Shown here: one piece after another, positions 1 through 33,853 of the stretch
Position numbering within the stretch: the stretch's first letter is position 1
How the letters are laid out: every line of letters starts with the position of its first letter
Position numbers and translations under genes: made by a program
Notes under the pieces: model-generated
Told to the model about the DNA's origin: nothing
Databases searched by the model: none
The model's input: the letters and a program-made list of their open reading frames with translations, nothing else
Assembly (NCBI GenBank): GCA_003562335.1
Contig: PWVE01000136.1
Span: forward strand, 1-33,853
Length of the DNA: 33,853 bases
Source: PVC group bacterium
GTDB lineage: Bacteria; Verrucomicrobiota; Kiritimatiellia; SLAD01
Reading direction: 5' to 3'

Positions 1-65
1 GCAATCGCCACCGCCAACATCAATGTTGCGCCTTGTTGCAGACCATTCTGTCTTTTCGTTCTCAT
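1..65 (-). CDS. Partial gene, N-terminus only, signal-like
   Basis: Only the first 21 codons are in the window; the rest runs off the left edge. The reverse strand has a clear AAAGGAGA ribosome binding site (about 73-80) seven bases before an ATG at 65. The peptide starts MRTKRQNGLQQGATLMLAVA. The basic n-region followed by a hydrophobic stretch suggests an exported or membrane-anchored protein. No family can be named from this fragment. It lies downstream of glgB on the same strand but is separated by over 500 bases of non-coding DNA, so it probably has its own promoter. Confidence 0.6.
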   Translation of the reverse strand, partial: MRTKRQNGLQQGATLMLAVAI

Positions 66-151
66 TTGCTGTCTCCTTTTTTTAACCGCTTTTCGCTCTG
101 TGGGGCGTTGGTGGGCCACCCACATTCCTACTATTTAGGCTCAGGCTACCC

Positions 152-208
152 CCCCCAAAATAATTTGGCAAGCACAAAATGCACAAAAAAATAACTTATT
201 TTTGGGGG
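152..208. repeat. Inverted repeat with C/G and A/T arms
   Basis: The left arm CCCCCAAAATAA (152-163) is complementary to TTATTTTTGGGGG (196-208) apart from one extra T. The 32-base loop is A-rich. The left arm is part of an eight-C run (149-156). A second G6 run follows at 215-220, so the right side is G-rich. It could be a terminator, a slipped-strand hotspot, or a G-quadruplex-prone stretch. Function unknown. Confidence 0.5.
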
Positions 209-281
209 TTTGGTGGGGGGCGGGCCTGCCGCGCCGATACCCACGCGCGCTATAGGGCGCTGGACAGCCCGTGTCCCCTTT

Positions 282-400
282 ACCCTTACGCGCCACACTT
301 AGTCGGACACACTTAAACGAACCACTTCATCGATAATCCCGTAGCCAGCAGCTGGGGACAGGCGGTTAAGTTGGGCGGTTAAGCGTAACCGCGTAAGGGT
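282..400. repeat. 11-bp perfect inverted repeat with nested repeats
   Basis: ACCCTTACGCG (282-292) and its exact reverse complement CGCGTAAGGGT (390-400) are about 100 bases apart. A second inverted pair interlocks with it: GCTGGGGAC (351-359) and GTCCCCAGC (449-457). Because the two pairs interleave, they could not all form at once as simple hairpins. No coding frame explains them. Confidence 0.55.
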
Positions 401-410
401 GGCGGTTAAG
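361..410. repeat. Three copies of GGCGGTTAAG
   Basis: The exact 10-mer GGCGGTTAAG starts at 361, 374 and 401. The first two starts are 13 apart and the next is 27 further on, close to twice 13.5. Such spacing could reflect a cluster of protein binding sites or a decayed tandem repeat. The copies fall inside and beside the 282-400 inverted repeat. Confidence 0.6.
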
Positions 411-525
411 TGCGGACCAAGCTTAAACACCTAGCCCACCCACACGTAGTCCCCAGCACCCACGGCCCCACGCTATTTATACACTGGGTGCATTTTTCGT
501 TAAAACGACGATAAGGGAACGGGTT

Positions 526-555
526 GACGACTACGGCGACGACTACGGACTACGG
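526..555. repeat. Short tandem repeat, GACGACTACGG units
   Basis: GACGACTACGG occurs at 526-536 and again at 538-548, followed directly by a truncated copy ACTACGG at 549-555. The period is 12 bases. The array lies 55 bases downstream of the glgB stop. It may be a simple slippage array; no function is evident. Confidence 0.65.
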
Positions 556-609
556 GGAGAGGTTCTTGAATCCATCCACCGTTCGCGTTCACCGAACAAG
601 GAAAGGTGA

Positions 610-2823
610 TTACATGCCTGCGGCTTGGTCCAACTGGAAATAGATGCCGGCCAGGGGCGGCACGGTGATTAAGATGGAGTGGGGATGGCCTTGCCAAGGG
701 ATGTCGTTGGAGGGGACCGTGCCCAAGTTCCCGATATTACCGCCCCAGAACAGCTCGGAATCGCTGTTGAATATTTCGCGGTAAACGCCCGGCTGCGGCA
801 CGCCGACGCGGTAGCCTTCGCGCGGTGTCGGGGTGAAGTTGAACAAGCAGACGATCGCCTCTTCCGGACTGCGTCCTTTGCGTACAAAACTGATCAGGCT
901 TTGGTCGCTGTCATGGAAGTCGATCCATTCGAAGCCGTCCCAGGAATCGTCATGGACATAAAAAGCCGGCAAGGTGCGGGTCAGCTTGTTCAGTTCGCGC
1001 ACCATGGAATGGAGTTTCTGGTGCGGTTCGTGTTGCATAAGGTGCCAGTCGAGACTCTGGAAGCAGTTCCATTCGTCCCATTGCCCGAATTCGGTCCCCA
1101 TAAACAACAGTTTCTTGCCGGGATGCGCGAACATGTAGGCGTACAAGGTCCGTAAGTTGGCAAATTTTTGCCACATGTCGCCCGGCATCTTGTTGAGCAG
1201 GTTGCGTTTGCCGTGGACGACTTCGTCGTGTGAGAACGGCAGAATGAAGTTCTCGGTGAAGGCGTAAATCAGCGAGAAGGTGATGTCGTTGTGGTGATAT
1301 TTGCGGTAAACGGGGTCTTTGGTGAAGTATTCCAGCGTGTCGTTCATCCAACCCATATTCCACTTGAACCCGAACCCCAAGCCGCCGAGGTAGGTGGGCC
1401 GCGAGACCATGGGCCAGGAGGTGGATTCCTCGGCGAAGGTCATGATGCCGGGGTAGTCGGCGTGTACGATCTCGTTGAAGGTCTTCAAAAACGACACGGC
1501 TTCCAGATTCTCGCGCCCGCCGAATTCGTTGGGCACCCATTCGCCGTCCTGGCGCGAATAGTCGAGGTAGAGCATGCTGGCCACGGCGTCGACCCGGAAC
1601 CCGTCCACATGATAGATGTCGGCCCAGAACATGGCGTTGGACAGGAGATAACTGCGCACTTCGTTGCGGCCATAGTTGAAAATCAGGGTGCCCCAGTCCT
1701 TGTGCTCGCCTTTACGCGGATCGGAATGTTCGTAGAGGTGGGAGCCGTCGAAATAGGCGAGCCCGTGCGCGTCTTTCGGAAAATGCGCGGGGACCCAATC
1801 GATGATCACGCCGAGCCCGGCTTGGTGGCAGGCGTCGATGAAATATTTCAAGTCGTCCGGTGAACCGAAGCGCGAGGTTGGCGCGTAGTAGCCGATTGTT
1901 TGATAGCCCCACGAGCCGTCAAAGGGATGTTCGGTAACGGGGAGCAGTTCGATGTGCGTAAAACCAAGGTCCTGGACATAGGGGATCAGTCGCTCAGCCA
2001 GCTCGCGATAGGTCAGCCAGCGGTTGTCCTCTTCATCAACACGTTGCCAGGAGCCGAGATGGACCTCGTACACGTTGACCGGTTCGTGCAACCAATCCCT
2101 CTCGCGCCGCGCCCGCATCCATTCCTGGTCGCCCCAGGTATAGTGATCGATGTCCCAGACCATGGAAGCCGTGCGCGGGCGTAGCTCGGCAGCAAAGGCG
2201 TAAGGGTCTGCTTTCTGCGCCAGGAAACCGTCGCGCCCTTTGATTTCGAATTTGTACAAGTCGCCGGGTTTAAGGTGCGGGATGAACAGCTCCCACAAGC
2301 CAGATTGCCCGCGACTTTGCATGGGATGATGCCGGCCATCCCAGCGATTGAACATGCCCTGGATACTGACGCGCATGGCGTTGGGTGCCCATACGGCAAA
2401 GTGCACGCCCTCCACCCCGTCGACCGTCGACGGATGGGCGCCCATTTTCCTGTAGGTACGGAAGTGGGTCCCCTCCCCCAGCAGATACTCGTCGAAATCG
2501 GTGATTTGCAGCGGAAAGCGGTAGGGGTCTTCGATTTCCCATTGATGGCCGTCGCGATCGGTGATCCGTAATGTGTAGCCCTGCGCATCGGTATCCACGG
2601 CGGCTTCGAACAGGCCTTGTTCGTGGACGCGGGTGGCGAACCATACGTGTTGCCCGTCCCGGGCCAGGACGTCAACGGACTGCGCGTAGGGCTGGAATGT
2701 GCGTACCCGGCGCTGCCCGTCCTGTGGATCGGCGTGCCAGCCCAGGACGTCAAACGGCGCGTACCAGGTCCCATCCACAATGGCTTGCCAGACGGTGGAC
2801 TTCTGTGGGGTGCTTTTACTCAT
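610..2823 (-). CDS. glgB: 1,4-alpha-glucan branching enzyme
   Basis: Transfers alpha-1,4-glucan segments to alpha-1,6 branch points in glycogen, in the cytoplasm. At 737 residues it matches the usual bacterial length (about 730). An N-terminal GlgB domain and a CBM48-like domain (the [10 protein letters not shown] region near residues 140-240) precede the GH13 barrel. The barrel motifs are visible: [14 protein letters not shown] (nucleophile Asp, near 405), [11 protein letters not shown] (acid Glu, near 460) and [10 protein letters not shown] (near 525). A C-terminal all-beta domain ends the protein. The ATG is preceded by AGGAGGAG, so the start is firm. No other glycogen genes are nearby, so glgB is an orphan here. 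It is divergent from proB. Confidence 0.97.
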
Positions 2824-2855
2824 AAACTCCTCCTGCTCGACAGTTCCTACTCAAT

Positions 2856-2884
2856 GTGATAACGGGTTTGTGGTTGAGTGTAAA
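2856..2884 (-). promoter_or_regulatory. Candidate sigma70-type promoter for glgB
   Basis: On the minus strand TTTACA (2879-2884) and TATCAC (2856-2861) are separated by exactly 17 bases. This would place the start of transcription roughly 25-30 bases upstream of the glgB ATG. The 64-base glgB-proB gap must also hold the proB promoter, for which I see no equally good match. Prediction from sequence only. Confidence 0.45.
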
Positions 2885-2887
2885 GCT

Positions 2888-4054
2888 ATGAAACCAATCC
2901 CTACAACACGTACCCGGCTGGCGGCCACGCAACGGGTCATTATAAAAATCGGCAGCCGCGTCCTGATTCAAAAGAATGGGCGTCCGGACCTGCGCCGGAT
3001 GCGGGCCTTGGTCAAGGAGATCGCGGCACTGCATCATGCGGGCAAAGAGGTGGTGGTGGTCAGTTCCGGTGCCATCGGGGCAGGCCTTCACGCCTTGGAC
3101 TTGCGGCGACGTCCAGACAACCTGCCGACCTTGCAAATGGCCGCCGCCGTGGGCCAAACGCGCTTGATGAGCCGTTACAGCGCCTTGTTTGCCCGCGAAC
3201 GGGTACGCATTGGCCAAGTGCTGTTGACGCATGACGACCTGCGCGACCGGGTCCGGCACTTGAATGCGCGCAACACGATGATGCATTTGCTGCGGCACCG
3301 GATTGTACCGGTGGTCAACGAAAACGATGTGGTGGCCGTCGACGAAATCAAGTTCGGCGACAACGATCAACTGGCGGCCTTGGTCGGCATGCTGATCGAT
3401 GCGGACGCGCTGATTCTGTTATCCACGGTGGACGGTTTCCGGCGGCCGGGCCCCAGCGGGCGTACCCGCCGGGTTCCGCATTTACGCGCGGTATCCGATG
3501 ATGTGCTGGCGCTGGCTACCGGGTCAGGCAGCTTGTTTTCCACGGGCGGCATGCGTACCAAGCTGGAGGCGGCCCATGACTTCATCAATTTGGGGCGCTT
3601 GGCCGTCATTGCCAACGGACGCAAGGCCGGCGTGCTGGCGCGGATTATGGCGGGCGCCGACGAGGGCACGTTGATGGGGACCGGCGAACCGCGCGGCGAT
3701 CCGGGGCGACGCAAGCAATGGATTGCCTTTTTTAACCGGCCACAAGGCACACTGGTGGTGGACGACGGTGCCCGGCGCGCGATTGTTGAGCGTGGGACCA
3801 GCTTGTTGCCCGCCGGTATCCGTGACTTGGAGGGCACTTTTCCTATCGGGGCGGTGGTAAATATCCGCACGGCCGACGGCCCGGTCTTTGCCCGCGGATT
3901 GGTGGAGTATGATCATACAGCTGTGCGCACCATTATGGGGCACAAAACCACTGAAATTGCGGCCTTGCTAGGGACCAAGGATTATGATGAGGTCGTGCAC
4001 CGGGACCACATGCTGGTGTTAAGCCGGGAAGGAGACAATCATGGGACTACATGA
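2888..4054 (+). CDS. proB: Glutamate 5-kinase
   Basis: Phosphorylates glutamate in the first step of proline synthesis. The amino acid kinase domain starts at VIIKIGSRVL and includes VVVSSGAIGAG, the VVNENDVVAVDE segment and FGDNDQLAALV. A C-terminal PUA domain follows (roughly residues 285-375). The track ORF begins at 2699, inside the divergent glgB gene, and its first 63 residues look non-native. I use the ATG at 2888 (388 residues; E. coli ProB has 367). Its ribosome binding site is weak. The stop overlaps proA by 14 bases, supporting a proBA operon. Confidence 0.93.
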   Translation: MKPIPTTRTRLAATQRVIIKIGSRVLIQKNGRPDLRRMRALVKEIAALHHAGKEVVVVSSGAIGAGLHALDLRRRPDNLPTLQMAAAVGQTRLMSRYSALFARERVRIGQVLLTHDDLRDRVRHLNARNTMMHLLRHRIVPVVNENDVVAVDEIKFGDNDQLAALVGMLIDADALILLSTVDGFRRPGPSGRTRRVPHLRAVSDDVLALATGSGSLFSTGGMRTKLEAAHDFINLGRLAVIANGRKAGVLARIMAGADEGTLMGTGEPRGDPGRRKQWIAFFNRPQGTLVVDDGARRAIVERGTSLLPAGIRDLEGTFPIGAVVNIRTADGPVFARGLVEYDHTAVRTIMGHKTTEIAALLGTKDYDEVVHRDHMLVLSREGDNHGTT

Positions 4055-5297
4055 AGACCTGTTGGCCATGGGCGACCGGGCGGTAACCGCCTCACGCGCT
4101 TTGGCCACACTGACCACGCGTAAAAAGAATGCCATTCTGGAGGCCATGGCGGCTGAGCTGGACGAGCAGCGCGAAGAGATCCGCGTCGCCAACGCCAAGG
4201 ACTTGGAAGCCGGGCAAGCGGCCGGTTTAAGCGCCGCGCTGCTGGACCGCCTGGAATTGACCGATGCCCGCATCGACGCGATGATCAAAGGGCTACGCGA
4301 TGTGGCTGTGCTGAAAGATCCGGTGGGCACCAAGATCGCCCGCTGGATGCGGCCGAACGGGCTGGAGATTTTGAAGGTGCGCGTCCCGATAGGGGTCATT
4401 GCCATCATTTACGAGTCGCGCCCCAACGTCACAGCCGACGCCACCGGGCTTTGCTTCAAGACCTCCAACGCGGTCATCCTGCGCGGGGGGCGCGAAGCCA
4501 TGCATTCCAACACCATCATCGCCCGCCTGCTCCAGAGCGGTGGCGAAAAGAAGGGGCTGCCCCCTGACGCCATTCAATTGGTGCCGACCACGGACCGGGA
4601 AGCCGTACGGGAACTGGTGCAAATGGTCGGGCGCGTGGACCTGGCCATTCCCCGGGGCGGCGAAGGGCTGATCAACGCCGTGACCGACCTGGCGCGGGTC
4701 CCCGTCATTAAGCATTACAAAGGCGTTTGCCACACCTACATCGACGAGGCCGTTGATTTGGAAATGGCCTTGCAGATTGCCGAAAACGCCAAGTGCCAGC
4801 GGCCCGGCGTGTGTAATGCCATGGAAACCCTGCTGGTTCATCAGGCGGTCGCCGCCGATTTTCTGCCGCGCTTCGCCGAGCGCATGCAGCAGTGCGGCGT
4901 TGAGCTGCGGGCCGACGACGCGGCCCGCGCCCACATCCCGGACGCCTTACCGGCCACGGAAGAGGACTGGCACGCTGAATATCTCGACCTCATACTGGCT
5001 ATCCGGGTGGTGGACTCGGTGGAATCCGCGATTGATCATATCAATACCTATGGGTCCCACCATTCCGATGCCATTGTCAGCACCGACTCCGCCGCTCAGA
5101 AGAAGTTCACGCAGCGCGTTGACTCGTCCACGGTCTACGTCAACGCCTCCACGCGCTTTACCGACGGCGCGGAGTTCGGCATGGGCGCCGAAATCGGGAT
5201 CAGCACCGACAAACTGCACGCGCGCGGCCCGATGGGGCTGGACGAACTGACCACCTACAAATACGTCGTGTCCGGCGAAGGCCAGATTCGGGAATAA
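4041..5297 (+). CDS. proA: Glutamate-5-semialdehyde dehydrogenase (gamma-glutamyl phosphate reductase)
   Basis: Reduces gamma-glutamyl phosphate with NADPH to glutamate semialdehyde, the second proline step. It has 418 residues, the normal family length. Hallmarks of the ProA branch of the aldehyde dehydrogenase fold include the IGVIAIIYESRPNVTADATG segment, the VDLAIPRGGEGLI region and the catalytic cysteine in QRPGVCNAMET (near residue 256). The ATG at 4041 lies inside the end of proB and has GGAGA six bases upstream, so it should be co-translated with proB. The gene ends just before a palindromic element and is convergent with uvrA. Confidence 0.97.
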   Translation: MGLHEDLLAMGDRAVTASRALATLTTRKKNAILEAMAAELDEQREEIRVANAKDLEAGQAAGLSAALLDRLELTDARIDAMIKGLRDVAVLKDPVGTKIARWMRPNGLEILKVRVPIGVIAIIYESRPNVTADATGLCFKTSNAVILRGGREAMHSNTIIARLLQSGGEKKGLPPDAIQLVPTTDREAVRELVQMVGRVDLAIPRGGEGLINAVTDLARVPVIKHYKGVCHTYIDEAVDLEMALQIAENAKCQRPGVCNAMETLLVHQAVAADFLPRFAERMQQCGVELRADDAARAHIPDALPATEEDWHAEYLDLILAIRVVDSVESAIDHINTYGSHHSDAIVSTDSAAQKKFTQRVDSSTVYVNASTRFTDGAEFGMGAEIGISTDKLHARGPMGLDELTTYKYVVSGEGQIRE

Positions 5298-5306
5298 CCG
5301 GACATG

Positions 5307-5426
5307 CTCTTGTAAAACCTCCCGTTCATGAGGGCAGGACGGAGCCTGCCCCTCCAGGAACTTGCGGAATACTGTTTATTTACCGGAGGGGCGACCTCCG
5401 TGTCGACCTGGGAGGTTTTGCAAGAG
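5307..5426. repeat. MITE-like or terminator-like long inverted-repeat element
   Basis: The outer arms CTCTTGTAAAACCTCCC (5307-5323) and GGGAGGTTTTGCAAGAG (5410-5426) are complementary at 16 of 17 positions. Inside each arm is a further hairpin: GGGCAGG/CCTGCCC (5332-5351) and CGGAGG/CCTCCG (5384-5400). The reverse complement of the first inner unit resembles the second (both begin GGAGGGGC and share CTCCGT), so the two halves look like diverged inverted copies of one unit. It fills nearly the whole 138-base gap between convergent proA and uvrA. It may terminate transcription in both directions, or be a small non-autonomous repeat. Confidence 0.7.
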
Positions 5427-5435
5427 GCTCTGGTT

Positions 5436-8273
5436 TTACGCTAATACGTCCCGTAAATAGCGACCCGTATGCGAAGTGGGGTGGTTGGCGACAACTTCCG
5501 GCGTGCCGGCTACCACCACCGTACCGCCACCGCCACCGCCTTCGGGACCCAGATCAATGATGTGGTCCGCCGTTTTGATCACGTCCAGGTTATGCTCAAT
5601 AACCACCACGGTATTGCCGGCGTCGCGTAAGCGTGTAAGCACACCCAGCAAGCGCTGAATATCCGCGAAGTGCAACCCGGTGGTCGGCTCGTCCAGTAAG
5701 TACAAGGTGCGACCGGTATCTTTGCGGCTCAATTCCGCCGACAGCTTCATGCGCTGGGCTTCCCCGCCGGAAAGCGTGGTGGCCGGCTGCCCGAGATGCA
5801 AATAGCCTAACCCCACCTCGTTCAACGTCATCAGCTTACGGGCAATGCCCGGCACCTTTTGAAAAAAGGAAAGCGCTTCCTCAATCGTCATGTCGAGGAC
5901 ATCGGCAATGTTTTTCCCGCCGTACCGCACTTCCAGTGTCTCCCGGTTATAGCGTTTGCCCCCGCACTGTTCGCAGGTGACGTAGACATCGGGCAGGAAA
6001 TGCATCTCGATTTTGAGGATGCCATCGCCTTTGCAGGTTTCGCACCGGCCGCCTTTGACGTTGAAGCTGAAGCGGCCCGGCCCGTAGCCGCGCATTTTTG
6101 AAGCGGGCAATTGCGCGAACAGGTTGCGGATCAAACTGAACGTACCGGTATAGGTAGCCGGATTACTGCGCGGGGTGCGGCCGATGGGGGACTGATCGAT
6201 CACAATGACTTTGTCGAGCTTGTCCGCGCCCCGTAAACGCGTGTGCGTCCCCGGGCGTTCCTTTGATCCGTACAACGCGCGGAACAGGGCTTTGCGTAAA
6301 ATATCGTCGACCAACGTGCTTTTCCCGCTACCCGATACACCGGTGACCGCCATAAACAGGCCCAGGGGAAACTTCACATCGATCCGTTTCAAATTATTGG
6401 CCGCTGCGCCTTCCACCACCACCTGGCCTTGCCGCGGTTTGTGCCGCTTGGCGGGCACTTCAATACTAGCGGTGCGATTCAGGTATTGCGCGGTTAGCGA
6501 CTTTGATTCCCGTAGCAGATCGTCCAGCTCCCCGGCAAACACCACCTCGCCCCCGTGCACCCCGGCGGCCGGACCGAGATCGATGATGTAGTCCGATTCG
6601 CGAATGGTTTGCTCGTCGTGCTCGACCACCACCACCGTATTGCCCAGATCGCGCAGTTCCTGCAACGTGTGTAGCAGCTTTTCGTTATCACGCTGGTGCA
6701 ACCCGATACTCGGCTCGTCGAGCACATACAGCACACCGACCAATCCAGCCCCTATCTGGGTGGCCAACCGAATCCGCTGCGCTTCACCGCCGGACAATGT
6801 TCCGCTTTCGCGGTCGAGCGACAGGTAATCCAAGCCGACGTTGGTCAAGAATTGCAGGCGTTCCCGTATCTCTTTGAGAATCTCGTGGGCGATGGCGGCC
6901 TGCTGTTTCGGCAGGGATAAGCCGTTAAAGAAGGCCAACGCATCGTGAATCGACAGGCGGCATACATCGACAATGGATTTATCGGCAATCCGGCAGGCCA
7001 GGGCTTCGGGCCGTAGCCGGGCGCCGTCGCAGGTGCGGCAGTGCTGGCGGCTCATGTAGCCGTGCAGGCGTTGGCGTGTGAACTCGCTGTCGGTCTCTTC
7101 CAGCCGTCGTTCCAGGTTCGGGATCACGCCTTCAAATGGCTTCTGATAGCGGTGGTACGCCCCGCCGCGCCAGAAACCGAACTCGATTTCCTCGTCGCCG
7201 GACCCGTACAGCAGGTGCTGCACAAAGGTGGCGGGTAATTCGTTGAACGGGGTGGTCATGGAAACGCCGTAATGCTTGGCGACCGCCCGCAGCAGGCCTT
7301 TGTAATAGATGATCAGGCGTCGCCCCCCGCGACGCCAGGCATGGACGGCCCCGGCGTCGAGCGATAGTTGTTTGTCCGGCACCACTAACTCTTCATCGAA
7401 CACCAGCATGGTGCCCAACCCGTGACATACCGGGCAGGCCCCGTAGGGACTATTGAAAGAGAAGTGGCGCGGGGCCAAAGTATCAAAGCTCAACCCGCAA
7501 GGGATACAGGCGTTGCGTTCGGAAAAGAGTCGTTCGGTCCATTTATTCTTACCGGTTTCGACGCACACGGTTAACACCCCGTCCGCCACGCCCAGCGCGG
7601 TCTCGATGGAATCCGTCAGGCGCGAACGGATTTCCGGTTTCAGTACCAGCCGGTCCACGACCAGATCGATGGAATGTTTGCGGCGTTTATCCAAGGTCGG
7701 CCGCTCGTCCAGTTCCATTAGTTGCCCGTCCACGCGCACGCGCACATAGCCTTGTTTACGGGCGTTGGCAAAGACCTCCTCGTGTTCCCCTTTGCGGCCT
7801 TGGACCAGCGGCGCGAGAATCATCAAGCGGGTTTGCGTGGGATACTGCCAGACTTGATCCACAATTTCCTCGGCGCTTTGCCGTGAAATCGTCCGGCCAC
7901 ATTGCGGACAGTGGGGCTGTCCGATATGCGCGAACAGCAACCGCAAATAGTCGTGGATCTCCGTGGTGGTAGCGACAATGGAACGTGGATTGGATCCGGC
8001 GGTTCGCTGTTCGATCGATATCGCGGGCGACAACCCTTCGATGTGGTCCACGTCCGGCTTCTGCATCTGGTCCAGAAACTGGCGGGCATAGGCCGACAGA
8101 CTCTCCACATATTTGCGTTGTCCCTCGGCATAAAGCGTATCAAACGCTAACGAGGACTTACCGGAACCGCTCAGGCCAGTGATGGTGGTGAGCCGGTTCC
8201 GCGGGATGTGAACCGAGATATTCTTCAGGTTGTGTTCGCGCGCACCGGTAACGACAATCCAGTCGGAACTCAT
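5436..8273 (-). CDS. uvrA: UvrABC excinuclease subunit A
   Basis: DNA damage recognition ATPase of nucleotide excision repair; it loads UvrB at lesions. It has 945 residues (E. coli 940). Two ABC ATPase modules are complete: Walker [14 protein letters not shown] near residue 33 and [13 protein letters not shown] near 640, each with an LSGGEAQR signature and a Walker B ([12 protein letters not shown] and [12 protein letters not shown]). Zinc-binding pairs are visible at CPQC, CIPC/CPVC, CRTC and CETC/CEQC. Its ATG overlaps the metK stop as ATGA and lacks a good ribosome binding site, which suggests translational coupling. It is the last gene of the long minus-strand run and is convergent with proA. 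Confidence 0.98.
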
Positions 8274-9448
8274 ACGGCGGCTTTGAGCGCGTCCACCCGA
8301 TCCGTCCGCTCCCAGGTAAACGTATCGAGCTGGCGCGTGCGTCCAAAATGGCCGTAGGCCGAGGTGGGCTCATAAATGGGCCGTAACAGGTCGAGCTGGG
8401 CCACGATTTCGGCCGGTTTCAAGCCAAAGACCTGGCGGACCGCCCGTTCGATACGATCGGCAGGCACGGTTCCGGTACCGAACGTCTCCACCAACACCGA
8501 TACCGGCTCGGGATAGCCGATGGCATACGCCAGCTGCACTTCGCAGCGCTTGGCCAACTGGGCCGCCACAATGTTCTTGGCCACGTACCGCGCCATGTAG
8601 GCGGCGCTACGGTCGACTTTACTGGGGTCCTTACCGGAAAAAGCGCCCCCGCCGTGCCGGCCCATGCCACCGTAGGTGTCCACGATGATCTTGCGCCCGG
8701 TCAAGCCACAATCACCTTGAGGCCCGCCAACCACGAACCGACCGGTCGGATTAATCAAAATTTGTGTCTTACGATCCATCATGCGCGCCGGGACCTGCTT
8801 GCGAATGACCTCTTCAATCAGCCCGTCGCGCAGGGCCTTGTTCGACACCTCAGCCGCGTGTTGGGTGGACAGCACCACACTGGCCACGCGCACAGGCTTG
8901 TTGTTCTCGTACACCACTGAAACTTGAGATTTGCCGTCCGGCCGCAGAAACGGCAACCGACCAGACCGGCGGGTGTGAGCCAAGGCCCGGGTCAGGCGAT
9001 GGGCGAGCATAATCGGCATGGGCATTTTTTCGCGCGTCTCGTCACAGGCATACCCGAACATCATGCCTTGATCGCCCGCCCCCTGCTCGGCGGTGGCCTT
9101 GCCCTTGGCCTTGCGCGCGTCCACGCCTTGCTGGATGTCCGGTGATTGCCGGTCCAGCGCCACCAGCACGGCACAGGTGTTGCCGTCGAACCCGATGGCT
9201 GAATCGTCGTAGCCGATCCGGTTGATTTTGTCGCGTACGACATCGGCGTAGTTGACGGTGGCGGTGGTCGTAATTTCGCCGGCCACCACGGCCATCCCGG
9301 TCTTAACGAGCGTTTCGCACGCCACGCGACTGTGCGGGTCCTGCTTGAGTAGCGCGTCGAGGATGGCATCGGAAACGCCATCGCACACCTTGTCGGGGTG
9401 ACCTTCGGTGACGCATTCAGACGTGAAAAGATAACGGTTATTCGACAT
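8270..9448 (-). CDS. metK: S-adenosylmethionine synthetase
   Basis: Makes S-adenosylmethionine from methionine and ATP in the cytoplasm. Its 392 residues fit the family. Signature segments include [16 protein letters not shown] near the N-terminus, [16 protein letters not shown], and the phosphate-binding [19 protein letters not shown]. The ATG is preceded by AAGGA with a suitable spacing. The 42-base gap to ptsI is too short to hold a SAM riboswitch, and none is seen. It overlaps uvrA by 4 bases, an unusual pairing of methyl-donor synthesis with DNA repair. Confidence 0.98.
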
Positions 9449-9490
9449 AGGATTCCTTGGTTGTTTTTTTGCTCAGGGTTGGCCCGCCGT

Positions 9491-11260
9491 TTACTCAATC
9501 AACTCAATAATTTCGGGCGCTATTTCTTGCGTCAATTGGCGGCAAAGATCAAGCACTTCCTGCGGGCTATCCGCAGCTTGCGCCTGCAAGGCCAGCTCTT
9601 CGGCCTGGGTATACTTGAGTTTGCGAATCACATCCTTGACCATGGGTACCACTGACGGGCTGACGCTCAGTTCGTCGGCCCCGATACCCAATAACAATGG
9701 TACCATCAGCGGGTTGCCGGCCATTTCGCCGCAAATGCCGGTCCAAATATTGTGGTTGTGCCCGATTTCAATAGTCGTCCGAATCAGTTTCAGGATGGCG
9801 GGGTGCGTGGGCTCGTACAGATAGGCAATCTGCTCGTTGACCCGGTCGACGGCCAAGGTGTACTGCACCAAATCGTTGGTGCCGATGCTGAAGAAATCGA
9901 CGTGCGGCGCGATGCGATCGGCGGTCAATGCGGCCGAGGGTACTTCGATCATCACCCCCACTTCGATGTCCTCATTGAACGTCTGACCGTTGGCACGCAA
10001 TTCCTCTTTCGCCTCTTCCAGCATCGTGTTGGCTTGTTGCACTTCGCTCACACTGCTGATCATGGGATACATCAGCCGCACGTTTTCCGACGCGCTCGCC
10101 CGCAGGATCGCGCGTAACTGGGTTTTAAAAATAGTCGGCTGGGCCAGGCAGAACCGGATGGCGCGCCAGCCCATGAAAGGGTTCATCTCGGGGGCGGTAC
10201 GGATGTGCGACAGGAATTTATCGCCCCCGAGATCAATGGTCCGAATGACGACCGGATCCGGCGCCAACCGCCGGGCCACCTCATCATAGGCCGCAAATTG
10301 TTCTTCCTCATCCGGTAACGCATCCCGCGAGAGGTACAAGAATTCGCTACGAAACAATCCCACCCCGCAGGCCCCGTTGGATTTGACGGCGTCGACATCG
10401 CCCGGTTTTTCGATATTGGCGGACAGTAAAACCAGATAGCCATCACGCGTTTCGGCCGTTTCATCGCGCAATTCAGCCAGCGCGGACTCGATATGGCGGC
10501 GGCTTTCGACCATTTGGCCATAATGTTCCAGCCGTTCGGCGGAGGGATGGATAATCAATAGACCTTTGTTGCCATCGAGCAGCACCTCGTCGTCGGCCGA
10601 CACGCGCACACTGACATCGTGCAGGCCCACAATGGCCGGAATCCCCAGGGCCCGGGCCATAATGGCCGTATGCGAGGTTGGGCTGCCGAGGTCGGTGGCG
10701 AACCCGGCCACTTTTTCCTTGTCCATCGTGGCCGTTTCCGAGGGGGCCAGGTCGTTGGCAATCACCACACAGGGCGCTTGCAGATCGGAAATTTCCGAGC
10801 GTGATTTCCCGGACAGATTGCGCAGTATGCGACGGGTCACGTCCCGCACGTCGGCGGCGCGTTCGCGCAGGTATTCATCATCAATCTGCGCCAGCGCCTT
10901 GGAATATCTTTCCGCTACGTCGTACAGAACGGCTTCGACGTTGCGCTTTTGCTCTGATAGCCCGCGTAACACCTCGTCCACAAAGGAGCGGTCATCCGCC
11001 ACCAGCAAATGCGCGTCGAATATCCCGGCATTATCCTGCCCCATGGCCGCGCTGACTTGCTGCTGGATATCGTGTATTTGATGGCGCGTAGCCACTAAGG
11101 CTTGCTCAAATCGCTCCTTTTCCCGCGGCACCTCGTCCGCTTCGATTTCGCGCTCGACGTATCGTTCCTCTTCCGACGTCAGCAAAAAGGCGCGGCTGAT
11201 CACGACACCGGGCGATACGCCGATGCCCTCCATCACAATTTCGTTGTGCTCGTCACTCAT
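9491..11260 (-). CDS. ptsI: PTS Enzyme I (phosphoenolpyruvate-protein phosphotransferase)
   Basis: Takes phosphate from phosphoenolpyruvate and passes it to HPr. It has 589 residues, slightly longer than the usual 570-580. The active-site histidine is His197 in GSPTSHTAIMARALGIPAIVG. The PEP-binding barrel shows MYPMISSVSEV, IGTNDLVQYTLAVDR and GICGEMAGNP with the catalytic cysteine near residue 510. It lies 23 bases downstream of ptsH, and no clear ribosome binding site precedes the ATG. No sugar-specific permease gene is in the window, so the chain may be regulatory. Confidence 0.97.
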   Translation of the reverse strand: MSDEHNEIVMEGIGVSPGVVISRAFLLTSEEERYVEREIEADEVPREKERFEQALVATRHQIHDIQQQVSAAMGQDNAGIFDAHLLVADDRSFVDEVLRGLSEQKRNVEAVLYDVAERYSKALAQIDDEYLRERAADVRDVTRRILRNLSGKSRSEISDLQAPCVVIANDLAPSETATMDKEKVAGFATDLGSPTSHTAIMARALGIPAIVGLHDVSVRVSADDEVLLDGNKGLLIIHPSAERLEHYGQMVESRRHIESALAELRDETAETRDGYLVLLSANIEKPGDVDAVKSNGACGVGLFRSEFLYLSRDALPDEEEQFAAYDEVARRLAPDPVVIRTIDLGGDKFLSHIRTAPEMNPFMGWRAIRFCLAQPTIFKTQLRAILRASASENVRLMYPMISSVSEVQQANTMLEEAKEELRANGQTFNEDIEVGVMIEVPSAALTADRIAPHVDFFSIGTNDLVQYTLAVDRVNEQIAYLYEPTHPAILKLIRTTIEIGHNHNIWTGICGEMAGNPLMVPLLLGIGADELSVSPSVVPMVKDVIRKLKYTQAEELALQAQAADSPQEVLDLCRQLTQEIAPEIIELIE

Positions 11261-11283
11261 GGGCGTGGCTCGCGGTTGTGCGC

Positions 11284-11586
11284 CTATTCCTCATCAAACT
11301 TGTTACGTACCAGTTCGGCCAATGCGTCCAGGGCTTCTTCCGCATCCGGTCCTTCCGCGTACACGCGCATTTTAGCGCCTTGATACAGCTCCATAGTCAA
11401 CAAGCCCATAATGCTCTTGCCGGAGATGCGGGTATCGTCTTTCTCAATGGTAATTTCCGCGTCAAAACGGGCGGCGGTTTTGATAAACAGCGCGGCTGGC
11501 CGGGCGTGCATACCGTGCTGATTGGCAATGGTCAGGTCCCGGTAAGGCACCGCTTCTGTGGTGGATTCCTTGGTCCGGCCCTTCAT
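11284..11586 (-). CDS. ptsH: Phosphocarrier protein HPr
   Basis: Small phosphocarrier between Enzyme I and EIIA proteins. It has 100 residues, about 12 more at the N-terminus than classical HPr. The active histidine is His27 in QHGMHARPAALF. The regulatory serine is Ser58 in SGKSIMGLLTM, 31 residues later, as for His15 and Ser46 of classical HPr. Both phosphorylation sites are therefore present, consistent with the HPr kinase directly upstream. The start codon overlaps the hprK stop as ATGA, so the kinase and its substrate should be made together. Confidence 0.96.
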   Translation of the reverse strand: MKGRTKESTTEAVPYRDLTIANQHGMHARPAALFIKTAARFDAEITIEKDDTRISGKSIMGLLTMELYQGAKMRVYAEGPDAEEALDALAELVRNKFDEE

Positions 11587-12524
11587 TGCCGACGCTTCCT
11601 TTCCAGTGCCCGCATCAGTTTTTCGTCCAACTCTTTGGCGGCGTCGTGCCCGAGTTGCTTGAGTTTCTGGTTCAACGCCGCCACCTCCACCACGTGCGCA
11701 ATGTCACGGCCCGGTGCCACTGGGATGGTCAATAAGGGAATATCCGCCCCCAGCAGCGACACGGTCTCCGAACGCATGCCCGTCCGGTCATAATCCGCAT
11801 GCTCATCAAAGGTCGCCAGCCGGATAACCAGATCCAGCCGCATTTCACGGCGCATAGATGCTACCCCGAACAAGCTGGGCACGTGAATGATGCCCAGGCC
11901 GCGGATTTCCATGTGGTAACGCGTGACCTCATCGGCCGAGCCAACAACCGTGCCCAGGTTGTCGCGACGCAACAGGGTCAGGTCGTCCGAAATCAGACTA
12001 TGGCCCCGCTCGATCAGGGCCAATGCCGTCTCGCTTTTGCCGATGCCGGGCTGCCCCTCAATCAACACGCCCATACCTTTAATATCCAGCATGGTGCCTT
12101 GAAATTTCCGGCGGGGGGCCGACAAGTCTTCCATCAACAATGTGGCCCGGTTGATGAACCGGTTGGTAATCATGGGCGTTTTCAGGACCGGCACCCGGTA
12201 GGACTCCGCCTGCGCCAGCAGCTCCGGCGGGGCATGCCGGTTACGTGTCAGTACGACGCACGGAATGCGCTGCTCAAACAATTGGGCCAGCCGGGCCGAG
12301 CGGGTCTCGTCATCGGGCAAGTGTTTCAAGTACGTCAACTCGGCCAACCCCATGACCTGTATGCGCAGGTTGGCGAAATACTGGAAGAACCCGGTCAGGG
12401 CCAAGCCCGGCCGGTTGATCGCCGGCTCTTTGATCACGCGTCCCAGATGGGTCTCGCCACAGACCACTTCCAATTCAAAAGGATCGCGGCCTTCTTCAAA
12501 AAAATCCGTGACGGTCAGCGCCAT
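11583..12524 (-). CDS. hprK: HPr kinase/phosphorylase
   Basis: Phosphorylates and dephosphorylates HPr on serine according to metabolic state. It has 313 residues, the usual size. An N-terminal domain (about 1-130) is followed by a P-loop kinase domain with EGQPGIGKSETALALIERGH. The family signature MEIRGLGIIHVPSLFGVASM is present. The AUG has only a distant GGAG upstream. The gene sits between hpf and ptsH. An HprK in a Gram-negative neighbourhood often signals a regulatory rather than transport PTS; that reading is inference. Confidence 0.97.
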   Translation of the reverse strand: MALTVTDFFEEGRDPFELEVVCGETHLGRVIKEPAINRPGLALTGFFQYFANLRIQVMGLAELTYLKHLPDDETRSARLAQLFEQRIPCVVLTRNRHAPPELLAQAESYRVPVLKTPMITNRFINRATLLMEDLSAPRRKFQGTMLDIKGMGVLIEGQPGIGKSETALALIERGHSLISDDLTLLRRDNLGTVVGSADEVTRYHMEIRGLGIIHVPSLFGVASMRREMRLDLVIRLATFDEHADYDRTGMRSETVSLLGADIPLLTIPVAPGRDIAHVVEVAALNQKLKQLGHDAAKELDEKLMRALERKRRQ

Positions 12525-12544
12525 GACAGTACGTGCTCCCCGTT

Positions 12545-12898
12545 TCAGTCGGAGGCCGATTGGCGGGCCTCGACTTCCGCCTCTAATTCGCCCAGTGATT
12601 CCTGCGCCTTGTGATCCACCATCTTGTCGCGAATCTTGCGTAACTGCTTCTGGGCCTTCTCCACGGCCCGGTCGAGCGAGGCGTATAAATCGTCGGTTTC
12701 CTCTTTGGCGTCCACCACCACATGGTTGGGGGCATGAATCACCAGTTCGGCAAAGTGCCGGTGCTTTTCGATATCCAAAATCACGTGAGCCGTTTGCAAC
12801 CGCGGAAATTCCGCATCAAGCTTTTCAAGTTGCGACTGCGCGTGATCGCGCAGGGCGTCGGTCAAGTCCATGTGTCGTCCAGTTATGTTGATCTGCAT
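12545..12898 (-). CDS. hpf: Ribosome hibernation promoting factor (short HPF/YfiA type)
   Basis: Binds the 30S subunit and inactivates or dimerises ribosomes in stationary phase. It has 117 residues. The fold signature begins MQINITGRHMDLTDALRDH and continues through the AELVIHAPNHVVVDAKEET strand and the DDLYASLDRAVEKAQKQLRK helix. It lacks the long C-terminal dimerisation domain of long HPF and ends in an acidic tail. GGAGGG precedes the ATG. Its position after lptB matches the proteobacterial rpoN operon, but rpoN is missing between them. Confidence 0.94.
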   Translation of the reverse strand: MQINITGRHMDLTDALRDHAQSQLEKLDAEFPRLQTAHVILDIEKHRHFAELVIHAPNHVVVDAKEETDDLYASLDRAVEKAQKQLRKIRDKMVDHKAQESLGELEAEVEARQSASD

Positions 12899-12922
12899 GC
12901 TGTCCCTCCTTCGGGTTGTTGT

Positions 12923-13663
12923 TTACATACTAAACTGCGGTCCCAAATACAATTCCCGACTGACCTTGTCATTTACAAGAAACGACTGGGTGCCTTCCCG
13001 CAAGACCTTGCCTTCGCATATCAGGTAGGCCCGGTCCACCACGGCCAGCGTTTCCCGCACATTGTGGTCGGTAATCAAAATGCCTAATCCACGGTTCTTG
13101 AGTTCAATAATAATCTGCTGTACGTCATAGACCGCTAACGGGTCCACTCCGCTGAAAGGTTCATCCAATAAAATGAGGGAGGGACTGGTCACCAGTGCCC
13201 GCGTAATTTCCAGACGGCGGCGTTCCCCTCCGCTTAACGTATAGGCCCGCTGATTCGCGAGATGGCTAATTTTGAGCTCCTCCAGCAGAAACGCCAGCCG
13301 TTCACGCCGCTCGCGCGCGGATAATGGTAGCGTTTCCAAAATCGCCAACACGTTTTCCTTTACTGTGAGGCGACGGAAAATGGAGGGTTCCTGGGCCAGA
13401 TAGCCCATCCCCATGCGTGCCCGCTGGTACATGGGCACCCGGGTCACGTCGCGACCATTGAACACTACGCGTCCCTCCTCGGGCTTAACCAACCCCACAA
13501 TCATGTAGAAGCTCGTGGTTTTGCCCGCCCCGTTGGGGCCTAGCAAGCCCACAATCTCGCCGGGTTTGACGTTCACATGCACGCCATTCACCACACGCTT
13601 CCGGTTGTAGACCTTGACCAGGTCCGAAGCCTCAACCAACAGTCCCTTGTCTGCTTCCGCCAC
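12923..13663 (-). CDS. lptB: LPS export ABC transporter ATP-binding protein
   Basis: Cytoplasmic ATPase that powers extraction of lipopolysaccharide from the inner membrane with LptF/G/C. The ABC elements are complete: LLGPNGAGKTTSFY (Walker A), LSGGERRRLEITRAL (signature), LILLDEPFSGVDP (Walker B) and ITDHNVRETL (H-loop). The track ORF starts at 13726 inside lptA. I prefer the GTG at 13663, one base after the lptA stop and six bases after GGAG, giving 246 residues and the usual LptB N-terminus. lptF and lptG are not in this window. Confidence 0.94.
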   Translation of the reverse strand: MAEADKGLLVEASDLVKVYNRKRVVNGVHVNVKPGEIVGLLGPNGAGKTTSFYMIVGLVKPEEGRVVFNGRDVTRVPMYQRARMGMGYLAQEPSIFRRLTVKENVLAILETLPLSARERRERLAFLLEELKISHLANQRAYTLSGGERRRLEITRALVTSPSLILLDEPFSGVDPLAVYDVQQIIIELKNRGLGILITDHNVRETLAVVDRAYLICEGKVLREGTQSFLVNDKVSRELYLGPQFSM

Positions 13664-13664
13664 C

Positions 13665-14195
13665 CTAGTCTCCAATAAATAGGCCACGCGGTCCTTCCCC
13701 TTCAGGGAAGAGTACCAAGCGGGCACGGGGTTCGCAAATCATTTTATTGGTGTCGCGCCAGAACGTGATGGTGTCCCCTTCCAACACATCGCGCCCGCGC
13801 CGGATTCGCGGCTGGTCCTCCAACAAAATCTTGCCGGACACCACGTCATAGGTAGCCTTTCCCGCCCAAGCCGTGGTCTCTTCTTGTTGTATGATCACGC
13901 GACCAATGGCCTCAATTCGTTCCGCCTGATTGGCGTCATCAAAGAAAACGGTTAGGCGATCCGCTCGCATGCGCAGGCCAGGGTCGCGCACAATCACGTT
14001 TTCCTCAAACAAGGCGTATTGTTCGCTCTGGTCAAAGGTCAACCGTTCCGAGGTGATAACCGTGGCTACTTCCGGATCAATGGTAAAATCGTCGTCCAGC
14101 TCAGCGGCCCATGTGAGCCCGACCCCACAAGCCATGCTCGCCAGCCAACACGCCAACCACCAGCGCCGACAATCTGAAGCAAACGTCATTTTCAT
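13665..14195 (-). CDS. lptA: LptA/OstA-like periplasmic LPS transport protein
   Basis: Predicted periplasmic bridge protein carrying lipopolysaccharide toward the outer membrane. It has 176 residues with a signal peptide: a basic start, a hydrophobic segment rich in Trp and Ala, and a likely cleavage near TWAAE. The mature part has the OstA beta-jellyroll pattern, including ITSERLTFDQ, ALFEENVIVRDPGLRMRADRL and DVLEGDTITFWRD. It starts three bases after lptC and is followed one base later by lptB. Sequence identity to proteobacterial LptA is likely low, so the assignment leans on context. Confidence 0.85.
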   Translation of the reverse strand: MKMTFASDCRRWWLACWLASMACGVGLTWAAELDDDFTIDPEVATVITSERLTFDQSEQYALFEENVIVRDPGLRMRADRLTVFFDDANQAERIEAIGRVIIQQEETTAWAGKATYDVVSGKILLEDQPRIRRGRDVLEGDTITFWRDTNKMICEPRARLVLFPEGEGPRGLFIGD

Positions 14196-14198
14196 GGA

Positions 14199-14696
14199 TT
14201 ATTCCTCATCTTCGCTAACCGCAGCCTGTTGTCCGATCACCTCACGGCGGTCCCCGAATACGACCTTGGCTTCCTCATATATTTCAAAACGACCGTCATC
14301 GGCGTTCCAGCGAAAGCCCTTGCCGGTGATGATCATGTTCTCGCGCGCAATGCGTATGTGCTCATCCGAACGTGCGCTCCGTTCATGGCGATCGTAAACG
14401 CACTGTGTCGCCGTAACCCGCATCTCCACCTGCCGGTCAGGATCATAAAAATCGACCCGCATACCCGTGATATCGACTGCCCCGGTGGGCAGTATCCGCG
14501 CAAAATCGCCGAATAACCGGTAGCGCAGGCGGTTGTCACGATCAAATTCCGGCACTTCAAAATCACGGATGGTCTGGATATCCGCCTGGGACGCCGCCGG
14601 TGGGACCAGGGCCCACAGACCGCCCCATAAAAGCCCCGTGGCCAATCCCCAGGCACCCCACCGTCTTGCCTTACCTGTAATCCACGAGCGCTTCAT
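14199..14696 (-). CDS. lptC: LptC-like LPS export protein
   Basis: Predicted inner-membrane-anchored periplasmic protein that links LptB2FG to LptA. It has 165 residues with one N-terminal hydrophobic segment (about 12-36) and a periplasmic beta-rich domain. Repeating elements such as DITGMRVDFYDPD and MIITGKGFRWNADDGRFEIY resemble the LptC/OstA superfamily, and both occur in strand pairs. The start overlaps the kdsA stop as ATGA. It could also be described as a second OstA-like protein; LptC is chosen because of size, anchor and position before lptA and lptB. Confidence 0.75.
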   Translation of the reverse strand: MKRSWITGKARRWGAWGLATGLLWGGLWALVPPAASQADIQTIRDFEVPEFDRDNRLRYRLFGDFARILPTGAVDITGMRVDFYDPDRQVEMRVTATQCVYDRHERSARSDEHIRIARENMIITGKGFRWNADDGRFEIYEEAKVVFGDRREVIGQQAAVSEDEE

Positions 14697-15526
14697 GTGC
14701 GCGCCCTCCGGTCCACCACATCATCAATCGCCTTTAAGGCCGCAATCAGCGGAGGTAGCGACGCCAGCCGGAGCGTGTTGTCTTTGTCCGACTTGGCGCG
14801 GCCGGGTTGGGGATGGGTTTCCACAAACACCGCGTCGCATCCCGTCGCCACCGCCGCCCGTGCCAGGGCGGGTGCCCACTGGCGGTCCCCGCTGGTGCCC
14901 TGTTCACCGGCACCCGGCCGCTGCACGCTGTGGGTCGCGTCAAAAACCACCGGATACCCGAATTCCCTCAGCACCAGCAAACTGCGCATATCCACCACAA
15001 GCTGGTTGTACCCAAAGGAGGCCCCGCGCTCGGTCAGGAGAAGTCGGCGATTGCCTGCGGCCTCGGCCTTAGCCACCACATGCCGCATATCCCAAGGGGC
15101 GAGGAATTGTCCCTTCTTAATGTTCACCGGCTTGCCGGTGCCGGCCGCCGCCACAATTAAATCGGTTTGTCGACACAGGAAAGCGGGTATCTGCAGCGCA
15201 TCCACCACACTGGCCGCCACCTCCGCTTCCGCAGGCGAATGCACGTCCGTCAACACCGGCACGCCATAGCGTTCTTTGATTTCCAGAAACGCGTCCAAGC
15301 CCGCCCGTAAGCCGGGACCGCGAAAGGAAGTGAGCGCAGAACGGTTCGCCTTGTCATACGAGGCTTTGAAAACCAACGGAATAGCTTGGTCGCGGGCCAT
15401 GGTCACCAAGCGACCGGCCAGATTAACCACTGCCCGACGGCTTTCAATCACACACGGTCCCGCCAGCAGTGCCAGTGGCTGGCGACCGCCGATTTTAACG
15501 GCTCCAATTTGAACGGTCCTTACCAT
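14693..15526 (-). CDS. kdsA: 3-deoxy-8-phosphooctulonate synthase (KDO-8-phosphate synthase)
   Basis: Condenses arabinose 5-phosphate with phosphoenolpyruvate to make KDO 8-phosphate. The track ORF (338 residues) runs back into kdsB; the real start is MVRTVQIGAV at 15526, giving 277 residues, the family size. Motifs include FKASYDKANRSALTSFRGPG, PVLTDVHSPAEAE, IPAFLCRQTDL and VFDATHSVQRPG. The cysteine in LAGPCVIES (Cys25) is the residue that I recall marking the metal-dependent class, as in Aquifex; that is inference from memory. It lies 13 bases after kdsB. Confidence 0.95.
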   Translation of the reverse strand: MVRTVQIGAVKIGGRQPLALLAGPCVIESRRAVVNLAGRLVTMARDQAIPLVFKASYDKANRSALTSFRGPGLRAGLDAFLEIKERYGVPVLTDVHSPAEAEVAASVVDALQIPAFLCRQTDLIVAAAGTGKPVNIKKGQFLAPWDMRHVVAKAEAAGNRRLLLTERGASFGYNQLVVDMRSLLVLREFGYPVVFDATHSVQRPGAGEQGTSGDRQWAPALARAAVATGCDAVFVETHPQPGRAKSDKDNTLRLASLPPLIAALKAIDDVVDRRART

Positions 15527-15539
15527 AATCCAATCTCGT

Positions 15540-16307
15540 CTACTGCGGACTTTCATCCAAGCCCACAGCTCGCAAGGCCTCCTCGGCCATCGCCACGTCT
15601 GACGGTTCATCGACACCCAGCGCGCGATGCGTGGTCGCGATGACCTTAATACGTGCCCCCCTATATAATGCGCGTAACTGCTCCAGTTTCTCGGCTTGCT
15701 CCAGTGCACATGGCGCCGTGGCCACTAACCGTTCCAGGAAATCGCGACGGTAACCATATACGCCAATGTGACGCCAATATAAACCATCCACAGGCTGAAC
15801 TCCATCCTTTTCACGAACATGCGGGATAACCGACCGCGAAAAATAGAGCGCGGCACCGGCTTGATCGCACACCACTTTCACCACGGACGGGGCCGCCAAC
15901 ACAGCATCATCCGTGATCGGTGCCGCCGCCGTGGCCATGTCCCACGCCCCTCCGGTCTCCGCCAAAGCCGCCACCAAGGCGTCAATGAGTTCCGGCGCAA
16001 TCAACGGTTCATCGCCTTGAACATTCACCACAATGTCCGCCGCCGTAGCCGCCGCCACTTCGGCTACTCGATCGGTACCGGACGGATGGTCCGCCCGGGT
16101 CAAACACGCCCGGCCCCCAAAATCCGTAACCACTTGTGCCACCCGTTCATCGTCGGTCGCGACTCGCACCTCATCCAATAATTGCGCTTGGCACGCCCGC
16201 TCCCATACCCATTGGATCAAGGGTTTACCGCACAGGGGATGCAGGACCTTGCCGGGAAAACGCGTGGACGCGTAGCGCGCGGGAATGACGCCCAAGGCGC
16301 GGGTCAT
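15540..16307 (-). CDS. kdsB: 3-deoxy-manno-octulosonate cytidylyltransferase (CMP-KDO synthetase)
   Basis: Activates KDO with CTP for lipid A glycosylation. The track ORF adds 11 non-conserved residues; the start is MTRALGVIPARYASTRFPGK at 16307, giving 255 residues, the normal length. That segment holds the nucleotide-binding motif. ADHPSGTDRVAE and VNVQGDEPLI are also typical, as is LYWRHIGVYGYRR. The ATG overlaps the rfaE1 stop as ATGA. With kdsA it forms a Kdo block ahead of the lpt genes. Confidence 0.96.
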   Translation of the reverse strand: MTRALGVIPARYASTRFPGKVLHPLCGKPLIQWVWERACQAQLLDEVRVATDDERVAQVVTDFGGRACLTRADHPSGTDRVAEVAAATAADIVVNVQGDEPLIAPELIDALVAALAETGGAWDMATAAAPITDDAVLAAPSVVKVVCDQAGAALYFSRSVIPHVREKDGVQPVDGLYWRHIGVYGYRRDFLERLVATAPCALEQAEKLEQLRALYRGARIKVIATTHRALGVDEPSDVAMAEEALRAVGLDESPQ

Positions 16308-17305
16308 AGCCGCTGCTCCCGTAACGCAGCGACCGTACACGGGGCCGTGCCCAGTTGGGCGACCACCACCCCGGCCGCCACGTTGGCCAGCTCCGCCGCT
16401 ACCCGGGCCGGAGCCCCGGCCGCCAGGGCCAAGGTCGCCATAGCAATGACCGTATCACCCGCACCACTCACATCAAAGACTTCACGGGACCGTGCCGGCA
16501 CGTGTACGGGGTCCGCGTCAGGCTCCAGCAGCAGCATGCCTTGTGCGCCAAGTGTAATCATGAGGACCGCCACGCCCCACTGCGCCAACAGTTGCCGACC
16601 CACGTCCAGCAGGTCGTGGTCTGCCAGCGGCGGCTGTTCCCGTACTGGCTCCGGACGGCCCAGGGCGGCATAGGCCTCCTTACGGTTGGGCGTGGCCAAC
16701 GTCACGCCACGCACGTCCAAAAGGTGTCCATCCTTCGGGTCATAGCCCACCGGCACCTTGTGCGACCGGGCGGCATCCAACGTGGCGGCGACGACCAAGG
16801 GGGTCACCACGCCTTTGCCATAATCTTCGATCACCACCGCGTCGGCATCCACCACCGCGCGCGCAATGGCCGCGCCCAGGGCCGTTTCCGTTGCGGGTAA
16901 CAGCGGTGTGGTATTGTCCCAATCCACGCGTACAACCTGTTGCCGTTCGGCGATGATGCGCGTCTTCACCGTGGTCCGACCAGCCGGCTGGGGAACAAGG
17001 GCATCGGTTGCCACGCCGTCCGCTTGCAGACCCTGTCTCAACTCGGTGCCGGCCGGGTCGTCGCCGATCACGCCGGCCACAGCCCCCTGCCCGCCGAGCG
17101 TTTGCACATTGCGCGCGACATTGCTGGCACCCCCGGGCATCGCCTGTTCCGAAGTAACGGCCACTACCGGTACCGGTGCCTCCGGCGAAACGCGGCGCAC
17201 CACACCATATATATAGCGGTCGAGCATCAAGTCGCCCACCACCAATACCCGCCGGCCACGCATGGCCTCCAGCCAGTGCTCTAATTGTTCCATATTCAGG
17301 GTCAC
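16304..17305 (-). CDS. rfaE1: D-glycero-beta-D-manno-heptose-7-phosphate kinase (RfaE1 domain only)
   Basis: PfkB-family kinase of ADP-heptose synthesis for the LPS core. Family segments include LVVGDLMLDRYIYG, the AMPGGASNVARNVQTLGG sugar-binding region and the catalytic DVSGAGDTVIAMATLAL. The nucleotidyltransferase half of HldE is absent, so this is the single-domain form. The track ORF starts at 17401. I prefer the GTG at 17305, with GAGGAG six bases upstream, giving 333 residues; it also fits the candidate promoter at 17366-17393. The second choice is the ATG four codons later. This is the first gene of the minus-strand run. Confidence 0.9.
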   Translation of the reverse strand: MTLNMEQLEHWLEAMRGRRVLVVGDLMLDRYIYGVVRRVSPEAPVPVVAVTSEQAMPGGASNVARNVQTLGGQGAVAGVIGDDPAGTELRQGLQADGVATDALVPQPAGRTTVKTRIIAERQQVVRVDWDNTTPLLPATETALGAAIARAVVDADAVVIEDYGKGVVTPLVVAATLDAARSHKVPVGYDPKDGHLLDVRGVTLATPNRKEAYAALGRPEPVREQPPLADHDLLDVGRQLLAQWGVAVLMITLGAQGMLLLEPDADPVHVPARSREVFDVSGAGDTVIAMATLALAAGAPARVAAELANVAAGVVVAQLGTAPCTVAALREQRL

Positions 17306-17365
17306 CGCACACTCCTCAACGTAGATCCGTTCATGCCGCTTCAGCACAGTCGGGCGTCCAGCCGC

Positions 17366-17393
17366 TTTATACACCTTGACGGCTGGCAAGCAA
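17366..17393 (-). promoter_or_regulatory. Candidate promoter for the rfaE1-kds-lpt run
   Basis: On the minus strand TTGCTT (17388-17393) and TATAAA (17366-17371) are 16 bases apart. Transcription would begin near 17359 and give a leader of about 55 bases before the GTG at 17305. That excludes the longer track start at 17401. Predicted by eye only. Confidence 0.45.
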
Positions 17394-17411
17394 ACCCGCA
17401 AATACTATTCT

Positions 17412-17439
17412 TTGCCTTATACTGCCATTGTGGTATGAA
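17412..17439 (+). promoter_or_regulatory. Candidate promoter for the pilM-Q-like run
   Basis: TTGCCT (17412-17417) and TATGAA (17434-17439) are 16 bases apart in the 214-base gap between the divergent runs. The leader to the ATG at 17520 would be about 75 bases. The ATG itself has only a weak GAGAA upstream. Prediction by eye. Confidence 0.4.
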
Positions 17440-17519
17440 TCTAGCTTAATGCTATTGGGTGAGCGAAGTTGCCATTTCCCCGCTTCTGCGGCCACGGCAG
17501 CGCTCAATTCTGAGAATCG

Positions 17520-18560
17520 ATGCAATTACTAGAAAAACTAAAGCACCTCGCGGAGCGGAAACCCACCGACGCCATTGCACTGGACTGTTCCACCGATGCG
17601 GTGCGAGCAGTTCGTCTGCGGCAGGCGCCGGGGGGCGTGACCCTGACGGCGGTGGACGAGTTACCGCCTGTTCCGCTGGATGCGGCGCGGTCTGCGCTGG
17701 GCGACGGGATTGAACTCAAGATTAAAGAGCTTGCCCTGCCGCCGCCGTTGCGCGCCCGCTATGCGGTGCTGCTGGCACCAGCGGGTTCGGCCGCGATCAA
17801 GTTGTTGCGGTTCCCGGAAGAGGTGGACTTGAACGACCCCCAAAAGGTGCGTGGGCGTATGGGCTTGGAAGAGGGGCGTTATCGTATCGGGACGCAAGTC
17901 ATCCAAACCAGCGGCACCAAACGGGAGGCCTTGGCCCTGGGCGTGGCCTTACCGGAGCCGTTGGCGCGCGCTTTACTGGAGCTGATGCCGAAATCGGGTC
18001 TGCCAGCACCCCATGCCCTGCAAGCTTCCGAATTGGCTGTGCTAAACGCTTTTGCGTCCGATCCCGCCTTCGCAAACGATCCGCCGCCCTGCGGCTTCAT
18101 CCACTTTGACCATGATTTTAGTATCGTGGCGCTCTTCAACGCGGGGCAGATATCGCAATTACGCACCTTCTCCTTTGGCTTGGCGGCGGTTATTCAGCGT
18201 ATTGTAAAGACATTGAATGTCGATCATGCCACGGCCAGCGGGGTGGTCAGCGACGGGGCTTTTGATATTTCGAGCCTGATCGAAACGGAAATTCGCGAAA
18301 TACGCGGTCAGTACGTGATCAGTCGCGACTTTATGGAGCGTAATGAGAATTGCCGTTTGCAACAGGTCTACCTTTCCGGACCACGACCGCTGACGGCACC
18401 GTTCGCAGGCGGGGAAAAAGCATCTGTTAAAGCTATCCACTGGAATGTACTGGACCTCTTCGACCAACGTATCGAGGGCGAGCTGCCCGATTCGTTGATC
18501 GATACCCCGTGGAAATTAACGGCAGCCATTGGGGCGGGGATGGGGGTTTTGTCCCCATGA
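17520..18560 (+). CDS. PilM-like (GspL-cytoplasmic-like) actin-fold protein
   Basis: Predicted cytoplasmic actin-like component of a type IV pilus or type II secretion alignment complex. It has 346 residues. The N-terminal pattern DAIALDCSTDAVRAVRL matches the phosphate-1 region of PilM/FtsA-type proteins, and FIHFDHDFSIVALFNAG resembles the second nucleotide-binding segment. IGAGMGVLSP closes the fold. The assignment rests on this pattern and on four downstream genes whose sizes and topologies match pilN, pilO, pilP and pilQ. The stop overlaps the next gene as ATGA. Sequence is diverged, so no symbol is given. Confidence 0.75.
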   Translation: MQLLEKLKHLAERKPTDAIALDCSTDAVRAVRLRQAPGGVTLTAVDELPPVPLDAARSALGDGIELKIKELALPPPLRARYAVLLAPAGSAAIKLLRFPEEVDLNDPQKVRGRMGLEEGRYRIGTQVIQTSGTKREALALGVALPEPLARALLELMPKSGLPAPHALQASELAVLNAFASDPAFANDPPPCGFIHFDHDFSIVALFNAGQISQLRTFSFGLAAVIQRIVKTLNVDHATASGVVSDGAFDISSLIETEIREIRGQYVISRDFMERNENCRLQQVYLSGPRPLTAPFAGGEKASVKAIHWNVLDLFDQRIEGELPDSLIDTPWKLTAAIGAGMGVLSP

Positions 18561-19192
18561 ATGCGATCTTCATCAATCTAATTCGCCCTGCCGAACAGCG
18601 GAGCGCCAGCCTTGTCAGCTTAAGGTCGATAGGCCTCATCGCCCTGATTATCGTGCCGCTGACGCTGCTGCTGATGCTGGGCTGGGCCTATATGCGTTAT
18701 GCCGAAGCGCAAAGTGCACTCCGCCTGGTCGAACAGGACTGGGCGCGTACCGAAGAACGCCAAGCCGAGGTAGTGGTGCTGCAACAGCAACTGACGACGG
18801 TACAGCGCTATGAAAATGATTTGATGGGCTGGGGAAGATCACGCCTGCCGTGGCACATAATTATGGGCGCTATGCAGGAGCATGTTCCAGAGACCTTGCA
18901 GTGGCGCTCATGGCAAATGCAAACCCGTTTCAACCGGGATTCCAATGAAGGCTTGCAACGCATTTACCGCGTCACCTTAAGCGGCCGCAGTTTGGGGCCG
19001 CAGGCGGAATCTCAAGTGGAAGTCATGCGCGCCGCCTGGGAAGCCCATTCCCCGCCTGCCAACTGCGTAGAGCAGGCAACCGTAACCGTTTTCGAGGACG
19101 ACCCCACGCCCGGGGCCGCCATCGAGGACCGGGTCTTTGAGATTGATGTGCGCTTTACCCCGAGGAATTTTCATGCCACTGCCGACCAATAA
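18557..19192 (+). CDS. PilN-like inner-membrane assembly protein
   Basis: It has 211 residues from the ATG at 18557, which overlaps the upstream stop as ATGA; the track start (18509) is too early. Topology is PilN-like: a short cytoplasmic tail MNAIFINLIRP, which fits the PilN interaction motif for PilM, one membrane helix (about 25-45), and a heptad-rich segment (about 48-90). A periplasmic ferredoxin-like domain follows, with strands such as YRVTLSGRSLG and DRVFEIDVRFTPR. The VTLSGRS strand is typical of this family. Name based on order and topology. Confidence 0.75.
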   Translation: MNAIFINLIRPAEQRSASLVSLRSIGLIALIIVPLTLLLMLGWAYMRYAEAQSALRLVEQDWARTEERQAEVVVLQQQLTTVQRYENDLMGWGRSRLPWHIIMGAMQEHVPETLQWRSWQMQTRFNRDSNEGLQRIYRVTLSGRSLGPQAESQVEVMRAAWEAHSPPANCVEQATVTVFEDDPTPGAAIEDRVFEIDVRFTPRNFHATADQ

Positions 19193-19826
19193 GACGGACC
19201 GGATTAAGGTTTATGCCCTGATCGCACTCGGTGTAGGCGGCGCGTTGTACGGCGTTTGGGCCTATGTGTACCAGCCACTGGCACAGCAACGGACCGCCAT
19301 GCAGGAACGGCAGGCAGAACTGATCCACAAAGTACAGGAAGCCCGGATTCAAATAAACCGCCGCGACGAAATTGAGCATACCCTCCATGAAGCGGCCCGC
19401 AATTTGCGCGCCCGGTCCGAGTACGACCTCATCCATCCACGACTCGGTAACTATCTCTTGCAAGCACGTGAAATTGTATTACAGCACGGACGCGCGCAGG
19501 GCATTACGAATATTCAAGTAACGGAACTGGATTTTGCCAACCCGCCACGGCGGCCGGACGACGCGCAACCACGCCAGACACGGGCCTATGTTGTCCGGGT
19601 CGCGGCCGTGTGCAGTTACGCCGATCTGACAGCCTGGCTGGCCGCACTTGAAACCGAAAACCCGCTGCTTGCCGTCAGCCAAATGATCATTACGGCCCAA
19701 GACGACAATCCCCTGCAACACCAAGTCCGCTTTGAGTTGCAGTGGCCGGTTTGGATCGATGTCGAAACCCGGTCGGTCGTGCGGGCATTGGTCGCAGACC
19801 TATTAGCTGCGGAGGAATCCCTATGA
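19173..19826 (+). CDS. PilO-like inner-membrane assembly protein
   Basis: It has 217 residues from the ATG at 19173, preceded by GAGGAA; the track start (19137) lies deeper in the upstream gene. A single membrane helix (about 13-33) is followed by a coiled coil (about 38-75) and a periplasmic domain with strands such as YVVRVAAVCSYADLTAWLAA. This is the usual PilO plan. It overlaps the PilN-like gene by 20 bases and the next gene by 4. Predicted partner of the PilN-like protein in the membrane alignment ring. Confidence 0.72.
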   Translation: MPLPTNKTDRIKVYALIALGVGGALYGVWAYVYQPLAQQRTAMQERQAELIHKVQEARIQINRRDEIEHTLHEAARNLRARSEYDLIHPRLGNYLLQAREIVLQHGRAQGITNIQVTELDFANPPRRPDDAQPRQTRAYVVRVAAVCSYADLTAWLAALETENPLLAVSQMIITAQDDNPLQHQVRFELQWPVWIDVETRSVVRALVADLLAAEESL

Positions 19827-20266
19827 GTCTGCGCGCCCCCCCCTTCAAGCACGCCGCCATCTGGATCCTTTGCGGGTGGATGGCTGTCGGCACAGTGATC
19901 TGGGCGGAAGACCTGGAGGCAGTTGTGCGCGATCCCTTCTGGCCAGTGGGGTATACCCCCCCCACTCCCGCTGAGGCCGCAGCCGCCACCGTGGACGTGC
20001 CGGAACTCGAGTGGCCGGACTTGCCGGTACGGGGGCGGTCCCGCGCGGTAGACGGCTCGTATCTGGCCTTGATTGAAGGCATTGGCATCGTCCGGGCGGG
20101 CCAGGTGGTGTCGGTTCCATCCCAAGGACATTGGTTTCATTGGCGCATTATACGTATTGACGCCGCACGCGTTCAGGTAGAAGAATTAGGCATTACGGCA
20201 GACCCGTCGCCGGCCCCCTTGCTGGCTGGCTCTACGGATAAAGACAAGGAGAAAACAGATGAATAA
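19823..20266 (+). CDS. PilP/GspC-like periplasmic protein
   Basis: It has 147 residues from the ATG at 19823, preceded by GGAGGAA and overlapping the upstream stop as ATGA. A signal segment (about 10-28, ending near VIWAED) leads to RDPFWPVGY, a motif like those at the mature start of pilus and secretion assembly proteins. No lipobox cysteine is seen at the expected site. The C-terminal half, around IEGIGIVRAGQVVSVPS, fits the small beta domain of PilP/GspC that contacts the secretin. It overlaps the secretin gene by 8 bases. Confidence 0.65.
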   Translation: MSLRAPPFKHAAIWILCGWMAVGTVIWAEDLEAVVRDPFWPVGYTPPTPAEAAAATVDVPELEWPDLPVRGRSRAVDGSYLALIEGIGIVRAGQVVSVPSQGHWFHWRIIRIDAARVQVEELGITADPSPAPLLAGSTDKDKEKTDE

Positions 20267-22265
20267 ACTTAAATCCCGGCTCGCGCCTGCTCACGGACAA
20301 CACCTCATGATGCACCAGGCGGCCGCATTCGTGCTGGCCGTCTTCTGGGCCGTCCAGGGCGGGATCGCCCCGGATGCACACAGTGAAGAACCGCTGCCCT
20401 TGGATATGGAAGACTTCACGCCATTACTAGAAGAGGATGAGCAGGAACCCGTACCGGCGGCCGCCGACGCTCCGGCCGGAACCGTAACCGACGTCATCGA
20501 CTTCTCGGAAGGGGACGTGGATCCGCGCGCCCAGATGGAAACCGAGGTCATCAACGGCACCGAACAGATCACCATTTCGCTGGACGATGTATCACTGGAA
20601 GATACCGTCCGCATGTTCGCACAGACCACGCAAGCCAACATCATTGCCTCCGGGGCGCTGCTGGAGGGTAAACGCGTGACCGTCAGCCTGCGCGACGTGC
20701 ATTGGCGACCGGCGTTGCGATCGATCCTGGACATTCACGATCTGACCCTGGCCGAGCGGACGCCCGGTTCCGGCATTTACAGCATTCAAGCCCGCCTGCC
20801 GGATGCCCCGGACCCCACCGAGGTCCGCACCTATTTCCTCAACTACACGACCGTCACCGAAGTAAAAGAAGCCATTAATTCCATGCTCAGTACCAACGCG
20901 GTCCTGACGCCGTTTGCGTCACGTAACGCGCTGGTAGTGCGCTCGAACGAAAGCAACCTCAGCGAGGTGGAAGCGTTACTGGCGGAACTGGACCGGCCGG
21001 GCCGACAGGTGCTCATCGAGGCGCGCATACTGGAATTGACGGATGATGCACGCCGGGCGGTCGGCATCGACTGGAGTGCGTTGGGGGCCTACGAAGTGGG
21101 TCTGACGGAAATGGAATGGTCATTTCGTGACCAGCGCACGCGGGACCGGCGGCAAGACGATCGTTTTGTTGAGTATGACCTGATGGGGACGCGCCGCGGA
21201 TCCTTGCTATTCGAAGACCCGGCCGGCAACGAATTGTCAGCCGATCCGTTCCAGAGCTGGATGGGCCAGCCCGACTTTGACGGAGTGTTCAGGGAAGCAG
21301 AATGGGAAGGCACCCCCCGTCGTTACCGGACAACGGAACAAGCCTTCGGCGCAGGCGCGGAAAGCCGCCGTAGCCGCGAGGCCCAACAACTCTATGAAGA
21401 CGTAAAATCGGCCATTCTTTCGCCGGCCGATTTCCGGTTGGTGCTGAGCGCCCTGCAAACGACCGATGGGGTCAGCATGGTTTCCAATCCCAAAATGATC
21501 GTTACCAGCGGCTCCACCAATGCCTTCTTCTCGGTCGGGGACCGGGAACCGATTATTGAAACGGAACGTGAACGGGCACGGATTGAGGGCCAGCCGGACT
21601 TGCTCACTTCCCGCCTAGCCACGGGCATTAACACGGAATTCATCACCGAAGGGTACCTTGAAACCGGCATTGACTTGCGGGTACTGGCCACCGTCAAGAC
21701 TGACGACTACATTGAAGCCGACATTCGACCTTCGCTGCGGCGGCTCATCGATTTCAAGCGCGTCGGTGATAACTCGTGGCCCATCATTTCCGTCAAGGAA
21801 ATCGGTACCAGCTTCACCTTGCGCAGCGGGCAAACCGTGGCCATCGGCGGCCTGACCGAGTCGCAAGATGCCAAGAAAACCTCGCGCGTACCTATTCTCG
21901 GCAATATCCCGCTACTGGGACGCCTGTTTCGCCACGAGCAAGATGTCACAGAACAAGTTGAGACCATTATTTTTGTAACCTTAACCATTGCCGATCCGGA
22001 CATACTGGAGCACGAGGCCGGCATACCGGTTGATTCACGCTTGGTTCATTCCCGGTTATTGCGCGAACGCGCCGCGCGACAAGAGTGGGAGCGGGACTTC
22101 AATGCGCAACGGGAAGCTTTTGAGGCCGGGCTGGACTTACAGGATACAGAAACGGAACCGGCCGCGGACACCCCGGCTTGGCTACCGGAAGAGGATGGCG
22201 TTCCCCGTGCCGCGCCCACGGAACCGCAGTCGCAACGCAATATGAACGACGTGTTACCGCGATGA
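20259..22265 (+). CDS. Secretin (PilQ/GspD family outer-membrane pore)
   Basis: Forms the gated outer-membrane ring of a type IV pilus or type II secretion-like system. It has 668 residues and AAGGAGA before the ATG. A signal segment (about 22-42) is followed by an acidic region (44-95), an STN/N0-like domain (about 100-170), one N1-like domain (about 185-250) and the secretin core. The core shows VSNPKMIVTSG and the hallmark VPILGNIPLLGRLF. About 100 charged residues are inserted in the core (roughly 275-385), which is unusual. It has a charged C-terminal tail after the core. Whether it serves pili or secretion cannot be told from this window. Confidence 0.92.
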   Translation: MNKLKSRLAPAHGQHLMMHQAAAFVLAVFWAVQGGIAPDAHSEEPLPLDMEDFTPLLEEDEQEPVPAAADAPAGTVTDVIDFSEGDVDPRAQMETEVINGTEQITISLDDVSLEDTVRMFAQTTQANIIASGALLEGKRVTVSLRDVHWRPALRSILDIHDLTLAERTPGSGIYSIQARLPDAPDPTEVRTYFLNYTTVTEVKEAINSMLSTNAVLTPFASRNALVVRSNESNLSEVEALLAELDRPGRQVLIEARILELTDDARRAVGIDWSALGAYEVGLTEMEWSFRDQRTRDRRQDDRFVEYDLMGTRRGSLLFEDPAGNELSADPFQSWMGQPDFDGVFREAEWEGTPRRYRTTEQAFGAGAESRRSREAQQLYEDVKSAILSPADFRLVLSALQTTDGVSMVSNPKMIVTSGSTNAFFSVGDREPIIETERERARIEGQPDLLTSRLATGINTEFITEGYLETGIDLRVLATVKTDDYIEADIRPSLRRLIDFKRVGDNSWPIISVKEIGTSFTLRSGQTVAIGGLTESQDAKKTSRVPILGNIPLLGRLFRHEQDVTEQVETIIFVTLTIADPDILEHEAGIPVDSRLVHSRLLRERAARQEWERDFNAQREAFEAGLDLQDTETEPAADTPAWLPEEDGVPRAAPTEPQSQRNMNDVLPR

Positions 22266-23380
22266 TGACCAAAAAAGAGATTGTAAGTGAGCTGGCAGAC
22301 CGGGCGGACCTGAGTCGGCGGGCGGCCGAAACGTGCCTGGACGCGTTAACCGAATTGGTCTATCGCGAGGCGGAAACCGGATTCACTCTGCCGGGGTTGT
22401 GTCGCTTTAAGGTGGCCCAGCGCAAGGAAACCCGCCGCTACAATGTTGTCACCGGCCAACATTATACCGTGGCCGCCCACAAGGTCTTAAAGGTCGTCCC
22501 ACTCAAAGTCGCGCGTAACGCGGTGGCACCGGTGCCGGACGACCTGTTGGTCACCGACACACCGGATATCGAAGCGGATGAGGTAGGCCTGGTTGAAGAA
22601 ATGGTCGACGGCAAGCCGGTACATGACCCCGACATGGAGTTGCCCCCCACCTACTTGCCGCACATTGCCGCCGTAGCGGCCACCACCGAACCCCCAGCAG
22701 CTCCCGTGAACGCCCCCCCTTCAACCACCACCGAATCGCATGACGACACAATGGACTCCGTCGCCGAACCGGAACCCTTCCAGGAGCCGACATCACCAAC
22801 GCCGACGTCCGCCGCAGTCGGCGACGCCCGCCCGGCAGCTCACGCTTCAGAACGTACGCCGGACCAGCCCCCACCCATCGACGAGACAGCGGCTGCGTCA
22901 CCACCACCACGCGTGGAAACACCGGGCGACACCGATACCGGATCCCCGGCCGAGGACGAGGAAACGTTCGACTTCCCCTGCCCGCATTGTGGAGAAACCA
23001 TTTCCGCACGCCCACAGGATGGTGGTGCAGAAGGCATCTGCCCCGAATGTCGCGGGGAATTTCGCATTCCGGATATTTCGCCCATCACCGAGGAAATCAA
23101 TATGAAAGATGACAACGCCCTACAAGCCCAACCCGATACCGACGAAGAAGCGTCCGGATTTGTGACCTTCTTCTGTAATGAATGCGGCCAGCAAATCGAA
23201 GCCCCTCACGAAATGGTGGGTTTACAAGCCGACTGTCCAGCGTGCGGTTCGCGCTTGCAAGTTCCGCAAAAAGGCTCCACCTTTGAGGAAAGCGGCTTGG
23301 AGGAAATCCAGTCGGACGATAAAAAACCAGACGATCCATCGATGACCGTTCGCATGGATCTATCCGATTTCCTGTCCTAG
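22262..23380 (+). CDS. HU/IHF-like domain fused to two zinc ribbons
   Basis: It has 372 residues from the ATG at 22262, overlapping the secretin stop as ATGA; an adjacent ATG at 22265 is an alternative. Residues 1-90 read as an HU/IHF DNA-binding domain: MTKKEIVSELADRADLS, FTLPGLCRFKVAQRKETR and the arm-like RRYNVVTGQ. A Pro/Thr/Ala-rich acidic linker (about 95-235) follows. Then come two CxxC...CxxC zinc ribbons, CPHC/CPEC (about 240-265) and CNEC/CPAC (about 305-335). I know no characterised protein with this architecture. Function is unknown; a nucleoid-associated or regulatory role is inference. The track start (22178) is too early. Confidence 0.8.
   Translation: MMTKKEIVSELADRADLSRRAAETCLDALTELVYREAETGFTLPGLCRFKVAQRKETRRYNVVTGQHYTVAAHKVLKVVPLKVARNAVAPVPDDLLVTDTPDIEADEVGLVEEMVDGKPVHDPDMELPPTYLPHIAAVAATTEPPAAPVNAPPSTTTESHDDTMDSVAEPEPFQEPTSPTPTSAAVGDARPAAHASERTPDQPPPIDETAAASPPPRVETPGDTDTGSPAEDEETFDFPCPHCGETISARPQDGGAEGICPECRGEFRIPDISPITEEINMKDDNALQAQPDTDEEASGFVTFFCNECGQQIEAPHEMVGLQADCPACGSRLQVPQKGSTFEESGLEEIQSDDKKPDDPSMTVRMDLSDFLS
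23090..23104 (+). promoter_or_regulatory. Internal ribosome binding site and in-frame ATG
   Basis: Inside the HU/zinc-ribbon gene, GAGGAA (23090-23095) lies six bases before an in-frame ATG at 23102. Initiation here would make a 92-residue protein carrying only the second zinc ribbon. This ribosome binding site is better than the one at the main start. It could mean internal initiation, or mark the junction of two genes that were once separate. Confidence 0.4.
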
Positions 23381-23395
23381 TACAGGCTCACAACC

Positions 23396-24292
23396 ATGAA
23401 ATGGGCTAATTTAAAAACAGCATTGCGCACGGCGACTGAAGAACCAGGCAAAACGAATGGCTTGGTCAAGGACGCGCCCGGTGCTGACGGAAAGCCTGAC
23501 ACGCTAAAGCCAGCGAGCACACCCGATATATCCGTGCGCAAGCACCCACCGCCCGGGGCGGCGGCGGCTACGCCACAGGACGAACGTAGTCGCGACCGCT
23601 CATTGTGTAAGGCGTTAATGGCCAGTATGTATGATGCGTTGTTGATTCTGGACGAAAAAGGAAACGTCATCGCCTCCAATCCCAGGGCTGAACTGTTTTT
23701 CGGCTACGACGAAGCCACGCTCTGGGGCATGTCCGCCTTCAAACTCATCGCCGGATTTAATCCGGTGATATTGAACAAAATACGAGCTTACGTGGCGGAT
23801 GACCGCTTTACCGTGTTAAACACCAAAGGCATGAAGCAAGACGGCGGCACCTTTGCGGCGGAAATAGCGTTCGGCTCCATTTTTTATCTGCACGAAGACG
23901 ATTTACTGCTGACTATTCGCAACGTGGACCGGCGGCAAAAAGCTGAACGCAAATTGGCTCTCGAGCGAGACACCGCTGCTTATAGCGCCATCCCACTGCT
24001 GCTCATCGATGAAGCATTCACCATCCAGTACGCGAACACCGCTGCGGCTGAAGATCTAACCGGCAACCCCGAAACCTCGCTAGTCGACCAGTCGCTAAGC
24101 ACGTTTGTCAAAGATACGCAGGCCCTGCAAAACGCTTGCACCAAGGCAGCCAACGCCGACACCGCACGCTGGGCAGGGCCATTGCCCCTCAAAGGTCCAC
24201 GCGGCAAGCCGCGCTCCGTGAACGCCACGCTGCGCCACCTGCCGCCGCAGCGCGGCGACCAAACCCTGTTTGTGCTGGCGTTTACCCCCTAA
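23396..24292 (+). CDS. PAS domain protein without an output domain
   Basis: It has 298 residues and starts 15 bases after the HU/zinc-ribbon gene. A low-complexity, proline-rich N-terminus (1-65) is followed by one clear PAS domain (about 75-185: LLILDEKGNVIASNPRAEL, then FFGYDEATLWGM). A second likely PAS follows (about 195-298: LLLIDEAFTIQYANTAAAE). No kinase, GGDEF, HTH or methyl-accepting output domain follows. It may sense a ligand or redox state and act by protein contact. Its neighbour is a flavoprotein reductase, which makes a redox cue plausible; that is inference. Confidence 0.8.
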   Translation: MKWANLKTALRTATEEPGKTNGLVKDAPGADGKPDTLKPASTPDISVRKHPPPGAAAATPQDERSRDRSLCKALMASMYDALLILDEKGNVIASNPRAELFFGYDEATLWGMSAFKLIAGFNPVILNKIRAYVADDRFTVLNTKGMKQDGGTFAAEIAFGSIFYLHEDDLLLTIRNVDRRQKAERKLALERDTAAYSAIPLLLIDEAFTIQYANTAAAEDLTGNPETSLVDQSLSTFVKDTQALQNACTKAANADTARWAGPLPLKGPRGKPRSVNATLRHLPPQRGDQTLFVLAFTP

Positions 24293-24310
24293 AACATTGG
24301 GAGAATCATA

Positions 24311-25171
24311 ATGAATAAACAATCGTCAACCGATGGGCCAATCTATACGGCCGAGGTCAAGGCCAACAAGAACCGCTTACAGGTAACGGATACCGACCGC
24401 GAAGTGCGTGAGCTTGTGCTGGAGATTGATGATCCGGGCTTTACGTGCGAGGCCGGTCAAAGTATTGGCGTCTACGCGCCCGAACCAGACAGTGGTCAGC
24501 CGGAACACCTGCGCTGGTACAGCATTGCCGATGCCCCCGCGCGCGACCACCATAAACGCTTGAACCTGACCATTTGCGTGCGGCGCATGGTCTGGCAGGA
24601 TTCCGACAGCGGCCAGACCAAGCGCGGCGTGGCCTCCAATTATCTCTGCGACCGGAGCCCCGGCGACACCGTGCGCCTAACCGGCCCGCGCGGAACTCCC
24701 TTCGTGATGCCGCCGACCAACGACGCCACCATCATTTGTATCGGGACCGGCACCGGTATTGCGCCCTTCCGCCATTTTATCAAGGCGCTGGCCCGTAAAT
24801 ATCCGGACTGGCAAGGCGTGCTGCGACTCTTCTATGGGGCCCAAAACGGTTTGGATGTTTTATACGCCAACGATCCCAACAGCGATTGGGAACAATATTT
24901 TGACCAGGAAACCTTTGCCCTGATCCAACGCATGAGTCCGCCCCCCAATTGGGCCGATCCGATTGGTTGGGACCTGGCCTTCTCAGAGCGCGGTGATGAG
25001 TTGATCCGACTGCTGGAACAGCCCAACACCTATGTGTATGTGGCCGGGTTAAAGGAAATTGGCAAACGACTGGACCAGCTATTTGCTAAACTGATGGGGT
25101 CACTCAACGCGTGGACCCTGCAGAAACAAGAACTCATGGCCGCCGGACGGTGGACGGAACTACTGTACTGA
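24311..25171 (+). CDS. Plant-type ferredoxin-NADP+ reductase-like flavoprotein
   Basis: Predicted FAD enzyme passing electrons between NADP(H) and a ferredoxin or flavodoxin. It has 286 residues. The FAD-binding domain has LRWYSIADAP and GVASNYLCDRSPGD, and the nucleotide domain has ICIGTGTGIAPFRHF. The protein ends in Tyr, as plant-type FNRs do, to stack on the flavin. The ATG is preceded by GGGAGAA. It lies between a PAS protein and an EIIA gene. No ferredoxin gene is close, so the partner is unknown. Other members of the FNR superfamily cannot be excluded. Confidence 0.88.
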   Translation: MNKQSSTDGPIYTAEVKANKNRLQVTDTDREVRELVLEIDDPGFTCEAGQSIGVYAPEPDSGQPEHLRWYSIADAPARDHHKRLNLTICVRRMVWQDSDSGQTKRGVASNYLCDRSPGDTVRLTGPRGTPFVMPPTNDATIICIGTGTGIAPFRHFIKALARKYPDWQGVLRLFYGAQNGLDVLYANDPNSDWEQYFDQETFALIQRMSPPPNWADPIGWDLAFSERGDELIRLLEQPNTYVYVAGLKEIGKRLDQLFAKLMGSLNAWTLQKQELMAAGRWTELLY

Positions 25172-25187
25172 CCTGGACGCGTTACCG

Positions 25188-25634
25188 ATGCTTAGCCGAA
25201 AGCAGCTTAAAAAAGATGCGGTCTGTCTTGACCTGCAGGCCACTGATAAAGCCGCCGTCATGGAGGAAATGCTCGACCTGCTGATGGCCACCGGCAAGGT
25301 GCCTGATCGCAAAGTCGCGCACAAGATGCTCTGGGCGCGCGAGGACCAGCAATCCACCGGACTACCGGGCGGTGTGGCCATCCCCCACGCCAAGTACGAT
25401 TCCGTGGATAGTCTGGCCGTGGCCATTGGTATTCACCGGGCCGGTGTCGATTTCGAGGCGATGGACGGTAAGCCAACCCACTTTATCATAATGTCGGTTT
25501 CGCCCGATAACCGCCATGGCCCGCATATCCAGTTCCTGGCTGATTTGAGCCGGAAACTATCCGACCCCGCTATCCGCCACCAGCTACTCGCCGCCAAGAC
25601 GGCCGAACAGGTTATCGATGCTTTGACGACATGA
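25188..25634 (+). CDS. PTS EIIA domain protein, PtsN/fructose type
   Basis: Single EIIA type-2 domain, 148 residues. The phosphorylatable histidine is in LPGGVAIPHAKYDSV (near residue 66), and IIMSVSPDNRHGPHIQFLADLSRKL is the standard C-terminal motif. No EIIB or EIIC domain is attached or nearby. This matches PtsN (EIIA-Ntr), a regulatory rather than transport protein, and would be the natural phosphate acceptor for the Enzyme I and HPr encoded at 9491-11586. The ribosome binding site is weak. A stand-alone fructose EIIA is the alternative. Confidence 0.9.
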   Translation: MLSRKQLKKDAVCLDLQATDKAAVMEEMLDLLMATGKVPDRKVAHKMLWAREDQQSTGLPGGVAIPHAKYDSVDSLAVAIGIHRAGVDFEAMDGKPTHFIIMSVSPDNRHGPHIQFLADLSRKLSDPAIRHQLLAAKTAEQVIDALTT

Positions 25635-25661
25635 CAGGGTTCCACTCCAAGGAGGTTGACC

Positions 25662-26672
25662 ATGATTAAAGAAACCATAGCCAAACTGGTCGCAGGCGAA
25701 TGCCCCGACCGCGAAGAAGCCTACGCCGCGTTACGCGAAATCATGGCGGGCGAAGCCACCCCCGCCCAAATCGGTGCCTTCATCACCGCCCTGCGCATAC
25801 GCGGCGAAACGGCCGACATTATCGCCGGGGCCACCCAAGCCATGCGGGAACACTTCACGCCCGTCACGGCACCCCATGATGTCGTGGTCGACACCTGCGG
25901 CACGGGCGGGGACGGAGCCCACACGTTTAATATCTCCACGGCAGCGGCACTGGTGGCCGCTGGAGCTGGCGCGGTCGTCGCCAAACACGGCAACCGCAGC
26001 GTGTCCAGCCGGTGTGGTAGCGCGGATGTGCTGGCCTCGTTGGGCGTAAACATCAATATCGATGCCGCGCAGATGACCGCGTGTTTGCGCGAAGTCGGCT
26101 TGGCCTTTTTGTTTGCGCCCGCCCTGCATCCTGCCATGAAACACGCCATCGGGCCGCGCAAAGAAATCGGAATTCGCACTATTTTCAATATCCTGGGCCC
26201 CCTCTCCAACCCGGCAGGTGCGCGTTACGGGGTGCTGGGCGTTTATGATCGGGACTTGGTGCCCGTGATGGCCGAAGCCTTGGCCGGCCTCGGTGCCAAA
26301 TGCATGTTCGTCGTCCACGGCGAGGACGGCCTCGACGAGATTACCACCACCACCGCCACCTTGGTGGGCGAGGTGCGCGATGATCAGGTCAACGTTTATC
26401 CGCTATGGCCCAAGGACATGGGGATTCCCACTGCCGCGCCGGAGGACTTGAGCGGAGGCAGCCCGGAAGACAATGCAGACATCCTGCGCCGCATACTGAA
26501 GGGCGAGACCGGTCCCAAGCGTGATATCGTGCAGCTCAACGCCGCCGCCGCCATCGTGGCCGGCGGGCAAGCCGCCGACTGGGCCGAAGGCTTGCAGCTG
26601 GCCGGTAACGCGATCGACTCCGGGGCCGCCGCCCAAAAGCTGGAGCAACTGGTGGCGTTTACCAACGGGTAA
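25662..26672 (+). CDS. trpD: Anthranilate phosphoribosyltransferase
   Basis: Joins anthranilate and PRPP in tryptophan synthesis. It has 336 residues. The PRPP loop DTCGTGGDGAHTFNISTA and the KHGNRSVSSRCGSADVL motif are intact, as is RTIFNILGPLSNPA. AAGGAGG (25649-25655) lies six bases before the ATG at 25662. The track start (TTG at 25656) would abut the ribosome binding site and is rejected. No other trp gene is in the window, so it appears separated from the pathway. It ends the plus-strand run and is convergent with secDF. Confidence 0.96.
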   Translation: MIKETIAKLVAGECPDREEAYAALREIMAGEATPAQIGAFITALRIRGETADIIAGATQAMREHFTPVTAPHDVVVDTCGTGGDGAHTFNISTAAALVAAGAGAVVAKHGNRSVSSRCGSADVLASLGVNINIDAAQMTACLREVGLAFLFAPALHPAMKHAIGPRKEIGIRTIFNILGPLSNPAGARYGVLGVYDRDLVPVMAEALAGLGAKCMFVVHGEDGLDEITTTTATLVGEVRDDQVNVYPLWPKDMGIPTAAPEDLSGGSPEDNADILRRILKGETGPKRDIVQLNAAAAIVAGGQAADWAEGLQLAGNAIDSGAAAQKLEQLVAFTNG

Positions 26673-26703
26673 ACCGGATCATCTTCCGTTCCAAGTTCCC
26701 GGT

Positions 26704-26869
26704 CATGATCACGGCTCACCGGGACGGTTCGCCCCGATTCCGATCAAAGCGCCAAGGTAGGGCGAAGCCTCCGGCTGAGCCGCAGAGCATGGTGAGGATT
26801 GAGATCGGATCATGCGCTGACTCAAGGGCCTGCGCATGATCCCGGCTCACCGGGACGGTTCGCCCTACC
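26704..26869. repeat. Composite repeat element, three related units
   Basis: A 31-base unit is present twice in direct orientation, at 26704-26734 and 26835-26865, differing at one position; both contain GGCTCACCGGGACGGTTCGC. A diverged inverted copy lies at 26756-26783. Its end GGTAGGGCGAA (26756-26766) is the exact complement of TTCGCCCTACC (26859-26869). The element fills most of the gap between convergent trpD and secDF. It could act as a bidirectional terminator, a REP/BIME-like repeat, or a small mobile element. Confidence 0.75.
26807..26842. terminator. Perfect 11-bp hairpin between convergent genes
   Basis: GGATCATGCGC (26807-26817) and GCGCATGATCC (26832-26842) form an exact stem with a 14-base loop, within the composite repeat. 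No T-run follows on either strand, so it is not a classic intrinsic terminator. It could still stop transcription from trpD and secDF with Rho, or protect mRNA 3' ends. Confidence 0.45.
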
Positions 26870-26892
26870 AAGCCCGGGAGAATACCGGACGG

Positions 26893-29355
26893 TTACTTCT
26901 TCTTTTTTTCCGGCTTTGCTTCCGCGTGTACCGGTTTGTCCTTGTGCCATAGCAAGACCACCGGGGTGGCCACGAAGATCGACGAGTAGGTACCCACTAT
27001 GATGCCGATGAACAGTGCCAACGCAAAGTCCTTGATGGCACCACCCCCGAAGATCAGCAGCATGGTTACGGTCAACAGGGTGGTAATCGAAGTCAGCAAG
27101 GTCCGACCCAGCGTCTGGTTAATACTCAGATTGGCAATTTGCGAATAGGTCTTGTCCTTAATTAAGCCCAAATCCTCGCGAATACGGTCGAAAACCACGA
27201 TGGTATCGTTGACCGAATACCCCACGATCGTCAGCAATGCCGCCACGATCGGCAGACTCAACTGATGCCCCAGCAAGGTAAAGATACCGATGGTAATCAA
27301 CACATCGTGCGCCACGGCCACGATCGCACCGATAGCAAAGGCGAATTCAAATCGCAGTGAGATATAAATGACAATACCCACCAAGGCCCAAATCACGGCC
27401 ATCATCCCTTGGCGCCGCAAATCACGGCCCACTTGGGGTCCCACGGTGTCCTCCTGCAGCAGGCGCAGGTTGGCATCCGGAAACCTAGTGGCCATCGTGT
27501 CTTTAGCCGCGTCACCATCGCCATACCCAACCTTGAGCAACAGATACTCCGGAATTACGCCCGTGTCGTCGGGGGCCAGTTCACGCTGATACTGCACAAA
27601 GGAGTCCGACACCCCGGCCGCGTTCAGGCCGGCACGAATGTCGTCGACCCCCAGTTTGTCGTCAAAACGGTAGGTCAACGATGTGCCACCGGTGAAATCC
27701 ACCCCGAAATTATCCTCGCCTTTTCCGACAAATACAGCCCAGGTCACCACGATCAATAAAATCGACAGAACAGCCGCCACTTTGCGTTTGCCGACAAAGT
27801 CAATGTTGGAGGCCTTGACCAGCGAGAACATTTTGATGTGTTGGATTTTGGTCTTGTACGCCATCCATTCGAACATCAGGCGGGTGATCACCAGTGCGAT
27901 AAACATGCTGACCACGATCCCGGCACTCAGCGTGATGGCGAAGCCGCGGATGGGACCGGACCCCTGCCAGAACAGGATCACGGCTGTGATCAAGGTGGTC
28001 ACGTTGGCGTCCATGATGGTGCTGAACACCTTGTCGTAACCGGCTTCAATCGCGTGGGCGAGCCGTTTACCTACGGATTGTTCCTCGCGAATACGCTCAA
28101 AAATAAGCACATTGGCGTCCACCGCGATACCGATCGTCAACACAATACCGGCTATGCCGGGCAGCGTCAGCGTCGGCAGGCCTTCGCCCCCCCCGCCACC
28201 GGTGATCAGGCCGAAGAATCCGGCCACAATCAGCATACCCAGCGGCAGCAACAAGAAATCCAGCACCAATGCCAAGTTGGCCACCACACCGGCTAACAGA
28301 TAGTACCCGGCCATAAACAGGAGGACCAGGGCACCGCCCAGAATGATGGCGCGCAAGCCGGCCCGTACCGATTCCGCACCGAGCGTGGGATCGACGTGAC
28401 GCTCTTCAATCACTTCCAACGGCGCCGGCAACGAGCCGGCCCGCAAGATCAAGGCGAGGTCCTGGGCTTCCCGTAAACTAAAGGCCCCTTCGATAATGGC
28501 TTCGCCCCCGTAAATGGCAGTACGGATAAACGGTGCGGAATGTAGGACCCCGTCCAGGACCACGGCCAGAAAACGCTGTCCGTCCGAACTCGGATTGCGT
28601 GGACCGCCGGGCGCATAATCCGCGGTCACCCGCGCAAAACGCCGCGTGCCTTCGCTGTCAAAGCGCAGGGTCACGATGGGTTGCCCGAACTGTTGGTAGT
28701 CCACGCCCGCATGGCTCAGGCTTTCCCCGGTCAATTCGCGACGGCGGCTGACAAAGTAAGGCTCGTAGTACGTGCGGTCATTTTGTTCACGCCGCATCAG
28801 CATGAAGTCGAAGCCTGGCGGGGCCTGGAAGGTGCGCAGGCGGTCCAGCACTTCGCGTTCCGTCTGGGCGTCAATCCGCTCGGCATCATCCGTCCGCACA
28901 TACACCGAACGCCCATCGATTTGGGCCATGCGATACCCTTCCGGCACCAACCCCTCATCAAATAAGCGCCGCACCAGTCGGCGATTATCCTCGTGCACCA
29001 TGCGGAATTCGAGGAAGGCCGCGCTTTCGAGGGTGCGGACCGCCCAATCGCGATTGGCCGCATCCAGTCCCGGAATCTGCACCACAATACGGTTACTGCG
29101 CGGTTCGGGATAGATGATGGGTTCTTCCGTACCCATCAAGTCGACGCGGTTCCGAATCACTTCCAGTGCGCGCGACTGCGCATCGCGGATCGCTTCCTCC
29201 TCGAGTTCCTCGGTCTGCACCTCCAGCAGGAAACTGACACCGCCCTGCAAATCGAGGCCCAACTTCACCTTTTCGGAGACCGGCGTTACCAGCACCATTG
29301 ACCATGCCAGTAAACCGACCAACAACAACCACTTCCAAAGTGCGTGCTTATCCAT
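26893..29355 (-). CDS. secDF: Fused protein translocase subunit SecDF
   Basis: Inner-membrane motor that uses the proton gradient to help complete Sec-dependent export. It is one 820-residue chain combining SecD and SecF. SecD begins with one membrane helix and KLGLDLQGGVSFLLEV, then the large periplasmic P1 region, then a membrane block with IGIAVDANVLIFERIREE. SecF starts near residue 516 (NIDFVGKRKVAAVL), with DFTGGTSLTYRF and VNDTIVVFDRIREDLG. Both RND-like halves keep their conserved Asp-bearing segments. A lysine-rich tail ends the protein. AGGTGA precedes the ATG. It follows yajC and tgt, as in many bacteria. Confidence 0.97.
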   Translation of the reverse strand: MDKHALWKWLLLVGLLAWSMVLVTPVSEKVKLGLDLQGGVSFLLEVQTEELEEEAIRDAQSRALEVIRNRVDLMGTEEPIIYPEPRSNRIVVQIPGLDAANRDWAVRTLESAAFLEFRMVHEDNRRLVRRLFDEGLVPEGYRMAQIDGRSVYVRTDDAERIDAQTEREVLDRLRTFQAPPGFDFMLMRREQNDRTYYEPYFVSRRRELTGESLSHAGVDYQQFGQPIVTLRFDSEGTRRFARVTADYAPGGPRNPSSDGQRFLAVVLDGVLHSAPFIRTAIYGGEAIIEGAFSLREAQDLALILRAGSLPAPLEVIEERHVDPTLGAESVRAGLRAIILGGALVLLFMAGYYLLAGVVANLALVLDFLLLPLGMLIVAGFFGLITGGGGGEGLPTLTLPGIAGIVLTIGIAVDANVLIFERIREEQSVGKRLAHAIEAGYDKVFSTIMDANVTTLITAVILFWQGSGPIRGFAITLSAGIVVSMFIALVITRLMFEWMAYKTKIQHIKMFSLVKASNIDFVGKRKVAAVLSILLIVVTWAVFVGKGEDNFGVDFTGGTSLTYRFDDKLGVDDIRAGLNAAGVSDSFVQYQRELAPDDTGVIPEYLLLKVGYGDGDAAKDTMATRFPDANLRLLQEDTVGPQVGRDLRRQGMMAVIWALVGIVIYISLRFEFAFAIGAIVAVAHDVLITIGIFTLLGHQLSLPIVAALLTIVGYSVNDTIVVFDRIREDLGLIKDKTYSQIANLSINQTLGRTLLTSITTLLTVTMLLIFGGGAIKDFALALFIGIIVGTYSSIFVATPVVLLWHKDKPVHAEAKPEKKKK

Positions 29356-29387
29356 TTGTTATCACCTGTTTATGCTTTGCTATCCAC

Positions 29388-29426
29388 GCGGGTATATGCC
29401 CGCTAATCAACCGGCACCGGCGTGCC
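29388..29426. other. Two short hairpins between yajC and secDF
   Basis: The 110-base yajC-secDF gap holds GCGGG/CCCGC (29388-29403, 6-base loop) and GGCAC/GTGCC (29413-29426, 4-base loop). Neither is followed by a T-run. They could modulate the amount of secDF message relative to yajC. Weak evidence; no other feature is seen in the gap. Confidence 0.25.
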
Positions 29427-29465
29427 TGTGCTGCCTTCAACCTACACATTCCACATCGTTTACTG

Positions 29466-29825
29466 TTAGCGTCCCGGCGGCACATCGGCGGGCACATCCT
29501 CGTCCTTACCCAATACCTGCGTCACCGCACCGCGGATCACATCCACTTTAACCTTGTCGGCAATCTTGATGGTCAGGGTTTTGTCCGAGGCGTTGGTTAC
29601 CGTCCCGATTATGCCACCACCGAACAGGACCTTATCGCCGCTCTTCACGGCCGCCAGTAAGGCCCGTCGTTCTTTTTCGCGCCGTTGCTGCGGGCGAATT
29701 AGAATAAAGTAGAAAATTAAAATCATCAAGGCCAGCCAACCGAACATGAACACCGGTGACTGTTGCTGTTGTTCCGGGGCCCCGCCGCCACCGGCCATCG
29801 CTAAGGTTTGTAAAAACATCATCAT
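29466..29825 (-). CDS. yajC: Preprotein translocase accessory subunit YajC
   Basis: Small inner-membrane partner of SecDF. It has 119 residues. A Gly/Gln-rich N-terminus (1-24) leads to one membrane helix (about 25-45, FMFGWLALMILIFYFILIRP), the standard RPQQRREKERR segment, and the cytoplasmic GDKVLFGGGIIGTV domain. AAGGAGAA precedes three consecutive ATG codons; the first is used here. The gene lies 17 bases after tgt and 110 bases before secDF. Confidence 0.95.
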   Translation of the reverse strand: MMMFLQTLAMAGGGGAPEQQQQSPVFMFGWLALMILIFYFILIRPQQRREKERRALLAAVKSGDKVLFGGGIIGTVTNASDKTLTIKIADKVKVDVIRGAVTQVLGKDEDVPADVPPGR

Positions 29826-29842
29826 TATCTATTCTCCTTATT

Positions 29843-30988
29843 TCATCCGACGACGGCTTGATGGTCCGTCCGGATCACTTTATATGACTGTACAAAATGT
29901 CGGCGATATTCATCAAACACGCCGCACTGAATCGCCTCGCGCACCTCTTGCATCACCGTCGCGTACAGGTGCAAATTGTGCAACGTTATTAATCGCCCGC
30001 CCAACACTTCACCAGCTTGGCACAGATGCCGCACATACGCCCGGCTGAAATGGCGACAGGCATAACAGCTGCAGCCCGTCTCCAGCGGACGCTCATCGGC
30101 GGCATACACCGCGGCCTTAACCGGATAGCGTCCGCAACGGGTAAACACCGTGCCGTTCCGCGCAAAGCGCGTCGGCATGACACAATCAAACATGTCCACC
30201 CCTTGCGCCACCGCTGCCAACATCTGCGGCAAATAGCCGACCCCCATCAAATAGCGGGGACGCTCCGCCGGCAGGTGCTGAATCGCCATGTGGACCGCCG
30301 GCAACACCATGGCGTCGGGTTCGCCGACACTTACACCTCCAATGGCGTAACCGTCGAATCCCATACCTTTCAATGCCGTCGCACTACGCGCACGCAAATC
30401 CTCGTATACGCTGCCCTGCACGATGCCGAACACCAACTGCCCGGGCGCGCGCGGCTGCTCCGCACATACGGCCGCCCATGCTAGGGTGCGGTCCAGCGAC
30501 TGGCAAGCATAATCACGATCACAGGGATACGGCGGACATTCATCAAAGACCATGGCGATATCCGATCCGAGCCCCCGCTGAATCCGCATAGCCTCGACCG
30601 GCCCCATGAAGCGGTGCGCCCCGCTGATATGTGACTGAAACCGTACCCCCTCATCTTCAATCCGTCGCAGTCCCGCCAGACTAAAAACCTGGAAACCACC
30701 GCTATCGGTTAAAATGGCGTGCGGCCAGCCCATGAACGTGTGCAAACCGCCCGCCTGCTCAATGATATCCACGCCGGGACGCTCGCCCAAGTGATAGGTA
30801 TTGCCTAAAATTAGGCGGTAGCCGAGATCGGCCACCTCATGGGGGGTCATCGTTTTAACGGTGGCCTGCGTGCCGACCGGCATAAAAACAGGCGTCTCGA
30901 TCACACCGTGGGCTGTTGTTAAACGGGCACACCGCGCGGCCGAACCGGGGTCCCGACGGATACACTCGAAATCACCAATCACCGTCAT
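29843..30988 (-). CDS. tgt: Queuine tRNA-ribosyltransferase (tRNA-guanine transglycosylase)
   Basis: Exchanges guanine 34 of GUN-anticodon tRNAs for the queuosine precursor preQ1. It has 381 residues, the usual length. LTDSGGFQVFSL holds the conserved Asp, GVDMFDCVMPTRFARNGTVF holds the nucleophile Asp and tRNA-contact region, and the zinc site is CSCYACRHF with a following LHN histidine. The ATG lies six bases after the T-run of a terminator-like hairpin. The only Shine-Dalgarno-like match, AGGTG, is almost on top of the ATG. Translation or expression control may therefore be unusual. Confidence 0.97.
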   Translation of the reverse strand: MTVIGDFECIRRDPGSAARCARLTTAHGVIETPVFMPVGTQATVKTMTPHEVADLGYRLILGNTYHLGERPGVDIIEQAGGLHTFMGWPHAILTDSGGFQVFSLAGLRRIEDEGVRFQSHISGAHRFMGPVEAMRIQRGLGSDIAMVFDECPPYPCDRDYACQSLDRTLAWAAVCAEQPRAPGQLVFGIVQGSVYEDLRARSATALKGMGFDGYAIGGVSVGEPDAMVLPAVHMAIQHLPAERPRYLMGVGYLPQMLAAVAQGVDMFDCVMPTRFARNGTVFTRCGRYPVKAAVYAADERPLETGCSCYACRHFSRAYVRHLCQAGEVLGGRLITLHNLHLYATVMQEVREAIQCGVFDEYRRHFVQSYKVIRTDHQAVVG

Positions 30989-30994
30989 TCACCT

Positions 30995-31031
30995 AAAAAA
31001 AAGGGGGTTGCCGTTTGCACAGACACCCCCC
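30995..31031 (-). terminator. Intrinsic terminator after the RRM gene, directly before tgt
   Basis: On the minus strand a GGGGGT/ACCCCC stem (31025-31030 with 31003-31008) is followed by eight T residues (31002-30995). The loop is 16 bases. This is a good Rho-independent terminator for the RRM gene. Its T-run ends only six bases before the tgt ATG, so tgt must be expressed by read-through or from a promoter inside this short region. Confidence 0.7.
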
Positions 31032-31033
31032 TG

Positions 31034-31053
31034 ACGGTGCCAGCAGGCACCGT
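31034..31053. other. Perfect 8-bp hairpin next to the terminator
   Basis: ACGGTGCC (31034-31041) pairs exactly with GGCACCGT (31046-31053) around a four-base loop. No T-run follows on either strand. It lies 25 bases downstream of the RRM stop and just upstream (in transcription) of the terminator, so it could stabilise the 3' end or be part of an attenuator for tgt. Confidence 0.55.
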
Positions 31054-31078
31054 TGCATGTGTATAAAACCCCCTCGAT

Positions 31079-31342
31079 TTACTGACGGGGTGGACGATCT
31101 TCGCGCGGACGGGCTTCGTTCACCCGTACGGCCCGACCAGCAATCTCCTGGTTGTTCACCCCTTCAATCGCTTTCTGGCCCTCATCCGCACTAGGCATTT
31201 CAACAAAACCAAAACCGCGTGAACGGCCGGTAAACTTATCCTTGATCACCTGCGCCGAGGACACTTGTCCAAATTGTTCAAACGCCTCACGCAGATCATC
31301 ATCACTCGCTTGGTAGGAAAGATTTCCCACATATATATTCAC
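31079..31342 (-). CDS. Small RNA-binding protein with one RRM domain
   Basis: Single RNA recognition motif protein of the kind found in cyanobacteria and PVC bacteria. RNP2 is IYVGNL and RNP1 is RGFGFVEM. A short, charged, proline-ending tail follows the RRM. The track start (ATG at 31357) overlaps the ribosome binding site. The GTG at 31342 has GAGGAG seven bases upstream and yields the typical VNIYVGNLSY start, giving 87 residues. It has its own candidate promoter, a structured leader and a terminator, so it is probably monocistronic. Such proteins often respond to cold; no direct evidence for that here. Confidence 0.93.
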   Translation of the reverse strand: MNIYVGNLSYQASDDDLREAFEQFGQVSSAQVIKDKFTGRSRGFGFVEMPSADEGQKAIEGVNNQEIAGRAVRVNEARPREDRPPRQ

Positions 31343-31379
31343 GAACTTACTCCTCATTCAGCCGCCCACTTGCCCTACT

Positions 31380-31418
31380 CGAGTCCTGAACCGGCAGCTC
31401 AACAGCTCGCTGGACTCG
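31380..31418 (-). promoter_or_regulatory. Hairpin in the RRM gene leader
   Basis: CGAGTCC (31380-31386) and GGACTCG (31412-31418) are exact complements enclosing 25 bases with further partial pairing. If the candidate promoter at 31432-31460 is used, this hairpin lies near the 5' end of a leader of roughly 80 bases. It could control stability or allow the RRM protein to regulate its own message. Confidence 0.4.
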
Positions 31419-31431
31419 ACCATTGAGAGGA

Positions 31432-31460
31432 AGCCTAGAGCTTACGATCACGGCTGGCAA
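31432..31460 (-). promoter_or_regulatory. Candidate promoter for the RRM gene
   Basis: On the minus strand TTGCCA (31455-31460) and TAGGCT (31432-31437) are 17 bases apart. The 207-base gap from the RRM start to the exonuclease start is otherwise non-coding and contains an AT-rich patch near 31468-31480. Prediction by eye. Confidence 0.35.
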
Positions 31461-31549
31461 GCTCAAATACATATATTTTCAGGCTCGACAAAACGGTCTC
31501 TCCATCGGCAGACTGGCCGCCTTGAACGCGACTAGACGGCTTTTATCTT

Positions 31550-32203
31550 ATGACTTCGACCCCCAAAACATCTTCCCCACCCGCAGACCAAACCGCACCG
31601 GAATACCGCATTGCGCTTACGCGGGAAGATATCAATCAACTGCCTATACAAGCGTACGAAGGCCCCGTCCGGCTCGTCCGGTCGGATGCGGAAGCCCGGC
31701 TGGCGGCAGATGGACTGAAACAGGAACCGGTGCTCGGCTTTGACACGGAAACACGGCCTTCTTTTCGCAAGGGAGAATTCTACCTACCTTCATTGGTCCA
31801 GTTAGCGAGCCGCCATGAGGTCGTACTGTTTCAGTTGCCGCCGGGACGCATTTTCAAGGCGTTGAAACGCTTGCTGGCTAATGAGCAAGTGCTTAAAACC
31901 GGCGTGAGCCTCGATTACGACATCAAGCAATTACGCGCGCTGGACGACTTTGAACCGGCCGGCTTCACCCCGCTGGAACCGCTGGCCCGCGCGCAACGCA
32001 TAAAGAATCAAGGACTACGCGGACTCACGGCCGCTCTCTTAGGGTTCCGTATTTCCAAGAAAGCCCAATGTTCCAATTGGAGCCGCGCACAACTAACGCC
32101 CGCCCAAATCCAGTATGCCGCCACCGACGCCTGGGTGAGCTTGCAATTGTACCAGCGGCTGACCGCTGGTCCCATGCCGGAGCCCGACCCGGAGACCACA
32201 TGA
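31550..32203 (+). CDS. 3'-5' exonuclease domain protein (DEDDy, RNase D-like)
   Basis: It has 217 residues. The DEDDy motifs are visible: Exo I GFDTETRP (Asp65, Glu67), Exo II LDYDIKQL (near 122-124), and Exo III YAATDAW (Tyr189, Asp193). QGLRGLTAALLG is the usual segment before Exo III. It lacks the HRDC domain of true RNase D, so it is closer to the stand-alone WRN-like exonucleases. Substrate (DNA or RNA) cannot be assigned. There is no Shine-Dalgarno before the ATG, so the start is less certain. It overlaps era as ATGA. Confidence 0.88.
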   Translation: MTSTPKTSSPPADQTAPEYRIALTREDINQLPIQAYEGPVRLVRSDAEARLAADGLKQEPVLGFDTETRPSFRKGEFYLPSLVQLASRHEVVLFQLPPGRIFKALKRLLANEQVLKTGVSLDYDIKQLRALDDFEPAGFTPLEPLARAQRIKNQGLRGLTAALLGFRISKKAQCSNWSRAQLTPAQIQYAATDAWVSLQLYQRLTAGPMPEPDPETT

Positions 32204-33123
32204 CGTCTAAGTCTGAAGGGGCCGGGCGCGCCGGCATGGTCGCGCTGGTGGGCGCCACCAATGTTGGAAAATCCACGTTGATCAATGCCTTGGTCGAAGA
32301 GAAGGTGGCTATTGTCACGCCCATTGTCCAAACCACGCGCAACGTGATTCGCGCGATCCGCACGGAACCACGTGGCCAACTGGTATTTCTCGATACACCC
32401 GGTGTGCACAAAGCCCGCTATGATTTGGGACGCATGATGAATCAAATGGCCCGCCACGCAGTGGAAGGCGTCGATATCGTGCTACTGGTGCTGGACGTTT
32501 CCCGCCCGCCCCGCGAAACAGATGAAGGCTGGATGCGCCGCTTGTTGCGACCGGAACAGGAAGCGGCCGTCGGGTTGGTTTTCAACAAAATAGATCGCTC
32601 CACCCGCTACGAGCCCGATTATCAGGCCCTATGGGAACGTTTCACCTCCGAAAAAGGCACCCCGGAGGCCCTGCTGCCGACCCAGCACATCGCCGCGATC
32701 GACGGAACGGGCGTCGAACCGCTACTCGCCTGCCTGTTTGAAGCCGCGTCACCCGGTCCCCCTTTGTTTCCATCCGATATTTTGACCGATTACCCGCGCA
32801 AACTCGCCATGGCCGATGTGGTACGGGAAAAGTACGCGCCCCACTTAAAAGAGGAACTACCGCATGCGCTGGCGGTCTGGATCGAATCGATCGCAGAAGG
32901 CCCGGCCGGCTGGCAGGTGAACGGCACGGTATATGTCGATCGCCATTCTCAAAAAGGTATCGTGTTGGGCCAAAAGGGACGCCTCCTAAAAACAGTGGTC
33001 CGCGAGGCACAGGCCGAATTGACCACGATTTACGGGACGCCCATAACGCTCAAGCTTTGGGTCAAAGCCGAAAAAGACTGGATGCGCAACTACTGGATGC
33101 TACAGAAGCTCGGCTATACGTAA
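32200..33123 (+). CDS. era: GTPase Era
   Basis: Essential GTPase that binds the 3' end of 16S rRNA and helps 30S maturation. It has 307 residues from the ATG at 32200, which overlaps the exonuclease stop as ATGA; the track start (32068) is too early. G motifs: GATNVGKST (G1), QTTRN region (G2), DTPG (G3) and NKID (G4). The C-terminal KH domain shows the expected HSQKGIVLGQKGRLLK. Coupling to a 3'-5' exonuclease is interesting because both could act on RNA ends. Convergent with the next gene. Confidence 0.97.
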   Translation: MTSKSEGAGRAGMVALVGATNVGKSTLINALVEEKVAIVTPIVQTTRNVIRAIRTEPRGQLVFLDTPGVHKARYDLGRMMNQMARHAVEGVDIVLLVLDVSRPPRETDEGWMRRLLRPEQEAAVGLVFNKIDRSTRYEPDYQALWERFTSEKGTPEALLPTQHIAAIDGTGVEPLLACLFEAASPGPPLFPSDILTDYPRKLAMADVVREKYAPHLKEELPHALAVWIESIAEGPAGWQVNGTVYVDRHSQKGIVLGQKGRLLKTVVREAQAELTTIYGTPITLKLWVKAEKDWMRNYWMLQKLGYT

Positions 33124-33130
33124 TACGGGT

Positions 33131-33787
33131 TTACAACAACCAATCTACATCCTCGGCCGTGTAGACGACGTAATTAAGGTCGAACCATTCGCGCGGGGTT
33201 TTCGGGGGTCGCTCCGGTTCAACCGGGTCCAGCTGAGGTCCAATAGCCCACGCCACTACGCCAGCTTTCAGCATCTCTCCCATTTCGTACGATATTGAGC
33301 CCACCGTTACCAGTTTAGGCAGATCTTCCGGCCACATAAAACCCTCTTCAGGCATCAGTGGCAGGCCCGCAAAGGAGACCACATAGTCGACCGTGTTGTA
33401 CGGGCGAATCAACTCCACATACACGGATACCGGCATCCCCATGCCACGACCGAAGGCATTCTCCGTCCCTTCATCCACAGGCAATTCAACTTGCGCGACC
33501 AACTTGTCCCCGCGTGAAACCAACTCCTCGCAAAACCCCTCAAATTGGCGGTCGAAGATTTCGCTTACGCCCGGCGGTGGTGCAATCAACAGGATCGGCG
33601 TACCCGGCGGCACGCGTTCCGCGAACATCTCAGCGGCAAAACCACCTACGGCAACGACGTGTTGCTGTTGCACACGGTAATCATGAACCGAGAGCGTACG
33701 CCAAAAAAGACTGCCCGCAGCAATAATCGCCACCACCGACAACCCTATGGCCACCCCTTTTTTTCCCGGCGGAATCTTAAACATCAT
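33131..33787 (-). CDS. Unknown membrane-anchored protein
   Basis: I do not recognise this family. It has 218 residues from the ATG at 33787 (or 217 from 33784). One N-terminal membrane helix (about 11-30) leads to a predicted extracytoplasmic domain with a proline-rich ILLIAPPPGV segment and an acidic, aromatic C-terminus. No catalytic motif is evident. The track start at 33814 lacks a ribosome binding site; AAGGAA lies three bases before the ATG at 33787, and the stop of a short upstream ORF overlaps it as ATGA. It is convergent with era, seven bases apart. Confidence 0.6.
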   Translation of the reverse strand: MMFKIPPGKKGVAIGLSVVAIIAAGSLFWRTLSVHDYRVQQQHVVAVGGFAAEMFAERVPPGTPILLIAPPPGVSEIFDRQFEGFCEELVSRGDKLVAQVELPVDEGTENAFGRGMGMPVSVYVELIRPYNTVDYVVSFAGLPLMPEEGFMWPEDLPKLVTVGSISYEMGEMLKAGVVAWAIGPQLDPVEPERPPKTPREWFDLNYVVYTAEDVDWLL

Positions 33788-33822
33788 CCGTTCCTTACCT
33801 GAATAAACATCCATTTACGCAT
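33784..33822 (-). CDS. Possible 12-residue upstream ORF
   Basis: AAAGGAGGTG, the best ribosome binding site near the right edge, precedes an ATG at 33822. That frame encodes MRKWMFIQVRNG and stops with TGA overlapping the downstream ATG (ATGA). It is too short for the ORF track. It may couple translation to the unknown gene, or be a leader peptide. If a frameshift or sequencing error is present, it could instead be that protein's true N-terminus. Confidence 0.45.
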   Translation of the reverse strand: MRKWMFIQVRNG

Positions 33823-33853
33823 GAGACACCTCCTTTGATATAGCACTTTCCCC

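Follow-up and report, generated by a model that had tools for sequence, protein, structure and literature searches.

An HU–zinc-ribbon fusion protein of the class Kiritimatiellae is encoded in persistent pairing with a tandem-PAS gene

We found that, in members of the class Kiritimatiellae, an HU domain is fused to zinc ribbons and a conserved C-terminal peptide, and that the gene for this fusion is persistently paired with a gene encoding a tandem-PAS protein. In the window, that is, the whole 33,853-nt stretch of DNA analyzed here, the HU-ribbon gene (22262..23380, + strand) encodes a protein of 372 aa, ordered as HU domain, disordered linker, two CxxC..CxxC ribbons and conserved C-terminal peptide. 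The HU-ribbon/PAS combination is undescribed in the literature searched, and is built from HU, ribbon and PAS domains that are already known.

One frame joins an HU domain, two ribbons and a conserved tail

The initial annotation described an HU-like N-terminus, a long linker and two ribbons in one frame, overlapping the stop codon of an upstream secretin gene. Both descriptions are real. The ATG at 22262 overlaps the secretin stop TGA (22263-22265) as ATGA; a second ATG at 22265 may be the true start, since it is this one, and not the first, that aligns with HU position 1. Promoter and terminator scans gave signals no greater than in shuffled sequence. The domain composition was borne out by profile search, by structure prediction and by conserved relatives, and the retention of the same architecture in many genomes excludes a chance origin.

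Typical HU is a small single-domain protein of about 90 aa. The HU domain of the fusion (residues 2-88; 22265..22525, +) scored 51.5 bits against PF00216 (cut-off 22.4, E 1.2e-13), identifying the N-terminus as HU, and a single-sequence phmmer search of PDB sequences matched E. coli HU-beta (1.4e-05). AlphaFold2, supplied with an alignment of 12 natural sequences and run as a monomer, predicted an HU fold and two four-stranded ribbons, with pLDDT values of ~87-95 for HU residues 1-80, ~72 for residues 81-90 and >90 for the ribbon cores; the top PDB matches in Foldseek were HU/IHF (probability 1.00). The protein thus resembles HU/IHF (PF00216) in fold, domain length, arm architecture and a score over the cut-off, but differs in its length of 372 aa versus ~90, in its two ribbons, linker and conserved tail, in a family-specific cysteine and, for the window copy, in the lack of the arm proline and of one arm arginine. 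HU/IHF-superfamily domains fused to other domains were reportedly described by Burroughs and colleagues in 2017. The architecture is recurrent, but our search of a literature library returned nothing relevant on an HU-ribbon or HU-PAS fusion, and no characterization of it.

The Pro/Thr/Ala-rich linker (residues 89-235; 22526..22966, +) is modeled at low confidence and predicted to be disordered, and the tail is likewise disordered in the model. The two zinc-ribbon-like domains lie at 22967..23071 (+; C240xxC243...C260xxC263) and 23159..23266 (+; C305xxC308...C325xxC328), with a QEIEAP signature following the second ribbon cysteine. None of the eight ribbon cysteines varies among the aligned full relatives, and the ribbons would be expected to bind zinc. 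They match many ribbon families weakly and none decisively: TIGR02605, with a cut-off of 31.3, gave 33.4 bits for the C-terminal fragment and 29.5 for the whole protein. Each ribbon has two CxxC pairs, like the small FmdB-type/MJ0042-type zinc ribbons (TIGR02605, PF09723, TIGR02098); the QEIEAP signature and the fixed C-terminal peptide set the HU-ribbon family apart.

That peptide, PSMTVRMDLSDFLS (23336..23377, +; family pattern S[MR]TIRI[DE]L), had been missed by the initial annotation, as had the PAS neighbor described below. A T-x-R-[ILVM] motif follows the last ribbon in 46 of the 50 EA-type ribbon proteins collected, mostly within ~10 residues of the C-terminus, a frequency biased upwards because many of these proteins were collected with a tail-containing profile; this bias does not touch the conservation of the tail past linkers that cannot be aligned. 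More speculatively, FHA proteins might recognize the invariant threonine (T-x-R-[IM]) in phosphorylated form. We also weighed a sliding-clamp-binding motif in the tail and discarded it on visual inspection, an Asp occupying a position that must be hydrophobic. The window's family also encodes single-ribbon proteins of ~100 aa (L024-L030), most of which end in STVRIDVP...RIVKIKR, a related tail.

The HU-ribbon gene is paired with a tandem-PAS gene across the class

We rejected a fusion restricted to the window, the same architecture being present in relatives of the same class. Scanning genome contigs with the window protein as sole query returned no relative, and the same scan with an alignment as query returned 19 loci; a ribbon-only query also led to relatives in this class, whose open frames show the same architecture. 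About 20 HU-ribbon relatives were found within the Kiritimatiellae, on contigs labeled Kiritimatiellae, Lentisphaerae, PVC-group or Verrucomicrobia, or as MAGs, which make up most of the genomes compared. In a phylum-level sample of 388 genomes, no full-length match was found outside the class, matches there covering ribbon positions only. The relatives take four forms, HU-ribbon-ribbon-tail, HU-ribbon-tail, HU-ribbon-tail-ribbon-tail and ribbon-tail alone, the full form with HU, two ribbons and tail being found in several families. The window's genus is represented by two genomes, in the second of which a contig break falls inside the HU-ribbon gene.

Several features of individual loci were recorded. 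The HU-ribbon copy of genome G068 (L098:2574-3406, -) is frameshifted ahead of the tail, through either a genuine mutation or an assembly error. In f34 and f46 genomes, the HU-ribbon gene has mutL next to it or nearby (L181, L185, L191). An FHA-MoxR-type AAA gene lies upstream of a ribbon-tail-only gene (L120:8521-9909, L121, L122), and an FHA-sigma-54 activator gene lies close to an HU-ribbon gene (L115:7048-8418).

The partner gene of the window (23396..24292, +) begins 15 nt downstream of the HU-ribbon gene and encodes two PAS domains preceded by a disordered N-terminal stretch of ~59 aa; profile searches recognized nothing beyond the PAS domains, neither kinase nor output domain. All complete HU-ribbon-ribbon-tail loci of the initial comparison have the PAS gene at this position. 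Across 13 family-level groups, it adjoins the HU-ribbon gene in 23 of the 25 loci that could be assessed, in a tally based on stop-to-stop frames and profiles that leaves out two contig-end loci. Twelve of these loci are collinear (f1, f28, f25, f43, f40, f23, f20, f90) and 11 are head-to-head (f46, f47, f34, f14, f31), and the occurrence of both arrangements indicates that the link survived an inversion. The two exceptions are the distant G049 and G281, the latter with its PAS gene on a different contig, beside pilT. Taken together, these data show that the HU-ribbon gene and the PAS gene are persistently paired; physical contact between the two proteins is predicted.

In two f31 genomes, a gene for a ribbon-tail protein lacking HU is also arranged head-to-head with a PAS gene. 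Since the PAS gene adjoins these HU-less genes, the ribbon/tail would be the part that pairs with PAS, and the HU domain the DNA-targeting part. Foldseek matched the PAS protein to PpsR, the MmoS sensor and the NifL-NifA complex. The partner is, like the PAS regulators NifL, PpsR/AppA and MmoS, a tandem-PAS protein, but, unlike them, it lacks kinase, helix-turn-helix and GGDEF/EAL domains, and its proposed output partner is the HU-ribbon protein. Because the PAS protein has no kinase or output domain of its own, its partner must carry the output, if the two act together; the PAS protein could also act alone. A PAS protein of G015 (L197:6110-7273, -) starts with SSTMRIDLS, which is the tail motif of the HU-ribbon family. 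In the window, genes for a ferredoxin-NADP reductase-like protein and a PTS EIIA-type protein (24311-25171 and 25188-25634) follow closely 3' of the PAS gene and may share its transcript.

Pilus and secretion genes recur around the pair

With moderate confidence, we propose that the HU-ribbon protein is a PAS-controlled, cytosolic, HU-type DNA-binding adaptor, and probably a local regulator. The HU dimer would bind or bend DNA, while the long flexible linker would hold the two ribbons and the C-terminal peptide motif away from it. The PAS protein, sensing a signal that could be the redox state or a small ligand, would dock on the ribbon/tail part and thereby make DNA occupancy, or the recruitment of another protein, signal-dependent. 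The HU-ribbon protein would then most likely be a local transcriptional or architectural regulator, whose targets or clients may include, in several lineages, type IV pilus or type II secretion genes. Both the DNA binding and the regulatory output are predicted from domain content and gene context.

Pilus and secretion genes are recurrent neighbors of the pair. In f28, PilB, PilC and an NtrC-type sigma-54 response regulator are encoded around it, with a pilin further on; in three f34 genomes, a gene for a PilT-family ATPase follows the PAS gene after 3 nt, and in one f31 genome such a gene lies beside it. In a raw tally, these neighbors occur in four family groups (f1, f28, f34, f31), and none is near at most loci. 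Since pilB-pilC (f28) and pilT (f34, f31) flank the pair, a link to a pilus or secretion machine through the PAS pair is plausible. The PilT-family ATPases encoded 3 nt after PAS genes (L181:2405-3874 (-), L194, L199) are ~490 aa long, and their extra C-terminal stretch gives a weak match to TPR repeats.

This neighborhood also feeds the main rival to the adaptor reading, in which the pair regulates the pilus or secretion motor post-translationally or acts as its scaffold, the HU domain serves for nucleoid anchoring or dimerization, and the output is not transcription. The 3-nt spacing of PAS and PilT genes, the position of the pair beside PilB-PilC in f28 and that beside the secretin operon in the window all argue for such a role. 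The precedent is FimX, a PAS-containing protein that controls PilB and pilus-motor localization in Pseudomonas (PMC11656802). Like FimX, the partner is a PAS protein with a link to pilus motor genes, but FimX carries REC, GGDEF and EAL domains and the partner PAS domains only. The scarcity of pilus or secretion genes close to most pairs speaks against motor regulation, as does the HU arm, whose conservation in most copies suits DNA binding, and we consider this alternative fairly unlikely. The lack of such neighbors at most loci also counts against the adaptor reading, as do the separate contigs of the two G281 genes.

The HU domain has a single origin and probably still binds DNA in most copies

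In a tree of only 91 columns, with some long rows, the HU domains of the 20 fusions group in a single clade (support 100/97; 99% of bootstrap trees), beside a standalone PGLGK-type HU paralogue from the same family of genomes. The fusion HU domain therefore has a single origin, the window copy sitting on a long branch. The position after PG[IL], Cys47 in the window protein, is specific to the fusions, being Cys in 19/20 of their HU domains and Gly in all 45 of the other HU domains compared.

The proline at the RNP arm tip of HU is the intercalating residue. Among the fusion HU domains, 17/20 keep the arm Asn and 18/20 the arm Pro, and DNA binding is thus probably retained across the family; the f25 and f43 copies are examples with an intact RNP arm. 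In the window copy, the arm reads RYNVV versus RRNPxTG: RNP is absent from the tip of the beta-arm (YNV instead), the arm-tip Pro being replaced by Val62 and the Arg before it gone, and the net charge of the domain is +6, versus a family mean of +9.9. With the arm Pro and Arg lost and the charge lowered, the window copy may bind or bend DNA poorly, a further point against the adaptor reading.

These substitutions, the long branch of the window copy and the pairing of HU-less ribbon-tail proteins with PAS would fit an HU domain turned into a dimerization or protein-binding module, making the protein a zinc-ribbon adaptor with no action on DNA. The arm residues kept by most relatives and the strongly basic character of the fusion HU domains argue against this, and we regard it as improbable. 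A reading in which the protein is just a nucleoid-associated variant of ordinary HU, its C-terminus decorative and its neighborhood incidental, appears quite improbable: the window genome does carry two ordinary HU genes, one of them related to the fusion HU, but PAS adjacency in 13 family-level groups and two orientations, together with conservation of ribbon and tail, would be unexpected of an incidental neighbor.

The secretin operon is not the conserved partner

The gene immediately upstream encodes a PilQ/GspD-like secretin (20259..22265, +) and is preceded by four genes (17520..20266, +) in a pilMNOP/gspLM-like order. The secretin scored 4.6e-42 on PilQ and 7.8e-41 on GspD, both below the cut-off; the third of the four genes matched GspM (8e-09), and the other three gave no significant profile match. 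The initial annotation had called this operon pilMNOPQ; its secretin holds, but the label does not, since the secretin scores alike on PilQ and GspD and the third gene matches GspM, so that these profiles do not tell type IV pilus from type II secretion.

We rejected the secretin as a conserved partner, since it is a neighbor in the window's genus only. Sister genera, including g3, keep the secretin and lack the HU-ribbon gene, and no match to the PAS partner was found in sister genera of the window's family at E 1e-30; elsewhere, the HU-ribbon gene occurs with no secretin alongside. The expectation that the HU-ribbon gene would stay next to pilMNOPQ across genomes was thus contradicted, the constant neighbor being the PAS gene. 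Of the suggested tie to an envelope machine, the coupling to the secretin falls away, and what stands is the presence of pilus or secretion genes near the pair in three further family groups. The suggestion that the HU-ribbon gene is part of the secretin operon and encodes an assembly factor for the machine, prompted by the ATGA overlap, is already disfavored and very improbable, given the orthologous secretin of g3 without an HU gene and the HU genes elsewhere without an adjoining secretin.

Implications

The adaptor reading could be extended to a class-wide module, in which a PAS sensor would act on the HU protein through the ribbons and a C-terminal recognition peptide, coupling the state of the pilus or secretion machine to the chromosome; we consider this extension speculative and decidedly unlikely. 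HU proteins are usually seen as constitutive architectural factors without specificity. This conserved fusion and its dedicated PAS partner would, if true, be a case of a signal-controlled HU, and the pilus and secretion context makes the pair directly testable in a class with almost no experimental genetics.
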